Assembly (NCBI GenBank): GCA_937899645.1
Contig: CALCCD010000129.1
Location: 1-64,000 of the forward strand
Source of the DNA: an uncultured cyanobacterium
GTDB lineage: Bacteria; Cyanobacteriota; Cyanobacteriia; Cyanobacteriales; Geitlerinemataceae
Direction of reading: 5' to 3'
Length of the DNA stretch: 64,000 bases
Below, piece after piece: positions 1 through 64,000 of the stretch. The notes below the pieces were generated by a model, which saw only the letters and a program-made list of their open reading frames with translations, was not told the DNA's origin and did not search any database. Positions within the stretch are counted from its first letter, which is position 1, and every line of letters starts with the position of its first letter. A program made the translations under genes and the position numbers.

Positions 1-1519
1 GTTGCCGTTCCCTGATGTCGAGGGCGCGTTGCAAGAGCGGTTCGGCTGACTCGTATTTCCCTTGCGAACGATACAAGAGCGCCAAATTGTTGAGGCTGGT
101 GGCGGTATCGGGGTGGTCGGCTCCGAAGCGGGTGTCGCTACGATCGAGGCATTGCCGGTAGGACGTTTCCGCCGCTGCAAACAGGCTTTGGGCTTCATAA
201 AACCGAGCTAACCCAGTAAACGGCCAACCCCAATCCTCATCACCGAGCAAATCGCTGTAGTCCGTCGCGGCGGCCAGGTGCGCGATCGCGTCCTTCAGCT
301 CCGCCTGCTTCGACACCGTCACAATCTGCGGAATCTGCTCCGCGATCGCCACCATCACCCGCGCAAACGATCGCCGCCACTCCGCCGCCTCCTCCCGCTC
401 CGCCAGCTTCACCGCAAAAAACTCCCGCACCAGCGGATGCAGCCCGTAGCGCCCCTCCCCAACCCGCGCCAACCAATGCAGCCGCACCAACTCATCATCG
501 CGCCAGTCCTCCAACTCCTCCGCATCCGCCTCGCTCCAACACTCCCGCACCAACTCCCACGGAATCGGAGCCGCCGCGAAAATACTCAGCCGCATCGCCA
601 GCTCCTGCGCCTCCGCCTCGAGCTGCTCCCAGCTCAACTCAAACGCCGCCAACACACCCCGCTGCGCCGTCAGATTCGCCGGTAAACGCTTCGGATTCAG
701 CGATCGCGCTTCGACCCGCTTATCCTGCAACCGCTCCAGCATCCCCACCAGCGACAAATCCAGCTTGCTTTTCAGGTAATACCCCACCAGCTCGATCGCC
801 AGCGGCAAAAACCCCAACCACTCACAAATCGCCGCCGCCGTTTCCGCCTCAGCTTCAACGCGATCGCCCACGATCTCCCGCAACAGCGCCAGCGCATCCG
901 CCGGAGCCAGCACGTCCAAATCCAGCCGATCGATCGCCTCCAGCTTCTCCCGCGTCGTCACGATCGCCCGAAACCGCCGATCGCTCGGCAAACACCGCGC
1001 CACCTGCCCCGCATAGTCCGTCACATCATCGAAAATCAGCAGCACCGACTCCGGCGGCGTCTCCTTCGCAGGCCACCGCGACCAAATAAACGCCAACTGC
1101 GCCGGTAAATCCCCAAGCTGCGCCACATCCACATCCGGGAACAGCTCCCCGCGCGCAAACGCCACCAAATCTAGCCCCGCCCGATCGCCAGCCAGCCACA
1201 CCACCCCGCCGCGATACGCCGCCGTATATTGCCGCGCGTACTGCACCGCCAGCTCGCTCTTGCCGACACCGCCCATCCCCGCCACGCTCGTCACCGCCAC
1301 CCGATCGCACTCGACCAGCCGCTCGTGGAGATCCCGCAGCGTCGCGTCCCGTCCGAAAAAGCGATCGCGCGCCACCCCGCGAGACCCCAGATTGTTCGGC
1401 GGCTCGGCACTCGTGCGATCGGGCGACGGTCGCGATTCGATAATCTGCTCGACCTTGCCGATATTGACCGTCGAGTCGTCGTTTGGGTTAATTCCCTGCT
1501 GGTTGCGATCGCCACTCAC
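1..1519 (-). CDS. NB-ARC / TPR STAND ATPase (3' end outside window)
   Basis: Signal-transduction ATPase of the STAND class, which typically switches on ligand sensing. Read from a GTG, about 506 codons are visible and the frame is still open at base 1. A short polar leader (residues 1-50) is followed by an FFGRD box (54-58), Walker A GMGGVGKSE (81-89), a hydrophobic Walker B ending in DD near 165, a GFLPLAIEL box near 240, a winged-helix-like region, and then TPR repeats of the TPR_12 type at the window edge. The GTG is chosen because it lies directly after the stop of the PIN toxin gene and has a strong GGAGG about 8 bases upstream, so translation is probably coupled. Ligand and output are unknown. 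Confidence 0.9.
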   Translation of the reverse strand, partial: MSGDRNQQGINPNDDSTVNIGKVEQIIESRPSPDRTSAEPPNNLGSRGVARDRFFGRDATLRDLHERLVECDRVAVTSVAGMGGVGKSELAVQYARQYTAAYRGGVVWLAGDRAGLDLVAFARGELFPDVDVAQLGDLPAQLAFIWSRWPAKETPPESVLLIFDDVTDYAGQVARCLPSDRRFRAIVTTREKLEAIDRLDLDVLAPADALALLREIVGDRVEAEAETAAAICEWLGFLPLAIELVGYYLKSKLDLSLVGMLERLQDKRVEARSLNPKRLPANLTAQRGVLAAFELSWEQLEAEAQELAMRLSIFAAAPIPWELVRECWSEADAEELEDWRDDELVRLHWLARVGEGRYGLHPLVREFFAVKLAEREEAAEWRRSFARVMVAIAEQIPQIVTVSKQAELKDAIAHLAAATDYSDLLGDEDWGWPFTGLARFYEAQSLFAAAETSYRQCLDRSDTRFGADHPDTATSLNNLALLYRSQGKYESAEPLLQRALDIRERQ

Positions 1520-1951
1520 CTACAGCACCTCCGGCAGCAGCGTAAACGCCGCACAGTGACGCGGACGAAACAAACTAAAGTCTCGCCGATCGAGCGTCAG
1601 CACCGTCTCCAGCTCAAAACGCTCCGCCAGCACCATCACACAAACATCCACAAAATCGATTCGAGTATCGGCATACTGTCGCAGCACTTCCGCCACGCGA
1701 GCCAAATCCGCCGCACTGAGTTCGACAACTTCAAAGTAGCTGGCCCCCAAGCGCTCTAGGAAAGCCACAAACGCCAGATTTACCGAGCGGCGCTCCAACA
1801 AAAAAGCCAGCTCGGTTAGCGCGGGCTGCGGCAGTAGCAAGCGCTTACACCGCGCGTAAGTATCGACGGCTTTCTGGTGGTAAGCGTCGCGGGTGTTAAG
1901 CAACGCGATCGCAAAACTCGTATCGACAACCGCATCCGCCTCAGGCATCAT
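1520..1951 (-). CDS. PIN-domain toxin (VapC-like ribonuclease)
   Basis: A 143-residue PIN-domain protein, expected to be a metal-dependent RNase toxin. The acidic residues of the family are in place: D in VVDTSFAIAL near the N-terminus, E in LTELAFLLE, D in RIDFVDV and D in TLDRRDF. An upstream extension is possible, but the tandem ATG at 1951/1948 fits best because it overlaps the stop of the antitoxin gene, the usual vapBC arrangement. The stop codon abuts the GTG of the STAND ATPase, so the three genes form one unit. Cleavage target unknown. Confidence 0.88.
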   Translation of the reverse strand: MMPEADAVVDTSFAIALLNTRDAYHQKAVDTYARCKRLLLPQPALTELAFLLERRSVNLAFVAFLERLGASYFEVVELSAADLARVAEVLRQYADTRIDFVDVCVMVLAERFELETVLTLDRRDFSLFRPRHCAAFTLLPEVL

Positions 1952-2216
1952 GCGCGTCCTCGGCTGCAAATCGAGCGTGCAACATCTCCTCCGAGCGCTC
2001 GGCAAAATCCGGCTCTGCAGCGAAGAGCCCAACGATTGAGAATGCATCGAAGTCGCCAGCGATCGGTGGCTCGGGCTGCGCTAATTCTTCCTGTAGCTCC
2101 TCGACAAGCTGCCGCACGAACTCACGATCCGTTCGCACGATGTCTAGCAACACGCTCTTGATTAAGAGACGTAGATCCTCAGAATTGGCATCTGGAAGTG
2201 AGATGGAGGTCGTCAT
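1941..2216 (-). CDS. Antitoxin partner of PIN toxin
   Basis: A 91-residue acidic protein placed directly upstream of, and overlapping, the PIN toxin gene, which by position makes it the cognate antitoxin. The N-terminus begins MTTSISLPD. The middle is rich in Glu and Leu (helical, EELQEELAQ) and the C-terminus is acidic and probably flexible, as expected for toxin-wrapping antitoxins. I do not recognise a precise DNA-binding fold. A longer upstream reading is rejected because it is Arg-rich and lies in intergenic DNA. The TGA stop overlaps the toxin start. Confidence 0.72.
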   Translation of the reverse strand: MTTSISLPDANSEDLRLLIKSVLLDIVRTDREFVRQLVEELQEELAQPEPPIAGDFDAFSIVGLFAAEPDFAERSEEMLHARFAAEDAHDA

Positions 2217-2299
2217 GAATCGTCTGGTGGGACGCGCGGTTGTCACCAGTTTAGCGAGTGTCAAGCTGCCCACAAGACCACATTTGCCCCAAGGAAGCG

Positions 2300-3334
2300 C
2301 TAAAACTCGTCGCAACCGTCGCCCAGCAGCATGCTGCCGCACCCGCCCGACGGGCCATCGCGCAGCAGCGTCCCCAGGTCGAACGTGAACAGCGCGTAAA
2401 TATCCTCGATCGTGTCTGCCTCCTCGCGCGCCGCCAGCCCCAACGCGATCGTCTGCGGGTCTACCGGCGGTTGGGCGAACGTCAACACCAGCCCCTGCGC
2501 GAAGGCCCGATCGACGAAATGAATGGTCTGGATGCCACAGCTATTGTCCGTGCTCAGCTCCGGGTCGAGACAGTACGCCTGCTCCTGCGCCCGCCCCCGA
2601 CCGTGAACGCCGATCAGCTCGCCGTCGCCGTTGAATACTGGCCCGCCGCTCATGCCGCGCCGGGTTGCATTGCTATAGAGCAGACTGTAGCCACCGTCGT
2701 CCGCTGGGGGAAATACCGCCGTTAGCGCCCCAGTTTCGGTCACGCGCTCGCGCCGCGCGTCGAAGTCCTCCGGGCTCGGCCAGCCGGAGACGAAAATCGA
2801 TTCTCCCGGCGTCATCGCCTGCGAGTCGCCCATCACGGCGATTGGATAGTCGCGATCGCTCTCGAATTCTACGACTGCCAGGTCGAGCCCGTCGATCGTC
2901 TCGCCGAACTCGCCCGCTTCGCGCCCGAGCGGGTAGATATTGCGATCGGTATTGACGTCATCGACCAGGTGAACTTCGCCGTCGCTGGTGCGAACGCCGT
3001 AGACCGTGTCTCGGGTGCGGACGACGTGCAGCGCCGTCAGGACGTAGTAGCGATCGCCACTGCGCGCCACGATCGCGCCCGAACCCGGATTCCACTCGCG
3101 CTGGGCTTCGATGTCGCCTTTCTGGAGACCCTGGCCGATGACGACGGTGGTTTGCGACGCGACCGCATCGACTTGTTCTTCGGTCAGAGCGTCGGCGGCC
3201 ACCAGTGGCACGCTCAGGGTAGACGCCAGCACAATGGCGATCGCTCGAGGAAGAGCCACTGCAACCCGCGCGAGCGTCGGCGCGGCGTTCGGCAGGCGGA
3301 TACAGTGTCGATAGTGTCGGAAGAGTCCAGCCAT
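2300..3334 (-). CDS. Secreted or membrane-anchored trypsin-like serine protease
   Basis: A chymotrypsin-fold protease of about 344 residues. The triad is visible as H103 (LTALHVV), D151 (DGLDLAVVE) and S229 (RRGMSGGP). A hydrophobic stretch at about residues 26-48 ending in AADA looks like a signal peptide or anchor, so the enzyme should act in the periplasm. There is no PDZ domain, so it is not a full Deg/HtrA protease. Start: an ATG at 3334 is preferred, but a GTG at 3364 that overlaps the stop of the COP23 gene by one base is also possible and would imply coupling. Its substrate is unknown. The neighbouring COP23 gene is probably co-transcribed. Confidence 0.85.
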   Translation of the reverse strand: MAGLFRHYRHCIRLPNAAPTLARVAVALPRAIAIVLASTLSVPLVAADALTEEQVDAVASQTTVVIGQGLQKGDIEAQREWNPGSGAIVARSGDRYYVLTALHVVRTRDTVYGVRTSDGEVHLVDDVNTDRNIYPLGREAGEFGETIDGLDLAVVEFESDRDYPIAVMGDSQAMTPGESIFVSGWPSPEDFDARRERVTETGALTAVFPPADDGGYSLLYSNATRRGMSGGPVFNGDGELIGVHGRGRAQEQAYCLDPELSTDNSCGIQTIHFVDRAFAQGLVLTFAQPPVDPQTIALGLAAREEADTIEDIYALFTFDLGTLLRDGPSGGCGSMLLGDGCDEF

Positions 3335-3363
3335 CACGCCCCCCCGTGTGATGCCAACCACCA

Positions 3364-3879
3364 CTAGAAGCTGGCGTTGACCAGCTCTTCGAGATCGACG
3401 TAGGGAACGCCGCCCGACTCCTGGATGCTCGTTCCGGTCGATCGCGATGCTAGACCGTAGAGGACGCGCTCGGGGTTGCGGCTGTTGCTACCACTGAGGG
3501 TGAAGAGAACGTTATCGCTGTTGCAGCCACCGCGCGTGCTGGCCACCGAGCAGACGACCGACTGGCCGTTGACGCGACCGACCGTCAGATAAAGGCCGTC
3601 GAGGCTGTTGCCGTTGTCGTCGAGCAGCGTGTTGAGGCGACCGGTCACGGCTTGGCAGCGGCGCTCGGGCGTGTAACCAGCGTTGCTGAAGGCGTCGCTC
3701 GTCCAGACGACGATCGGGTCGGAGACCGCGCCGTTACGGGCCAGAGCGACGGTGAAGTTCACGTCGTCGTCGCTGCGGCACTCGAAAGAGTTGGCCGGTT
3801 GGGCGTGAGTGGGGGCACTGAAGCTGGCGAGGCCGGTGGCGATCAGTCCAGCGATCGTGAGTCGGAGGCGGGTTTTCAT
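3364..3879 (-). CDS. COP23-domain secreted protein
   Basis: A 171-residue protein with a clear signal peptide (KTRLRLTIAGLIATG, ending THAQ) followed by a domain starting FECRSDD and holding several cysteines (near NAGYTPERRCQAV, SVVCSVA, RGGCNSDN). This matches the cyanobacterial COP23 family, named for a membrane-associated protein with circadian expression in Cyanothece. Function is not established. It is the first gene of a probable two-gene unit with the trypsin-like protease. The ATG at 3879 was chosen because the signal peptide begins there; the frame is open further upstream but not signal-like. Confidence 0.82.
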   Translation of the reverse strand: MKTRLRLTIAGLIATGLASFSAPTHAQPANSFECRSDDDVNFTVALARNGAVSDPIVVWTSDAFSNAGYTPERRCQAVTGRLNTLLDDNGNSLDGLYLTVGRVNGQSVVCSVASTRGGCNSDNVLFTLSGSNSRNPERVLYGLASRSTGTSIQESGGVPYVDLEELVNASF

Positions 3880-4274
3880 GCAGGGAATTTCCAAACGAGC
3901 TTGAAGGTGAGACGTGCGATCGGTAGAGTCATCGGCACATCGCGGTGCGATCGCCGCAACCTCGATCCGCAATACCGAGAGCATTATCGAGGTTCGCGTC
4001 AGCCCGCTGTCGATTGTGACGAGCGAAACCGATGAAAAGCTCCCGATTTTTCGCAATCGAATCGAAATTGTTGGGTGAGTCTCGGCTGGAGGTTCGGCAG
4101 GCGATCGCAGCTAACCGTCGCAGCTTGCCGTACGCTACGATCGAAGCCCGTCGCAGCCAGCCTTTGATTGACTTTATCAGTCACTTCAAGCCAGGCAGGC
4201 AAACGTCCGGCGGCTGCCATTGGGGCTTAACTTGCCGTTACTCGCTGTTATTTTCTGTCTCTTTTCTCTACGCC
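3880..4274. other. Divergent intergenic region, no gene seen
   Basis: A 395-base gap between the minus-strand COP23 gene and the plus-strand membrane protein gene. Open frames here are short and compositionally unlike proteins. It should hold the divergent promoters, but I could not pick convincing -35/-10 pairs. Confidence 0.5.
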
Positions 4275-4547
4275 ATGAAGCTACGCCTGACGATCGTCTT
4301 GACGATCGGTTTGCTTGCCCTGACGGCTGGTGCCGTTGTCGTGAGTGCCCTGTGGGGATTTGCCATCGGTCGCGAAGCGCTGCAAGGCGTCACGCAGCCG
4401 GATGTTCGCCCGAATAGCCATACTCTCGGTCGCGGTGAGGGTGTCGTCCAAACCGATAACGTCGAGTTTTTGCGCGAAGAAGACATCCTCAAGCAGGTCG
4501 AAGCGCAGATCGCCGACCCGAATCGCGCGCTGGGTGCGAACAACTAA
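4275..4547 (+). CDS. Small single-pass membrane protein, conserved in cyanobacteria
   Basis: A 90-residue protein with one N-terminal membrane segment (about residues 5-28) and a hydrophilic tail containing GREALQGVTQPDVRP and EFLREEDIL. I recognise this tail type as recurrent in cyanobacterial hypothetical proteins but know no function. Its TAA shares its last base with the ATG of the CNNM/CorC-type gene, so the two are almost certainly co-translated, and a role next to that transporter is a reasonable guess. The ATG at 4275 is chosen because the membrane segment follows it at once; there is no clear Shine-Dalgarno. Confidence 0.75.
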   Translation: MKLRLTIVLTIGLLALTAGAVVVSALWGFAIGREALQGVTQPDVRPNSHTLGRGEGVVQTDNVEFLREEDILKQVEAQIADPNRALGANN

Positions 4548-6478
4548 TGTCGGATATGCCGGATCGACCGAATCGTCCTCGCCGTTTTTCACCACTCAAT
4601 CGGATGTCTGTCCGCTACGGGCTGCTCGCCACTGGCGCTGCGATCGCCACGATCGGCTTTGCTACACCTGCCCGCGCGATCGACGCTTTTCCCGAACCGC
4701 GCCTGGGTTTGGGGCTGCTCTCGATTTTGACCCTGATCGCCATCAACGCCTTTTTCGTGGCGGCGGAGTTCGCGATGGTGTCCGTGCGGCGATCGCAGAT
4801 CGATCGCCTCGTCGAGACCGGCGACACCCAGGCGCGCACCGTCCAAATCCTCAAGCGCGATATCGATCTGCTGCTGTCTTCTACGCAGCTTGGCATCACG
4901 CTGTCGAGTCTGGCGCTGGGCTGGACGAGCGAGCAGACCATGGCCAGGCTGGTAGTGTTGCCGCTGCGCTATCTGCCTCTCGAAGCCGTGCGCGACCCTG
5001 CCCTCGCTCACGCGATTTCGATTCCGATCGCCTTCGCCTTCGTCGCCTATCTGCAAATCGTCCTCGGCGAGCTGTGTCCTAAATCTCTGGCGCTGCTCTA
5101 CCCCGAGCAGCTGGCGCGCTTCTTCGGCCCGCCGAGCCTGGCGATCGCCCGCTGTTTTAGCCCGTTTCTGTGGATCGTCAACCAATCGACGCGCTTTTTG
5201 CTGCGGACGTTCGGCATCAAGCTCTCGACGCTGACGGCCTACAATCACGTCACTTCCGAAGAACTCCAGCAGATTATTTCTAAAGATGGTGAAGTCACCG
5301 GCCTCGAAGCCGAGGAGCGCGAGTGGCTGAGCAATATCTTCGAGTTCGGCGACGTCACCGTTAGCGAGATTATGACGCCGCGCACCCAGATTTGCGCGAT
5401 CGACTGCAACGCCAAGATCGGCGAAGTGCTCGAAGAGGTCGCCACGAGCTGTCATTCCCATTACCCGGCGATCGGCGAGTCCCTCGACGACGTGCGCGGC
5501 ATCGTCTGCGTTAAAGATTTAGCCGAGCCCCTGGCCGCCGCCGACGATCGCCGCGATATGCCAATTACCCAGTGGATCTCCACGGTGCGCTTCGTGCCGG
5601 AATACACGCCCCTGGCCGAGCTGATGCCGATGTTGCAGCGATCGTCGCAGACACTGGTGGTGGTCGTGGACGAGTTCGGCGGTACGGCGGGGCTGGCAAC
5701 GCTGCAAGACGCGATCGAGGAAATCTTCGGCGACTCGCTCTACCCCAACCCGTCGGAAGAGCCGAACGTGGAATTTATCGACGATCGCACCTTCTCCGTC
5801 CGCGCTCAGCTCCATGTAGAAGAGGTCAACGACGCTCTCGACCTGCGGCTGCCCGCATCCGAGGACTACCAAACCCTGGCAGGGCTGCTGATTTTTTATA
5901 TGCAGAAAATCCCCGAAGTGGGCGAAACCTTCCGCATCGACGACCTCGAGCTGTCCGTAAAGTCCGCCGACGGCCCGCGCCTCGATCGCATCTATATTCA
6001 GCAGGTCGATCCCGCCCCCGTATCTAACGCCAAGCCGATGCCGATACCGCCGGTCGAACCGGGCAGCAACGCGCCCTCCCCACCGGAAGCTCTGGGTTCC
6101 GATCCGATCGTCGAGCTGACCGATGCGACCCTCGGTGGTGCGATCGCTCGGCCTGCCCGGTCTCGAATCACCTCGCCCACTGGTGTCACGCCCGAGTCAC
6201 CCGAGCAGATCGAACGAACCGACCCAGCTGAAACACCCGAGTCGCCGGAGTCGCCGGAGTCGCCCGAGTCGTCCGATTCATCCGAAGCGTCCCCGTTTGG
6301 CGAGTTCATTATGCCGACCGATACGCCGACCGAGGCCGAGCCAAACCCGAGAAAGACCGACGCGATCGTCTCCGAGAACGCCATCAACGAACTGCGCGAT
6401 GCCCGCCTGCTCGATGCGCCACTCGGCGGAGCGCCGCCGGATTGGAATGAGGAAGACACCGAGCGAACGGGCCGATAG
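4547..6478 (+). CDS. CNNM/CorC family transporter (DUF21-CBS-CorC_HlyC)
   Basis: A 643-residue membrane protein of the 'hemolysin' family, now linked to magnesium or divalent-cation export. Order: a leader and first hydrophobic segment (residues 20-45), the DUF21 membrane domain to about 235 (including NAFFVAAEFAMVSVRRSQ), a CBS pair at about 265-400 (VSEIMTPR, then VVVDEFGGTAG), a CorC_HlyC domain to about 485, and a long Pro/Glu/Ser-rich tail. The tail is an unusual 150 residues and contains 9-bp tandem repeats. It overlaps the preceding small membrane protein gene by one base. Substrate inferred from family only. Confidence 0.92.
   Translation: MSDMPDRPNRPRRFSPLNRMSVRYGLLATGAAIATIGFATPARAIDAFPEPRLGLGLLSILTLIAINAFFVAAEFAMVSVRRSQIDRLVETGDTQARTVQILKRDIDLLLSSTQLGITLSSLALGWTSEQTMARLVVLPLRYLPLEAVRDPALAHAISIPIAFAFVAYLQIVLGELCPKSLALLYPEQLARFFGPPSLAIARCFSPFLWIVNQSTRFLLRTFGIKLSTLTAYNHVTSEELQQIISKDGEVTGLEAEEREWLSNIFEFGDVTVSEIMTPRTQICAIDCNAKIGEVLEEVATSCHSHYPAIGESLDDVRGIVCVKDLAEPLAAADDRRDMPITQWISTVRFVPEYTPLAELMPMLQRSSQTLVVVVDEFGGTAGLATLQDAIEEIFGDSLYPNPSEEPNVEFIDDRTFSVRAQLHVEEVNDALDLRLPASEDYQTLAGLLIFYMQKIPEVGETFRIDDLELSVKSADGPRLDRIYIQQVDPAPVSNAKPMPIPPVEPGSNAPSPPEALGSDPIVELTDATLGGAIARPARSRITSPTGVTPESPEQIERTDPAETPESPESPESPESSDSSEASPFGEFIMPTDTPTEAEPNPRKTDAIVSENAINELRDARLLDAPLGGAPPDWNEEDTERTGR
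6237..6276 (+). repeat. 9-bp tandem repeat inside the CNNM/CorC-type tail
   Basis: Four to five imperfect units of CCGGAGTCG/CCCGAGTCG encode repeated Pro-Glu-Ser tripeptides. The unit keeps the reading frame, so copy-number change would alter only the length of the disordered tail. Confidence 0.85.
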
Positions 6479-6583
6479 GATACACGCACGATCGCACGGC
6501 TCGGTAAATCTGTGTAACGATAAAAAACCACACAGTTTCTCCGGTTTTTCTCGCCGCCGACCGCTGCGATCGGCCCGCTCGCT

Positions 6584-7654
6584 ATGACTAAAGTCGTCGT
6601 CGGTCTGTCTGGAGGAGTCGATAGCTCCGCCAGCGCCGCCCTCCTGCAACAACAAGGCTATGACGTCGCCGGACTGACCCTCTGGCTGATGAAGGGCAAA
6701 GGCCAGTGCTGCTCGGAAGGCTTGGTTGATGCGGCGGCGCTCTGCGAACAGCTCGGCATCGAGCATCACGTGGTCGATAGCCGCGAAACCTTCGAGAAAT
6801 ATATCGTCAACTATCTAGTAGAAGGCTACAGCGCGGGCGTTACGCCCCTGCCTTGCTCCCAGTGCAACAGCGCCGTCAAGTTTGGGCCGATGCTGGCCTA
6901 CGCGCGCGCCGAACTCGGGGCGGACTATATCGCCACCGGCCACTACGCCCGCGTCGATCGCGACCCCGACAGCGGACGCTTTCGACTGCGTCGCGCCTTC
7001 GATCGCAACAAAGACCAGACCTACTTCCTCTACGACCTCGACCAAGACGCCCTCGGCCACAGCCTATTTCCGCTGGGCGAGCGCCAGAAAACCGAAACGC
7101 GCAAAATCGCCGCCGACTCAGAGTTGGTGACGGCCACCAAGCCGGAAAGCCAAGACCTGTGCCTTGTCGAGAGTCACGGCACGATGCGCGATTTCCTCTC
7201 GAAGTACCTCAGCCCCAAACCGGGCGATATTGTCGATACTGACGGTAAGCGCCTCGGCCAGCACGACGGCATTCAAAACTACACGATCGGTCAGCGCAAA
7301 GGGCTCGGCATCGCGGCGGCACATCCGCTATATGTCGTCGCTCTCGATCCGGGGAAAAACCAGGTTGTCGTCGGCGATCGCGATCGGGTTTATAGCGCCG
7401 GATGCCAAATTAGCCGCGCGAACTGGGTCTCGATCGCCGAACCCAGTGCCCCAATTCGCGCCAGCGTCCAGGTGCGCTATCGCAGCCAAGCCACGCCCGC
7501 GACGATCGTCCCCCTGCCGAACCAGCGCGCCGCGATCCAGTTTGACGAGCCGCAGTTTGGCGTAACGCCGGGTCAGGCAGCGGTGGGCTACGACGACGAC
7601 GTGTTGCTGGTCGGCGGCATCATCGATCGCCCGGACAAAACTGCCACCAACTAG
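6584..7654 (+). CDS. mnmA: tRNA 2-thiouridylase MnmA
   Basis: Thiolates U34 of the tRNAs for Lys, Glu and Gln in the cytoplasm, using sulfur relayed from a cysteine desulfurase. The 356-residue length is normal. The N-terminal PP-loop SGGVDSS (residues 9-15) binds ATP. The catalytic cysteines are in PCSQCNS (about 94) and ESQDLCLVE (about 190), and GQRKGLG is present. Monocistronic by spacing: 105 bases separate it from the CNNM/CorC-type gene, and a 14-bp hairpin follows the stop. Confidence 0.97.
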
Positions 7655-7663
7655 GCTCGATCG

Positions 7664-7701
7664 CCAAGGGCTCCGCACGTATCTCAATGCGGAGCCCTTG
7701 G
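7664..7701 (+). terminator. Hairpin after mnmA
   Basis: CCAAGGGCTCCGCA (7664-7677) and TGCGGAGCCCTTGG (7688-7701) form a perfect 14-bp stem with a 10-base loop, 10 bases after the mnmA stop. No U-tract follows, so it may act as a bidirectional or processing structure. The gene on the other side (7771-7950, minus strand) also points into it. Confidence 0.6.
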
Positions 7702-7770
7702 TCTGTCAGCGGTTCGGCGAGTGCAGCCATCCAATCAGGAATCTCTGTCGACTCGACTCGAGAGCCGTCC

Positions 7771-7950
7771 TCAGCGAACGACGTACATGCCGGGAGAGTA
7801 GGTCTCGATAACGCGGCCCGTCTCCGAGCATAGGACGAGTAGATAGTCGCAGCTCGAGCATTGCGTCCGAACGACGTTGCTGTCACGAACGAAAATCCTT
7901 TGAGCAGAGCGTCCGCAGTTCGGACAGGTGGTTTCGTATTCGCAGTTCAT
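7771..7950 (-). CDS. Small zinc-ribbon protein, conserved in cyanobacteria
   Basis: A 59-residue protein with two CxxC knuckles (CPNCG and CSSC) separated by 21 residues, followed by a conserved-looking end SETGRVIETYSPGMYVVR. The cysteines suggest one bound zinc. Similar small cyanobacterial proteins are sometimes labelled as PriA helicase, which the length rules out. The ATG at 7950 is used; an upstream extension adds twelve residues without recognisable content. Converges with mnmA across the 14-bp hairpin. Function unknown. Confidence 0.75.
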   Translation of the reverse strand: MNCEYETTCPNCGRSAQRIFVRDSNVVRTQCSSCDYLLVLCSETGRVIETYSPGMYVVR

Positions 7951-8557
7951 GTGTTTAGCCTGGAGCGTATTCGTACAGCTCAACAAGTCTGCGATCCCCG
8001 GCCTCAGTCAAGTTTCAGATCGTCCCAGAACACAACAAGCTGGTTTCAATGAAATAAAAATACGTGAGGCTGAACTCCTAAAGTCGATCGAATCGAAAGC
8101 CAGAGACCGGGGATCGCCTACTGTTACTTAACTGTAACTAAAGTCGATCTTACGTCATTTTTTGGGTTCAGTTGTTTACTTAAGGTTTACGATAGATTTA
8201 TTCGCCCCTTGCTTCAGCCTTAGAATCTTGAAGTTTCGCGATCGAGACTTGTCAGGATTTCCAGCAAAAATTTACGTGAAAATTTCGTTTTAGCTTGAAT
8301 TTGTCGCGCTAAAAATCTCTCCCGATCGGATCTTTTCTCAAGGGGTGCTCTCTTCTTGTCTAGAACTTCCGGCGTACTGGCCCACGGGTCTCGCCAACCG
8401 TGCCGATGAACTGGCAGCGGACATATCTTTGCAACCGTCGCGGGTGAGATCTTTGCCGCGCTCGAGGTGCGGGCCGCGCGGCCCGTCGCCCTAAAGCAAC
8501 ACCGCAAAAGCGCTAGGATCCATAGCGACCCCATCGACTTCGATCGCTCCATCGCCT
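7951..8557. other. AT-rich intergenic region, no gene seen
   Basis: About 600 bases without a credible gene, clearly more AT-rich than the surroundings between about 8010 and 8300. AAAGTCGATC occurs twice (near 8080 and 8140), and GTTAC and GTAAC form a short inverted repeat near 8125-8140. A minus-strand frame at 8220-8552 is Arg/Ser-rich with no recognisable motif and is not accepted. It could hold a promoter for sirB or a small RNA; nothing decisive is visible. Confidence 0.45.
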
Positions 8558-9313
8558 ATGGCCGCTGCTTACCTTCTCGTCGCGCACGGCAGCCGCGACC
8601 CCCGTCCACAGCAGGCGCTCGCTGCCCTCTGCGAACGGCTGACCCAGGAGCTGGGTTGCCCTGTCGGCTGGGCGATGCTGGAGTTCGGCCGCCTGCCCCT
8701 GGGCGGTCGCATCGTCGAATTTATTGCCGAACACGCCATCGAACGCCTCTCGATCGCGCCGTTTTTCCTGTCGTCTGGCGTCCACGTTTGCGACGATATC
8801 CCCGAGCAGCTCGCGGTGGCACGCTCGAAGCTCGCATCCGGCCCCGCAAGCCCGACGATCGAGGTGTTGTTCCACGCCGGACGCACGATCGACTTCGCCC
8901 GGGCGGTGGCCGATCGCCTCGCGCGACGGACTCAGCCCGAAGCGGTCGTCGCGATCGCCCACGGTAGTCGTCGCCCGGGCGGCAATGCCGAAGTCGAGCG
9001 CTTCGGCGAGCGCATTCGTGCCGCGATCGGCGTTCCCTTTCGGCTGGCCTACTGGTCGCGCGAAGGCGACATTGCCTCTGCCTTAGATGCTTGCGTTGCC
9101 GATGGCCACAAGCGGCTAACGATCGTGCCGCATTTTCTGTTTCCCGGACGCCTGACCGACGCGATCGCCGAACAGATCGCTGCCAGCGCGCTCGACGCGA
9201 CGCTGCTGCCGACCTGGAGCGAAGACACCGAGTGGGCGACGCGTGCCGTCCTCGACTGGCTGCGCGATCGAGCACCCGCCGTTCCCGAGCCGTCGATCGC
9301 GGGCCAGCCATGA
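8558..9313 (+). CDS. sirB: Sirohydrochlorin ferrochelatase (SirB/CbiX type)
   Basis: Inserts a divalent metal, in cyanobacteria usually ferrous iron, into sirohydrochlorin to give siroheme for nitrite and sulfite reductases. The 251 residues hold two CbiX-like halves: the first begins LLVAHGSRDPRP with the metal-binding His, and the second begins VAIAHGSRRPGG near residue 133. This is the long two-domain form. Its TGA overlaps the ATG of the next gene (ATGA), so the pair is co-translated. Cobalt chelation (CbiX) cannot be excluded by sequence. Confidence 0.9.
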   Translation: MAAAYLLVAHGSRDPRPQQALAALCERLTQELGCPVGWAMLEFGRLPLGGRIVEFIAEHAIERLSIAPFFLSSGVHVCDDIPEQLAVARSKLASGPASPTIEVLFHAGRTIDFARAVADRLARRTQPEAVVAIAHGSRRPGGNAEVERFGERIRAAIGVPFRLAYWSREGDIASALDACVADGHKRLTIVPHFLFPGRLTDAIAEQIAASALDATLLPTWSEDTEWATRAVLDWLRDRAPAVPEPSIAGQP

Positions 9314-9774
9314 CCGAGCCCCAGTTCGAGCGCGACGCGCCGGAGACCGTCGAGATTGCACCAGTTCTGGAAGCTCCTCAGGAACCAGACGACGCGCCCC
9401 TCGCCCCTGCAAAAGTCCGTCTGACCGAGCCGATCGGCGCGGCTCTCGATCTGACGAACCGCCCTCTTTGGCAGGTTGCTGTCGGCCTAGGTGGCGGCGC
9501 GATCGTCCTAACGCTCGTTGTCATCGAGGCGATCGCGGCTTCGGGTCTGGCGATTCAGGCTTTGGGCCGCGCGATCGTCGCAATAGTCACGGGAGCGATG
9601 ACGCTCGTTCTCTTTGCCGCGCTGCCGCTCGGATCGGTCGCGGTTGCCCAGCGCTGGCTGAACGCAAAACGCGGGCCAAATCTTCGATACTTGCGAGTTG
9701 CAATTGCGATCGCCATTATCTCTGGCATTACGATCGGCATTCTCATTCGTCTACTATTTGCGCCGCCGTCCTGA
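9310..9774 (+). CDS. Two-helix membrane protein, unknown function
   Basis: A 154-residue protein: an acidic, proline-rich N-terminal 45 residues, then hydrophobic segments at about 55-80, 84-107 and 127-150. No family recognised. The start overlaps the sirB stop by four bases (ATGA), which fixes the ATG and suggests the product is made with the chelatase. A transport or membrane-docking role for siroheme synthesis is only speculation. Confidence 0.65.
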   Translation: MTEPQFERDAPETVEIAPVLEAPQEPDDAPLAPAKVRLTEPIGAALDLTNRPLWQVAVGLGGGAIVLTLVVIEAIAASGLAIQALGRAIVAIVTGAMTLVLFAALPLGSVAVAQRWLNAKRGPNLRYLRVAIAIAIISGITIGILIRLLFAPPS

Positions 9775-9930
9775 GTTCGCGGCTCTATGGCTCGCGCCCT
9801 GCGAGGGAAACACACTCAGCTTTGCCCCAACAACATTCATTTAAGGGCAGTTAATTCGTGCCGCAAAAGCGTGCGTAAATCTTGACAGTTCTTAACGACA
9901 GCCCATGCCTTTTGACGCTTATTCGACGCT

Positions 9931-9967
9931 GGGGGGCGGTGGCTTGTGGCGTGCGCTGCCCCCCCCC
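9931..9967. terminator. GC-rich hairpin between convergent genes
   Basis: GGGGGGC (9931-9937) can pair with GCCCCCC (9958-9964) between the plus-strand membrane protein gene and the minus-strand petG. Possible bidirectional terminator. There is no T-run, so this is weak. Confidence 0.4.
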
Positions 9968-9978
9968 GGTCGAGTTGT

Positions 9979-10089
9979 CTAGCCGGGCTGGTCGTTACGG
10001 CGATATTGCAGGTAGGCAGCTACGAACAGGCCCAGAAGCGTCGTAGGGACGAGGCCGAGGACGATGCCAGAAAGTAGAGGCTCGATCAT
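9979..10089 (-). CDS. petG: Cytochrome b6f complex subunit V (PetG)
   Basis: A 36-residue single-span thylakoid protein needed for assembly and stability of the cytochrome b6f complex. The translation starts [14 protein letters not shown], continues through one hydrophobic helix, and ends in YLQYRRND and a short tail, the PetG signature. It is one residue shorter than the usual 37. AGGAG lies about 12 bases upstream of the ATG. It is divergent from the cytochrome c gene, with 217 bases between the starts. Confidence 0.95.
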
Positions 10090-10184
10090 TGTTAAAACAA
10101 ACTCCTAAAAAATCAAAAGAAGGCTATGGAAACATACTACACAAAACTCGAAGTCTCGGGCGTCCAGCTGTGCCCTGCGGTAGA

Positions 10185-10198
10185 AAAGCTTAAGCTTT
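10185..10198. promoter_or_regulatory. 14-bp palindrome between petG and cytM
   Basis: AAAGCTTAAGCTTT is a perfect 14-bp palindrome in the divergent petG/cytM spacer, followed at once by the hairpin GCCC-TTTCT-GGGC. It could be an operator or an RNA structure at the 5' end of either transcript. Regulator unknown. Confidence 0.35.
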
Positions 10199-10306
10199 GC
10201 CCTTTCTGGGCATAACGATCTGGCTTTTGCCAAGCCGGTCTCTTATCATTGACACATAGGTTCATAAACTTTTGTACGTTGCGCCCGCACTTCGGCGCAG
10301 GCCCCT

Positions 10307-10690
10307 TTGAGCAATAACCAGATCGCCCAAATCGAACTCGATATTCCCTTCCAGCGGGTCGCCCTCGTGGCGATCGCCGGTCTGCTTTGCCTCGGTTTGA
10401 CGATGTACGGCCTCGAGCGCTGGCGGCAGGCCGAGCCCTACGCTCAAAGCGTTCTCAGCCTCGACGGGCAGTTCGATCGCGGTCGCGAAATCTTTCAGAT
10501 GAACTGTGCGGGCTGTCACGGCAGCGAGGCAGACGGCCTCGTCGGCCCCACGCTTCACGGGGTCTCCTCGCGCAAGTCGTCGATCGGGCTTATCGAACAA
10601 GTAACGAGTGGCAAAACGCCACCAATGCCGCAGTTTCAGCCTCAGCCCCAGGAGATGGCCGACTTGTTGGCCTACCTCGAGAAGGTGTAA
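10307..10690 (+). CDS. cytM: Membrane-anchored cytochrome c, CytM-like
   Basis: A 127-residue monoheme cytochrome c. One N-terminal membrane anchor (about residues 17-36) is followed by the heme site CAGCH (67-71), VGPTLHGV, and a Met ligand in TPPMPQF (107); the end is [12 protein letters not shown]. The pattern matches cyanobacterial CytM, a low-abundance cytochrome implicated in tuning photosynthetic against respiratory electron flow. The start is a TTG at 10307, since no in-frame ATG gives a complete anchor. Divergent from petG. Confidence 0.78.
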
Positions 10691-10763
10691 GCGAGGCGAC
10701 GGAGATCGAACCAGGTTCGCGCGAGCCGTTTTAGTATGGTTGGGTTCGCTCGCGAGGCCAACC

Positions 10764-11276
10764 TTGACTGTCTCTACTGCTTCCGGCTCTGCCACCTCCG
10801 GCCCCAGCGCCGTGACGATCTATACTGACGGTGCCTGTCGGTGTAATCCCGGGCCGGGTGGCTACGGCGTCGTGCTGATGTCTGGCGAGCTTCGCAAAGA
10901 ACTGTCGGCGGGCTTCGAGCACACCACGAATAATCGCATGGAGCTGCTAGCGGCGATCGTCGGCCTGGAAGCGCTGAAAAAGCCCTGTACGGTGACGCTG
11001 TACACCGACTCGAAATATATCGTCGATGCGATGAAGCAAGGATGGGCCAAGCGCTGGCGCGCCAACAACTGGAAGCGCAATCGCAAGGAAGCGGCGAAAA
11101 ACCCCGATCTATGGGAGCGCTTGCTGGATTTGGCCAACCGACATAAAGTGTCGTTCTGCTGGGTCAAGGGCCATTCGGGCGACGTCGAAAACGAGCGCTG
11201 CGATCGGCTGGCAGTTGCGGCTTCGCACTCGTCCGACCTGGAGGTCGATGCGATTTACGTTCGTGGCGGCGCGTAG
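10764..11276 (+). CDS. rnhA: Ribonuclease HI
   Basis: Degrades RNA in RNA-DNA hybrids, for example primers and R-loops. The catalytic acids are visible: D in IYTDGAC, E in NRMELLAA, D in LYTDSKYI and D in ENERCDRLA, with the His of VKGHSGD. The end is normal. The start is uncertain: TTG at 10764 gives 170 residues, and GTG at 10812 would give 154 and begin almost at the first beta strand. Sits 74 bases after cytM and 18 bases before the folP ATG, so rnhA and folP are probably co-transcribed. Confidence 0.93.
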
Positions 11277-11294
11277 GTGCGAGTGGCTGTCACG

Positions 11295-12197
11295 ATGACT
11301 TTTAATGCTTGCCCGCCGCCTCTAGTCTTGTCTCGCCGCCGCCCCGATTGGCGCTTCGCGTGGGGGAGCAAGACTTACATCATGGCGGTACTGAACGTAA
11401 CACCCGACAGCTTTAGCGATGGTGGAGAGTACGATCGCCTCGATTTGGCCGTCGAGCGCGCCCGCCAAGCGATCGCGGGCGGTGCCGATATCGTCGATAT
11501 TGGCGGGCAGTCTACCAGACCGGGCGCAGAAGAGGTCGGTGTTGCGGTTGAGTGCGAGCGGGTCGTTCCGGCAATTGCCGCAATCCGCGCTCAGAGCGAT
11601 ATCCCTATTTCGATCGATACGTACCACAGCGAAGTGGCAGAGGCGGCGATCGAGGCCGGAGCCGACCTCGTTAATGACGTGACCGGCGGCACGCGCGATG
11701 CAGTCATGCTGCCGACGGTTGCCCGCCTCGAAGTGCCCGTCTGCCTAATGCATATGCGCGGCACGCCCAAAACCATGCAGTCTCTTGCGCAGTACGGCGA
11801 CGTGGTGGCAGAGACGATCGCGACATTAGAGGAGCGGGCGCAGGCGGCGATGGCGGCTGGCATTCCCCGCGAACGCATCATCCTCGATCCGGGAATCGGC
11901 TTCGCGAAAACCTACGAACAAAATCTCGAAATCCTGCGCCGTCTGCCCGAGTTTCAGTCTCTAGGCTCGGCGCTGCTGCTAGGCGTCTCGCGCAAAAGCT
12001 TTATCGGCAAGGTACTCGATCGCCCCGATCCCCGCGAGCGCGTCTGGGGTACGGGAGCAGCTTGTACGGCCTGCATTGCGGGCGGTGCGCATATCTTACG
12101 CGTCCACGACGTCACCCAAATGCGCGATATCAGCCGCGTTGCCGACGCAATTTATCGCAGCGTCACGGACAACGAACCGGAAGCGACTCGAGATTGA
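11295..12197 (+). CDS. folP: Dihydropteroate synthase
   Basis: Joins p-aminobenzoate to hydroxymethyl-dihydropterin pyrophosphate in folate synthesis; target of sulfonamides. Signatures: MAVLNVTPDSFSDGG, DIGGQSTRPGA, PISIDTYHSEVA, LVNDVTGG, LDPGIGFAKT and GVSRKSFIG. Length is about 300 residues, normal for a stand-alone enzyme. An ATG at 11295 is used; a GTG at 11277 directly after the rnhA stop is an alternative that adds six residues. Confidence 0.96.
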   Translation: MTFNACPPPLVLSRRRPDWRFAWGSKTYIMAVLNVTPDSFSDGGEYDRLDLAVERARQAIAGGADIVDIGGQSTRPGAEEVGVAVECERVVPAIAAIRAQSDIPISIDTYHSEVAEAAIEAGADLVNDVTGGTRDAVMLPTVARLEVPVCLMHMRGTPKTMQSLAQYGDVVAETIATLEERAQAAMAAGIPRERIILDPGIGFAKTYEQNLEILRRLPEFQSLGSALLLGVSRKSFIGKVLDRPDPRERVWGTGAACTACIAGGAHILRVHDVTQMRDISRVADAIYRSVTDNEPEATRD

Positions 12198-12299
12198 GCG
12201 ATTAACGCAACAAACTGAGCAAAGAACGTGCCGTCGATCGGTCGAGCCTGCACGCAAGAGACATTAAACCCCACAAAGTACCGATCGCTGGGGCAACCC

Positions 12300-12623
12300 C
12301 TAGCGCGAAGCGAGCGGCGGCAGTTCGTCGTCGTCGTCCATCTCACTGGAATTCGCGGGCTTACTGCCGGGCGAAGAGTCGTAAATCGCGTCGAGGCGAT
12401 CGCGAACGTCGTCCATGCCGATCGATCGCATTACCAACAGCGGCTCTTGAAGGACGCGCCCCGTCTCGTCCAGCATTTCCGGATGGGGAATCGACTTCGC
12501 CGAGGGCACGCTGCGAGTGGGCTGCCGCGATTCGTTGCCGAATGTCAGCAGGTTGCGGATGAGGTTGCTGACCGCAACGAACGCAAGGAACGAAAAGGCC
12601 AGAATGTAAAGAAGTTGCAGCAT
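12300..12623 (-). CDS. DUF2973 membrane protein
   Basis: A 107-residue cyanobacterium-specific protein: a membrane segment at residues 1-24 (LQLLYILAFSFLAFVAV) followed by a polar, acidic tail ending with a DDDDELPP cluster. It resembles the DUF2973 family, whose members often sit next to a DUF2605 gene, as here (218 bases upstream on the same strand). Function unknown. Confidence 0.75.
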   Translation of the reverse strand: MLQLLYILAFSFLAFVAVSNLIRNLLTFGNESRQPTRSVPSAKSIPHPEMLDETGRVLQEPLLVMRSIGMDDVRDRLDAIYDSSPGSKPANSSEMDDDDELPPLASR

Positions 12624-12840
12624 AGAGAATCTTGGCAGACGGTTCGGAATAAGTCGTACGGATGATGCGCGCCGGGACGAGATTAAAACGAGCGGTTAGT
12701 ACCTGCACCGACGAGCGACGCTCTCGTTTCGATAGCCCCTGCCGACAATTCTATCGGCTCTAACATGAACGCCAAGGCCGACGAGCACTTATTGCGGCAG
12801 GCGATCGCACTATTACAGAGCGTCCGGAAACCGCACGAGG

Positions 12841-13158
12841 CTAGTTCGATTGCTCCATACGCAGCCGACTCGACACTTTCCAACACTCGGCCAATAGATT
12901 GTGCCAGGGCATCAGTACAGACATCTCGACGCCCGCTTGGCAGCCCGTTGCCTCCAAGAGCATCTGAGAGGCGGAAACTTCCTCTTGGGCCTGAGTGACG
13001 CGGGCGAGCAGGTCAGCCTGCGCCTCTTCACCGAGAAAGTCGATCGTCTCACGCTCGAGTAGCGTACGAGAGCGCTCGAACCAATACTGAAAATCATCGA
13101 GCAGAGGCTCTAGGACGCTTTTGAGCAAACTGGGCTCGGGCAATTTGGGAGTATCCAT
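12841..13158 (-). CDS. DUF2605 protein
   Basis: A 105-residue soluble helical protein with LLKSVLEPLLDDFQYWFERSR near the N-terminus, an AQADLLARVTQAQEEV helix and a MPWHNLLAECW end. This matches DUF2605, restricted to cyanobacteria. It is upstream of DUF2973 on the same strand and likely co-transcribed. Function unknown. The region before its ATG contains a 12-bp palindrome that could be an operator. Confidence 0.78.
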   Translation of the reverse strand: MDTPKLPEPSLLKSVLEPLLDDFQYWFERSRTLLERETIDFLGEEAQADLLARVTQAQEEVSASQMLLEATGCQAGVEMSVLMPWHNLLAECWKVSSRLRMEQSN

Positions 13159-13739
13159 AATCTACTACTAGTCTACCGATGGATAACTAATGTTAACGCT
13201 GTTTACAATTGTTAACAATGCGGTTGTCCGATATTTGGCGGTGGACTCTCCTGCTGGCCGCCCCCTGCGGCAAATCGCCTGCACCTGGCGAACGGCTAGT
13301 TGCGTCGCGGGCATTGCGGGGAAGCCCGCTAAGCTCGATACGGTCGGTGCAGTCGTGTTGCTGCGGTGTAAAAGTCCGCTGAAACTTTCAGCCAAAAGCG
13401 AATGATGCGGCAGAGGGGCTGGCGGCGGATCTGACGAGAGCAGTGCCGGACAGCCGTGCGCGCGAACTGAACGTAGGTCTTCACGATCCTAATCTGTTCG
13501 GTAGCAACAGATACATTGGTTGCCATCATCTTAAGAGGTGTTATCAATTAACGCTAGAGCCTTTACGGGGAGTGCGCGACACGGCGAGGCAGTGGCGCAT
13601 CTAAAAGGTGCTGAAACCATTTTGAAGTTAAGGCTCCAGGCTCCGGGGAAGGGCTCCTCGAGTGGGGAACCTCGGCAAAATCGCAGGGCTCTGAACGAAT
13701 TTCAACCCTACTTCGAGCCTGCCACGATCGCGCCTCGAA
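13159..13739. other. Intergenic region with palindrome, no gene seen
   Basis: About 580 bases with no credible protein. ATTGTTAACAAT (13208-13219) is a perfect 12-bp palindrome 50 bases upstream of the DUF2605 start and is flanked by further GTTAAC words. Between about 13260 and 13420 several short GC hairpins occur (for example GCGGG and CCCGC near 13307-13331), so a structured RNA is possible, but I recognise no known class. Confidence 0.45.
13208..13219 (-). promoter_or_regulatory. 12-bp palindrome upstream of DUF2605/DUF2973
   Basis: ATTGTTAACAAT reads the same on both strands and is AT-rich, inside the likely promoter region of the DUF2605 gene. A GTTAAC word recurs about 20 bases closer to the gene. 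Looks like a dimeric regulator site; the regulator cannot be named. Confidence 0.35.
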
Positions 13740-14534
13740 CTATTCCGGGGACGGATCGAATTTATAGACATCTGCGATCGCCTGAGCCCAGCCCTTGGCG
13801 AGGGACGCGAGAATGCGATCGCCCTTTTCGCGGGTCGCCAGCGTCGCGTCGCCGACAACGCCGGAGCGACTGATATCGTCGGTCAGCCAAGAATAGGTCA
13901 GCGCGCCCTTCGTACCGAATAGCTGAGCGCGATCGGGCGGGTACTCGCCAACGAGGCGATCGCAGCGCACGCGGGCGGCATCCACGGCCAGCATAAAGCT
14001 GGTTTCGGCATCTCCGGCGTGCATAGCCCGATCGCGCTCTTTCTGGGTCAGCAGCGACTTGGTCTCGTTGGGGACGCGCCAGATAAAGACGGGAAATACC
14101 CAGAAGTCCGGGTAGCGGGCGTGAATATCGGTGGCGGCAATCTCCACGATTTGGGGCTGGCCGCCGTGGGCGTTGGCGAAAATCAGGCGGCGAAATCCGG
14201 CGCGGTGAAGGCTGTCGGCAATATCGTGGAGCGTGGCCAGCAGCGTCTCGGCGCGTAGGGAAATCGTGCCGGGGAAGTTTTGGTGTTCGTTGGACTTGCC
14301 GTAGTACAGCGGCGGCAGCACGTAGCAGGGCAAGTCTTCGGGAAGATTTCGGCAGGCCGCGCCAATTGTCTCGCAGGCGATCGTGCTATCGACGACCAGC
14401 GGCAGGTGCGGCCCGTGCTGCTCGATCGCGCCGAGGGGCTGTACGAGAACGACGCGATCGCGCGCGCGCATCGCTTCGATCTCCGTCCAGGTTAGGTACG
14501 GAAAGAAGCGCTCGGGCGGAATCGCGCCATTCAT
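13740..14534 (-). CDS. Creatininase-family amidohydrolase
   Basis: About 264 residues with the family's metal-binding features: QPLGAIEQHGPHLPL, VVDSTIA, and NAHGGQ near the middle, plus HAGDAETSFML later. Members hydrolyse small cyclic or formyl amides (creatinine, mycofactocin precursor, F420-related intermediates and others); the substrate here is unknown. It lies 39 bases downstream of cyanophycinase on the same strand, so a link with cyanophycin or arginine catabolism is tempting but unproven. An ATG at 14534 is used; the upstream frame starts only with TTG. Confidence 0.85.
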   Translation of the reverse strand: MNGAIPPERFFPYLTWTEIEAMRARDRVVLVQPLGAIEQHGPHLPLVVDSTIACETIGAACRNLPEDLPCYVLPPLYYGKSNEHQNFPGTISLRAETLLATLHDIADSLHRAGFRRLIFANAHGGQPQIVEIAATDIHARYPDFWVFPVFIWRVPNETKSLLTQKERDRAMHAGDAETSFMLAVDAARVRCDRLVGEYPPDRAQLFGTKGALTYSWLTDDISRSGVVGDATLATREKGDRILASLAKGWAQAIADVYKFDPSPE

Positions 14535-14573
14535 AGTCTTCAAATGCGGCGTCAAGCGTAACGGACGGAAAGC

Positions 14574-15431
14574 CTAGGCCGTCATCGGCTGCTCGGGCAG
14601 CTCGATGGAGCGACCCGGAAGATTAAAGCGGTCGCCGTGGGTCAGAACGTGCAGGCGCAGGTTAAAGATGCTGATCGGGTCGATCGAGCTGATGTGCTTG
14701 GCATTGGTGTAGCTCATCTCACCGGGATCGACGATCGTTACCGTGCCTTTGCCCACGACTTGAATCGAGTCTTGGCCTTCAAACATCGCGCAGGTATCTT
14801 CGTCAATGCCGATGCCAATGCGATCGGGGTGGGACGAGACAGCGCTAATCAAGCGCGCCATGCGGTTGCGGTTATGGAAGTGCTGGTCGACGATCGTCTG
14901 CGGCAAGAAGCCCAGGCCCGTGGTCATATCCACCAGCGATCGATTCGGCGACTCGGCGCTGCCGCCGCCTGCAATCATGTGGTGGCCCATGACGGCGGCT
15001 CCGGCGCTCGTGCCTGCCAGCGTCACCTCACCGCGCTGCACCAGCAGTCGCAGCTTCTCCATCAGCGGCGTGTCAGCCAAAAGCGAACATAAGCGGAGCT
15101 GGTCGCCGCCTGTCATAAAGACGCCCGTACACTCGTCTAGGTAGTTCTGCCAGACTGGGTCTTCGCCCTGGTAGCGCTCGCGGATGTCGAGAACCTGGAT
15201 GCTCTGCGCGCCCATGTCCTGAAAAATCGTGTTGTAGCGGTTACCGATTGCCTCCGGTTCGCGAGAAGCCGACGGGATAATTGCAATCCGGGCTTCCGCC
15301 CCCCCAGAACGCTCGAAGAACGTGCGAAGAATTTCGCGTCCGTGAACTTTATCTTCAGCGCCTCCAATGACGAGAATTGTGGCGTTGCGCGACGGAAACT
15401 GAGAAGAACCTGTAACAGCGGGTTGCGTCAT
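14574..15431 (-). CDS. cphB: Cyanophycinase
   Basis: A serine-type exopeptidase of the S51 family that releases beta-Asp-Arg dipeptides from the storage polymer cyanophycin. 285 residues, full length. The nucleophile is S142 in AGTSAGAAVMG, with FMTGGDQ before it and QHFHNRNRM after it; DRIGIGIDEDT is also conserved. Cyanophycin synthetase cphA, which usually follows cphB, is not next to it; the next downstream gene is a creatininase-like enzyme. Confidence 0.95.
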   Translation of the reverse strand: MTQPAVTGSSQFPSRNATILVIGGAEDKVHGREILRTFFERSGGAEARIAIIPSASREPEAIGNRYNTIFQDMGAQSIQVLDIRERYQGEDPVWQNYLDECTGVFMTGGDQLRLCSLLADTPLMEKLRLLVQRGEVTLAGTSAGAAVMGHHMIAGGGSAESPNRSLVDMTTGLGFLPQTIVDQHFHNRNRMARLISAVSSHPDRIGIGIDEDTCAMFEGQDSIQVVGKGTVTIVDPGEMSYTNAKHISSIDPISIFNLRLHVLTHGDRFNLPGRSIELPEQPMTA

Positions 15432-15844
15432 AATGTCAAACGGCTCCGGATGAGATGCCGAAGCGGAATGCGTTCGAGAAGGGTTGTCGTGAGCTTAACA
15501 ATCGTGATTAAAAGCGCTCGGGCGAGAGAACTGGCAATACAGTACTGGGCGCGGTTCTCAGTTGGTTTCAAACCGGGGAACACAGGTAGGAAAGCGGCCC
15601 GCAATCGCCCGATAGCGATTGCGATCCTATCACGAATTCCTAAGCGGTACGGCGGGAGAAAACAGTCCGATCTGCGGTCTGTAAATAGAGCGCGCCCGAT
15701 CGCTCTCGAGCTGTCAAAACTCCCGGCAATCTATGTTATGAGTTGTGAGACTTACTCACAAATCGCCACGTTGCGAGCCGCTCGGACATCGGGTTTGTCT
15801 GAGGCTGCCGAGCCTGCGATTGCCGCCCGGAGTTCTACGACGTC
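15432..15844. other. Divergent intergenic region, no gene seen
   Basis: A 413-base spacer between cphB (minus) and trmD (plus). No protein-like frame and no strong repeat; it should contain both promoters. Confidence 0.4.
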
Positions 15845-16552
15845 GTGAGATTCGATATTGTTACGCTCTTTCCAGATTTTTTTACGTCCCCGCTGCAAAC
15901 GGGCGTAATCGGTCGGGCGATCGCCCGCCAAATCGCCAGCGTCCACTGCATCAATCCCCGTGATTTCACGGAGGACAAGCACAAGCGCGTCGATGACGAG
16001 CCCTATGGCGGCGGCGTGGGCATGGTCATCAAACCCGAACCGATATTTGCTGCTGTCGAGTCGTTACCGGTGCTGCCGCGCCGCGAGACGATCTTGCTAA
16101 CGCCCCAGGGCGTACCGATGAACCGAGAGCTGTTGGGGGAGTTGGGTCGCAACTTCGACCAGCTCGTGCTGGTATGCGGCTGCTACGAGGGCATCGACGA
16201 GCGGGTCACGGAGCTGGTGACGCGGGAGGTGTCGCTCGGAGATTTCGTGCTGACGGGCGGCGAGATTCCAGCGCTGGCACTGGTCAATGGTGTGACGCGT
16301 CTGCTGCCGGGGACGATCGGCAAGCAGGCTTCCCATGAAGAAGACAGCTTCGAGAACGGTCTGCTCGACTATCCCCACTACACGCGACCGTCGGTATTTC
16401 GAGGGCGGGCCGTGCCGGAGGTGCTGCTGTCGGGCAACCACGCCGCAATCGCCCAGTGGCGCTACGAACAGCAGCTCGCGCGCACCCGCGATCGTCGCCC
16501 CGATCTGCTCGACTGCGGGGACGCGACGCCCGGCGGCGATCCTAGATCGTAA
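15845..16552 (+). CDS. trmD: tRNA (guanine37-N1)-methyltransferase
   Basis: Methylates G37 of tRNAs to prevent +1 frameshifting. It has the knotted SPOUT fold: RFDIVTLFPDFF at the start, GGGVGMV, LLTPQG, the GCYEGIDER loop and SLGDFVLTGGE. 235 residues, normal. The start is GTG at 15845, because the family N-terminus begins exactly there. rpsP and rimM, partners in many bacteria, are absent; a stand-alone gene. Confidence 0.96.
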   Translation: MRFDIVTLFPDFFTSPLQTGVIGRAIARQIASVHCINPRDFTEDKHKRVDDEPYGGGVGMVIKPEPIFAAVESLPVLPRRETILLTPQGVPMNRELLGELGRNFDQLVLVCGCYEGIDERVTELVTREVSLGDFVLTGGEIPALALVNGVTRLLPGTIGKQASHEEDSFENGLLDYPHYTRPSVFRGRAVPEVLLSGNHAAIAQWRYEQQLARTRDRRPDLLDCGDATPGGDPRS

Positions 16553-16620
16553 AGTCTTTTGTGTGGTTCTCGACGCGAAATTTGTGGGTGCTAGGCTGGA
16601 GCAACGCTCGCCACCAACCC

Positions 16621-17895
16621 ATGAAGATCTTCTCATCGCTGTTCGCGATCGCCCTGGCCACGTCCCTGATGCAGGTCGTTTCGCCCGCCTCCCTAACGCC
16701 TTTGGAGGTGTCGGTTGGCATTGAAGCGGCCCAGGCACGGCGCAGCGGCGGACGATCGAGCGGCGGCTCGTTCAGCCGTCCCCGTTCGGGTGGCTCTGGC
16801 GGCTCGCGATCGAATTCGTCGCCTAGTCGTTCGAGCGGCTCGGGGTCGAACAACCGCACGGCTCCGTCGCGCAACTCGCCGACCAGCGGCTCGTCCGGTA
16901 ATACGAATCGCGGCAATACCGGCGGCGCGACGCGTGGCGGCAGTTTCTCGCGCCCTACCGCGCCTGCCCCACGCGCGACCGTCGCCCCGAGCCCGGTCGA
17001 GCAGCGGGACTTCACCCCTCCGAATCGTAACTACGATCGCGGCTCCGGCGGCGGCACGGTTATCGTGCCCGTCCCCTTGCCCTACAACAACGCTCCCACC
17101 CAACCGCCCCCGCAGTCACCGGCGGTCACCGATACGGCTCCTCCAGCTTCTGGCACCACGACCGATACCGATGTCCGACCGGCGCAAAGCTCGTCTTCGC
17201 AGCGCGACGATGGCGGCGGCTTGTTCTTTGGGTTCTTGATCCTTCTGCTGATTGCGGCGGGTCTGATCTTCTTCGTGTTGCGGCTAATGAAAGGCCGCTC
17301 CGGTGGCAGTGGGGACGAACTCGACAACGACATCGTTACCGTTAGCAAGCTGCAAATCGGGCTGCTCGCCAGCGCCAAAACCCTACAAGCTCAGCTCACC
17401 CGGCTCAGCGAAGAGGCCGACCTCGACTCGCCTGACGGACTGGCGGCATTCTCGGCCGAGTGCTCGCTGGCGCTGCTGCGAAAACCGGACTATTGGGTCT
17501 ACGGCGCTTCCACGTCGGAAACCGTCGATAGTCGCGAAGCTGCCCAGAAGCTCTTCGAGTCGATCTCCATCGGCGAGCGGGTGAAGTTCGACACTGAGAC
17601 GTTCTCGCGATCGGGCGATCGCATTGCGATTGACGACAGCAGCGACGTCGATCCGGACGAAGAGCCGGCGGAATATATTGTCGTGACGCTCGTGGCGGGG
17701 ACGGAAGGCGATCGCCCGCTGTTCGCGCCCGTCACCACCGCCGACGATTTAGAAGCGGCATTGAAGACAATTGGCAGCCTGACCGGCGACTACCTGAGCG
17801 TTTTCGAGCTGCTCTGGACGCCCCAAACCGCCGAAGACAGCCTGACTGCCGACGAGCTGATCGAGCTGTATCCAGACGTCACGCCGATCGCTTAA
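16621..17895 (+). CDS. DUF1517 membrane protein with RS/G-rich region
   Basis: About 424 residues. A signal peptide (KIFSSLFAIALATSL) is followed by a long Gly/Ser/Arg low-complexity region (residues about 40-115), a Pro-rich stretch, one membrane helix (LFFGFLILLLIAAGLIFFVL) and a C-terminal globular domain of about 190 residues typical of DUF1517. Found in cyanobacteria and chloroplasts; function unclear. ATG at 16621 is chosen for the signal peptide; the frame opens at a GTG at 16561. Its stop overlaps the stop of the opposite-strand GST gene. Confidence 0.85.
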   Translation: MKIFSSLFAIALATSLMQVVSPASLTPLEVSVGIEAAQARRSGGRSSGGSFSRPRSGGSGGSRSNSSPSRSSGSGSNNRTAPSRNSPTSGSSGNTNRGNTGGATRGGSFSRPTAPAPRATVAPSPVEQRDFTPPNRNYDRGSGGGTVIVPVPLPYNNAPTQPPPQSPAVTDTAPPASGTTTDTDVRPAQSSSSQRDDGGGLFFGFLILLLIAAGLIFFVLRLMKGRSGGSGDELDNDIVTVSKLQIGLLASAKTLQAQLTRLSEEADLDSPDGLAAFSAECSLALLRKPDYWVYGASTSETVDSREAAQKLFESISIGERVKFDTETFSRSGDRIAIDDSSDVDPDEEPAEYIVVTLVAGTEGDRPLFAPVTTADDLEAALKTIGSLTGDYLSVFELLWTPQTAEDSLTADELIELYPDVTPIA

Positions 17896-18605
17896 GCTTT
17901 TGCTCCCGCCACCGAAGCGCCTAAATCAGGCGGTGTCGGCTCGTTACACCGATCGTGAATCTCAACGATGCGATCGAATAAGGCTGGGTAAGCGTCGCGG
18001 TAGCGGGGAATCAGCGCCAAGGGCGAGAGCAGCGCGGCTGCCGTTAGGTCGGCCACGCTCGGGCGATCGCCGACTAGGAAACCTCGGCACTGCCAGCGAT
18101 CGTCAATCCAGGGCAGCGCCAGATCGAGCCGTTCGGCGGCAAGTTTGGCGCTGGCGGCGTTGATGCCCTGTTGCTGACGGACGATCGCGATAATCGCAAG
18201 GCTCAGCGGCGACGGGTCGATCGCCCTGCCGTCGGTGGCGCGGTACTGGTAGTAAACGATGCGCGTCGCCGTGCCGATACTCTCGTCGAGCCAGTCTTCG
18301 AGCTGGAGGGCGCGATCGCGATCGCTCGGATCGTCCGGCAGCAGCGGTGGCTCGGGGAAATGCCGCTCCAGATAAGCCAGAATGCGCGACGAGTCGCCGA
18401 TCGCCTCGAGCGTGACGGCGTCCGGGTCGGGCGAGTCGCGCTCGAGCAGCAACACGGGCAACGTCGTCAGCCCCGTCAGCGGCTTGACCCGTAGCGCGTG
18501 CAGTCCCGGCGTCAGGTTTTCGGTGATGTAGTCGCAGCCTTTATAGCCCAGCGCAAGGCGGGCTTTGCGACAGTAGTGCGAGGTGCTGAACTGGAGTAGG
18601 TGCAT
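17892..18605 (-). CDS. Glutathione S-transferase-like protein
   Basis: 237 residues with an N-terminal thioredoxin-like domain (QFSTSHYCRKARLALGYKG, then TTLPVLLLE and AIGDSSRILAYLE) and a helical C-terminal domain (FLVGDRPSVADLTAAALLSPL). The start has a single Cys (Y-C-R-K), placing it nearer the Cys-type omega/beta classes or the related GrxB-like family. Substrate unknown. It converges on the DUF1517 gene with a four-base overlap at TTAA. Confidence 0.85.
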   Translation of the reverse strand: MHLLQFSTSHYCRKARLALGYKGCDYITENLTPGLHALRVKPLTGLTTLPVLLLERDSPDPDAVTLEAIGDSSRILAYLERHFPEPPLLPDDPSDRDRALQLEDWLDESIGTATRIVYYQYRATDGRAIDPSPLSLAIIAIVRQQQGINAASAKLAAERLDLALPWIDDRWQCRGFLVGDRPSVADLTAAALLSPLALIPRYRDAYPALFDRIVEIHDRCNEPTPPDLGASVAGAKA

Positions 18606-18970
18606 GGTGGGGTGGTGGTGTCGGCGGGGAATACCGCGCTGATGTTACGAGCGCGGCTAGCTCCGGCGCTGGAAACTCCGGCACTGAAAACTCCGAACCC
18701 GCAAACTCCGGTACGACAAACACTAGCCCTGTCAACACTAGCCTTGCAAACTCCGGCGTTCGCTTCAAAATCCGCAGGGATTCGCCGCCATTCGCCGCAA
18801 TGGGCAAAAATGCGGTGCTAATATGGGGCCTAACCGTGCGCGATATCTGAAAACCGCCCCGAAAAGCATTAAGAAGCTTGGAATGTGTGGGAGCCGAACG
18901 CTAACTGACGATATAGTTTGCATCGAATTTTGCCGCCTCGACTGTCTTTTCTGTTTTACCGAGTATCTCC
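18606..18970. other. Intergenic region holding a 15-bp tandem repeat
   Basis: A 365-base spacer between the divergent GST and ftsL-like genes. Its main feature is the tandem repeat at 18658-18764; otherwise I see no gene. Promoters for both neighbours must lie here. Confidence 0.5.
18658..18764. repeat. 15-bp degenerate tandem repeat, seven units
   Basis: Units of the form ACTCCGGNNNNNNNA start at 18660, 18675, 18690, 18705, 18720, 18735 and 18750 with exact 15-base spacing. The fifth and sixth read ACACTAGCC in place of ACTCCGG. Both strands translate to a five-residue periodicity, but no start or family supports a gene. Confidence 0.85.
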
Positions 18971-19450
18971 ATGGCCAGCGCATTACGATCGTACGCTATC
19001 GATCCCCGCTCCGATCGCGGCGTGAGTCGCGCGCCGTTTGCCGCAGCCCCGCAGCCCGGCGCAGCCCCCCGTCAGGCCGACGTCACTGTTATCGTCCGCC
19101 CCGACTCCGCCAGCGGACGCCACCTCGCTCGGCTGAAAAATTTCTCTAGCATCGTTTGCGGCACGCTGGTGCTAGCGGCGGGCTTAGCCTATGGCGATCG
19201 CGTTTACACAGAGCTGCGCGCCGATGCTGCCCAGGCGCGGCTGGACGTGCTACAGCGTCACGAACATCAGCTCGCCGTGTCCATCGAGGCGTTGAAGTAT
19301 CAGGCGGCGCAGCTTGCCGAAGCCTCGAACACGGGCTTAATACCTCAAACGCCCGACCGCTTTATCTTTGTCGAGCCCGCCCTACCGCGCCCCGATCGCC
19401 AGCAGATCGCGCCGGTCGCCGCTCCGCCCCAGTTCCCGATCGGCTACTAG
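18971..19450 (+). CDS. FtsL-like cell-division membrane protein
   Basis: A 159-residue bitopic protein: basic, Pro/Ala-rich cytoplasmic part (1-57), one membrane helix (about 59-75), then a coiled-coil-prone stretch (78-120) and a Pro-rich end. Size, topology and position 18 bases before the ftsI gene fit FtsL, which links FtsB and FtsQ to the FtsW-FtsI synthase. FtsL diverges strongly in sequence, so the call rests on topology and context. Confidence 0.7.
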   Translation: MASALRSYAIDPRSDRGVSRAPFAAAPQPGAAPRQADVTVIVRPDSASGRHLARLKNFSSIVCGTLVLAAGLAYGDRVYTELRADAAQARLDVLQRHEHQLAVSIEALKYQAAQLAEASNTGLIPQTPDRFIFVEPALPRPDRQQIAPVAAPPQFPIGY

Positions 19451-19468
19451 CCCGTCGATAGATCGCGC

Positions 19469-21394
19469 ATGGCAGGCGAATTTCCCGACGACTCCTCTAG
19501 CACGCGGCAACACGTCGCCCGCTCGGCCTTGTCTTGGGCCACCGTCCGCGCGTCCTGGGCGCAGGTGTGGTCGTCGATGGCCGTGCCGTCGCGCTGGCGT
19601 CTGGTGTTTGTCGGGCTGCTGCTGGGCGGCGGGGCGATCGGACTGTGGGTCAATCTAGCCCGGCTCCAGCTCGTCGGCACGCCCGAAACCCAGACCGTGC
19701 TGGCCGATCGTGACGCCGCGACTCCGGCCACCGTGGCGCGCCGCCGCCCGATCGTCGATCGCAACGGCCATATCCTGGCGATCGATCGCGCCACCTACAC
19801 CCTCTACGCTCACCCGCTCCTCTTCGACGACAAGCCCTACGACGTGGCCGAGCGTCTCGCGCCAATCCTCGATCGCCCCGTGCGAGAGCTGTACCGAACG
19901 CTGCAAGAAGCTTCGAGCGGTATCCGCTTGGTGGATCTGCTGCCGGAAAGCGACGCTGCCACAGTCCGCGATTTGGGCCTCGACGGCCTCGAGCTGGTCG
20001 AACACCCGACGCGCCTCTACCCCAACAACGACCTGGCGGCCGATGTCGTCGGCTACGTCGATTTTGACGGGCGCGGTCAGGCAGGCGTCGAGTACAGTTA
20101 CCGCGATCGCCTGATCGTCGAAGAACTTGCCACCGAGCCAATGGCTGCCAGCGCCCTCGATCGCGCCGCTCCATCTGGGCCAACCGGATCGCCAGCCGAC
20201 TCGCAGGCTGAATCCTCAAATCAGGCCCGAGAGCAGGCCCGAAATCGAGCGCGATCTCTATCGGATATTCAATACGACGAGCGCACTCGCAGCCGCGACG
20301 ACCTGCGGCTCCAGCTCACTATCGACCTGCGGCTCCAGCGGACGGCGCGCCGACTACTGGCCGACACCGTCCGGCAGTTCCAGGCCAAGCGCGGCATCTT
20401 GATGGTGATGGACGCCCGCGACGGCGCGATCCTCGCCTCTACCTCTTATCCGTCCTACAACCCCAACGCCTACTTCGAGGCCGACCTGGAGCGTTTCAAA
20501 AACTGGGCACTCAGCGACATTTACGAACCGGGCTCGACTTTTAAGCCTCTCAATATCGCGATCGCCCTAGAAGCCGGAGCCATCCGCCCCGACGATCGCT
20601 TCGACGATCCCGGACAAATCTTTATCGGCGAGTGGCCGATCTCTAACTTCGATTACAAGGAAGCAGGCGGGCGCGGCAATATCAGCGTTACGGAAATCCT
20701 GCGCGACTCGAGTAACGTCGGCATGGTCGAGATCGTCAGCGAAATGGAAGCCACTGACTACCACGACTGGCTGACGCGCCTGGACGTCGATCGCATTACC
20801 GGAATCGACCTACCCTTCGAGGCCCAGAGCCAGCTCAAGAGCCGCGAAATCTTCGATTTAGTTCCCGTCGAACCGGCCACGGTCTCCTTCGGACAGGGCT
20901 TGGCGATCGCGCCGATCCAGCTCCTCAAGCTCCACGGCATCCTCGCCAGTGGCGGCCAGCTCGTGACGCCCCACGTGGTACGCGGCCTAATCGACAGCGA
21001 AGATCGCATCGTCTGGACGCCGGACTTCAAGCCGCCCGAGCGCGTCCTCTCGCGGGCGAGCACCCAAGCGACGATCGCGATGATGGAAGACGTCGTCGTA
21101 AACGGCACGGGCCAAAGAGCCCAAATCGCCAACTACCGCATCGCGGGCAAAACGGGCACGTCGCAAAAAATCGACCCGAACAGCGGCGGCTATTCAGAAA
21201 GCGCGATCGTCACCAGCTTCGTGGGCATCCTGCCGGTGGAAGATCCGCGCTACGTCATCTTGGCGGCGATCGACGAGCCCCAGACTGGGCGAGCGGGCGG
21301 CGTGGTGGCGGCTCCCATCGTCCGACAGGCGATCGAACACCTCATCGCGATCGAGCGGATCGCGCCCAGCGCTCCGAGCAGTTCGGAGCCTTAG
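19469..21394 (+). CDS. ftsI: Penicillin-binding protein FtsI (PBP3)
   Basis: The septal peptidoglycan transpeptidase. 641 residues: a short cytoplasmic part, a membrane helix (about 49-66), the PBP dimerisation domain (RRPIVDRNGHILA near 90, VEYSYRDRL near 210), an Ala/Ser/Arg-rich insert (about 225-265), then the transpeptidase with S356-T-F-K359, S414-S-N416 and K561-T-G563. The insert is longer than usual. Its stop overlaps the stop of the opposite-strand gene at 21391. Confidence 0.95.
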   Translation: MAGEFPDDSSSTRQHVARSALSWATVRASWAQVWSSMAVPSRWRLVFVGLLLGGGAIGLWVNLARLQLVGTPETQTVLADRDAATPATVARRRPIVDRNGHILAIDRATYTLYAHPLLFDDKPYDVAERLAPILDRPVRELYRTLQEASSGIRLVDLLPESDAATVRDLGLDGLELVEHPTRLYPNNDLAADVVGYVDFDGRGQAGVEYSYRDRLIVEELATEPMAASALDRAAPSGPTGSPADSQAESSNQAREQARNRARSLSDIQYDERTRSRDDLRLQLTIDLRLQRTARRLLADTVRQFQAKRGILMVMDARDGAILASTSYPSYNPNAYFEADLERFKNWALSDIYEPGSTFKPLNIAIALEAGAIRPDDRFDDPGQIFIGEWPISNFDYKEAGGRGNISVTEILRDSSNVGMVEIVSEMEATDYHDWLTRLDVDRITGIDLPFEAQSQLKSREIFDLVPVEPATVSFGQGLAIAPIQLLKLHGILASGGQLVTPHVVRGLIDSEDRIVWTPDFKPPERVLSRASTQATIAMMEDVVVNGTGQRAQIANYRIAGKTGTSQKIDPNSGGYSESAIVTSFVGILPVEDPRYVILAAIDEPQTGRAGGVVAAPIVRQAIEHLIAIERIAPSAPSSSEP

Positions 21395-22839
21395 GGCAGC
21401 CAGCGCGGACGGATGCCAGACAGCCCCAGAGGCTCGATCGTCGGTCGATCGTCGCTGTTTTCTAAAGGTAAAAGCGGCACGATCGCCTGGAGATCGCCGC
21501 CGGTGACGCGATCGCCAGAACGGGTACGAGGCGAGTCGCGTCCGGTCTCGGCAGCAGCATCGGAACCGCGCGCGACGGTTTGCAGGCGATCGAAGACGAT
21601 AGCCTGACCGTCCGGCGACAGATCGAAGTGCAGGTCGCGCTGTTCGGCGTCGAGACGGGCGAGTTCGCGCAGGGTTAGGTTTTCTAAGTCGATCGCGACG
21701 ATGCGCGGCTGCTCGAGGTAGGTCTCGGTGTCTAACTCGGCCAGCAGCAGGCAGTACAGCAGATTGCCCGTTGGATCGAACTGGGCGTCGAGCACCGAAC
21801 CCGCCAGAGTCAGCAGCTCTTCGGGTTCGCCGAGATCGGTACTGAGGAAAATCGATCGCGTGTAGTCGGGGTTGAACCTCAGCAGCGCCAGCTTCAGTCC
21901 GTCTTCGCTAAAGGCTAGCGACCGCCCGAAATCGCGAAAAAAGGCCACAGGCTCGCTAGCGTTCGCCGCCGGATCGAGGGGCAAGATGGCAATCCCCTCA
22001 CTTTGGGCGACCGCCAGAGCCCGACCGTTCGGCGCGATCGAAAACGTGCCGCCAGACTCGGCCTCGATCGGCATCGGCGCTTGGCCGTCGCGCACGGCCC
22101 AGAGGCCGAAGGGCGCGTTAGGTCTTTGTCGGTCGGCTCGCTGAATAACCGCGACGCTGCCATCGAGGGCGAGGTCGAACTGGAGATTTTGGTAGTTCTG
22201 GCCGTCGAGCAGGCGATCGAGGCGACCTGCCGGAGCGTCCCCCGCGCCCGTCGCGACGGTATAGAGCTGGATTTCGGGGGCGCGATCGTCAGCTGCCCGC
22301 TCGATCGCCGAAAACAGCACGCGATCGCCGCGCGGATAAAGCCGATAGTCCATCACGCTCAGATCGGCAGGCGTCAGAATCTGGCGCTCGCCCTGGGTGA
22401 AGTTATAGGCGACCAGCGCGCCGCTTTCATCGGCTCCCGTTCCGAGATAGACGATCGCGCGGTCTGCACTGCGAAAGTCCGCCTCAAATGGCTCGATCGC
22501 TTCGCCCCCGGCCCGCGTCGCGCCCGTCAGTCGCAGCACGTAGTCCAGACCGTAAGGGGCAGGGCGATCGAGGCGATAAGTCGCACGCTTGCCGTTCCAC
22601 TCCCACTGTCCGGGAAGCGGCGGCTCGATCTCCAGGCCCGTCTCGACGCTAGCCGGATCGATCGCGTGGGAAAACACCAGCTCGAAGTCGCGATCGCGCC
22701 AGGTGACCGTTTCGTCCGCCCAGCTAAAACTACGGACGCGCGGCGACCCCGGCCAGAAGACAGCGGCGGCCACCGCAACGGCGAGGGCAGCGATCGACAA
22801 CCGCTGCCAGAGACGCTTCGGTAAAATCGCTTTCAACAT
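21391..22839 (-). CDS. Ig-like (Big_5) plus TolB-like beta-propeller protein
   Basis: About 482 residues. An N-terminal basic region and membrane segment (about 12-32) are followed by an Ig-like domain whose motif FELVFSHAIDPASVETGLEIEP is typical of Big_5, then repeated WD40/TolB-like strands (for example FSIAPNGRALAVAQ, LAFSEDGLKLALL and DLSPDGQAIVFD). A periplasmic binding or scaffold role is likely; no catalytic motif. ATG at 22839 is preferred over an upstream TTG. Confidence 0.75.
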   Translation of the reverse strand: MLKAILPKRLWQRLSIAALAVAVAAAVFWPGSPRVRSFSWADETVTWRDRDFELVFSHAIDPASVETGLEIEPPLPGQWEWNGKRATYRLDRPAPYGLDYVLRLTGATRAGGEAIEPFEADFRSADRAIVYLGTGADESGALVAYNFTQGERQILTPADLSVMDYRLYPRGDRVLFSAIERAADDRAPEIQLYTVATGAGDAPAGRLDRLLDGQNYQNLQFDLALDGSVAVIQRADRQRPNAPFGLWAVRDGQAPMPIEAESGGTFSIAPNGRALAVAQSEGIAILPLDPAANASEPVAFFRDFGRSLAFSEDGLKLALLRFNPDYTRSIFLSTDLGEPEELLTLAGSVLDAQFDPTGNLLYCLLLAELDTETYLEQPRIVAIDLENLTLRELARLDAEQRDLHFDLSPDGQAIVFDRLQTVARGSDAAAETGRDSPRTRSGDRVTGGDLQAIVPLLPLENSDDRPTIEPLGLSGIRPRWLP

Positions 22840-22849
22840 ATCCAACAAA

Positions 22850-22892
22850 ATACCCGACAGCAATGCACGTCAAGCACATCTCTGCCGGGTAT
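22850..22892 (-). terminator. Rho-independent terminator after petD
   Basis: On the minus strand ATACCCGGCAG (22892-22882) pairs with CTGTCGGGTAT (22860-22850), one mismatch and a 21-base loop, followed by TTTTG. It lies 57 bases after the petD stop and just before the next minus-strand gene, so it probably ends the petD transcript. Confidence 0.65.
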
Positions 22893-22948
22893 CTGAATTA
22901 AAACCTCAGTCAGGGGCGAACGCCAGCTCGTGCGGGCGCCGCAGCGAC

Positions 22949-23431
22949 CTAGAACAGGCCGAGCGTCAGCGACTTGTCGATCGGCATTGCTGCGCCGATA
23001 CCAAGCCACAGGGTCACAGCCGTGCCAAAAAGGAAGACAGTCGTGGCAACCGGGCGACGGAACGGATTCTGGAACTTGTTGACGTTCTCCAGGAAAGGAA
23101 TCAACATCAGGCCGAGCGGAACCAGAGTTTGCAGGACGATACCGAGCAATTTGTTCGGGACGACGCGCAGGATCTGGAACACCGGATACAGATACCACTC
23201 GGGCAGAATTTCCAGCGGCGTAGCGAATGGGTTGGACGGCTCGCCGATCATTGCCGGGTCGAGAACAGCCAGACCGACCAAGCAGGCGAGCGTGCCGAGG
23301 ATCACGACCGGGAAGGTGTAAAGAAGATCGTTCGGCCAAGCCGGTTCGCCATAGTAATTATGGCCCATTCCCTTAGCGAGCTTGGCTCGCAGGGCGGGAT
23401 CGCTCAGATCCGGTTTCTTGAGTACAGACAT
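22949..23431 (-). CDS. petD: Cytochrome b6f subunit IV (PetD)
   Basis: Subunit IV of the thylakoid b6f complex, carrying part of the Qo plastoquinone site. 160 residues, standard. The start is [12 protein letters not shown]; the PEWY motif is visible in [20 protein letters not shown], and three membrane helices follow. The frame continues upstream for another 63 codons, but the ATG at 23431 is the family start. Second gene after petB, 230 bases away. Confidence 0.98.
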
Positions 23432-23661
23432 ATTAAAAAATCTCCTGTGCGGGGTAGCCGTTGCCTCGATTCCAGAATTTGGGACGAGCCAGGAAGCCGC
23501 AATACCAGCTATGCGCCAGCTTAGCAAAATTCCTAACTCTTTACGCCCGCCGAGAATCGCGAAAAGATAACACCGCAAAACATCACGGAAACGGCCCAAA
23601 CTGCTGGCAGCGAGACGCAAGCGCCCCTACAGCCGAAACGTCCAGGCCAGGAAAAATCGGC

Positions 23662-24330
23662 CTAGAGGGGGCCGGAGATGCCTTGCTTGCGAATCATCAG
23701 GAAGTGGGTGAGCATGAACACCGCGATCAGCCAGGGCAGAACGAAAGTGTGCAGACTGTAAAAGCGGGTCAAGGTCGCTTGACCGACGCTCGTGCCGCCA
23801 CGAATAAATTCGACCATCGTGCTTCCGACGATGGGAATCGCTTCAGGAACGCCGCTGACGATTTTCACAGCCCAGTAGCCGACTTGGTCCCAAGGCAGCG
23901 AGTAGCCCGTCACGCCAAAGGAGACAGTGATAACGGCCATGATCACGCCTGTAACCCAAGTCAGCTCGCGAGGGTTCTTAAAGCCACCCGTTAGATAAAC
24001 TCGGAAGACGTGCAGAATCATCATTAGCACCATCATGCTGGCTGACCAGCGGTGAATGGAGCGGATGAGCCAGCCGAAGTTCACTTCGTTCATCAGATAC
24101 TGAACGGAGCTGAAGGCTTCGGTGACGGTCGGCTTGTAGTAAAACGTCATTGCGAAACCGGTGGCAAACTGCACCAGGAAGCAGACGAGCGTGATACCGC
24201 CGAGGCAGTAGAAGATATTAACGTGGGGTGGGACGTACTTGTCAGTGATATCGTCGGCGAGGGCTTGAACTTCAAGACGCTCGTTGAACCACTTGTACGC
24301 TTTCGAGTCGGTGACTTCTTTCGAAAACAT
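23662..24330 (-). CDS. petB: Cytochrome b6 (PetB)
   Basis: The cytochrome b subunit of the b6f complex: four membrane helices, two b hemes and the covalent high-spin heme ci. 222 residues, normal. Visible are NIFYCLGG with the heme-ci cysteine, [20 protein letters not shown] with two heme ligands, [12 protein letters not shown], and [21 protein letters not shown] with the other two. petB lies upstream of petD as in other cyanobacteria. Confidence 0.98.
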
Positions 24331-24713
24331 AAAGCCGAGTCGTGGATGTATTGCTATTTAAAAAGATCTCGGTCGCGATTCGGCCACTTTGTACGAGGCG
24401 AGCTCGGAGAAAGCGATGCCGCAGCGCGGGCGACTCCGAACCATCGTCTGCCGAAGCTGACGCGCTCATCTGACCGGATGCAAGATTGCGCAAGACCGAC
24501 CTCCTACGCCACTGCAGAACAGCGCTTCAGAGGGTTTCACTTGCCTGGTAAATGTAACACGACTTAGTAGTCGGTCTTAGTTTGTTACAGAATTGTTGGA
24601 ATAGCTGAAATGCTTGACCTTGCGGGTTTTGCTGACAATATTTCTCAAGAAGAGCTTTGGGCAACTTAACAAATGAAGCGGGCGAAAATTCCCGAGAATC
24701 TGGGGGCGCGGAC
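24331..24713. other. Divergent petB/trm1 intergenic region
   Basis: A 383-base spacer, AT-rich from about 24500 to 24660. The petB promoter must lie near 24340-24420, where AAATAGCAATAC is AT-rich on the minus strand. A better candidate promoter faces trm1 at 24614-24642. No small gene seen. Confidence 0.45.
24614..24642 (+). promoter_or_regulatory. Candidate sigma-70 promoter for trm1
   Basis: TTGACC (24614-24619, five of six consensus bases) and AATATT (24637-24642, four of six) with a 17-base spacer, 72 bases upstream of the trm1 ATG. Prediction only. Confidence 0.35.
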
Positions 24714-25871
24714 ATGCGGCTCGCGGCGACGAGCGAGGTCGAGCGGCAGCTAACTCGCGAGCGACAGATTGCATTTTGGGTGGGGTCGGCGTTTTATCGG
24801 GCGTCGAGTCGGCTGAGTCGGGATCTATCGGTGCTGGCGGGGGCGATCGAGCGCGAGCGCCTCGGATCGCTGCGGGTGCTGGACGCGATGGCCGGGAGCG
24901 GCGTTCGGGCGCTGCGCTACTGGGGCGAGGCGGGGGCGACGGCGCTATTCGCTAACGAGGGCAACCCGGACGTGCTGCCGATTTTGCGGGAAAACCTGGC
25001 CGAGGCGATCGCGGCGGGGGCGGCGACGATCGCCAGCAACGACGCCAACCGCGCTTTCTTTCAGTGCTACATCGATGACGACTATTACGACATCGTGGAC
25101 GTGGACGGGTTCGGCGCGCCGGTTCCCTGGCTGAGTACGAGCCTCTGGGCGGTGAAGCTGGGCGGATTGGTTTACCTCGCCAGCACCGATGGACGCACGG
25201 CAACGGGACACCAACCGGAGCAGAGCTTGCGGCTGTACGGCGCGCGAGCGCGAGTGCACCCGGCGGCCCACGAGCAGGGTCTGCGCTTGCTGCTCGGTTC
25301 GCTTCAGCAGCAGGCTGCGGTCAAAGGCTTCGGCATCGCGCCGGTATTTTCGCTGTTTCGCGGCGAGGTGTATCGCGTCATGGTACGGCTGACGAAAGGC
25401 CAGAAGCTGACGGAGCGCAACTACGCCTATCTGGGCTACTGTCACGACTGCGGCAACTATCAGGTGCTGCCCTGGCATCGTCTCGGGAAGGCGTACTGCT
25501 CCCATATCAGCCAACACGGTGACGACCTGCCGCTGACGCTGACGGGGCCGATGTGGGTGGGAGATTTGCACGATCGCGACTATCTGGCGCAGATGCAGGC
25601 GGGGGCGCGATCGCGAAATTGGCCAGACGTCGTCGATTGGATCGAGGTCGCGAGCGCCGAGGCCGAGATGCCGCCGTATTTCTTTAAGCTGGGCGAGATC
25701 GGCAAGCGCGGGCGAATGGATATCCCGAAGCGCGAGCGGCTGGTGGCGGCGCTGCGCGATCGCGGCTTTCGCGCCACGGCCTGTCACGTCAACCGCGAGG
25801 CGTTTAAGACCACTGCCGACCTGCAAACCTGCGTCGCGATCGCCCGCGAACTTTCTCAGAATCTGACGTGA
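24714..25871 (+). CDS. trm1: tRNA (guanine26-N2)-dimethyltransferase Trm1
   Basis: A SAM-dependent enzyme making m2,2G26 in tRNA. About 385 residues. VLDAMAGSGVRALRYWGE is the SAM site, FANEGNPD and DIVDVDGFGAPVPWL hold the catalytic region, and a later cysteine cluster (YCHDCGNY, then YCSH) looks like the Trm1 zinc site. The family is mainly archaeal and eukaryotic, with a few bacteria including cyanobacteria and Aquifex. ATG at 24714 is chosen. The TGA overlaps the GTG start of coaE. Confidence 0.93.
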   Translation: MRLAATSEVERQLTRERQIAFWVGSAFYRASSRLSRDLSVLAGAIERERLGSLRVLDAMAGSGVRALRYWGEAGATALFANEGNPDVLPILRENLAEAIAAGAATIASNDANRAFFQCYIDDDYYDIVDVDGFGAPVPWLSTSLWAVKLGGLVYLASTDGRTATGHQPEQSLRLYGARARVHPAAHEQGLRLLLGSLQQQAAVKGFGIAPVFSLFRGEVYRVMVRLTKGQKLTERNYAYLGYCHDCGNYQVLPWHRLGKAYCSHISQHGDDLPLTLTGPMWVGDLHDRDYLAQMQAGARSRNWPDVVDWIEVASAEAEMPPYFFKLGEIGKRGRMDIPKRERLVAALRDRGFRATACHVNREAFKTTADLQTCVAIARELSQNLT

Positions 25872-26500
25872 AATCTGCCGCCATCGTGAAGTCCACTTCG
25901 CCTGAGCCGCCCGAAAAATCCGCTCGAAAGCACGTCATCGGCCTAACGGGCGGCATTGCCACGGGCAAAACCACCGTCGCCAACACGATCTCCGCTGCTT
26001 ACGGCCTGACGATTCTCGATGCCGACCTCTACGCACGCGAGGCTGTCGCCATCGATTCGCCAATTTTGGCCGCGATCGCCGACCGCTACGGCGCGCAGAT
26101 CCTGAAACCGGACGGCAGCCTCGATCGCCCGCAGCTCGGCAAAATCGTCTTCGCCAACGAGGCCGAACGGCGCTGGCTGGAGTCGCAGATCCACCCATTC
26201 GTGCGGCGCTGCTGCGATCGCGACCTCGCTACGGCCAGCGACCCGGCGCTCTACGTCGTGCCGCTGCTGTTCGAGACCGACGCGATCGAGCGGGTAGACG
26301 AAGCCTGGGTGGTGTGGTGCGAACCGGACGAGCAGCTCGAGCGACTCATGCAGCGCGATGGTCTGGATCTCGACACCGCCCGTCAGCGCATCATCGCCCA
26401 GATGCCGCTAACGGAAAAATGCGATCGCGCCGATCTGGTGCTGGACAACTCTGGCACGGGCGATCGCTGGCAGGAAGTCGTGCGCGATCGGTTAGGCTGA
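25868..26500 (+). CDS. coaE: Dephospho-CoA kinase
   Basis: Last step of CoA synthesis, phosphorylating the 3'-hydroxyl of dephospho-CoA. 210 residues. The P-loop is GLTGGIATGKTT (near 26-37), with LDADLYAREAV, RPQLGKIVFAN and the IHPFVRR lid region. The start is a GTG overlapping the trm1 stop (GTGA); the first twenty residues are a polar leader, so a later start is possible, but no other start codon lies before the P-loop. Confidence 0.95.
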   Translation: MKSAAIVKSTSPEPPEKSARKHVIGLTGGIATGKTTVANTISAAYGLTILDADLYAREAVAIDSPILAAIADRYGAQILKPDGSLDRPQLGKIVFANEAERRWLESQIHPFVRRCCDRDLATASDPALYVVPLLFETDAIERVDEAWVVWCEPDEQLERLMQRDGLDLDTARQRIIAQMPLTEKCDRADLVLDNSGTGDRWQEVVRDRLG

Positions 26501-26622
26501 TAAGCCTGGGTTCGAGAGCGGGCTCAAGAGCGGCGTCGCGAGCGGGTCTCGGCGATTGCAACTCCGGCGCTCCCGGCCATCGCAACTGCTATTTTTTCCA
26601 CCGATTCCGACGTCTCCGGCCC

Positions 26623-27168
26623 ATGTCTCTGGCTAACTTGCGCCAACTTTTTCCAACCTTCTTTTCCCTGACCCTGGCGGCGAGTCTTGCCAGCGCGGCA
26701 CTCGGCACGCAGCTGCTCGATGGCGCGGGCGAGATCGAAATCGCGCGGCGGCGCACAGCATACGAGCTGATCGAACGCGGCGAGCGCTTGGCAATACGCG
26801 GCGAGGTGACGGCTGCAGTCGTGGCGCTGCAAGAAGCCGATACGATGACGTCGCTTTGGGGCGTCAGCGCGAACTCCTGGAACGTGTTGTGTTGGTACGG
26901 CAGCCTGTGGAACCAAGCAGAGGCGGTACTCGAAGCCTGCCACCGCGCAGTGGAGCTCGAGCCAGAAAACATCGAGATCCTCGACAGTCGCGGGCTGGCG
27001 CGGGCGCTGACGGGCGATATCGGCGGCGCGATCGCCGACTTTTCCGAGTTCGTGGAGCAAACGAGCGACGAAAACCGTCGCTACCAGCGCCAAAACTGGG
27101 TCAACATGCTCGAGGCGGGCGAGCAGCCATTCACCGAAGACGTGCTGCAAATGCTGTTTATCGACTGA
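26623..27168 (+). CDS. Secreted TPR-like protein
   Basis: 181 residues: a signal peptide (FFSLTLAASLASAALG) followed by about three TPR-like helix pairs (for example WNQAEAVLEACHRAVELEP and RGLARALTGDIGGAIADF). No catalytic motif. Likely a periplasmic protein-binding scaffold. Starts 122 bases after coaE on the same strand; may share its transcript. Confidence 0.75.
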   Translation: MSLANLRQLFPTFFSLTLAASLASAALGTQLLDGAGEIEIARRRTAYELIERGERLAIRGEVTAAVVALQEADTMTSLWGVSANSWNVLCWYGSLWNQAEAVLEACHRAVELEPENIEILDSRGLARALTGDIGGAIADFSEFVEQTSDENRRYQRQNWVNMLEAGEQPFTEDVLQMLFID

Positions 27169-27470
27169 CGATCGCCGCGCGCGCGGCGCAAACTCTCGGT
27201 CGTCCGCACTAGAATAAATACCTACGTCGATCTACGCCCGACTAGATCTACGCCTAACTAGATCTACACCCAACGAACAAATGGCTCTCGATTGTCTGCC
27301 GATCGCGGCTGCATCTCTCGCATGGTTCGAGAAACTCGAGCCGCCAGGCTAGCTGTGCCGCTCAAAAGTTTCGGCTTGCAAATACTTCGGCTTTCCCGCT
27401 GACCTCCCCATAGCCAAGGCGACATCCAGACTGAACTCGACCCAGTGAACCCAGAGCTTGCGGAGTTCCT
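27169..27470. other. Intergenic region with 16-bp repeat, no gene seen
   Basis: About 300 bases between the TPR and NYN genes. It contains three 16-bp units at 27229-27276 and otherwise no gene-like frame. Probable promoter region for the NYN gene. Confidence 0.45.
27229..27276. repeat. 16-bp tandem repeat, three units
   Basis: GATCTACGCCCGACTA, GATCTACGCCTAACTA and GATCTACACCCAACGA follow each other without spacer. Confidence 0.85.
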
Positions 27471-27992
27471 ATGACTTACGGCAACGATCGGATCTCGATC
27501 TTTGTAGACGGCAACAATATGTTCTACGCCCAGCAGAAAAACGGCTGGTTCTTCGATCCGCGTCGCGTCCTCAATTATTTTCAAAACGAGCAATCGGACA
27601 CCAGTCTCGTCAATGCCTTTTGGTATACCGGCCTTAAAGACCCTCAAGACCAGCGCGGATTTCGCGACGCGCTGATCGGACTGGGCTACACCGTACGCAC
27701 AAAGGTGCTGAAGGAGTACTACGACGACAGCTCAAAGCGCTACTCCCAGAAGGCCAACCTCGATATCGAGATCGCCGTGGACATGTTCAACACCGTCGAG
27801 CAGTACAACCGCGTCGTGCTGTTCAGCGGCGATGGTGACTTCGAGCGGGCGATCGAGCTATTGCGCTCGAAAAATACCCACATCACGGTCGTCTCTACCG
27901 AAGGCATGATCGCCCGCGAGCTGCGTAACGCCGCCGATCGCTACCTCGATCTCAACCTCATCCGCAGCAGCATCGAAAAGTCCGACAGCTAA
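27471..27992 (+). CDS. NYN-domain protein (LabA/DUF88 family)
   Basis: 173 residues with a PIN-like NYN nuclease fold: ISIFVDGNNMFYAQQK with the first acid, DIEIAVDMFN with further acids, and LFSGDGDFERAIELL. The LabA relatives in Synechococcus elongatus take part in circadian output and negative feedback; others are RNases. Either role is possible. Its stop is two bases from the stop of the opposite-strand MCP. Confidence 0.88.
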   Translation: MTYGNDRISIFVDGNNMFYAQQKNGWFFDPRRVLNYFQNEQSDTSLVNAFWYTGLKDPQDQRGFRDALIGLGYTVRTKVLKEYYDDSSKRYSQKANLDIEIAVDMFNTVEQYNRVVLFSGDGDFERAIELLRSKNTHITVVSTEGMIARELRNAADRYLDLNLIRSSIEKSDS

Positions 27993-27994
27993 CG

Positions 27995-29458
27995 CTACAC
28001 CAGCGTCGCCAAATCTTCCGCTGCGTCATTGAGCAGTTCCGTCCCCGTCTTCACCTGCCCCATGCCGTCAGCGCTGGCGTGGGCGGCTCCGTTTAGCGCG
28101 TTCATCGCCTCGACCACCTGCTGGATCGCCGTGACCTGCTGTTTAATCGTCAGGGCGATTTGCTGGTTGTTGAGGACGACGCGATCGGCTGCGCCTCGTA
28201 CGTTAGAAAAGGCCAGGGACGTTTCCTGCGAGCGCACGACCCCCGACTCGACGGTTTTGGTACCTTCGTCGGTCACCATCACCGTGGAGTTAATAGCGTT
28301 TTGGATATCGGCGACGAGGTGGCTGATGCGCTCGGCGGACTGCTTGCTGCGATCGGCAAGCTTACGGATCTCGCTGGCGACGACGGAAAAGCCGCGACCG
28401 TGTTCGCCCGCGCGCACGGCCTCAACGGCGGCATTAAGCGCCAGCATATTAGTTTGGTTGGCCAGGTCGCTAACCAGGGTAGAAATATTGCCGATTTGGT
28501 TGGTCTGCTCGCTCAGCCGCAAAATCTGCTGGGCGATCGCGCCGACTTTGTCCTTAAGCAGAATCATATTTTCCAGAGCTAGCTCCACCGCTCGGCTGCC
28601 GGTTTTCGACTCGTCGAGCGCTTCTCGGGCGCTGTTGGCGGCGGCTTCGGCCTGCTGGAGTACCTGGCGCGCCGAGGCGCTCAGCTCGTCCATCGTGGCC
28701 GTCGTTTGATTGACCGAGATCGCCTGCTGGGCGGTGGTGCGCTCCTGTTCGGCCACGGCGGCAGCAATCTGCGACGACGAGCTGACGATCGACGACGACG
28801 CGCGATCGAGCCGAACCGAAATCAGCCGAACGACCGTGGCATTGAGCGCCAGCGCCGTGGCGATCAAGATGAGGCTCGAGGCGGCGGTGATACCGAGCAG
28901 CACGTTGAGCGATCGTTCCTGCTGGCCTTCGAGTTCGGACACCAGCGCAATCTGCCGCGCGCGAAACTGCGACGACAGCGCCGAAACTTCGCCAATCAGC
29001 TCGTTCCCGCCATCGGCCTTCCAGCGATTGACCGCCGCTGCAGCGTTGCCCGACTCGACGAGGGCATTTAACTCGTCGTTTAGGATGTCAAGGCTGTCGA
29101 TGCGCTGGCGAAGCGCCGTAAAAATCTCGCGCTTCTCAGGGTCGATCAGGATCTCGTCTAGCTCGGCCTGAAGCGTTGCGAGGCGCGTTTCGGTGGCGCG
29201 GTAGGCGCTGAGCGCCGTCGGGTCGGACGAGAGCAAATAATCGCGCGTGGTGCGGGCAGCAATCTGCACGTTAAGGGCAATTTCGTCGACGCGCTCGAGG
29301 TTTTGCACGAGCTGGCTGTACCTGGCCGTATCCCCGCGCAGCGATCGAACTTGCGGCCAAATCGCAAAGCTGCTCGTGGCAATCACCAGCGCGGGAATGG
29401 CGTAACCCAGGGACAGCCAGCGACCGATGCGGCTCCCGATGTTTTTGGATTGGATCAT
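27995..29458 (-). CDS. Methyl-accepting chemotaxis protein
   Basis: A 487-residue receptor, with a membrane helix at about 16-34, a helical periplasmic sensor region (about 40-185, four-helix-bundle-like), a second helix at about 188-208, and the cytoplasmic signalling domain with the conserved hairpin near ALNAAVEAVRAGEHGRGFSVVA. I do not see a clear HAMP domain after the second helix. In cyanobacteria such receptors usually steer type IV pilus motility. No che genes are nearby. Confidence 0.93.
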   Translation of the reverse strand: MIQSKNIGSRIGRWLSLGYAIPALVIATSSFAIWPQVRSLRGDTARYSQLVQNLERVDEIALNVQIAARTTRDYLLSSDPTALSAYRATETRLATLQAELDEILIDPEKREIFTALRQRIDSLDILNDELNALVESGNAAAAVNRWKADGGNELIGEVSALSSQFRARQIALVSELEGQQERSLNVLLGITAASSLILIATALALNATVVRLISVRLDRASSSIVSSSSQIAAAVAEQERTTAQQAISVNQTTATMDELSASARQVLQQAEAAANSAREALDESKTGSRAVELALENMILLKDKVGAIAQQILRLSEQTNQIGNISTLVSDLANQTNMLALNAAVEAVRAGEHGRGFSVVASEIRKLADRSKQSAERISHLVADIQNAINSTVMVTDEGTKTVESGVVRSQETSLAFSNVRGAADRVVLNNQQIALTIKQQVTAIQQVVEAMNALNGAAHASADGMGQVKTGTELLNDAAEDLATLV

Positions 29459-29878
29459 GCGGCGAGTCCGGAATTCTGGACGAGCGAAGCGCGAAGCAGG
29501 CGCACCTCAGCTCCGTACATCATACGCAGTGGGTTCTCGCTCTTCCGCGTGATGGGAAAAACTGGGGGCCGCGATCGCCCGAGACTATTCCGAGCCTTAG
29601 GGCATCTCGTCCATTAGCGCCAGAACCTTTGCGGAGCAAGCGATTGCACGTCCGCTCCAGGAACAATACTAGGGGCTAGAACCCTCGTAAAAGAGCGACA
29701 GATTTAATTGATGACAGGCTCTAGCCAGGCTCCGCAGTTCTCGCTGGAGACTGTCATCAATTTGCGGCCTCCATCTCAAAAAGTTATCAGCAGCAAAGTA
29801 TCAGCCCCTTGGGGTTTGTCGGGTCGAGCATTTGACGGCCGACCCCATCAGGAGTGCGATGCGGATTGACAATACGTC
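29459..29878. other. Intergenic region with structured repeat copy A
   Basis: A 420-base spacer. It holds no gene-like frame but contains the nested inverted-repeat element at 29655-29761, whose relative lies at 31151-31248. Confidence 0.55.
29655..29761. repeat. Structured dispersed repeat, copy A
   Basis: CTCCAG (29655) pairs with CTGGAG (29744). CTAGGGGCTAGAACCCT (29669-29685) is followed by ATTGATGACAG (29707-29717), and CTGTCATCAAT (29751-29761) is a perfect 11-bp inverse of the latter. It shares CTAGGGGCTARAACCCT and ATTGATGACAG in the same order with copy B. Confidence 0.75.
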
Positions 29879-30640
29879 CTAACCAGCGACCGCGCTCAGC
29901 TCGAACGGCTCACCGGGCGTCGGCAACAGGCTACGAACCTCTGGACAGCGCTCGGACAGCGCTTGCTGAAACTCGCCTTCCGTACCGGAGACGCCAAGCA
30001 GCTTTTCGAGCACACCGGTAAATTCCACATCGCCGCGCGTGGTCGTCGGAATCACGAAGCGCGGACGCAGGAGCTGGGCAACTTCGAGGGCAGCTTCTTC
30101 GCCTTTGATAAACGCGCCGACCACCGGCAGGTTCAGGCCGACCACCGGCACGATCGCCGCATCGACGGGTTCGGCGGCTTCCAGGCTGGGGCGGTGGTGA
30201 AAACCGTGGGGCTCGTAGTAGAAGCTACCCGCCGCGCTGCGAACGAAGTAGGCGTTCTCCATTAGGGTCGGCCCGATCGGCGAGCCCGGAACGGCTTCGA
30301 TCGTGATATCGACAAAGGTAGTCCGATCGCCGTGTTCGAGACTTGTCAGGTTCGTGTAGCCCAGATCGCGGACGACGCCGATCGCGTTGGGCGAGCCGAT
30401 GACGGGAATCGCGCGATCGAGCTTTTCGAGGGTTGGCGGGTGGGCGTGATCGGGCAGTCCCTGGGAGAGCAAAATCGCATCGATTTTATCGGGAATGGCT
30501 TTGGGCTTGGTGCGATCGCCCTTGAAAAACCACCCCTGGTTAGCGAAGACGAGCGGCCCGACGAGCCAGGGATCGAGCAGGATATTCGTGCCGTTGAAGT
30601 TAAACAGCCAGGTGTTGCTATCGAGGTAAGTCAGTTGCAT
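29879..30640 (-). CDS. Metallo-beta-lactamase-fold protein with degenerate metal motif
   Basis: A 253-residue MBL-fold protein (NGTNILLDPWLVGPL, GSPNAIGVVRDLGY, PHGFHH, FVIPTTTRGDVEF). The HxHxDH motif expected at residues 60-65 reads Q-G-L-P-D-H: both early His are missing while D64 and H65 remain. Relatives of this kind occur in cyanobacteria and plants. It may bind one metal or none, so hydrolase activity is uncertain. It is flanked on both sides by copies of the nested hairpin element. Confidence 0.85.
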   Translation of the reverse strand: MQLTYLDSNTWLFNFNGTNILLDPWLVGPLVFANQGWFFKGDRTKPKAIPDKIDAILLSQGLPDHAHPPTLEKLDRAIPVIGSPNAIGVVRDLGYTNLTSLEHGDRTTFVDITIEAVPGSPIGPTLMENAYFVRSAAGSFYYEPHGFHHRPSLEAAEPVDAAIVPVVGLNLPVVGAFIKGEEAALEVAQLLRPRFVIPTTTRGDVEFTGVLEKLLGVSGTEGEFQQALSERCPEVRSLLPTPGEPFELSAVAG

Positions 30641-31346
30641 GTTGCTTTGTCGGGTCTAGTCGAGTTCGGTCGGAATTTAGTCGGAATTTGGTCGGGATTT
30701 GGTCGAGGCTTACGAGGTGCCTGGGCGACTCGGAAGCGGCTCGGGGGCGGCTCGAATGCTTGAAGCTGCTTCGATCGCTATTCAGGAACAGCGCCGCGCG
30801 CCACCATCAGAGGTCGTGAAATTCGATGCAAAACTGTAAAACCTGGCGTGTACCGATGATGCACTTAATTAGATAGCTTAGGAGTTTTTTGTAGTGACGT
30901 GCCGCGCGAAACTGTTCGATACAGCGATTCTCAATTTGGCGCAGAAGGAGCCAGAATCGAAAACTTAGATCGCTAGTTACAGACCGAAAGCGTATCGGGC
31001 AATACAAATCAGCCTATTTTGTCGAAAAATATCGCAGAAAGTCAGCTTTTTCAGCTTCGTTTGGGGGCGATTGGGATGGCTAGTAACTTCAGTGTTCTAG
31101 GGCGTGTCCTCAATTCGCGCCCGACCTTTTGCGGGGGCAGCCGTTGAGCATCCGCCCCAAAATAAAGCTAGGGGCTAAAACCCTTTCTGGGAAAAGGCTG
31201 CAAGCCTGATTGATGACAGCCCCTAGAGGCGCTCAAAAACTGGGCGGAAGAACACGAGTTGTAGGGAAATCGCACCCCGCCCCGCGATCCCCAATCCGTT
31301 ACAGTAGGGATTCACACTCTCCTAACACACGCCCGCCAGCCCACCT
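30641..31346. other. Long intergenic region with structured repeat copy B
   Basis: About 700 bases with no supported gene. 30800-31060 is AT-rich and carries a 66-codon minus-strand frame (30807-31007) that is Leu/Arg/Cys-rich without a recognised family; it may be a gene remnant. The structured repeat copy B lies at 31151-31248, 100 bases before the epimerase gene. Confidence 0.5.
31151..31248. repeat. Structured dispersed repeat, copy B
   Basis: TCCGCCC (31151-31157) pairs with GGGCGGA (31242-31248), and CTAGGGGCT (31168-31176) pairs perfectly with AGCCCCTAG (31218-31226). Inside them CCC-TTTCT-GGG and AGGCT-GCA-AGCCT form two small hairpins. The result is a cloverleaf-like nested fold that shares its core words with copy A. 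Confidence 0.8.
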
Positions 31347-32264
31347 ATGAAAGTCGCGATCGCCGGAGCAACCGGATTCGTCGGACAGCGCCTCGTCCAA
31401 CGCCTCAGCCAAGATAACCACAGCCTCGTACTCCTCACCCGCGAGGCCAGCCGCGCCCGATCGCGCTTTCCCGAAGCGAGCTACCCGAACGCCGAAATCG
31501 TCACCTATACGCCCCGCGAGTCGGGCGACTGGCAGGGCGCTATTTCTGGCTGCGATGGCGTTGTGAATCTGGCGGGCGCGCCGATCGACCGTCGCTGGTC
31601 GCCGGAGTGGAAGCACGAAATCTTCGAGAGCCGCCAACTGACAACGCGCACGATCGTCGAGGCGATCGCCAAAGCCGAACAGAAGCCCAGCGTGCTGGTG
31701 AACGCATCGGCGATCGGCTACTACGGCACGAGTGAGACCGCGACCTTCGACGAAACCAGCCAAGCAGGTCAAGACTTCTTAGCGGGCGTCTGCGAAGCCT
31801 GGGAAAACGAAGCGAGCAAAGTCAAGGACACCGGTACGCGGCTGGCAATCTTCCGACTGGGCATCGTTCTCGGGAAAGGCGGCGGCGCGCTGAGCAAGAT
31901 GCTGCTCCCGTTCCAGATGTTTGCCGGTGGCCCGATCGGCTCCGGACAGCAGTGGTTCTCCTGGGTGCATATCGATGACGTGGTCGGCCCGATCGTCGCG
32001 GCACTCACCGACGACAGCTACGCCGGAACCTACAACGCCACCGCACCCAACCCCGTCCGCATGAACGCGCTTTGCCAGACCCTCGGCGAAGTTCTCGGTC
32101 GTCCGTCCTGGCTGCCCGTGCCGCCGATCGCGCTGGAGCTGCTGCTCGGCGAGGGCGCGCAGGTCGTCCTGGAAGGTCAGCAGGTGCTGCCGCGCCAAAC
32201 CCTAGCGGCGGGCTACGAGTATCAGTACGACTCGGTGAAACCCGCGCTGGCCGATATCGTCTAG
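31347..32264 (+). CDS. TIGR01777-family NAD(P)-dependent epimerase-like protein
   Basis: 305 residues of the extended SDR type: VAIAGATGFVGQRLVQRL binds the nucleotide, GVVNLAGAPIDRRW and SAIGYYGTSE hold the active-site region, and GTRLAIFRLGIVLGKGGGALSKM and FSWVHIDDV are family signatures. Called a sugar epimerase or cell-division inhibitor homologue (YfcH/SulA) in databases; the true substrate is unknown. Confidence 0.93.
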   Translation: MKVAIAGATGFVGQRLVQRLSQDNHSLVLLTREASRARSRFPEASYPNAEIVTYTPRESGDWQGAISGCDGVVNLAGAPIDRRWSPEWKHEIFESRQLTTRTIVEAIAKAEQKPSVLVNASAIGYYGTSETATFDETSQAGQDFLAGVCEAWENEASKVKDTGTRLAIFRLGIVLGKGGGALSKMLLPFQMFAGGPIGSGQQWFSWVHIDDVVGPIVAALTDDSYAGTYNATAPNPVRMNALCQTLGEVLGRPSWLPVPPIALELLLGEGAQVVLEGQQVLPRQTLAAGYEYQYDSVKPALADIV

Positions 32265-32450
32265 CAATATAGAGAGCTAGCACCGTAGAGAGCGGATGGT
32301 ATTCTGACGATCGCGCTTAAGATTCTCTTTAGATTTTTGATTCGTTTGCGCCGTTCGCCGAACTATTCCGTGCGAACACTTCTATAATCCCGGAGGGGAT
32401 GCCCCATCACCGTATGCCCGCCGCATCAAGTCCTCCAAGTCCCTACTAAC

Positions 32451-33149
32451 ATGACCGAGCCGATCTCGATCGACTTTATTGAGGAAATAGCGCGTCAGTA
32501 TGGATACTGGGCCGTTTTTTTCGGCATCTCACTGGAAAACGCGGGGATTCCGCTGCCGGGAGAGACGATTACGATCGTTGGTGGCTTCCTGGCCGGTGAG
32601 GGCGAGCTGAAGTACGAAGGGGTGCTCGGTTGCGCGATCGCGGGAGCTATCTTAGGCGACAACTTCGGGTACTGGCTGGGCAAGACTGGCGGCTGGTCGC
32701 TGCTACTGCGGCTCGGGCGTCTGTTTCGCGTCGAGGAGTCGCGTTTGGAGATGCTGCGCGCGCAGTTTAGTGCCAATGCTGCCAAAGCAGTTTTTTTTGG
32801 GCGATTTGTGGCGCTGCTGCGCGTGTTCGCAGGGCCGCTGGCGGGGATTGCCCAGATGCCTTACGGCAGTTTTTTTCTCTGTAATGCAGCAGGAGCCGTG
32901 GTTTGGGCGCTGGTTATCGTGACGCTGGCATTTACGCTAGGGCAGATTATTCCGCTCGAGCAGCTCTTGGAATATATTTCCGAGTTTGGTTTTTGGGCGC
33001 TAGTTCTCGTCATCGTTGGGTTTGTGGCGATTCGCTGGCTAAAATCGCGGCATCCGCTTTCGGCAGAAGTTGGCGAGACGCAGGAGTTAACGGAAGCGAG
33101 CCATGAGGTAGCTTCTTCAGAGGTGACGCCGACTTCGGTGCGGGATTAG
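32451..33149 (+). CDS. DedA/SNARE-associated membrane protein
   Basis: A 232-residue DedA-family protein: NAGIPLPGETITIVGGFLAGEG near the N-terminus, GDNFGYWLGK, and FFGRFVALLRVFAGPLAGIAQMPY, with four to five membrane segments and a polar tail. Family members are lipid scramblases or proton-dependent flippases for phosphatidylglycerol or undecaprenyl phosphate. Codon usage is slightly richer in T than in neighbours. It precedes cysS by 79 bases on the same strand. Confidence 0.92.
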   Translation: MTEPISIDFIEEIARQYGYWAVFFGISLENAGIPLPGETITIVGGFLAGEGELKYEGVLGCAIAGAILGDNFGYWLGKTGGWSLLLRLGRLFRVEESRLEMLRAQFSANAAKAVFFGRFVALLRVFAGPLAGIAQMPYGSFFLCNAAGAVVWALVIVTLAFTLGQIIPLEQLLEYISEFGFWALVLVIVGFVAIRWLKSRHPLSAEVGETQELTEASHEVASSEVTPTSVRD

Positions 33150-33203
33150 GTCTTCTCGGTTGAAAGGAGCGCGATCGAGTTAGTCTAAGTAGACAAATTT
33201 CCG

Positions 33204-33328
33204 AGACCGTGACGCCACAGCCGACCCAATGTCCCTCGTTATCTACAACACGCAAACGCGCCAGAAAGAGCCTTTCACGACCCTGGAAGACGGCAAGGTC
33301 AAAATGTACTGCTGTGGCGTCACGGTCT
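33204..33328 (+). promoter_or_regulatory. 17-bp inverted repeat bridging the cysS leader and coding start
   Basis: AGACCGTGACGCCACAG (33204-33220) in the 5' leader is the exact reverse complement of CTGTGGCGTCACGGTCT (33312-33328), which codes the CCGVTVY zinc-site region of CysS. The start codon at 33229 lies inside the 91-base loop. Pairing in the mRNA would be very stable and could affect initiation or early elongation. Confidence 0.5.
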
Positions 33329-34671
33329 ACGATCTCTGCCACCTGGGGCATGCCCGCTCGTCGATCGCCTGGGACATCATCCGCCGCTACCTCACCTGGC
33401 GCGGCTACGACGTGCGCTACGTTCAGAATTTCACCGATATCGACGACAAAATCCTCAACCGCGCCCGTAAAGAAAACAGCTCGATGGAGGAAGTCTCGGA
33501 GAAATACATCGAGACCTTCTTCGAGGATATGCGCCGCCTTAACATCAAAGACGCCGACGAATACCCCCGCGCCACCGAACACGTCGAGCAGATCTGCGAC
33601 CTGATTCAAGCCTTAGTCGATAAAGGCATGGCCTACGCTTCTGGTGGTGATGTCTACTACGCCGTGCAGAAGTTTCCCGGCTACGGCAAGCTCTCTGGCC
33701 GCACGGAAGGCCAGATGCAGTCCGGCGCGAGCGGCCGCGTCAGTGCCGAAGGCGAGGGCGAACCGAAGAAACGTAACCCGTTCGACTTTGCACTTTGGAA
33801 AGGCGTTAAACCGGGCGAGCCGTTTTGGGAATCGCCTTGGGGCAAGGGTCGTCCGGGCTGGCACATCGAATGCTCGGCGATGATCCGATCGCGCCTCGGC
33901 GAGTCGATCGACATCCACGGTGGCGGCGGCGATCTGGTGTTTCCCCACCACGAAAACGAAATAGCCCAATCCGAAGGCGCGACGGGGAAGCCTCTGGCGC
34001 AATACTGGGCGCACAACGGCATGGTGCGCGTCAACGGCGAGAAGATGTCGAAGTCGCTGGGCAACTTCACGACGATCCGCGACCTGCTGGAAACCATCGA
34101 ACCGATGGTGGTGCGGCTGTTTATTTTGCAGGCGCAGTACCGCAAACCGCTGGACTTTACCGATGAGGCGATCGCGTCGGCGACGAGCGGTTGGCAGACC
34201 TTCTCGGAGGGACTGACCTTTGGCGATCGCTTCGGCGACAAGCTGGGTTGGGCAAGCGACGCGCCGCTCGAAACCCTGCCGGAAATCGCCGACAAGTTCC
34301 GCGAGGCGATGGACGACGACTTCAACACCTCGGCGGCGATGGCGGTGCTGTTCGAGATCGCCAAAGACCTGCGCCGCTGCGGCAACCTGTTGGTTCACGA
34401 CCAGCCGCTGGATATGGATGCGACAGCGCTCCAGAAACAGTGGGCGACGCTAGTGACGCTGGCGGACGTGCTCGGTTTGGAAGCTGTTGTTGAGGAGTCT
34501 GGCGCAGATGGCGGGCTGAGCGATGCGGATATCGAGGCGGCGATCGCCAACCGCAAGCAAGCCCGCGCCGATCGCGACTTTGCCGCCGCCGATCGCATCC
34601 GCGACGACCTCAAAGCTGCTGGTGTGACGCTCATCGACAAGCCCGACGGCACGGTCTTCGTACGCGAGTAG
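33229..34671 (+). CDS. cysS: Cysteinyl-tRNA synthetase
   Basis: A class I synthetase charging tRNA-Cys. 480 residues, normal. MYCCGVTVYD with the zinc-binding Cys, HLGHARSSIAW (HIGH equivalent), HIECSAM, GGGGDLVFPHHENEIAQSE and KMSKSLGNF. The C-terminal part is an acidic helical domain with the AIANRKQARADRDFAAADRIRDDL motif. A long perfect inverted repeat links its leader to codons about 28-34. Confidence 0.97.
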   Translation: MSLVIYNTQTRQKEPFTTLEDGKVKMYCCGVTVYDLCHLGHARSSIAWDIIRRYLTWRGYDVRYVQNFTDIDDKILNRARKENSSMEEVSEKYIETFFEDMRRLNIKDADEYPRATEHVEQICDLIQALVDKGMAYASGGDVYYAVQKFPGYGKLSGRTEGQMQSGASGRVSAEGEGEPKKRNPFDFALWKGVKPGEPFWESPWGKGRPGWHIECSAMIRSRLGESIDIHGGGGDLVFPHHENEIAQSEGATGKPLAQYWAHNGMVRVNGEKMSKSLGNFTTIRDLLETIEPMVVRLFILQAQYRKPLDFTDEAIASATSGWQTFSEGLTFGDRFGDKLGWASDAPLETLPEIADKFREAMDDDFNTSAAMAVLFEIAKDLRRCGNLLVHDQPLDMDATALQKQWATLVTLADVLGLEAVVEESGADGGLSDADIEAAIANRKQARADRDFAAADRIRDDLKAAGVTLIDKPDGTVFVRE

Positions 34672-34683
34672 GCCGCAACTTCC

Positions 34684-34746
34684 AGAAACCGAGTTTTTGG
34701 GAAAATCTTGACTTCGGCGCGATCGACTTTCAAAAACCCGGTTTCT
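34684..34746. repeat. AGAAACC...GGTTTCT hairpin element after cysS
   Basis: AGAAACCGAGTTTTTG (34684-34699) pairs with CAAAAACCCGGTTTCT (34731-34746), one mismatch in 16 bp, 12 bases after the cysS stop. Acts plausibly as a terminator, but the sequence family is the dispersed cyanobacterial AGAAACCGGGTTTCT element also seen at 40813. Confidence 0.75.
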
Positions 34747-34828
34747 CACCAGCCGCTCGTCAGTCTCTCGCCATAAAGGTCGGCAACCTGGAATCGACAA
34801 AGCCGGTCGTGAATTTCGATAGTAGGTA

Positions 34829-34856
34829 GTAGGGGCGTCACGGCAGTGCGCCCGCG
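34829..34856. repeat. 28-bp dispersed repeat, copy 1
   Basis: Starts GTAGGGGCGTCACGGCAGTG and ends CGCCCGCG. Exactly reverse-complementary to 63510-63537. Lies 28 bases before the start codon of the phasin-like gene. Confidence 0.85.
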
Positions 34857-34884
34857 TCCGAGATTCATCGCAGGAGAAGCAGTA

Positions 34885-35328
34885 ATGCCGAAATTCGGAG
34901 ATATGGTGCAGAAGGCGTTTTATCTGGGCGTCGGTCTCGCCTCCTACGCTAGCGAGCAGGTCGGCGGGCGCGTTAGCGAACTTCAAGAGCGCGCCCAGAA
35001 GCTAGCCGACGAGCTAGTCGAGCGGGGCGAAATGAGTGCCGAAGAGGCTCAGCGCTTTATGAAAGACGTGGTGGAGCAGGGACAGGCAGCGGCACAGGCG
35101 GCAGCGCAGGCAACCGATCGCCCGCCGGAGCAAAAAGCCGACAACAAGCCCAAAGAACCGCGCCGCATCGAAATCCTCGACGATGACGACGAGGAAGCAC
35201 CCGCTACCGATCGACGTCCCGAGCCCGAGCCCGAGCCCGAAATCTCGGCCAGCACGCCCGTTGAAGACCTGCGCGGACAAGTAGACGCCCTTAAAGCCGA
35301 ACTCGAGCGGCTGCGTCGCCAGGGCTAA
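34885..35328 (+). CDS. Phasin-like helical protein
   Basis: 147 residues. The N-terminal half is an amphipathic helix series (FGDMVQKAFYLGVGLASY, LADELVERGEMSAEEAQRFM) typical of the small phasin-like cyanobacterial family annotated as polyhydroxyalkanoate granule or inclusion associated. The second half is charged with an EPEPEPE run and ends in a coiled coil (LRGQVDALKAELERLRRQ). ATG at 34885 has AGGAG about 9 bases upstream. Granule association is family-based inference. Confidence 0.72.
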   Translation: MPKFGDMVQKAFYLGVGLASYASEQVGGRVSELQERAQKLADELVERGEMSAEEAQRFMKDVVEQGQAAAQAAAQATDRPPEQKADNKPKEPRRIEILDDDDEEAPATDRRPEPEPEPEISASTPVEDLRGQVDALKAELERLRRQG

Positions 35329-35408
35329 GGCGCGCGAGAGTGCAACCCCTGCCGACGATCGCGAAATGACCCATTAATATAGAGCGAAAGACATACTGTC
35401 AGAGCGCC

Positions 35409-35921
35409 ATGAATGACTGGTTCGACGAGCTTCAGCAGCAGCTACAGGTCGCCTTCGATCGCGCCGCAAACGACTTCGAGAGGCAGTGCGATGCCGCGAT
35501 GGAAAGCGCCGACCGCTGGCTTGTCGAGACGGCTAACGAGGTGGAAACGGCAGCGACCGAGTTTGTCGATCGCGCGCCACCGGAAGTCCGCCAGGTCATT
35601 GACGACGCCGAACAGTGGCTCGGAGAGTGGGGCCAGGCGATCGATCGCTCGCTCGACGCGCTCGACGCGCTGCTCCTCGACGAAACAGATAGTGAGTTTC
35701 GCAGCGATCGCGGGCAGCAACCGTACGCCGACCCCAGCGACGATCCCAACTGGTTCGTGCCGCTCTCCCACGTGCGCCCGACGCCCAAGCAGCAACCTGC
35801 CTGCCAAAACTGCCAGAACTACCACGGCTACCGCTACGGCGAAAACCTGCTGGTGTGCGCCATTCACCCCTACGGCTGGGATGGCGAGGGCTGCCCGGAT
35901 TGGGAAGGCGATCGCCCGTAA
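35409..35921 (+). CDS. Conserved cyanobacterial protein with C-terminal Cys/His motif
   Basis: 170 residues. The first 100 form acidic amphipathic helices. The last 45 carry CQNCQNYHGYRYGENLLVC followed by AIHPYGWDGEGCPDWE: four Cys and two His that could bind a metal. I recognise this ending as recurrent in cyanobacterial hypothetical proteins, with no known function. It lies 80 bases after the phasin-like gene on the same strand and may be co-transcribed. Confidence 0.8.
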   Translation: MNDWFDELQQQLQVAFDRAANDFERQCDAAMESADRWLVETANEVETAATEFVDRAPPEVRQVIDDAEQWLGEWGQAIDRSLDALDALLLDETDSEFRSDRGQQPYADPSDDPNWFVPLSHVRPTPKQQPACQNCQNYHGYRYGENLLVCAIHPYGWDGEGCPDWEGDRP

Positions 35922-36283
35922 GTTAAAGGATGCAGCGCCCGTCTTTGCTGTTAGAAGTGCGACTAGGCGCACCGACTCCCGTTCTCCGAGCTTGCCCCGA
36001 GGGCCACGCACGACCCCGTCCCGGTATCCGAAGAGGCCAATCGCGCGTTGTCCCGTAGGCAAACGTTGAGAGTCTGGCTCGTCCCCCGAACCGTTGCAGC
36101 CGCCACCATCTACTTCTGGCATTCTACTTTTAGGCATTGCCGACATCCGAGCCTTCAGGTCGGCGGCTCCCCCCTCGAATCGTGCGGGCTCGCGCCTCGA
36201 TCGCACGGCCACATAGAATTTTCCACCTCAATATCTCGCTCGATTCGCCAACGCCCTCTACCCACCGAGCGCCCCCCTTAACC
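35922..36283. other. Intergenic region, no gene seen
   Basis: About 360 bases before the diguanylate cyclase. The cyclase frame is open through part of it (from 36137) but the translation is Arg/Pro-rich and lacks family content, so it is treated as leader. Confidence 0.4.
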
Positions 36284-37198
36284 ATGAGTCCCGCGCAAGA
36301 CTCGAGTTCTCCCAACGGCCAGCCCCTCCGAGACTCGCACCCCCATTCCGCCGGCCCGACCGCTTCGAGCAGACGCAGCATGCCCCGCACTCCACCGCTT
36401 TCGGCCTCTGCTGCCGGAGTCGAGGCACAGTCTCGCGACGAGCTGCGCGACGAGCTGGTTTGGTTTCGCAAACACTACCCGCTCGTCGAGCAAGAGCTGG
36501 CGGACTTCAAAATTTTGTACGACACGATCGTCCAACACGCCGATTTGATGCAGGCGGAGCTCATCAATCGCTGCGTAGAACTCGAGGCGCGCAACCGCGA
36601 GATTAACGACCTCAATAGAAAGCTGGCCAGCACTCAGAAAGAGCTAGAGCACCTGGTGCGTACCGACCCGCTGACGCAGCTCGCAAATCGACGCTTTTTC
36701 GATGCGACTCTGGAGCGAGAGTGGATTTGCCTGGGCCGCGATCGCAAGCCGCTGTCGCTAATCATGATCGATATCGACTTTTTCAAGCTGTACAACGACA
36801 GCTACGGCCACCAGCAGGGCGACGGTTGTCTGATTGCGGTCTCGAAGGCAATGCGCGACGCCGTCCACCGCAACGACGACGTTGTCGCGCGCTATGGCGG
36901 CGAAGAGCTGGCGATCGTGCTGCCCAACACCGACGAAGAGGGGGCGACCGCCGTCGCCCGCAAGTGCCTCGAAAACATGCGCGCGCTGGCAATTCCCCAC
37001 CGCTCCTCGCCGCTCTGCGATCGCGTGACGATTTCTCTCGGCCTCGCGACTGCCGTAACGCCCGACCTCCAGCAGCCCGTCGATACGCTGATTCGCCGTG
37101 CCGACACGGCGCTCTACCACACGAAGGCGACGGCGCGAAACGGCTATACGGTCTACAGCGAGTTGGCGGGTCGCTCGCAAGCGGGGCGCGAGGGGTAA
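36284..37198 (+). CDS. Diguanylate cyclase (GGDEF domain)
   Basis: About 304 residues. A disordered Ser/Pro-rich N-terminus (1-50), a coiled coil (about 85-125), and a GGDEF domain from about 126. The active site is intact as GGEEL (205-209), and the inhibitory I-site RNDD sits five residues before it (196-199), so c-di-GMP synthesis with product inhibition is expected. No sensory domain is visible; the coiled coil may mediate dimerisation. ATG at 36284 is chosen. Confidence 0.93.
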   Translation: MSPAQDSSSPNGQPLRDSHPHSAGPTASSRRSMPRTPPLSASAAGVEAQSRDELRDELVWFRKHYPLVEQELADFKILYDTIVQHADLMQAELINRCVELEARNREINDLNRKLASTQKELEHLVRTDPLTQLANRRFFDATLEREWICLGRDRKPLSLIMIDIDFFKLYNDSYGHQQGDGCLIAVSKAMRDAVHRNDDVVARYGGEELAIVLPNTDEEGATAVARKCLENMRALAIPHRSSPLCDRVTISLGLATAVTPDLQQPVDTLIRRADTALYHTKATARNGYTVYSELAGRSQAGREG

Positions 37199-37297
37199 GC
37201 CCGACTCTGCGAGCCCTGAGACCAGAGTGTGGCCAGAAACAGGGCGCGGTCAAAAAGAGGAAGCGGATCGCGGCCTGCTTCCCGACCCGCGTGGAGG

Positions 37298-37990
37298 CTA
37301 TTCGATTTCCATCTCCGATTTGCCGTAGCGATCGTAGTCGCCTTGCCAGCGCACGCCGACACCTTCGATCAGGTCGGGTTTGACCTGCTGGAGGAACGAA
37401 ACGAGCATGGCTGTAAAGCAAGCTTCGACGATCGTTAGCGGTAGCTGCGAAAGGGTCAACATCCCGATGGCCGAACGCTCGGCCATCACGTCAATTTCGG
37501 CAGGGATATTGGTCACCGCGATCGCGTAGAACAGCAGCGTCGAGAGCCCGACGCCCAGCGCTCCGGCAATAAAGGCAAACACGGTCGTTCCGCGTCGATC
37601 GCGCATCAGCCCGCGCCACTGGAACACCTGGGCCGCAACGATCGCGGGGATGCCCATGATCAGGGCGTTGACGCCCAGTACGCTCATACCACCGTGGTGG
37701 AACATCACCGCCTGAAAAAATAGCCCCACCAAAATCGCGGGGAAGGCGTAGATACCCAGCACCGCGCCGAGCAAACCGTTCAAGATCGGGTGGACGCTGG
37801 TCGGCGGAATGGGAATGTGGAGCGACGAGACGGCGAAGAAAGCCGCACTGAGGAGAGCTGTTTTGGGGATGCATTCCTGAGCGTTGGCCTCGCGGGCGAT
37901 GCGACGCAGAGAGTACCAGGCGAGGCCGCCGGTGGCTGCGTAACCGAGAATGCAGACCCGTGCGGGTAGAAAGCCGTCTGCGATGTGCAT
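37298..37990 (-). CDS. ECF nickel/cobalt transporter substrate-specific subunit CbiM/NikM
   Basis: 230 residues, about six to seven membrane helices. The conserved N-terminus M-H-I-A-D-G supplies the metal-binding His, and SSLHIPIPPTSVHPILNGLLG and FFQAVMFHHGGMSVLGVNA are family signatures. Binds Ni or Co before transfer through CbiQ/CbiO. Neither CbiQ nor the CbiO ATPase is encoded nearby. The upstream gene on the same strand encodes a NikL-like accessory protein, which favours nickel. Confidence 0.9.
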   Translation of the reverse strand: MHIADGFLPARVCILGYAATGGLAWYSLRRIAREANAQECIPKTALLSAAFFAVSSLHIPIPPTSVHPILNGLLGAVLGIYAFPAILVGLFFQAVMFHHGGMSVLGVNALIMGIPAIVAAQVFQWRGLMRDRRGTTVFAFIAGALGVGLSTLLFYAIAVTNIPAEIDVMAERSAIGMLTLSQLPLTIVEACFTAMLVSFLQQVKPDLIEGVGVRWQGDYDRYGKSEMEIE

Positions 37991-38064
37991 GAAGTATAAG
38001 TCCGTGCTGAGAGGAGGAAACGAAAACGACGGGACAGCCTGGGGCTGACTCGATATTGGTGCTG

Positions 38065-38616
38065 CTAGGACACCGAGCCGTTCTGCGACCGGGGCGGCTG
38101 GGGTCGCTCGGCGGAACGCGCGAAGAATAGCGCCGTGCCGATCGCGCCCCAGATTACCGACCCGAGGGCAATCCAGCGAGGCAGGGCAGCGGCGCTGGCC
38201 GTGCGGGCGGCGGTCGTCTCGAAAGCGGAGTCATGGGGCTCGGCGGCCTCTTGCGGTGAGACTTCGAGCCGCGTGACGCTACCGTGCCCTGCCTGCCGCA
38301 CCTGGAACGTCCAAGTACCGGGGCGATCGGCCACCCACAGCCAGCGACCCGCTTCGTCCGTCGTGGCGGTCAGGACGGCAGTGCGCGGGTCGTCGCTGTG
38401 AAATACGCTCACCTGCGCGCCTGCCATCGGTTCTCCGGAGTCGTAGGTCGCCTCGAGGGTGTAAGCCCGGATGCGCTCGAGGCGGATTTCTGCACCGTGC
38501 GCGCCGACCCTAGGCGCGATCGAACCGAGCGCAGCGACTGCACCGACCGCAGCGATCGCCGTCCCAAACCCGCGCCGCTGCCATGTATTTCGTCTCGACA
38601 TATTTCGTCTCGACAT
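38065..38616 (-). CDS. NikL-like accessory protein of nickel uptake
   Basis: About 183 residues: a basic start, signal/anchor (FGTAIAAVGAVAALGSI), then HGAEIRLERIRAYTLEATYDSG and an Ig-like carboxypeptidase-regulatory domain (PMAGAQVSVFH, TTDEAGRWLWVADRPGTWTFQV), and a C-terminal membrane helix. This layout matches the auxiliary L component found with NikM. Start: GGGGGA upstream of ATG 38616; a second ATG at 38601 results from a 15-bp tandem duplication. Located 74 bases upstream of cbiM. Confidence 0.72.
   Translation of the reverse strand: MSRRNMSRRNTWQRRGFGTAIAAVGAVAALGSIAPRVGAHGAEIRLERIRAYTLEATYDSGEPMAGAQVSVFHSDDPRTAVLTATTDEAGRWLWVADRPGTWTFQVRQAGHGSVTRLEVSPQEAAEPHDSAFETTAARTASAAALPRWIALGSVIWGAIGTALFFARSAERPQPPRSQNGSVS
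38587..38616 (-). repeat. 15-bp tandem duplication at the NikL-like start
   Basis: ATGTCGAGACGAAAT occurs twice in tandem on the minus strand, each copy giving an in-frame ATG and the peptide MSRRN. Confidence 0.9.
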
Positions 38617-38942
38617 ACTTTCCCCCATTGCAATTAAATTCCCGCCGAAGCGATCGCCAACCCGCCGCGATTCCAACTTGACACTCGGCCTGCGTCGGGG
38701 CATTCGAGTGGTTATTTTAGAAGACTGGAGTGCGCGAAGCGGCCACGATCCGGCGGGAGAGAGTGGCGTCGCAATGATGACAGCGCGAGTCGGGTACGAT
38801 GCCCGAGCGAGTCTTTTTGGTGATGATAAAAGCTGCTATCAGGGCCGGGGGGAAAGCACGATCGAAGTTATTCCCGCGAGAGTGAACTTAATATTTGTTC
38901 GAGACGGTTTACGTTCGCGGTTCGAGAGCTTAACGATTCGGA
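38617..38942. other. Intergenic region upstream of the nickel uptake genes
   Basis: About 325 bases between the FecCD permease and the NikL-like gene (both minus). TGATA-N8-TATCA at 38824-38841 is an inverted repeat that could be a metal-regulator site. No gene or known riboswitch recognised. Confidence 0.4.
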
Positions 38943-40016
38943 CTACGGCGAGACAGTTCGCGATCGCTGCAAAATCGCCCGCACCACCACCGGTGTGCCC
39001 AAAATTGCCATCACCGAATTTAGCGGCAGCACGACCGAAAAGCTGGGAACCTGCGCCAGCCAGTCGGCGAATAGGGCCAGCGTCGCGCCCAGCAGCATCA
39101 CCACCGGGAGCAGCGCCCGCAGGTCGGCGGTTTGTAGCAGGCTGCGGCTCAGGTGCGGCACGGCGATGCCCAAAAAGGCGATCGGCCCACAAAATGCCGT
39201 CACGGACCCCACCAGCAGCGCCGAGCCCACCAGCGTCCCGGCGAACACGGCCCGCACTGACAGCCCCAAGCTGCGCGCGGCGCTCTCGCCCAGCAGCAGT
39301 ACGTTGAGCGGATTCGCCATCGCGATCGCCACCGCCAGCCCGATCGCCACCGCCGCCGCTAAAATCCCGAGCCGATCCCAGGTGACGCCACCGAAGCTGC
39401 CGAACGTCCAGATCAGAAACGACTGGACGCGATCGGGATTGCTAAAGTGCAGCAAAATCGTGACGATCGCGTTGGTCGCGTAGCCGAACATCAAGCCCAG
39501 CAGCAGCAGCGTCTCTCGGCTGCGAATTCGCTGCGCCACCAGCGCCACCAGCACGAACACCGCCGCCGCCCCGAGACTGGCCGCACCGACCCGCCCCCAG
39601 CTCCCGGTCAGTGCCCCGCCGAACAGTCCGCCGAAGCTCGTTCCCAGCGTCACGACGATCGCCACGCCCAGGCTCGCCCCCGACCCGATGCCCAGCACGA
39701 ACGGCCCCGCCAGCGGGTTGCCGAACAGCGTCTGCATTTGCAGCCCCGCGACGGGCAGCGCGATGCCGGTGGCGATCGCGGTCAGCGCTTTGGGCAGCCG
39801 AAAAGTCAGGACGATCGTTTTCCAAGTGGCGGTAGACGGCTCGCCACCCAGCAAAATCGCCAGAACCTCCTGAAACGGAATTCGCACGGAGCCGACGGAC
39901 AGCTCCAGCCACAGCGCCAGCCCGCAGAGCCCCACGAGCCCGAGGCGGGCGATCGCCGCCCGCGATTTTAAAGACTGCAAATATCCCAGAAAAGACTTCA
40001 GAAGAGCCAACCTCAC
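38943..40016 (-). CDS. FecCD-family iron/siderophore/cobalamin ABC permease
   Basis: 357 residues and about ten membrane helices of the BtuC/FecCD fold: FRLPKALTAIATGIALPVAGLQMQT, GNPLAGPFVLGIGSGASLG, and the late FCGPIAFLGIAVPHLSR loop that docks with the ATPase. The substrate cannot be told from the permease. No binding protein or ATPase gene lies nearby. It starts with GTG inside a GTGA overlap with the upstream phosphodiesterase gene, so the two are co-translated. Confidence 0.92.
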   Translation of the reverse strand: MRLALLKSFLGYLQSLKSRAAIARLGLVGLCGLALWLELSVGSVRIPFQEVLAILLGGEPSTATWKTIVLTFRLPKALTAIATGIALPVAGLQMQTLFGNPLAGPFVLGIGSGASLGVAIVVTLGTSFGGLFGGALTGSWGRVGAASLGAAAVFVLVALVAQRIRSRETLLLLGLMFGYATNAIVTILLHFSNPDRVQSFLIWTFGSFGGVTWDRLGILAAAVAIGLAVAIAMANPLNVLLLGESAARSLGLSVRAVFAGTLVGSALLVGSVTAFCGPIAFLGIAVPHLSRSLLQTADLRALLPVVMLLGATLALFADWLAQVPSFSVVLPLNSVMAILGTPVVVRAILQRSRTVSP

Positions 40017-40780
40017 GAACGTACGAGAGCATCGGCCACGCGCACGACTTTGCTGGCGTGGGTTCCATCGTCGCGCAGCTCGAGTAGACGGAAACCAGGA
40101 AGGCGGAGCGGACTGTCGGCGGGTGTTTTGTCTTCGCTTAGCACCACCTGCGTGCAGCTCGAGGGCGTGCCGTAGTAGCGAATTCCATCCCGATCGCCCG
40201 CGAACTCCAGATGCGTGTGGCCGAACAGAACGAGCTTGGCGTTGGGGGCGCGATCGAGTAGGGCGTGCAAGTCGGTGGCATTCGTGACGCCGATCGTATC
40301 CACCCAGTCGATGCCCATCGGGATCGGGTGGTGGTGCAGCGCGATCGCGGTGGGGCGATCGCGATCGAGCTGGATTTCGAGACGCGCGAGTGCCGCTGCG
40401 GACAGCTCGCCTTCACCGAATCGCGCTTTCGAGAACGTCGAGTCGAGCAAGATCAGGTTCCAACTTCCCAGCTCGGCGAAGTCCGTCGTGACGAACGGGG
40501 CGCGATCGAGCCGATCGCGGGCCACATCGAGGCGATCGTGATTGCCGGGAGCCCAGTAGATCGGTACGCCAAGGGGAGCGATCAGCTCGTAGAGCAGGTC
40601 GTAAGCGTCCGGGTTGCCGTCGTTGGCCAGGTCACCGCTGAGGACGATCGCGTCGGGATTTTCTTGGCGGACGCGATCGACGACGGCGCGCAGGCTGTGC
40701 CAGGTGGCGACGCCGCGTAGTGTCGCGTCGCGATCGGGAAACAGGTGCGTGTCGGTGATTTGAGCGAGCTTGACGAGCAT
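40013..40780 (-). CDS. CpdA-like calcineurin-type phosphodiesterase
   Basis: 255 residues with the complete metallophosphoesterase motif set: QITDTHLF (D, H), LSGDLANDG (GD), APGNHDRLD (GNHD), ALHHHPIP and LFGHTHLEF (GHTH). Closest to CpdA-type 3',5'-cAMP phosphodiesterases; other phosphoester substrates are possible. Translationally coupled to the FecCD permease, an unusual pairing. Confidence 0.9.
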   Translation of the reverse strand: MLVKLAQITDTHLFPDRDATLRGVATWHSLRAVVDRVRQENPDAIVLSGDLANDGNPDAYDLLYELIAPLGVPIYWAPGNHDRLDVARDRLDRAPFVTTDFAELGSWNLILLDSTFSKARFGEGELSAAALARLEIQLDRDRPTAIALHHHPIPMGIDWVDTIGVTNATDLHALLDRAPNAKLVLFGHTHLEFAGDRDGIRYYGTPSSCTQVVLSEDKTPADSPLRLPGFRLLELRDDGTHASKVVRVADALVRS

Positions 40781-40812
40781 GGCGTTATTTCGAGAGGCAA
40801 AGGCGATATGCG

Positions 40813-40827
40813 AGAAACCGGGTTTCT
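40813..40827. repeat. AGAAACCGGGTTTCT dispersed palindrome
   Basis: A 7+1+7 palindrome between the phosphodiesterase and plsY genes, with a related GGTTTCT at 40869-40875. Same motif family as the arms after cysS (34684-34746). Confidence 0.7.
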
Positions 40828-40899
40828 GGGACGCGATTGCAATCTGCGTCAGCCATTCGTAGAGCCTCGGTTTCTGACCGGGCGCGATCGAGTCAACCC

Positions 40900-41637
40900 T
40901 TATGGATTCGAGACCGTTTCAGTTGCCGACTCCGCAGCCGGTTCTGCCTCGGGCTCCTGCGCTTTCTGGCCGATACGCGGCTCCGTGCCCGCCAGCAGCC
41001 GCGAAATATTCGCCCGGTGACGGTAAATCACGTACGTCCCCGTCAGCCCCGCGAATAAACAGTACGGCAGCGGCTGACCCGTCAGCGGCATCAGCACCGC
41101 CACGAACAAGCCACCGACAATCGAGCCCAGCGACACGATTCGCGACGCCGCCAGCACCAGCCCGAACGCCCCGAACGTCGCCAGCCCCACCGGCCAGGAC
41201 AGCGCCAGAAGCGCCCCGAGGCTGCTCGCCACCGCCTTGCCGCCGCTGGTCAGCTCCGGATCGCGACCCGGCCCGACCAGCAGCCAGAGCGAGTAGGTGT
41301 GGCCGACGATCGCCCCGATCGCCGCCAGCGTCTCCATCCAGGGCAGCCACGCTGCCGCCTCGAGTCCTGCTGGAGCCAGGTCGCCGACGAGAGCCGCATA
41401 AGCCCAGCGCACGATCGCGACGCTGACAACGGCCTTGAGAATATCGACGATAAAGACGAACAGCGCCGGTTTCTTGCCGACCACGCGCAGCACGTTCGTC
41501 GCGCCGGTGGACTTCGAGCCGTGGAGGCGAATATCGAAGCCCGCCACGCGGTACGTCACCCAGTAGCCCGTCGGGGTCGAGCCCAGTAAATAGGCGATCG
41601 CGCCGAGCAATCCGTTAACGGCCAGCCACACAACCAT
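40900..41637 (-). CDS. plsY: Glycerol-3-phosphate acyltransferase PlsY
   Basis: Transfers acyl groups from acyl-phosphate to glycerol-3-phosphate, the first step of membrane lipid synthesis. 245 residues. Signatures: LLGSTPTGYW, LHGSKSTGATNVLR, GHTYSLWL, ELTSGGKAVASSLG and YRHRANISRLLAGTEP. Five or more membrane segments. The Glu/Ala-rich tail is longer than in the model proteins. Confidence 0.95.
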   Translation of the reverse strand: MVVWLAVNGLLGAIAYLLGSTPTGYWVTYRVAGFDIRLHGSKSTGATNVLRVVGKKPALFVFIVDILKAVVSVAIVRWAYAALVGDLAPAGLEAAAWLPWMETLAAIGAIVGHTYSLWLLVGPGRDPELTSGGKAVASSLGALLALSWPVGLATFGAFGLVLAASRIVSLGSIVGGLFVAVLMPLTGQPLPYCLFAGLTGTYVIYRHRANISRLLAGTEPRIGQKAQEPEAEPAAESATETVSNP

Positions 41638-41668
41638 GTCAAACCTCAGAACTTACGGATTAATCTAT

Positions 41669-41762
41669 CGTTCCCGCGTGGGAATGCAGTTTTCGGCGCT
41701 CTGCGCCCCGCGACTCGACGCAGAGCGTCTGTTGGGGCGTTCCAACGCAGAGCGTCGGAACG
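41669..41762. repeat. REP-like element (GTTCC..ACGCAGAGCGT..GGAAC)
   Basis: CGTTCC-CGCG-TGGGAATG at 41669-41686 is a small imperfect palindrome. CGTTCCAACGC-AGA-GCGTCGGAACG at 41738-41762 is a hairpin with one mismatch, and ACGCAGAGCGTC also occurs at 41718. This is the widespread GTTCCCACGCNNNGCGTGGGAAC repeat type. Confidence 0.7.
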
Positions 41763-41778
41763 ATGGATGCTTTTGGGA

Positions 41779-43503
41779 TCAAGACTCGAAGCGCAGCAGT
41801 GCCCGAGCGCGATTCAGATCGCCCTCGCGACCGTAGGTGCTGGTCGCCACCGACTGTAGGCGATCGAACACTGGACGCGCGAACAGCTCCACGAGTCGCA
41901 GGATCGGAAACTGCTGCTCGATCGTGGTTTTGCCCGTCTCCCAGTCCAGGTAAAGGTAGCCGTCGTTGGCCTCGCCGAGGACTTCTCGTCCCGTCGCGAA
42001 ACCGTCCTGCTGGCGGATGTCGCCATCGAACGGCGCGGAGAAGGCTGCATCGATCGCCGCGATCGAACTCGCCAGAATCTCATAGCCTTCCAGCTCGCCG
42101 TGTACGCCCAGCACATCCGGCTCCAACCGCAAGCGGGGGCCGCCGCTGCTAGAAATATCCGTCGTCGGCTTCAGCTTCGTCCAAGCGAAGACCCGCCCGC
42201 TCTCGCGCAGGCTGAAGGGGCTAGCCGTGTAGCCGCGCGCCGCCGCCACCTCGTCCAGGTGCGCCACCGCCGACTTGGCCTCGTCGTTGGTCTGCGTCAC
42301 GAACACCCAGTCCGCGCCCTTGTCTCCTTCTCCCGGCAGCAGCCCGAGCGCGAACTCGCCGTCCGTCCAGTTGAAGATATCGCTACCGAGGGTAATGCCC
42401 CAGTCATTTTCCAGGCTGGCGATCGCCCGACTCAGCGAAGTGGTCAGCGCGCCGCCACTGGAGAGCGCCTCAGAAAGCTGCGACCAGCGCGCCGTTAGGT
42501 CGGCTCCGCTCAGTGCGATCGCGGCGTCTTTGGGAATGTAGTCCAGCGCGCCCGGAAGCGACGCTAGCGCCGGAGCCGTATCGGGACGCTCGGCGTTGTC
42601 GCGCCAGAGGATGTCAAATAGCGGCCCCGCCGGGTCGATCGCGATCGCGGCGGCAATCGTCTGCGGCAGGTTTGAAGCGGCCGTTAGGTCGTCGCTATCG
42701 AGCGCTGCCAGGTTCGCGACGACCAGGGCGATGCGGCGATCGGTCAGGCGATCGAGCGCTGCGCGATACGCTTCGGTGCTTTGCAGGCTCAGCTCTGGGA
42801 CTTGCACGTTGTTGATCGCCTGCCGCAGCACGTCTGGATCGTTGGCAAACAGCACGAAGCGACTGCCGACGATCGCGCTCGCCCATTCCCCAGCATTGGC
42901 CTTTGCGAAGGGGTTGAAGTCCCGCGCCGTCAGCGACTTGGGGCGATACGTGCGCTTGCTATAAATCGTCTGAACACCGTTGTACTCCTCGGTTTGAATC
43001 TCGCGCCCCGAGACGGCTTTATTGACCCAGTAGGCATCGAGAAACTCGCGGCTACGCTCGACATCGGCGATGCTCAGCGCCACCAGATATCCAGGCTGGC
43101 TGCCGTTGTCCGGGTTGCGATCGCGATCGAGCGCTGTCACCGCCAGCGTCACCTCGTCGCCGAGCCAGGGCTGGATGTCGCGCTCGTAGGTCAGCTCCGT
43201 GTCGGTCAGCAGGCTCTGCTCGATCGCCTCGAACTCAGCTTGCAGGTGCGGGCGCTGTCGCAGTCCCGTCCGCAGGCGACGCAACCGCTGCAAGCGATCG
43301 GGCTCGGTCAACAGCGACACCATCAGCGGCGCGTCGTTAGGAACCAGCACCGCCGCTTCGGGCGCTTGGCGATCGGCTCCGTCCAGCAGCGAAATAGCGC
43401 TCTGGGTCGTAAACCAATAAATGCTGAAAATCGTCGTCAGCGACAGCACAATCGCCAGGCCGATCGAAATAGGAGATTTGACGCCGGGATAGGTAGAACT
43501 CAT
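41779..43503 (-). CDS. DUF3352 protein
   Basis: About 574 residues. An N-terminal membrane segment (VLSLTTIFSIYWF region) is followed by a large periplasmic part of repeated mixed folds, with VPNDAPLMVSLLTEPDRL, WLGDEVTLAVTALD, DWGITLGSDIFNWTDGEFALGLLP and EGYEILASSIAAIDAAF. This pattern is DUF3352, common and uncharacterised in cyanobacteria. ATG at 43503 has AAGGA just upstream; an ATG at 43521 is the alternative. Confidence 0.85.
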   Translation of the reverse strand: MSSTYPGVKSPISIGLAIVLSLTTIFSIYWFTTQSAISLLDGADRQAPEAAVLVPNDAPLMVSLLTEPDRLQRLRRLRTGLRQRPHLQAEFEAIEQSLLTDTELTYERDIQPWLGDEVTLAVTALDRDRNPDNGSQPGYLVALSIADVERSREFLDAYWVNKAVSGREIQTEEYNGVQTIYSKRTYRPKSLTARDFNPFAKANAGEWASAIVGSRFVLFANDPDVLRQAINNVQVPELSLQSTEAYRAALDRLTDRRIALVVANLAALDSDDLTAASNLPQTIAAAIAIDPAGPLFDILWRDNAERPDTAPALASLPGALDYIPKDAAIALSGADLTARWSQLSEALSSGGALTTSLSRAIASLENDWGITLGSDIFNWTDGEFALGLLPGEGDKGADWVFVTQTNDEAKSAVAHLDEVAAARGYTASPFSLRESGRVFAWTKLKPTTDISSSGGPRLRLEPDVLGVHGELEGYEILASSIAAIDAAFSAPFDGDIRQQDGFATGREVLGEANDGYLYLDWETGKTTIEQQFPILRLVELFARPVFDRLQSVATSTYGREGDLNRARALLRFES

Positions 43504-44063
43504 TGAATCCTTGAGGGCCATACGTCTCGGAGCGCGATCGCAGTCACGCGTCTCTAAATTATTCCATCATGGCGAATTCATCCCGTCGAACTTACCTCAT
43601 CGAACTGATTCCGTCGGCTGCGGGCCTCGCGTTCTGTCCCCCGTGGTGGCGGCAACTGCGGACAGGCAAGTAAGGAAGCGACATTCACCCAGCGCCAGAC
43701 CACCGGACACCGAGATCGCGCAATCTTTACATTCCCGTGCGTACTGAAGTTTAGCCGTGGTGCGTTCGACCGACCGAGCCGTGAGTTTGCCCGAGCTTTC
43801 GCCACTGTCGCACGAAATCGAAGAAAAGATCCGCGATCGTACGGAGTTAAAATGTCCGGATTTTCGAGAAGCAGCGAACGCAAAAAAAATCACCTACGTA
43901 AAAATAGGAAGTCGAAAATAAGCGGATTTTTCAACTTTAAACTGCTTTAAAAACGTCGAGTTTTTTACAGTTTTCGTTCTTCAATTCACGAGATAGGATG
44001 ATTTTGCGAGGGAACAAAATCCGCTCGAAAATTCTTCCACTCCCCCTTACGTCCTTCCCAAAG
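43504..44063. other. Intergenic region, AT-rich right half, no gene seen
   Basis: About 560 bases between the divergent DUF3352 and DUF4114 genes. 43860-43990 is strongly AT-rich with several A and T runs, typical of a promoter. I could not place a well-spaced -35/-10 pair. Confidence 0.45.
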
Positions 44064-45110
44064 ATGCAACTCAAAAACGTCACTTACTCCGCTCTGCTCG
44101 CTGCCGGTATCGGCCTGTTGGCGGCTCCCGCGAACGCCTACTCGCTCCGGGATACCGCCCACGGCGAGTCGCTGTTCCAAACATTCAACTCGCTGGTGAA
44201 TTCCGAGCGCCTGCAACTCACCGACAGCGAAGTTGCGTTGCAAGAGCTAGACGTCGAGTCGCTGACTTGGGCGGGTGGCGTTTCCCCAGTTGAAGTCTTC
44301 TTTATTAACGAAGGCGCGGGCCACAGAAATCAGCTTCTCTACACCGTGAACGACGGCGAGCAGCAAATGATTTTCGACGATATCGCTTCGACGGAAAGCG
44401 GACTCGCCGAGACCCAAGAAAAAATCGACGCCAAACGCAAGGAACTTAACTTCTACATCGAAGAGAAAGAAGCGCTCGAAGATAGCGTTACGGCCTACGT
44501 CGAGATGCTCGAAGCTCGCGTTGTCGCACTCGAAGCGATGGAGTCGCGAAGCTGGGGAGACAACCGCAACATCGATCGCGCCAAAGCAAAAATTGACGCT
44601 GCGAACCAAGCGGACTTCGACGCTGCCCAAGTGCTGGCAGACACCACCAAGCAAGTGAGCTGGCGTCAAAGCGACTTCGATCGCGAGACGGCGCTCGGCA
44701 ACAACGGCGTCGGCGCAATGAAGCTGGGCGACGGGGCCAACCTCGGCACCTTCGACGGCTACACCGCCTTTGACTTCTTGATTAAATCGAACGGTGCGCG
44801 CAACGCCAACGGCAACATCTACGGCGTGGACGCCGAGCAAAATGCCGACGGTCTGCAACACGTCATCGCCTACGAGTACTTCGACGAAGTGAAGGAAGAG
44901 TCCTGGATCGTCCTCGGCTTCGAAGACCTCTACGGCGCGCACTACGACGAAGGCGGCCACTCCGATCGCGACTTCAACGACGTGGTCGTCGCCATCAAAG
45001 GCGTAGTCGGCACGAAGGTCGATGCGGAAGAAGTGCCCGAGCCCGCCTCGGCGCTGGGTCTGCTGGCCGTTTCCGGTCTGATGGGTCTCTCGCGTCGCCG
45101 CACTCGCTAA
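44064..45110 (+). CDS. Secreted DUF4114 protein with PEP-CTERM sorting signal
   Basis: 348 residues. Signal peptide (VTYSALLAAGIGLLAAPANA), then WAGGVSPVEVFFINEGAGHRN, an inserted Glu/Lys-rich coiled coil (about residues 105-190), the DUF4114 core (YFDEVKEESWIVLGFEDL, then HSDRDFNDVVVAIKG with acidic, possibly calcium-binding residues) and a C-terminal VPEPASALGLLAVSGLM helix with RRRTR end. The PEP-CTERM tail means export and sorting to the cell surface or sheath. Confidence 0.9.
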   Translation: MQLKNVTYSALLAAGIGLLAAPANAYSLRDTAHGESLFQTFNSLVNSERLQLTDSEVALQELDVESLTWAGGVSPVEVFFINEGAGHRNQLLYTVNDGEQQMIFDDIASTESGLAETQEKIDAKRKELNFYIEEKEALEDSVTAYVEMLEARVVALEAMESRSWGDNRNIDRAKAKIDAANQADFDAAQVLADTTKQVSWRQSDFDRETALGNNGVGAMKLGDGANLGTFDGYTAFDFLIKSNGARNANGNIYGVDAEQNADGLQHVIAYEYFDEVKEESWIVLGFEDLYGAHYDEGGHSDRDFNDVVVAIKGVVGTKVDAEEVPEPASALGLLAVSGLMGLSRRRTR

Positions 45111-45118
45111 GGCTCTAA

Positions 45119-45250
45119 GAGCACTCCACAAATATATTTGTCCAGAAGCCGCCAATGAAGGCTGAGCTTGTCGAAGCCTGGGTGTGACGCACTTCGACAA
45201 GCTCAGTGCTCGAATCCTGAATGCTGGACATTTATTTCCGTGGAGTGCTC
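45119..45250. repeat. MITE-like nested inverted repeat
   Basis: Outer arms GAGCACTCCAC (45119-45129) and GTGGAGTGCTC (45240-45250) are perfect, continued by weaker pairing and then TGTCCAG/CTGGACA. An inner perfect 15-bp stem, CTGAGCTTGTCGAAG (45162-45176) and CTTCGACAAGCTCAG (45192-45206), sits in the centre. About 132 bp, with no coding capacity. Confidence 0.8.
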
Positions 45251-45289
45251 TAAACCGACGATAGTTCTCCCGGCTTAACGCATGAATTG

Positions 45290-45316
45290 GGGGCGGTCGC
45301 AAACTGCGATCGCCCC
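45290..45316. terminator. Bidirectional terminator-like hairpin
   Basis: GGGGCGGTCGCA (45290-45301) and TGCGATCGCCCC (45305-45316) form a 12-bp stem with one G-T wobble and a three-base loop, between the convergent DUF4114 and TPR genes. The stem contains a HIP1-like core. Confidence 0.6.
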
Positions 45317-45364
45317 TTACTATATTGCTTTGACGGTCTCCGGTGTGGCCTCCCGTGTCGCTTT

Positions 45365-46321
45365 CTACAACGTGCCGACAAGTTCCTCGATTAGGTCGCG
45401 CGCCCGCTGCGCCCACTCGGTTTGGCCGCGATCGCGATACAGCCGCTCGGCATAGGCCAGGACTGCGATCGCCTCTTCTGGCTCGCCCTGACTTAGGAAC
45501 ACCAGACCCGCACCGTAATAGGCGTTGGCATAGTCCGGTGCGATCTCGCGAATGTAGCGAAACTCTTCGAGGGCGTCGTCCAGGTCGCCGTTACCCAGGT
45601 GGACGATGCCGAGCTGGTAGCGCGCTTCGATGTAGTTCGGGTTGCGATCGATCGCCCGCTCGAAGGCCGATCTGGCGCGGCGGGTTCTGCCCTGCTGGAG
45701 ATAGATCGTCCCCAGATAGTACGGGGGCTCCGGCGCGGCGGGGCTGTGGCGCTGGGCGCTGCGAAACGAGTCGATCGCAGATTCTAGATCGCCCTGCTGG
45801 TAGCGCACCAGGCCGAGGTTGTAGTGCGCCAGCCCCAGCGCCGGATCGAGATCGAGGGCGTAGTCCAGGTACAGCTCCGCCTGCTCTAGGTTGCCGCCCT
45901 CTAGCACCACCGCGCCCAGGTTACCGTAGGCTAGCGCGAAGCCCGGATCGGCCTGGATCGCGGCGTAGAAGGCGTCGGCGGCGGGCTGCATCTCGCCAGA
46001 CTGGCGCAGCGCGAGGCCGAGGTTGTAGTGCGCCAGGGCAAAGTCGGGCGCGATCTCGGCGGCGCGCTGGAAGGCCGCGATCGCCCCGTCGAGATCGCTT
46101 GCCCGCACCGCGTCGAGGCCGCGCTCGAGTTCCCGCGCCGCCGCCCGCGAGACGGTGGTGAGCTGCGCCGTGCGATCGTCGATAGTAAGAGGCGGACGCG
46201 CGAGCCCAGGGGCCGCAGCACCGGCAAATATCCCAGCGAAACTCCCGGCCCACAACGTCAGTGCGATCGACGCCCCGAGCGATCGGCACGAACGGAGACG
46301 GTACGAACGGCGAAAAACCAT
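45365..46321 (-). CDS. TPR-repeat protein
   Basis: 318 residues: an N-terminal signal/anchor (SIALTLWAGSFAGIFAG) and about seven consecutive TPR units from residue 60 (for example FALAHYNLGLALRQSGEM, LGLAHYNLGLVRYQQGDL, YIEARYQLGIVHLGNGDL). Likely a periplasmic interaction scaffold. No catalytic domain. Confidence 0.9.
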   Translation of the reverse strand: MVFRRSYRLRSCRSLGASIALTLWAGSFAGIFAGAAAPGLARPPLTIDDRTAQLTTVSRAAARELERGLDAVRASDLDGAIAAFQRAAEIAPDFALAHYNLGLALRQSGEMQPAADAFYAAIQADPGFALAYGNLGAVVLEGGNLEQAELYLDYALDLDPALGLAHYNLGLVRYQQGDLESAIDSFRSAQRHSPAAPEPPYYLGTIYLQQGRTRRARSAFERAIDRNPNYIEARYQLGIVHLGNGDLDDALEEFRYIREIAPDYANAYYGAGLVFLSQGEPEEAIAVLAYAERLYRDRGQTEWAQRARDLIEELVGTL

Positions 46322-46446
46322 ACTCGTTCTGACAAAAGCGATATCGTCACCATAACAATCGCGCCGCCTCCGCAGTTCCGCGACGCCCCCTGGCTCGATA
46401 CACTCGATCGCACGTCTTTCGCAGCTTTTCCAAACCCGCCGTACCG

Positions 46447-47583
46447 ATGACAGCCTCTCCCACGACCGCCAGCGCTTTCGATCGCGCCATGATGCAGCGC
46501 TGCCTGACCCTGGCGCGGCGCGCCCTCGGGCGGACGGCTCCCAACCCGATGGTCGGCGCGGTCATCGTCAATGGCGGCGAGGTCGTCGGCGAAGGCTTTC
46601 ACCCCAAGGCCGGAGAGCCCCACGCCGAGGTGTTCGCACTGCGGCAGGCGGGCGATCGGGCGCGCGGCGCAACGGCTTACGTCAGCCTCGAACCCTGCAA
46701 CCACTTCGGACGAACACCGCCCTGCTCCCAAGCGTTGGTCAAAGCGGGCGTCGCCAAAGTCGTGGTCGGTGTCGTCGATCCAAACCCCAAGGTGGGCGGC
46801 GGTGGCATCAAGACGCTGCAAGATGCGGGCGTCGAAGTCGTCGTCGGCGTTGAGGAGGCCGACTGCCGCGCCCTGAATGAAGGCTTTATCCACCGCATCC
46901 TCTACAAGCGACCGATCGGCCTGCTGAAATACGCCATGACCTTAGACGGCAAAATTGCCAGCACCACCGGCCACAGCACCTGGGTGACGGGTGAGCCCGC
47001 CCGCGCACGCGTCCACCACCTGCGCTACGCCTGCGATGCGGTGGTGGTCGGCAGCAACACCGTCCGCCACGACAACCCCCGCCTCACCTGCCACGCCGAC
47101 ACCGAAGAGAACGCGCCCAACCCCCTGCGCGTCGTCCTCAGTCGCAGCCTCGACCTGCCCGACACCGCCCGCCTCTGGGACACCGCCACCGCTCCGACCC
47201 TGGTGGTGACGCAGACCGGCGTCCGCCCGGAGTTTCAGGCGTCCCTGCGCGATCGCGGCGTCGAGGTGGTGGAGTGCGCGGCGGTCGAGCCCGGAGCCGT
47301 GATGGATTTGCTCTACGATCGCGGGGCGCTGTCGGTGCTCTGGGAGTGCGGCGGGGCGCTGGCGGCGCGGGCGATCGCGAGCGGCGTTATCCAGAAGACC
47401 ATCGCTTTTATCGCTCCGAAAATTATCGGCGGCGCAATCGCTCCGACCCCAGTGGCCGACCTGGGTCTCGATCGCATGGACGCGGCGATCGAACTCGAGC
47501 GCGTGCGCGGCTATCCCGTCGGCGGCGACTGGGCGATCGAAGGCTACTTGCCCGAGCGATGCTGGCGGCGACGCGGCGCGTAA
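46447..47583 (+). CDS. ribD: Bifunctional riboflavin deaminase/reductase RibD
   Basis: Second and third steps of riboflavin synthesis. 378 residues. The deaminase half has PNPMVGAVIV, EPHAEVFALR (zinc His and catalytic Glu) and SLEPCNHFGRTPPC (zinc Cys pair). The reductase half starts near 150 with LLKYAMTLDGKIAS and DAVVVGSNTV, and ends with a FIAPKIIGG region. Stand-alone; other rib genes are elsewhere and no FMN riboswitch is seen. Confidence 0.96.
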   Translation: MTASPTTASAFDRAMMQRCLTLARRALGRTAPNPMVGAVIVNGGEVVGEGFHPKAGEPHAEVFALRQAGDRARGATAYVSLEPCNHFGRTPPCSQALVKAGVAKVVVGVVDPNPKVGGGGIKTLQDAGVEVVVGVEEADCRALNEGFIHRILYKRPIGLLKYAMTLDGKIASTTGHSTWVTGEPARARVHHLRYACDAVVVGSNTVRHDNPRLTCHADTEENAPNPLRVVLSRSLDLPDTARLWDTATAPTLVVTQTGVRPEFQASLRDRGVEVVECAAVEPGAVMDLLYDRGALSVLWECGGALAARAIASGVIQKTIAFIAPKIIGGAIAPTPVADLGLDRMDAAIELERVRGYPVGGDWAIEGYLPERCWRRRGA

Positions 47584-47740
47584 GCCCGAGATTTTGGGTA
47601 GGCGAAGCCATAAGCCCACAACAAAGCGGGGATTGAAATTCGTTATCCGCCCCACAGGTCAAAGTAGTGGATGCTACAGTTTCACAAACCTCAGCCGATA
47701 AGCTGCTCCACGAGTTCTCAATTCCATTCTCCGCGCCTCT

Positions 47741-48445
47741 ATGACTGTTGTTTTGGCCCCTCAGAACGCCACGACCCACCGCCCGCAAGTCACGCAGCCA
47801 CTCAAGGCGATCGCGATCGGCGACAGCCTCGTTTACGGCTACGGCGACCTGTCCGGCGGCGGCTGGGCGGAGCGGCTGCGGCGGCTCTGGATGCACCCGG
47901 ATAGCTCCGGCAACGTGCTCTACAACCTGGGCGTGCGCGGCGACAAAACCGCCCAGGTAGCGGCGCGCTTCGAGGCGGAGTTCAGCAGCCGGGGCGAGCT
48001 GCGTAACCGCGTGCCGGACGTGGCGATAATCTCCGTCGGGACGAACGACACGCCGTTTCTGGGCCGCCCGGACGGCAAGCCGATGACGCCGCAGAATGTC
48101 TTCAAGCACGACCTGACGCTACTGCTAGAGAACGCGACGAGCTGCTGTCGGACGATCTTTATCGGCATGGTGCCGGTGGTGTCGGAGCGAATGCCGTTCC
48201 TGGACTGTCTTTACTACGATCGCGCGGCGCAGCATGCCTACAAGGAGATTACCCGCGAGATGTGTCGAATTCGCGGCGTGCCGTATCTCGATATTTTCGA
48301 GCTGTGGACGGCGCGCGGCACGGCCTGGATCGAGCGGCGCATCGGCCCGGATGGCCTGCATCCGAATGAGTTGGGCTACCAAAGTTTGTTCGACGATATC
48401 GCGAGCTGGTCGCCGATCGTCGAGCTGACCGCTGCGCCTGCCTAG
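47741..48445 (+). CDS. SGNH/GDSL-family hydrolase
   Basis: 234 residues with the SGNH blocks: IAIGDSLVYGYGD (Ser), GVRGDKTAQV (Gly), ISVGTNDTPF (Asn) and DGLHPNELGY (catalytic Asp/His). Esterase or lipase of unknown substrate; no signal peptide, so probably cytoplasmic. The stop overlaps that of the opposite-strand pentapeptide gene at CTAG. Confidence 0.9.
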   Translation: MTVVLAPQNATTHRPQVTQPLKAIAIGDSLVYGYGDLSGGGWAERLRRLWMHPDSSGNVLYNLGVRGDKTAQVAARFEAEFSSRGELRNRVPDVAIISVGTNDTPFLGRPDGKPMTPQNVFKHDLTLLLENATSCCRTIFIGMVPVVSERMPFLDCLYYDRAAQHAYKEITREMCRIRGVPYLDIFELWTARGTAWIERRIGPDGLHPNELGYQSLFDDIASWSPIVELTAAPA

Positions 48446-50274
48446 ACCGCCCGATCGTCGGGGTCGCGATCGTTATTGATATCGCGGCCCGCGTATTGGC
48501 CTTCGTCGCTGACGTTGGTTTCGTCGTAACTGCTGTTGTCGCCCTGGTTTATCTGGCGTCCGCCTTCTTGGGTGATGGTCGGATTCTGGGTGATTTCTTG
48601 CTCGATCTTGATGGGTCGGTTCGCGAAGCTCTTTGCAAGGCCGAGAATATCTTGACTATGTTGTTTGGCGGTGTCGGCCTCGAGGCGCGCGGCGTCTCGC
48701 TCGGCGGTGACTTTGTCAAGCTCTTCTTCGTAACTGCGGTGGCCGGTGCGTTCGAGGTCACCTTTATCAGTATCTTTAGAGACCTTCAAGGTAAAAAGTA
48801 TGTCACTATTTTTCCTTTGAATTGATTGAAAGTTCCCAAGAGTCAGATCGAACTTTTTCATTAGTTTTTGGAGCATTGCGGCACAAGCTTCAAGATCTAG
48901 CCCGTCGCGAATGAGGAGTTCTACAAGGTTAGCGGCCTCGCCGAAGAGTTTCTCGAAATCGCCAGGTTGAAAGCTGCTTTTAGAGTCGTGGGGGCGGCGT
49001 TCACGCGAGCCGTTTTCGTTCTCTCTTTCGAGGAGAAATACGTGTTGACAATCGATATTTTTAAGAATAGTTGTTTCACTGACATTCCAAGCCTCAAGGC
49101 AAGAGCCTGTAAGACAAGCGCTGGTGAAGTCAGTCCCCGCGCAATTAGCTTCGCGTAGGTTTGCACCAGAGAGATCGGCGCAGGAGAGATCGGAGTCAGC
49201 AAGGTCGGTGCGTGCAAGATTAGACTTCTGGAGGTTGGCATTAGCGAGATAGACACCACGTAGATTAAGGCCCGAAAGATCGGCTTGGTAGCCGCTGTTG
49301 GGATCAACGAGAAGTTTAAGTATGGAGTAATTTTCTAGATAAGTTGTTCCAGGATTAGATCTATCGAGCTGGATTGAATCGAAAAATCGAGTACGAACCA
49401 GAATCGCTTTATCAAAGTTAGCACTTCTGAGAAGTGCGTTTGATAAATTTGCCTCTGTAAGGTCTGTCCCCTCAAAATTTGTACCTCCAAAGGAATTGAG
49501 ATCAACGACAAATTGCCGAGCGAAAATAAATTTCTCGTCGCCTTCTTCCACATAATATCGTGAGAGGTACATACCAAATAAGCATGAAATCAGAGCGACA
49601 GTTACACCTCCAATTCCGGAGAATGCTGTATCTTCAGCTATCAGTATAAAAAAAGCTCCCATCAAGTGAGCTATGGTTAGATATTTGGAGTAAGAAAAGA
49701 ATGTTGCAAAAGTCAGAGTTACAGCCATGAGAACAGTCATAGCCCCAAAAACCAGAGGGAATATGAATATAGAGATAGGCAGTGAGAATAAAAAAGCAAA
49801 GATTAATATATTAACAATTGACCTAGTATTGAATCCTTGAAAAGCAACTAATGCATATGTCGTAGCCAAGCAGAAGAGCGTGATTGACAGGAAGTAAACT
49901 TGGCCTGCCAGTATAGGTATTTGTTCGGAAAGTTGAAATATCCACCACCCCAAAGAGCTAGATAAAAAACCGCCAGATCCTGAAATAGAGAAGACAATAA
50001 TGTTTTTCCCAAGTAGTGGCGAGTTTTCAACTCCTGCAATCGCCCCTTTCAGATTTGCGTTCTTCAAGCTTGTAACTTGCCAAGTTTTTCCTCGCTTACG
50101 TCTTTTAAAACTGGCCCCACGGATATCGGCTCTAAAGAGATTTGCTCCCGTCAGGTTGTAGCCTCGAAGATCCGCACCTCGTAAATTTGGCACTATGTGT
50201 CGATTCTGTTCCCGCCACGCATTCCACTCCGCCACATTCCGCCGCAGCATCGCCACCTGTTCCCGGTTCGCCAT
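48442..50274 (-). CDS. Membrane pentapeptide-repeat protein with coiled-coil tail
   Basis: 610 residues in four parts: a pentapeptide block (about 31-80, NLRGADLRG...), five or six membrane helices (about 92-240), a second pentapeptide block (about 265-410, ADLSG, ANLQ, DLSC and so on), and a C-terminal part with a GDFEKLFGEAANLVELL module, a coiled coil (about 515-545) and a Gln/Asn/Asp-rich end. The central half is distinctly AT-richer than the surroundings, which suggests transfer. The tail is of the kind seen in cyanobacterial effector-type proteins. Function unknown. ATG at 50274 follows a GGGGTG. Confidence 0.88.
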   Translation of the reverse strand: MANREQVAMLRRNVAEWNAWREQNRHIVPNLRGADLRGYNLTGANLFRADIRGASFKRRKRGKTWQVTSLKNANLKGAIAGVENSPLLGKNIIVFSISGSGGFLSSSLGWWIFQLSEQIPILAGQVYFLSITLFCLATTYALVAFQGFNTRSIVNILIFAFLFSLPISIFIFPLVFGAMTVLMAVTLTFATFFSYSKYLTIAHLMGAFFILIAEDTAFSGIGGVTVALISCLFGMYLSRYYVEEGDEKFIFARQFVVDLNSFGGTNFEGTDLTEANLSNALLRSANFDKAILVRTRFFDSIQLDRSNPGTTYLENYSILKLLVDPNSGYQADLSGLNLRGVYLANANLQKSNLARTDLADSDLSCADLSGANLREANCAGTDFTSACLTGSCLEAWNVSETTILKNIDCQHVFLLERENENGSRERRPHDSKSSFQPGDFEKLFGEAANLVELLIRDGLDLEACAAMLQKLMKKFDLTLGNFQSIQRKNSDILFTLKVSKDTDKGDLERTGHRSYEEELDKVTAERDAARLEADTAKQHSQDILGLAKSFANRPIKIEQEITQNPTITQEGGRQINQGDNSSYDETNVSDEGQYAGRDINNDRDPDDRAV

Positions 50275-50361
50275 CACCCCAAACCCGCAAAAATCACCCC
50301 GAGTCTAGCCCAGCCAAGACCGTCACCTAAAATCAAACCAAGAACACCCGGCCTCCTCGCC

Positions 50362-50658
50362 ATGCCTCCCACCCGCGAAGCCACCCTCGCCACACTCCAA
50401 CGCGAACGCCCGACCCTCCAAGCCCTCGGCGCGCGCTCCCTCTCCCTCTTCGGCTCCGTCGCCCGCGATCGCGCCACACCCGACAGCGACATCGACCTCC
50501 TCGTCGAACTCGAAGAACACTGCACCCTCTTCCACCTCTTCCGCCTGCGTCGCCACCTCGAAGCCCAACTCGATCGCCCGATCGACCTCGGCACGATCGA
50601 TGCCCTCCGCGATCGCGCCCGCGACCCCATCCTCAACGAAGCAATCCGTGTCTTCTAG
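50362..50658 (+). CDS. MNT-domain nucleotidyltransferase antitoxin
   Basis: 98 residues with the minimal nucleotidyltransferase motif SLFGSVARDRATPDSDIDLLVEL (GSxxR then DxD). Such MntA proteins AMPylate and silence a HEPN RNase partner encoded directly downstream. Here the partner is reduced to a 24-codon remnant overlapping the stop. The protein itself looks intact. Confidence 0.88.
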   Translation: MPPTREATLATLQRERPTLQALGARSLSLFGSVARDRATPDSDIDLLVELEEHCTLFHLFRLRRHLEAQLDRPIDLGTIDALRDRARDPILNEAIRVF

Positions 50659-50722
50659 ATCCTGGCAGCGCCGAGTTCGCGACATGCTCGGGGCGAGCGA
50701 TGCCCGTCTTCCTCAACACTGA
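50648..50722 (+). pseudogene. Truncated HEPN toxin (HepT/DUF86) remnant
   Basis: A GTG overlapping the stop of the MNT gene opens a frame reading SSRSWQRRVRDML, the usual start of DUF86/HepT proteins, but it stops after 24 codons (TGA at 50720) and runs into the 3' end of the opposite-strand glycosyltransferase gene. The remaining roughly 90 codons of the toxin are missing. Called from the N-terminal match and the classic overlap only. Confidence 0.6.
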
Positions 50723-52956
50723 CCCGCCAGAAACCGCGCCCACATCTCCTCAAACGCCGCCTCGAGATCTCGCGTTAGGCCGCGCCCGTCCCAGAGCGGC
50801 GAGCGGCGGCGCGACTCGCGGAGCTGCCACGCCACCGACTGCCGCAGCGACGCATCCCGCCCCAAGCGCACGCCCCAATCCACGTACTCACGATCGCTCC
50901 AGGCGATGCCCGCCTCCACCCCCACCTGCTTTAGCATCGCGAAACTGTTGCGCCCCGAGAACTGCCGCCCTGCCCGCGTCACCAGCGGGATGCCCGCCCA
51001 GAGCGTCTCTAGGGTCGTCGTCGCGCCGTTGTACGGATAGGTGTCGAGGACGATATCGGCGATCGCCAGGTTGGCGCGGTGTTCCTGCTCGGTGCGGGTG
51101 CGGCCCAGGAAGTGGAGCCGATCGCGCTCGACATTCAAATCGTCGGCGATCGCCAAAAACGCCGCCCGCACCGCCTCGGCGTCCGCAAGCCCTTTGACGA
51201 GAAGGTGCGAGCCGGGCACGCCGCGCAACACCTCGAGCTGGAGGCGGATGATATCGGGGTTGCGCTTCTGGCCGGTTTGATTGGTGAAGTAAACGATCGC
51301 GTCTGGCGCGATTCCGCCAGGGCCGAGGTCGCGGCGGTGTAGCGTCGGCACGCCCTGCTCGAAGCCGTCGATCGCGATATAGCTGTGGGGCAAGCGCCAG
51401 ATGGTTTCGGCGTAGTAGTCCTGGGCGTCATCGGGCAGCGTCAGCGCGTCGGCGATGTAGTAGTCGATCGTCGGTAGGCCCGAGGCGTCGAACCCCAGCC
51501 AGGTACACTGCACCGGCGCGGGCTTGAGCGCCATCACCGCGCAGGCCACATCGACGGTCAGGCTGTCGAGGTCGATGAGGATATCGACGGCGTCGGCGGC
51601 GATGCGATCGGCGATTTCGCCGCTGTCGATGCCGCAGAGGTGGGCGCGGTGGGCGCGATCGACGTACCACTGCTGCACCGGATCGCCCGATCGTGCGTTG
51701 AGGACGTACGCGTAAAACTCGAAGCGATCGCGGTCGTAGTATTCAAACGGCCAGCGCGCCAGCCAGCCGACGGAGTGCGATCGCAGCGAGTCGGACAGAA
51801 AGCCGATGCGGAGCTTGTCGCCGCTAGATTTTGGGGTGGCCTGCTGCTGGTGCTGCTGTCGGTAACGCGCGACGCGATCGCCTTTGAGCGCGGCGAGGTT
51901 GACCTGTGCGAGGGCGGCGGCACGGTTGACCAACGGGCGATCGAGGTCGGGACGATCGCGCAGGTAGCCGAGACAAAAAGTGGAGGTCAGCACGTGGAGC
52001 GCTTGACTCGAGGTCAGGTCGCGCGGGTCGCGGTCGATCGCCTCGGAGAGCCTCTGGCGCAGCTCGTCGGCGGCGGCTTGGGCTTCCGGCCAGCGGCCAC
52101 CCGTTGCCAGTAAACACTGGAGCCGCAGCGCGATCGCAAAGGCGCGATCGACGTCGTTTTTTGCCGCCGCCTCGGCCCGCTTGGCTCGCTCGACGGCGAG
52201 ATCGTACTGGCGCGACTGCCGGTAAAAGTTAACGGTGTGGTTCAGCACCTCGAAATCGTCGGGCACGATCTCCAGCGCCACGTCCGCCAGCACCAGCGCT
52301 CCAGTGGCTTGGCGATCGGTGATGCCCAACGAGAGCGCCGCCACTGCAAGCTGCGGGTAAAGCGTTTGACGAAACGCATCGGTCAGATCGGGTCGGGCGA
52401 AGGTCGCACGGGCGATCGCGGGCAGTGCGGCATCGCCCCGGCAGCGATCGAGCAGGCGCAGAAACGTCGCCCCCCAGCGATCGAGCGCCAGTGCGTCGTG
52501 GTTCGCCGCGATCGCCGCAATGTTCCACTCGTCCAGATCGTCCGGCGACAGGCGAGCGGCCTCGATCGCCGCATCGACCAGCGCCAGGGTATTATCCGTC
52601 GCGTCCGGCGCGATTTCGTAGGCGTGGCGTCGCAGCACCCAGGCCCGATCGGCGCGGCGCTCCCGCTGGCGATCGGCTTCGGTGTTCAGCGCCACCAGTA
52701 ACTCCGCCAGCCAGTCCGCCTCCGCCTCGCCCGCCGCCATCATGACCGAAAACCACAGCGTCTGCGCCTCCTCTTCGCGATCGGCCAAAATCGAGGCAAT
52801 ACCCAGCTCCCAGTAGGCGATGCGGGCATCGGGGTCGAGTTCGATCGCAGCTTCGTAGTGGGCGATCGCCCCGGCAAGGTCGTCTGTAGCCAGGGCTCGG
52901 CGCGCGCGTTCGAGGCGATCGGCGAAAGGCAAAGCGTCGGCGGGGTTAGCAGACAT
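50713..52956 (-). CDS. SPINDLY/O-GlcNAc transferase-like glycosyltransferase with TPR
   Basis: 747 residues: N-terminal TPR helices (from LERARRALATDDLAGAIAHYEAAIELDP), a long alpha-helical middle, and a C-terminal Glyco_transf_41 catalytic region with IGFLSDSLRSHSVGWL, DILIDLDSLTVDVACAVMALKPAPVQCTWLGFDASGL, FTNQTGQKRNPDIIRLQ and DTYPYNGATTTLETLWAGIPLVT. Transfers GlcNAc or fucose to Ser/Thr of target proteins in relatives; here acceptor unknown. ATG at 52956 is chosen because the TPR begins there. Confidence 0.92.
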   Translation of the reverse strand: MSANPADALPFADRLERARRALATDDLAGAIAHYEAAIELDPDARIAYWELGIASILADREEEAQTLWFSVMMAAGEAEADWLAELLVALNTEADRQRERRADRAWVLRRHAYEIAPDATDNTLALVDAAIEAARLSPDDLDEWNIAAIAANHDALALDRWGATFLRLLDRCRGDAALPAIARATFARPDLTDAFRQTLYPQLAVAALSLGITDRQATGALVLADVALEIVPDDFEVLNHTVNFYRQSRQYDLAVERAKRAEAAAKNDVDRAFAIALRLQCLLATGGRWPEAQAAADELRQRLSEAIDRDPRDLTSSQALHVLTSTFCLGYLRDRPDLDRPLVNRAAALAQVNLAALKGDRVARYRQQHQQQATPKSSGDKLRIGFLSDSLRSHSVGWLARWPFEYYDRDRFEFYAYVLNARSGDPVQQWYVDRAHRAHLCGIDSGEIADRIAADAVDILIDLDSLTVDVACAVMALKPAPVQCTWLGFDASGLPTIDYYIADALTLPDDAQDYYAETIWRLPHSYIAIDGFEQGVPTLHRRDLGPGGIAPDAIVYFTNQTGQKRNPDIIRLQLEVLRGVPGSHLLVKGLADAEAVRAAFLAIADDLNVERDRLHFLGRTRTEQEHRANLAIADIVLDTYPYNGATTTLETLWAGIPLVTRAGRQFSGRNSFAMLKQVGVEAGIAWSDREYVDWGVRLGRDASLRQSVAWQLRESRRRSPLWDGRGLTRDLEAAFEEMWARFLAGQC

Positions 52957-53180
52957 AGCGTGAAGCGGTGGCGTCGCAGTCCAGTGTGCCAGACCTCGCC
53001 GCTTTTCCGACGCACCCCGCCGAACGACAGAGGGAAAATGCGTACAAAATTGCGGCAGACATCCGCGCCTGCACCGCAACTATTTTTCCGCTTTTAATGA
53101 TGCTGCGCGATCGTCCTGGCGCATTCAGCACCTCTCTGAGGTCGGTTTCCCGTTGGCGTCCCCCACTCCGCTTCCGGCAG

Positions 53181-53390
53181 ATGCGGCTTGAGGAAGTTCC
53201 CCTTTTTACAAGAGGAAATGAAGTTCTCGCGCGGGAAATATTCACTCTTGATTTCTATACCGAGAATATTTTCCAAAAGATGCTCGCTGAGGCAGGTCTT
53301 CAGCCGCTTGGCATGACAGAGGCGGGCGAGTTTTTCTTGCTTGAAAAAGCGGCCCGGGCGGAGCTCGAGCGGCGTTCGATCGAAGTGTGA
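53181..53390 (+). CDS. Small hypothetical protein
   Basis: A possible 69-residue protein, MRLEEVPLFTRGNEVL to ERRSIEV, with alternating hydrophobic and charged residues and a helical C-terminus. Base use is AT-richer than neighbours. No family recognised. It lies 80 bases before mfd on the same strand. The opposite strand is also open here but reads less like a protein. Accept with caution. Confidence 0.35.
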   Translation: MRLEEVPLFTRGNEVLAREIFTLDFYTENIFQKMLAEAGLQPLGMTEAGEFFLLEKAARAELERRSIEV

Positions 53391-53469
53391 GATTAGAAAA
53401 TCTCCGCTGGAGGGAGGCCTTGATTCTCTACACTGGTAAACGCCTTTCGTCTTGCCTGCTCCATTTCGT

Positions 53470-56400
53470 ATGCCCTTCCAATCCCTCGTCCGTACCCTTT
53501 CCCGATCGCCCCTCACTGAAGAACTGCTCGCCAAGCTCGATCGCCAGCACGTCCTGAAGCTGGTCGGCGCGTCGCGCTTTCCGAAAGGGCTGGTGGCCTC
53601 GGCGCTGTCGCAGAAGGTGAGCCGGGTGCTGTGCGTGGTGACGGCGACGCTGGAGGAGGCGGGGCGCTGGACGGCGCAGCTCGAGGCGATGGGCTGGGAT
53701 ACGGCGCAGTTTTACCCGACGACGGAGGCCGCGCCCTACGAGGAAAATTTCCTGGGCGAGATGACCTGGGGGCAGATGCAGGTGCTCGCCGACCTGATGC
53801 CGATCGCCAATGCCGCTGACGGCGAGGACGCGACGCTGGCGATCGTCACGACCCACCGCGCTTTGCAGCCGCACTTGCCGCCAGTGGAGGTGTTCGGCGA
53901 TCGCAGCCTGACGCTGACGCCCGGAAGCGAGTTTGCTCCATCGGGGTCGGCGAGCGACCTCGATCGACGCTTGACGGGGATGGGCTACGAACGCGTCACG
54001 CTAGTCGAGTCGGAAGGGCAGTGGAGTCGGCGCGGCGATATTGTCGATATTTTTCCGGTGTCGGCGGAGCTGCCGGTGCGGCTGGAGTTCTTCGGCGACG
54101 AGCTGGAAAAGCTGCGCGAGTTCGAGCCGGGAAGCCAGCGATCGCTCGACAAGCTCGACAAGCTGGCACTGACGCCGACCGGCTTCAATGAGGCGATCCG
54201 CGAAAACCTCGAGGCGCTGGGCGTGGAATTCGATGCCAGCCGTCCGGAGCTGCTGTCGATGTTTTTGGGGACGGCGTTCGATCGACCGGCTTCACTGCTG
54301 GACTATTTACCCGAGGGGACGATCGTAGCGATCGACGAGCCGGACGCCTGTCGCGAACGCGCCGATCGCTGGTTGGAGACCGCCGAGGAAGAATTCGATC
54401 GCAAGCGCGCGCAGTTCCCGGATCTCGAAACGCTGCACCGCCCGTTTGACGAGTGTTTCGACGCGGCGTCGCAAACCTTCGATCGCCTCGAATTCGCCGA
54501 GCTGATAACCGAAGACTGCGACCTAAATCTCTCCAGTCGCCGCATTCCCACCTCGCCGCACCAGTTCGCCAAGCTCGCCGAGGTCTTGCGCGAAGAGCGC
54601 GAGCGACGCTTCCGTATCTTCCTTGCGTCCGCCCAGCCCAGCCGCTCGGTGGCGCTGCTCAGCGAGCACGACTGCCCCGCCCAGTTCGTCCCCAACCCAA
54701 AGGACTTCCCAGCGATCGATCGCCTGCAAGACCAGCGCACGCCGATCGCGCTGAAATACGCCGGACAGGCAGAACTCGAAGGCTTCGTGCTGCCGTCGTT
54801 TCGGCTGGTGGTCGTCACCGATCGCGAGTTTTTCGGCCAGCACGTCCTCGCCACGCCCAGCTACGTCCGCAAGCGCCGCCGCGCCGCCTCCAAGGCCGTC
54901 GATCTCGACAAGCTCAAACCGGGCGATTTCGTCGTCCACCGCGACCACGGCATCGGCCAATTCGTAAAGCTCGAAAGCCTGACGATCGATCGCGAAACCC
55001 GCGAATATCTGGCGATTAAATACGCCGACGGCACGCTACGCATCGCCGCCGATCGAGTGAATACGCTCTCGCGCTACCGCAAGACCAGCGAAGGTCGCCC
55101 GCAGCTCCACAAAATGTCGGGCAAAGCCTGGACAAACGCCAAAAACAAAGTCCGCAAATCCATCAAAAAAGTGGCGATGGATTTGCTCGCGCTCTACGCC
55201 CAGCGCGCCAAGCAAAGCGGCTTTGCCTACCCCGCCGACTCGCCCTGGCAAATCGAACTCGAGGACTCGTTCCCCTACCAGCCAACGCCCGACCAGCTCA
55301 AGGCCGTCCAGGACGTAAAGCTCGATATGCAAAGCGATCGCCCGATGGATCGCCTCGTCTGCGGCGACGTGGGCTTCGGCAAAACCGAAGTGGCCGTCCG
55401 CGCCATCTTCAAAGCCATCACTGCCGGAAAACAGGTGGCGCTACTCGCCCCCACCACCGTCCTCACCCAGCAGCACTACCACACCCTCAAAGAGCGCTTT
55501 GCTCCCTACCCGATCGAGGTCGGCCTACTCAACCGCTTCCGCACCGGCAACGAGCGCAAAAAGATTCTCCAGCGCCTCGCGACGGGCGAGCTGGACGTGG
55601 TCGTCGGCACGCAGCAAATTCTCGGCAAGGCCGTCAAGTTCCAGGATCTCGGCCTAATGGTCGTCGATGAAGAGCAGCGCTTTGGCGTTAACCAAAAGGA
55701 AAAAATCAAGGCGCTGAAAACCGAGCTGGACGTGCTGACGCTCTCCGCGACGCCGATCCCGCGCACGCTCTATATGTCGATTTCCGGCATCCGCGAGATG
55801 AGTTTGATTGCGACGCCGCCGCCGTCGCGTCGCCCGATCGCCACTCACGTCACGCCCTTCGACTACGACACGATCCGCAGCGCGATCGGTCAGGAACTCG
55901 CGCGGGGCGGGCAGGTCTTCTACGTCGTGCCGCGCGTCGAGGGCATCGAGGAAGTCTCGACGAAAATCCGCGAGATGGTTCCCAGCGCTCGCATCTCGAT
56001 CGCCCACGGCCAGATGGACGCCGCCGAACTGGAGTCAATCGTCCTCGGCTTCAGTTCCGGCGATGCGGACGTACTGGTCTGCACCACGATCGTCGAATCC
56101 GGCCTCGATATCCCCCGCGTCAACACCATCCTGATCGAGGACGCGCAAAAGTTCGGCCTCGCTCAGCTCTATCAGCTACGCGGTCGCGTCGGGCGATCGG
56201 GCATCCAGGCGCATGCATGGCTGTTCTATCCCGGCAAACGGGAGCTGACAGAAACGGCACGCAAACGACTGCGGGCACTGCAAGAGTTCAGCCAGCTCGG
56301 TTCGGGCTACCAGCTTGCGATGCGCGACATGGAAATTCGTGGCATCGGCAACCTGCTCGGGGCGGAGCAGTCCGGCCAGGTGAATACGATCGGCTTCGAT

Positions 56401-56946
56401 CTCTACGTGCAGATGCTCCAGGAGGAGATTCGCGAGATCCAGGGTCAGGAGATCCCGAAAGTGGACGACACGCAAATCGACCTGAAGATCACGGCGTTTA
56501 TTCCGTCGGGCTACATGCCGGACGGCGATCGCAAGATGGACGCTTACCGCGCCGTCGCCACCGCCGCCAGCCGCCCCGAACTCAAGCAAATCGCGGCGAA
56601 TTGGATCGACATCTACGGACAGCTTCCGAAGGGTGCGCTCCAGCTCCTCTCGGTGATGGAACTCAAGCAGGTGGCGAAGCAGCTCGGCTTTTCGCGCATC
56701 AAGCCGGAGGGCAAGCAGCACGTCATTCTAGAGACGCCGATGGAGGAACCGGCGTGGCGGCTGTTGGCGGAGCATCTGCCGAAACATTTGCAGAAGCGGT
56801 TTGTTTACAGTCCGGGCAAGGTGACGGTGCGCGGGTTGGGTGTGGTTCCAGCGGAGAAGCAGTTGATGAGTTTGATCGAGTGGTTGGATGCGGTGCGGAA
56901 GGGTTTGGAGAAGTCGAAGCAGCCGGAGTTGACGGTGGTGGGGTAG
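53470..56946 (+). CDS. mfd: Transcription-repair coupling factor Mfd
   Basis: Removes RNA polymerase stalled at DNA lesions and recruits UvrA. About 1158 residues, full length. N-terminal UvrB-like region, the CarD-like RNAP-interaction domain ([18 protein letters not shown], about 480-550), then the RecG-like translocase with Walker [10 protein letters not shown] (632-640), [17 protein letters not shown] and [10 protein letters not shown], and the C-terminal TRCF domain. ATG at 53470 is used instead of a TTG six codons earlier. Confidence 0.97.
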
Positions 56947-56956
56947 ATGGCCTGTG

Positions 56957-57358
56957 CTAAGTGTCAGGTTCCAACAGCTGTAGTTCTGGGATGCCGAGAT
57001 AGTCTTTGCGATTGTGTGTGACCAGCGGCAAGTTATGACGCAGTGCGGTTGCGGCAATCCAGGCATCTTGTGGCGAAATCGGCTGTCCGGAGTGTTGGCG
57101 CTCGGCGCGAACTTGTGCCCAGGTTTGACAGAGTGGCCGATCGACGGAGATCGCCAGGTATGCCGATAAGCTTTGCTCTAATTGGGCGATGCGGCGATCG
57201 CCCCAGTGACGTAACCTCGCCCACTGATACAACTCGGCAACGCTCGTAAACGATAGCGCCAGTTCGTGACCTTCCAGAAGTGGGCGATACGGGTCGGCGT
57301 AGCGGCTGCCTTTGAAGAGAAAGGAGGCAATGTCGGTGTCGATGAGAGTAATGCTCAT
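56957..57358 (-). CDS. PIN-domain toxin (VapC-like), second copy
   Basis: 133 residues. PIN acids are in place: LIDTDIASFLF, SVAELYQWA and SPQDAWIAATAL, then LVTHNRKDY. Predicted RNase toxin. Its ATG overlaps the antitoxin stop (ATGA), and its end lies 10 bases from the mfd stop on the other strand. Unrelated at sequence level to the first PIN toxin beyond the fold. Confidence 0.9.
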   Translation of the reverse strand: MSITLIDTDIASFLFKGSRYADPYRPLLEGHELALSFTSVAELYQWARLRHWGDRRIAQLEQSLSAYLAISVDRPLCQTWAQVRAERQHSGQPISPQDAWIAATALRHNLPLVTHNRKDYLGIPELQLLEPDT

Positions 57359-57642
57359 GCGCGATCGGCGGGTTCGTGGCGCTGCTGTTGCAGAAAGGTG
57401 AGAAAGTCTTCAGTCGTTTCGTCTTGCGGCCAGAAGTCTGCGATGCGGGTGTCGGAGTGGTAGGCGATTGGGGTCTGGGTGGCGCGGTATCGATCGATCG
57501 AGATTCCATCCCAGAATTGTTGGCTTTGGGTCTGGAGGTCGTGGGGGGCGGTGTTTTGAAGCAGGATGCCGAGGAGTTGCTGACGCTCGATCGCCGTGAG
57601 GGGTTCGATGGCGGCGATCGCGGCTTCGAGATGAGGGGTCAT
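57355..57642 (-). CDS. Antitoxin partner of second PIN toxin
   Basis: 95 residues, helical N-terminus (LEAAIAAIEPLTAIERQQLLGILL) and a C-terminal part with the FWPQDETTEDFLTFLQQQR motif that probably wraps the toxin. The four-base overlap with the toxin start supports the pairing. I recognise no standard DNA-binding domain. Confidence 0.75.
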   Translation of the reverse strand: MTPHLEAAIAAIEPLTAIERQQLLGILLQNTAPHDLQTQSQQFWDGISIDRYRATQTPIAYHSDTRIADFWPQDETTEDFLTFLQQQRHEPADRA

Positions 57643-57815
57643 TTGTGTGGCTGAGGAATGGCGATTTTCTATGGAGTGAAGCGGTAGCGAGAATGTGTCG
57701 ATCGTAGCGCGGCTATGGCGGCTCGAAGGTAGGGTGTCCCTGCATCCTCACTGGCCGATTCCCATAACAGTGTCGAGCTGTAGAGGGCGGTATCGGGAAC
57801 CGGGCATTCTGACGC

Positions 57816-58394
57816 TCAGCGTTCCGGCGTCAGCTCCAGTCCGCGATAGATCTGCTCGATCGCGAAGCTCAGACCGATACTCCGCAGCTCGATCGTGTCT
57901 CCAGCTTGATAATTAACGATCGTCCAATCGCCGCTGTCCGCGCGCGAATACAGATCCATTTCAACGCGCGTCGAACTGACGAGTAGGTAATCTCGTAGGG
58001 CTGGATTGCGTCGGTACAGCCGGAATTTACCGCCACGATCGTAGGCTTCAGTGCCTTTGGACAGGACTTCGACGATGAGGCAAGGATAGGTGAAGTAGTT
58101 GGGGTTGGCTTTGTCGCGATCGTCGCAGGTGACGCTGGCGTCGGGGTAGGTGTAGTTTTGCGTTCCGGCGATTTCGATTTTGATGTCGGAGTTGCCGGGG
58201 ATGCAGTTCGTACCGTCGAGGTGGGTGTCGAACAGGCTGGTCAGGCGGATGGCGAGGCGTCCGTGGTTGACGCTGCCGCCACTCATGGCGTAAACGCGCC
58301 CGTCGATGTATTCGTATTTTTCTGGCTGCTGCGCTTCCCACTCGAAGTATGCTGCGGCGGTCGGCAGGTGCGGGGCGTCGTTGGCGGCGAGCAT
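57816..58394 (-). CDS. Uma2-family endonuclease (DUF820)
   Basis: 192 residues with the cyanobacterial Uma2 layout: YFEWEAQQPEKYEYIDGRVYAMSGGS, HGRLAIRLTSLF, NYTYPDASV and YPCLIVEVLSKGTEAYDRGGKF. The D of YPD and the E-V of IVEV are the PD-(D/E)XK catalytic acids. Uma2 genes are massively expanded in cyanobacteria; role unknown, linked to mobile or defence DNA. Confidence 0.93.
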   Translation of the reverse strand: MLAANDAPHLPTAAAYFEWEAQQPEKYEYIDGRVYAMSGGSVNHGRLAIRLTSLFDTHLDGTNCIPGNSDIKIEIAGTQNYTYPDASVTCDDRDKANPNYFTYPCLIVEVLSKGTEAYDRGGKFRLYRRNPALRDYLLVSSTRVEMDLYSRADSGDWTIVNYQAGDTIELRSIGLSFAIEQIYRGLELTPER

Positions 58395-58460
58395 GGCGTG
58401 CGGTCAAGTGTGTCTGGCTCGATCTTACGCCAGGGCTCGCCAGGGCTCGCCAGCGAAGAG

Positions 58461-58754
58461 TCAGACGCCGACGCTGTCGCAGAGGTCTTCGAGCCGATCG
58501 CGATCGAGGTCGCGTTCGATATACTGCGGGTCGTCGGGATTGTAGGGGCTGCAAAGGCGATCGGCACGGACGATAGTGGCACTCTCGGGCAGAACGGGGA
58601 CATCGGGGTCGAAGGCCGTCGATCGCATCAGCGAACTGGAAAAACCGCGAAAGATCGTCACGCAATCTTCCTCGCCGTCGATTTCAGCGTCGATTAATAG
58701 GACTTCTTCGGGGCGTTTGAGGGTGTACTGTTCGAGGCGCTGAGCGAAGACCAT
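58461..58754 (-). CDS. DUF7734-type conserved cyanobacterial protein
   Basis: 97 residues. RLEQYTLKRPEEVLLIDAEIDGEEDCV, then IFRGFSSSLMRSTAFDPDVPVLP and CSPYNPDDPQYIERDL, a pattern shared by cyanobacterial and chloroplast proteins of the DUF7734 group. Function unknown. ATG at 58754 is chosen as the family start; the frame extends upstream without content. Confidence 0.75.
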   Translation of the reverse strand: MVFAQRLEQYTLKRPEEVLLIDAEIDGEEDCVTIFRGFSSSLMRSTAFDPDVPVLPESATIVRADRLCSPYNPDDPQYIERDLDRDRLEDLCDSVGV

Positions 58755-58890
58755 ATATGGGATTGGGCGGCTTGCCGATCGCGAGAGTCGAGCCAAACTA
58801 TTGCGAATTCTAAAGAAATTCTAAAAAAAATGTTAGCCGCTTCCGGTAAACATTTGTAGACTGTTAGCCGAAGCGTCACAAGAACTATAT

Positions 58891-59805
58891 ATGAAGCGGT
58901 TAGAGCTTACCGAGCGCGTTTGCCTCGGAATCCACGTTTTCTCAATGGCATTCGGTCTGGCCGGTTTGCTCCTCGTGCTTCCGAACCCGGAGTTTATCGC
59001 CAGCTTGCCGCCGTTCGGCATGGAGTTGTTCGGCTGGAGCATGGCGCAGGGGGGCGTCGGTTATATCGTGCTGGGCGCGATCGCCGTGGCGCTCAATGCT
59101 TACCGCTTCCTCGGTCTGCGTCCGCTGCTCGCGTTCGTGCTGCCGACGCTAGCGCTGTCGCTGAGCAGCGAGCTGCTGGGAACCAGCACGGGCTTCCCGT
59201 TCGGCGCGTACCACTACCTCAGCGGCCTCGGCTACAAAATCGCCGGACTCGTGCCGTTTACGATTCCGCTGTCGTGGTTCTATATGGGCTTCGTTTGTTA
59301 CGTGCTGGCGCGGGCGGCACTGGAGTCGCTGTCATCGATGCCGCGCTGGGTGCGTCAGGTGGGCGCGATCGCCCTGGGCGCGATCCTGCTAACGGCCTGG
59401 GACTTAGTGCTAGACCCGGCAATGACCCAGACGCCGTACCCCTTTTGGGCGTTCGACGAAGTGGGCGAATTCTTCGGGATGCCGTCACGCAACATCACCG
59501 GCTGGATCGGGACAGGCGTTGTCTTTATGACGGTGGCGTCACTATTTCAGCGCGGCGACGAATACGTTTACAAGCGCGAACAGCTCGGTCTGCCGCTGAT
59601 CGTTTACGTCGTGAACTTCCTGTTCGGCGCGACGATTACGCTGGTGGCGCTCGACTCGCGCTTCACGATTCCGGCTTCGCTGAGTGTGCTGTTCGGCGTG
59701 ATCCCGGCGCTCTTGTTCTGGCGCTTGGCTCCGTCTGCGGCATCAAGTGAGTCAGATGCGGCGATCGATGAAGCTGCGCCCGTTCTCGAGACCGTAGCGA
59801 AGTAG
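58891..59805 (+). CDS. cruF: Carotenoid 1,2-hydratase-like CruF
   Basis: 304 residues and about seven to eight membrane helices. SSELLGTSTGFPFGAYHY, FTIPLSWFYMGF and TAWDLVLDPAMTQTPYPFWAFD with conserved acids fit the CruF/bisanhydrobacterioruberin hydratase family, which hydrates the psi end of gamma-carotene on the way to myxol glycosides. The glycosyltransferase cruG, often adjacent, is not here. Confidence 0.88.
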   Translation: MKRLELTERVCLGIHVFSMAFGLAGLLLVLPNPEFIASLPPFGMELFGWSMAQGGVGYIVLGAIAVALNAYRFLGLRPLLAFVLPTLALSLSSELLGTSTGFPFGAYHYLSGLGYKIAGLVPFTIPLSWFYMGFVCYVLARAALESLSSMPRWVRQVGAIALGAILLTAWDLVLDPAMTQTPYPFWAFDEVGEFFGMPSRNITGWIGTGVVFMTVASLFQRGDEYVYKREQLGLPLIVYVVNFLFGATITLVALDSRFTIPASLSVLFGVIPALLFWRLAPSAASSESDAAIDEAAPVLETVAK

Positions 59806-59894
59806 TTGCCTTCCCCAAGCGTATGTGCCCGAGCATATGTGCCCGAAAGATCGGGCTGTACGGCGTTCCATCTCCGACGCTTCATGCTTAATGT

Positions 59895-59928
59895 GAAAAC
59901 CGCAATCTCGATCGAGGCTGCGGTTTTC
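59895..59928 (+). terminator. Terminator after cruF
   Basis: GAAAACCGCA (59895-59904) and TGCGGTTTTC (59919-59928) form a perfect 10-bp stem, 14-base loop, followed by a TTTT within eight bases. Lies 90 bases after cruF. Confidence 0.7.
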
Positions 59929-59963
59929 GTCGTCTTTTCGAGGCGTCCTGCCTATCATAGGGA

Positions 59964-61430
59964 GTGCCGAACGAACGCTCCCGACTAGAAACCACTCCAA
60001 ACGACGTGCAGACTTCTACCGCCCCCTATCCCAATGAAATACCGCCCAAACCGCCCCGGCTGTCGCTGCTGATGATGTTCCGGCTGGGGCTGTTTCAGCT
60101 CGGCCTCGGGATGATGTCTGTGCTGACCCTTGGCGTGATCAATCGCATCACGATCGACGAGCTGGGCGTATCGGCAGCGGTGGCGGCAGGCGCGATCGCC
60201 ATGCACCAATTTGTCGCTCCGGCGCGGGTCTGGTTCGGCCAGATGTCCGATAGCAAGACACTGCTAGGGATGCACCGCACCGGCTATATCTGGTTTGGTA
60301 GCGCTGTCTTTACAGCAGTTTCGTTCCTGGCGGTGCAGGTTGTCTGGCAGCTGGGTGCGAGCCTGGAATCTGTCGGCTGGACGGGCGCGACGACCGGTTG
60401 GGCGCTGACGCTGGCGGGCGTGTTTGCGATCTACGGGCTGGCGCTGAGTGCGAGTTCGACACCGTTCGCGGCCCTGCTGGTGGACGTATCGGATGACGAC
60501 AACCGATCGAAATTGGTGAGCGTCACCTGGTCGATGCTGATGATCGGCATCGTCATCGGCGCGATCGCCAGTAGCGTCATCCTCAAGCAGGTCGGCCTCG
60601 ATTCGCCGATCGAGCAGCTTCAGGCATCGGTAAACCGACTGTTTACAATCGTGCCGATCGCCGTGGTGGGGCTGACAATTATCGCCACGGCGGGTGTCGA
60701 GAATAAGTACTCGCGCTTCTCGCAGCGATCGAGCTTGGCCGAGCGCGAAGATGGTATCGGCTTCAAAGACGCGCTAAAAGTCCTGACCGCCAGCCGTCAA
60801 ACCGGAATTTTCTTTACATTCCTGCTAGTGATGAGCGTCAGCCTATTCATGCAGGATGCGGTTATGGAGCCCTACGGCGGTGAGGTGTTCGGCATGGAGG
60901 TGTCAGAAACAGCGCGGCTCAACGCCTACTTCGGCCTGGGGACGCTGGCGGGGATCGCGCTGACGGGTTTTGCGATCGTGCCGCGCCTGGGCAAACAGCG
61001 GACGGTGCGTCTGGCCTGTATGGGTGTGGCGATCGCGCTGTGTGGCTTTATCGTTGCGGGTGTCTCGGGTCAGCCGGAATCGCTGATGGTGGCGCTCGGA
61101 GTGTTCGGGCTGGTGTCGGGCGTACTGACGGCGGGCGCGATCGGGCTGATGCTCGACCTAACGGCGGCAGAAACGGCAGGCACGTTTATCGGTGCTTGGG
61201 GTTTGGCGCAGGCGATCGCGCGGGGCACTTCGACAGTGCTGGGCGGTGCGGTGCTAGATCTGGGCAAGGCGGTTTTTTCCGCGCCGGTACTGTCTTACGG
61301 TTTGGTGTTCGCGGTGCAGGCGGTGGGGATGTGCTGTGCGCTGACGCTGTTGCGCCGAGTCAGCATTCAGGAATTTCAGGAGAACGCGCGCGCGGCGATT
61401 TCGGCGGTGATGGAGAACGAGATGGATTAG
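59964..61430 (+). CDS. PucC/BCD-family MFS carrier
   Basis: 488 residues and twelve membrane helices. LFQLGLGMMSVLTLGVINRITIDELGV, APARVWFGQMSDSK, STPFAALLVDVSDDDNRSKLVSVTWSMLMIG and QDAVMEPYGGEVFGM mark the PucC family, linked to light-harvesting complex assembly or (bacterio)chlorophyll delivery. The start is GTG at 59964; a second GTG at 60006 would remove a polar leader. Confidence 0.92.
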   Translation: MPNERSRLETTPNDVQTSTAPYPNEIPPKPPRLSLLMMFRLGLFQLGLGMMSVLTLGVINRITIDELGVSAAVAAGAIAMHQFVAPARVWFGQMSDSKTLLGMHRTGYIWFGSAVFTAVSFLAVQVVWQLGASLESVGWTGATTGWALTLAGVFAIYGLALSASSTPFAALLVDVSDDDNRSKLVSVTWSMLMIGIVIGAIASSVILKQVGLDSPIEQLQASVNRLFTIVPIAVVGLTIIATAGVENKYSRFSQRSSLAEREDGIGFKDALKVLTASRQTGIFFTFLLVMSVSLFMQDAVMEPYGGEVFGMEVSETARLNAYFGLGTLAGIALTGFAIVPRLGKQRTVRLACMGVAIALCGFIVAGVSGQPESLMVALGVFGLVSGVLTAGAIGLMLDLTAAETAGTFIGAWGLAQAIARGTSTVLGGAVLDLGKAVFSAPVLSYGLVFAVQAVGMCCALTLLRRVSIQEFQENARAAISAVMENEMD

Positions 61431-61782
61431 GGCTCAGCGCTCACCGGCTTTTTTACATTCCGAGCAACCCATTCATATCGACGAGTTCGGTGGACGTTCG
61501 AGCAACTGTCTCCGGGATGCGCGATCGCTCAGTTTCGGGATCGCAGCCGATTTAGATTGATGTAAACCCTATCCAGATTGGATTTGCGCTTGCGCTTTCG
61601 CGCACGAGTGCAGTGCGGTGCGATGTGGAGATCGCCCGTAAACACACACACACTTTCGGTAGTGGCTGAAGCGTGAAACTACGGAATTTGCAAAACTTCC
61701 ATGATTGTGGATGTCAGGTCGTGAATAAGGGAACACGCCACGCGGCACGCTCCCAAAACACGAGCATTCTCAACGCACAGTC
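61431..61782. other. Intergenic region, no gene seen
   Basis: About 350 bases after the PucC-like gene. A short (CA)5 run occurs near 61640. No protein-like frame. Presumably holds the promoter of the small secreted protein. Confidence 0.4.
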
Positions 61783-62022
61783 ATGGATACTCAACGCTTC
61801 ACCATTCTTCCCCAATTCAAAGCGTCCAAATCGATCGCCGTCTCGACGATCGCGATCGCCGTCTCGATGCTGGCACTCGCAAGCCAGCCCCTCAACGCCC
61901 TGCCGCTCTTCGGAATCGAACGCACCGAAGAGTCCGAAAAATGCGAATGGCTCGGCGTCTGCGATTCGCCGGAAGCCCGCCAGGAGTCCGATCGATGTGT
62001 CTGGCTCGGCATCTGTGACTAG
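61783..62022 (+). CDS. Small secreted protein with two C-x-W-L-G-x-C-D motifs
   Basis: 79 residues. A signal peptide (SIAVSTIAIAVSMLALASQPLNA) is followed by about 35 residues in which EKCEWLGVCD and DRCVWLGICD stand 19 residues apart, the second at the very C-terminus. Each motif pairs two Cys around a Trp-Leu-Gly, suited to disulfides or metal binding. I know no function. It lies 77 bases before a P-loop ATPase on the same strand. Confidence 0.7.
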   Translation: MDTQRFTILPQFKASKSIAVSTIAIAVSMLALASQPLNALPLFGIERTEESEKCEWLGVCDSPEARQESDRCVWLGICD

Positions 62023-62099
62023 GGGCGAAGGCCGTAGAATGGCCGCGACCTCCGCTGCTTCTGCGTCCCGCTCTCGCTACTGCATCTACCCCGCCCGTC

Positions 62100-63419
62100 A
62101 TGTCTCCGAACCTGCGAGAAATTTATCAGGCGTGTAATCCCTGCCAAGTTCTTGACGTGCGCCGCCCACGCGATCGCAACTACTACGTCGATCTCAGCGA
62201 CGTGCGCGGCGGCGACCCGATCGGCGACATCGAAGCGGCCATCTCGCTCTTCTCGCCTCGCGTCCCGACTTACCACCTGCTCTCCGGCCAGGTGGGCAGC
62301 GGCAAATCCGTCGAGCTACTGCGCCTCCAGTCGCTGCTCGAGTCGCGCCAATTTCAGACGGTCTACATTGAGGTGTCGCGCTACCTGGATATGGGAGACG
62401 TGGACGTGGTGGACGCAATTTTGGCGATCGCCAGCGACTTCGCCCGCGCGATGGCAGCATGGCAAATCGAGGCCAGCTCGCCAACTTTAGAGTCGATTCT
62501 CGAGCGCGCCAAAACCTTCGTGCAGCCGTTCGATCGCGAGATTTCCCCCTCGCCGCCCACTGTCTCCCACTCGTCTCTCCACCGCCTGCTGGCCGAGTGC
62601 GTCGGACGGATGCGCGAATATCCCCTCCAGCGGCTGCAACTGCGGCAGTTCCTCGACGTGCAACTCCCAACGCTCGTTGAGGCGATCGCCCGCGACCTAG
62701 TCGAAGTCAGCACTGAAAAGCTGCGATCGCGCGGCATCGAGGGCATCGTCTTGATCGTCGACAACCTCGATCGCCTGGCGAACACCTCCAAATCCTGGGG
62801 GCGCTTGCAGTCGGAATATCTCTTCGTCGATCGCGGCGAGTGGCTGCAAAAGTTCGGCTGCCACGCGATCTACACCGTCCCGATCGGGCTGCTGTTCTCA
62901 AAGGAGATCGGCAGCCTCCAGGCGCGCTTCGACACCGACCCGATCGTCTTGCCGATCGTGCCGCTCTACCGCCGCGACGGCGAGATTAACCCCGACGGCC
63001 TCAATCGCCTCAAACAGATCGTGCTGCGCCGCATCTTCCCTCACGTGCCGCCCGAAGCGTTCGATCTGGCTGAATTTTGCCAGGACGCCGCCGCAATCGA
63101 GCAGCTTTGCCGGGTCAGTGGCGGCCACGTCCGTAACCTGCTGCGCCTGCTGCACCGCTGGATCGAGAAAGAGCGCGAGCTGCCCCTGACGCGATCGGGT
63201 TTACAAGCCGCGATCGCCGAGCGCCGCGCCCGCATCGCCATGAGCCTGACGGAAACCGATCGCACGCTGCTCGAGCAGTTCGCCCACGACGCCACCACTC
63301 AGGCGCAAGCGATCCCCAACGACTTTCTGCGGAGCGGCCTGATGCTGGAATATCGCGACGAAGGCGGCTCGTGGTTCGCGCTCGACCCGATCGTCCGCCA
63401 CGAGCTGCGTCGGGATTAG
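62100..63419 (+). CDS. P-loop ATPase (STAND/AAA-like)
   Basis: 439 residues. Walker A is LLSGQVGSGKSVELLRL (about 60-75) and Walker B is GIVLIVDNLDRLAN (about 220-232), followed by a sensor-like YTVPIGLLF and a helical C-terminus (RVSGGHVRNLLRLLHRW). No TPR, WD40 or effector domain is fused, unlike the NB-ARC protein at the window start. Resembles orphan 'ATP-binding' STAND-like proteins of cyanobacteria. Cellular role unknown. Confidence 0.85.
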   Translation: MSPNLREIYQACNPCQVLDVRRPRDRNYYVDLSDVRGGDPIGDIEAAISLFSPRVPTYHLLSGQVGSGKSVELLRLQSLLESRQFQTVYIEVSRYLDMGDVDVVDAILAIASDFARAMAAWQIEASSPTLESILERAKTFVQPFDREISPSPPTVSHSSLHRLLAECVGRMREYPLQRLQLRQFLDVQLPTLVEAIARDLVEVSTEKLRSRGIEGIVLIVDNLDRLANTSKSWGRLQSEYLFVDRGEWLQKFGCHAIYTVPIGLLFSKEIGSLQARFDTDPIVLPIVPLYRRDGEINPDGLNRLKQIVLRRIFPHVPPEAFDLAEFCQDAAAIEQLCRVSGGHVRNLLRLLHRWIEKERELPLTRSGLQAAIAERRARIAMSLTETDRTLLEQFAHDATTQAQAIPNDFLRSGLMLEYRDEGGSWFALDPIVRHELRRD

Positions 63420-63509
63420 TTCTCCATGCGTTTGTCAGCGAAACAAGCATTCAGTTTCAGAAGGGGCACATGGCAATGCGCCCGGAGGTCGGTGAGAAGC
63501 GAACGATAT

Positions 63510-63537
63510 CGCGGGCGCACTGCCGTGACGCCCCTAC
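63510..63537. repeat. 28-bp dispersed repeat, copy 2
   Basis: Exact inverse copy of 34829-34856. It is extended here by GGCAATGCGCCCG (near 63472), which pairs with CGGGCGCACTGCC inside the repeat to make a hairpin. Confidence 0.85.
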
Positions 63538-63565
63538 CGGAGAACGATTTTTGTCGGTTCGTTCG

Positions 63566-64000
63566 TCACAGCCAAGCCCCCTGAAGGTAAAGCGCCACGA
63601 TCGCGCTGCCCAGCGGAACCGTCAGATTATCGATCCCCCACTTCGAGAACGCCTCCAGCGCCGTCGCTACCACCGCCACGATCGCGCTCGCTGCCCACAC
63701 CGATCCGCCAAACCCCGCCACAAACCCAAACACCGCCGCACTCACCGCGAAGCTCGCCGCGAACATCGTCAGCGAGCCCTCCAAACTTTTGCCCATGCCC
63801 CAAACCCGGTAGCCGTGACGCCCGAAGCGCTGCCCGACGATCGCCGCGAGACCGTCGCCCCAGGCCATAATGCCAATCCCGATCGCCGCCAGATGTGGCT
63901 GATCGCGAGCGAAAAACCAGCCGATCGAGACACCGACACTAATCGCGTAAAACAGCGTCCCCCAACTGTCGCGCCCGATGCTATTCACGCTAGGCAAAAT
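63566..64000 (-). CDS. Phytol kinase/dolichol kinase-like membrane protein (5' end outside window)
   Basis: The last 145 codons of a membrane kinase of the SEC59/VTE5 group, which phosphorylates isoprenoid alcohols such as phytol for tocopherol and chlorophyll salvage. Visible: NSIGRDSWGTLFYA, IGIMAWGDGLAAIVGQRFGRH (CTP-binding region) and GMGKSLEGSLTMF, then a C-terminal FSKWGIDNLTVPLGSAI. The frame is open at the right edge, so the start lies beyond it. Phytol versus other substrate not decidable. Confidence 0.88.
   Translation of the reverse strand: MLPSVNSIGRDSWGTLFYAISVGVSIGWFFARDQPHLAAIGIGIMAWGDGLAAIVGQRFGRHGYRVWGMGKSLEGSLTMFAASFAVSAAVFGFVAGFGGSVWAASAIVAVVATALEAFSKWGIDNLTVPLGSAIVALYLQGAWL

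Follow-up and report, generated by a model that had tools for sequence, protein, structure and literature searches.

The leader of a cyanobacterial cysteinyl-tRNA synthetase gene (cysS) contains an exact reverse complement of the gene's own zinc-site codons, which raises the question of whether the helix that the two segments could form in the mRNA regulates cysS or is the by-product of a copying event. The most likely answer is a lineage-specific copying event of uncertain consequence, with partial support for the regulatory reading. The window referred to below is the whole stretch of 64,000 nucleotides that was analysed.

An inverted repeat around the cysS start codon

The segments AGACCGTGACGCCACAGC (33204-33221) and GCTGTGGCGTCACGGTCT (33311-33328) form an exact inverted repeat of 18 bp, paired at 18 of 18 positions without wobble or bulge and separated by a spacer of 89 nt. 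An earlier note on this DNA had described an exact repeat of 17 bp with a 91-nt loop; its exactness stands, while the length and loop do not, since the repeat is one base pair longer. The start codon (ATG at 33229) lies inside the loop, as that note had said. The features of the locus are as follows:

32451-33149, forward strand: gene for a DedA/VTT-domain membrane protein upstream of cysS, the same neighbour as in both same-genus genomes
33123-33130, forward strand: GTGACGCC in the 3' end of dedA, which repeats 8 nt from the middle of the leader arm in direct orientation, possibly by chance
33181-33186, forward strand: possible -10 box TAGTCT, aligning with TATTCT/TATCCT in the sister genomes
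33204-33221, forward strand: leader arm of the 18-bp inverted repeat, at -25 to -8 of cysS
33229-34671, forward strand: cysS, cysteinyl-tRNA synthetase, 480 aa (Pfam tRNA-synt_1e, E=1.3e-135, and DALR_2), one copy found in the genome
33311-33328, forward strand: coding arm of the repeat, in the zinc-site motif, from the last two bases of the Cys28 codon to the first base of the Tyr34 codon

The codons that the coding arm touches read CCGVTVY, inside the zinc-site motif MYCCGVTVYD. A genome search with the 13-base core of the arms returned only two sites in the 4.55-Mb genome, both of them the repeat arms, and an origin from a repeat element was rejected on that result. If TAGTCT acts as a -10 box, the mRNA would start a few bases before the leader arm, which would then lie near the mRNA 5' end; a consensus scan found no sigma-70 promoter.

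The match is very unlikely to be fortuitous, as the earlier note had held. From base composition, about 4e-4 inverted pairs of 18 bp within 300 nt are expected per 64-kb window (0.03-0.04 per genome), and 4e-7 matches of this length between one leader and 200 nt of its own gene, such as the cysS leader and gene. In a scan of 1,217 ORFs (200 aa or longer) for leader/coding complementarity, one start besides cysS exceeds 12 bp, and it is located in a dispersed repeat; the next-best single-copy starts reach only 12 bp. These figures weigh against chance complementarity, in which the leader and synonymous sites would have drifted independently into a match that came to notice through the reading of many windows and genes. 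The windows scanned were indeed very numerous, and partial matches are already present in the sister leaders; on balance we consider this explanation improbable.

Stretches of the same genome totalling 1.42 Mb served as the background sample for inverted repeats. Longer pairs at similar spacing do occur in it, and those examined, a set that leaves aside a 32-bp pair on L185, belong to dispersed repeats or to a local repeat cluster. Mirror repeats of at least 17 bp with a spacer above 10 nt, taken as a control, number zero in the same 1.42 Mb. The L185 pair (13008-13162) is a perfect inverted repeat with a 91-nt spacer and the longest in the sequence scanned. A 16-bp single-copy repeat (L199:15493) was considered as a parallel case and set aside as not comparable, being situated between the ends of convergent genes. 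Elsewhere in the window, 45162-45206 is a hairpin of the dispersed element CTGAGCTTGTCGAAG, a REP-like repeat family whose identical 15-nt spacer recurs at at least nine places in the 1.42 Mb.

The earlier note had proposed a helix across the initiation region, and the folding predictions agree with it. The two arms alone give a predicted duplex of -37.7 kcal/mol, and for the 211-nt region the predicted fold has -72.2 kcal/mol (z -2.95), a stability matched by 0 of 200 shuffles. In the model the zone from -20 to -5 is 8% unpaired, against 50-56% in two sister species, so that, where the leader is transcribed, the predicted helix would cover the ribosome-docking zone at -25 to -8.

Comparison with relatives and origin of the leader arm

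cysS and its leader were retrieved from relatives by whole-genome search. In two same-genus genomes the best cysS segment is 80-81% identical and the dedA-cysS order is kept. The coding arm is largely retained in both (15-16 of 18 bases), and where the leader arm would stand, both leaders read AGACGCTACTAACGTCATCC; the arm itself is absent. No pair has changed on both sides in this comparison. The covarying, conserved arms that the earlier note had looked to for support are missing in this genus, and the combination of a kept coding arm with an absent leader arm, found in both genomes, is the one that it had named beforehand as refuting its proposal. The predicted helix is not conserved in its own genus. 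Nor is the leader arm present in any other same-family cysS leader read, and across 391 genomes of the order the pattern GTGACNCCRCA-N75..105-TGYGGNGTNAC, a strict pattern in a single register that would miss weaker arms, occurs at cysS in none of the 390 others. Besides the window genome it matched one other place (in G180), which showed no sign of cysS.

The details of the alignment point to how the arm may have arisen. Two synonymous bases in the coding arm set the window species apart from both sisters (GGC and GTC versus GGT and GTG), and the leader arm matches them. The wobble-free match follows the species' own synonymous bases, the rest of the leader is diverging, and the sisters have no such match; on these grounds we read the repeat as a lineage-specific, recent inverted copy made by template switch, an explanation that we hold to be somewhat better than even. 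The whole dedA-cysS junction is remodelled, to judge from the alignments: the two genes are separated by 79 nt here (33150-33228) and by 195-248 nt in both same-genus genomes, where the C-terminal end of DedA is different as well.

Under the template-switch explanation, a replicating polymerase would have switched template and copied the zinc-site segment of cysS, in reverse complement, into the leader. The target stretch would already have been partly complementary to that segment, so that an imperfect inverted repeat would have become perfect in one step. When threaded on the structure of the window species, the sister leaders keep 11-12 of 18 pairs (6-7 broken) and share the AGAC edge, a count that is inflated by the ordinary homology of aligned columns. 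This partial complementarity could be a plausible starting quasi-palindrome; sister leader-site duplexes are no better than those of shuffled leaders. Once transcribed, the new leader would give an mRNA with an 18-bp helix hiding the docking zone (-25 to -8), which would probably lower or delay initiation unless translating ribosomes keep the coding arm open, and the cysS gene would tolerate it.

That hairpins can be created or perfected in one step by template switching is documented (Monttinen and Loytynoja 2022, PMC8794818), and 18-bp quasi-palindromes of E. coli are a well-studied site of its action (Klaric, Perr and Lovett 2020, PMC7202029). The cysS repeat resembles these cases in being a perfect inverted copy of a nearby segment (18 of 18 bp, 89 nt apart), in its absence from both same-genus genomes, which retain the source segment, and in the prior partial complementarity. 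It differs in its 89-nt spacing, which is longer than that of compact hairpins, and in that the event itself is one that we infer. Equally inferred are that the arm is transcribed, that translation is affected in any way and that the helix has no dedicated regulatory role. Against a single copy event, 10 of 18 bases in the region of the arm are still shared, ungapped, with the sister leaders, so that the change may have been stepwise.

An inverted copy could also have been pasted into the leader by an assembly or amplification artefact, and the genome is indeed a draft of 134 contigs. The repeat, however, lies deep inside an 86.9-kb contig, and the leader bases flanking the arm on both sides align to the sister genomes. 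Fold-back chimeras, moreover, usually produce long inversions, unlike this 18-nt patch. We regard an artefact as very improbable.

Possible control of cysS by cysteine supply

The regulatory alternative to a copying accident is an autoregulatory helix, in which the leader arm and the Cys-Cys codons close the initiation region and a scarcity of charged Cys-tRNA leads to stalling, opening of the helix and more cysS. A ribosome on the Cys28/Cys29 codons would occupy the coding arm, in line with the earlier note, and would open the helix, which makes the feedback idea physically sensible. In favour of such control stands the strong predicted helix over the docking zone, and against it the lack of conservation in the genus and family of the window species. 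A survey of 108 cysS leaders also speaks against it, as there is no mean tendency of leaders to pair with the zinc site (mean z about 0); the zinc-site window shows a weak excess, with 4 leaders below z -3 versus 0-2 in other windows. One further strong case (L063, -40 kcal/mol) was set aside, as its leader consists of the final coding stretch of the gene upstream and the pairing is weaker in its relatives. Taken with the evidence from a second genus given below, we consider an autoregulatory helix unlikely and cysteine-responsive feedback through the helix possible.

Several known systems offer points of comparison. The threonyl-tRNA synthetase gene of E. coli, thrS, is autoregulated through a translational operator of tRNA-like stem-loops bound by the synthetase itself. 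Both are synthetase genes whose own mRNA leader could limit initiation, but the structure predicted for cysS is a single leader-coding helix. T-box leaders control Firmicutes synthetase genes by amino-acid supply, the kind of control proposed for cysS, whereas the cysS region contains neither a T-box nor another relevant RNA family in an Rfam scan up to E=1, and a T-box leader was rejected on that result. In ribosome-mediated attenuation and in translational attenuation of the ermC type, a stalled ribosome changes which RNA helix forms, and it would likewise switch the cysS helix in the proposed scheme. The difference is that cysS lacks a leader peptide with Cys codons, so the sensing codons would be the gene's own; the one short frame within the 79-nt leader (TTG at 33160, MKGARSS) has no Cys codon, and leader-peptide attenuation was discarded on this ground. 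Among the titles and abstracts listed, none bore on control of cysS through its leader or on autoregulated synthetases in cyanobacteria.

The two readings carry different implications. As a copying accident, the repeat would show cleanly, in a bacterium, how a housekeeping gene can acquire a perfect long-range mRNA helix, probably in a single step. Were the helix in use, it would amount to a very simple sensor of supply: the amino acid's own codons in the synthetase gene would serve as the sensor and, at the same time, as one half of the lock. That would also suggest the repeated origin of such switches from inverted copies of coding sequence.

A leader arm in a second genus

A comparable arrangement was found in G045, a relative from another cyanobacterial genus, in which an 11-base exact match joins the leader to the Met-Tyr-Cys codons of cysS; this case is the best of about 50 relatives, and its significance is to be read with that selection. 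We read 26 genomes of the genus (L217-L242) and compared 17 distinct leaders. Most leaders have a TATAATAAATTA box (TATAAT) followed directly by [C/G]AGCAGTACATC, complementary to GATGTACTGCT(GT). The arm measures 11-13 bp, lies at about -33 to -21 of cysS and is complementary to the Met-Tyr-Cys-Cys codons, and its sequence is unrelated to the window arm. Because it directly follows the TATAAT box, it probably forms the extreme 5' end of the mRNA. L236 retains the arm despite a different upstream sequence.

Its pattern of change favours autoregulation in part. Of the 17 distinct leaders, 16 have an intact 11-pair core, with changes from A-U to G-U, C-G to U-G and G-C to G-U, and one leader (L241) has a double compensatory change, in which both bases of a G-C pair have changed to give A-U. 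Variability in the core is 0.037, as against 0.059 elsewhere in the leader and 0.16 at fourfold sites, which implies constraint on the whole leader and only slightly stronger constraint on the arm. On the other side, covariation in the genus does not rise above shuffles (153 of 500), a recognisable arm is lost or replaced in 8 of the 26 genomes, and the arm is absent from those other genera of the family whose leaders were readable. A phylum-wide pattern search for this arm gave 0 matches and carries little weight, since the pattern's first base excluded most of the genus's own sampled leaders.

A leader/zinc-site helix of separate origin that persists in another genus hints that selection may keep such helices, which tells against a mere accident in the window species. 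The G045 genus thereby raises the probability of the feedback idea without establishing it. A broader generalisation would be that some cyanobacterial cysS genes are governed by a 5'-end leader arm that pairs with their own tandem Cys codons, that ribosomes starved at those codons open the initiation region, and that the arm has arisen at least twice (18 bp and 11-13 bp), perhaps via template-switch copies; we give this little credence at present.

Beyond these two genera, a similar leader match of 8 bp occurs in a few relatives of L057; among 14 windows compared in the L057 family, that of the zinc site is the most negative by a slight margin. Two observations concern cysS gene content. Three genomes of the G045 genus (G014, G303 and G342; 94-99% complete) have no match to the CysS N-terminus, and G014 has none to the full protein, which may reflect an assembly gap, disruption or loss. 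In the L057 family, G680, G685, G686, G694, G701, G706, G707 and G711 each show a further cysS-like match beside the first, with 61-67% identity to the query N-terminus, a possible second CysS.
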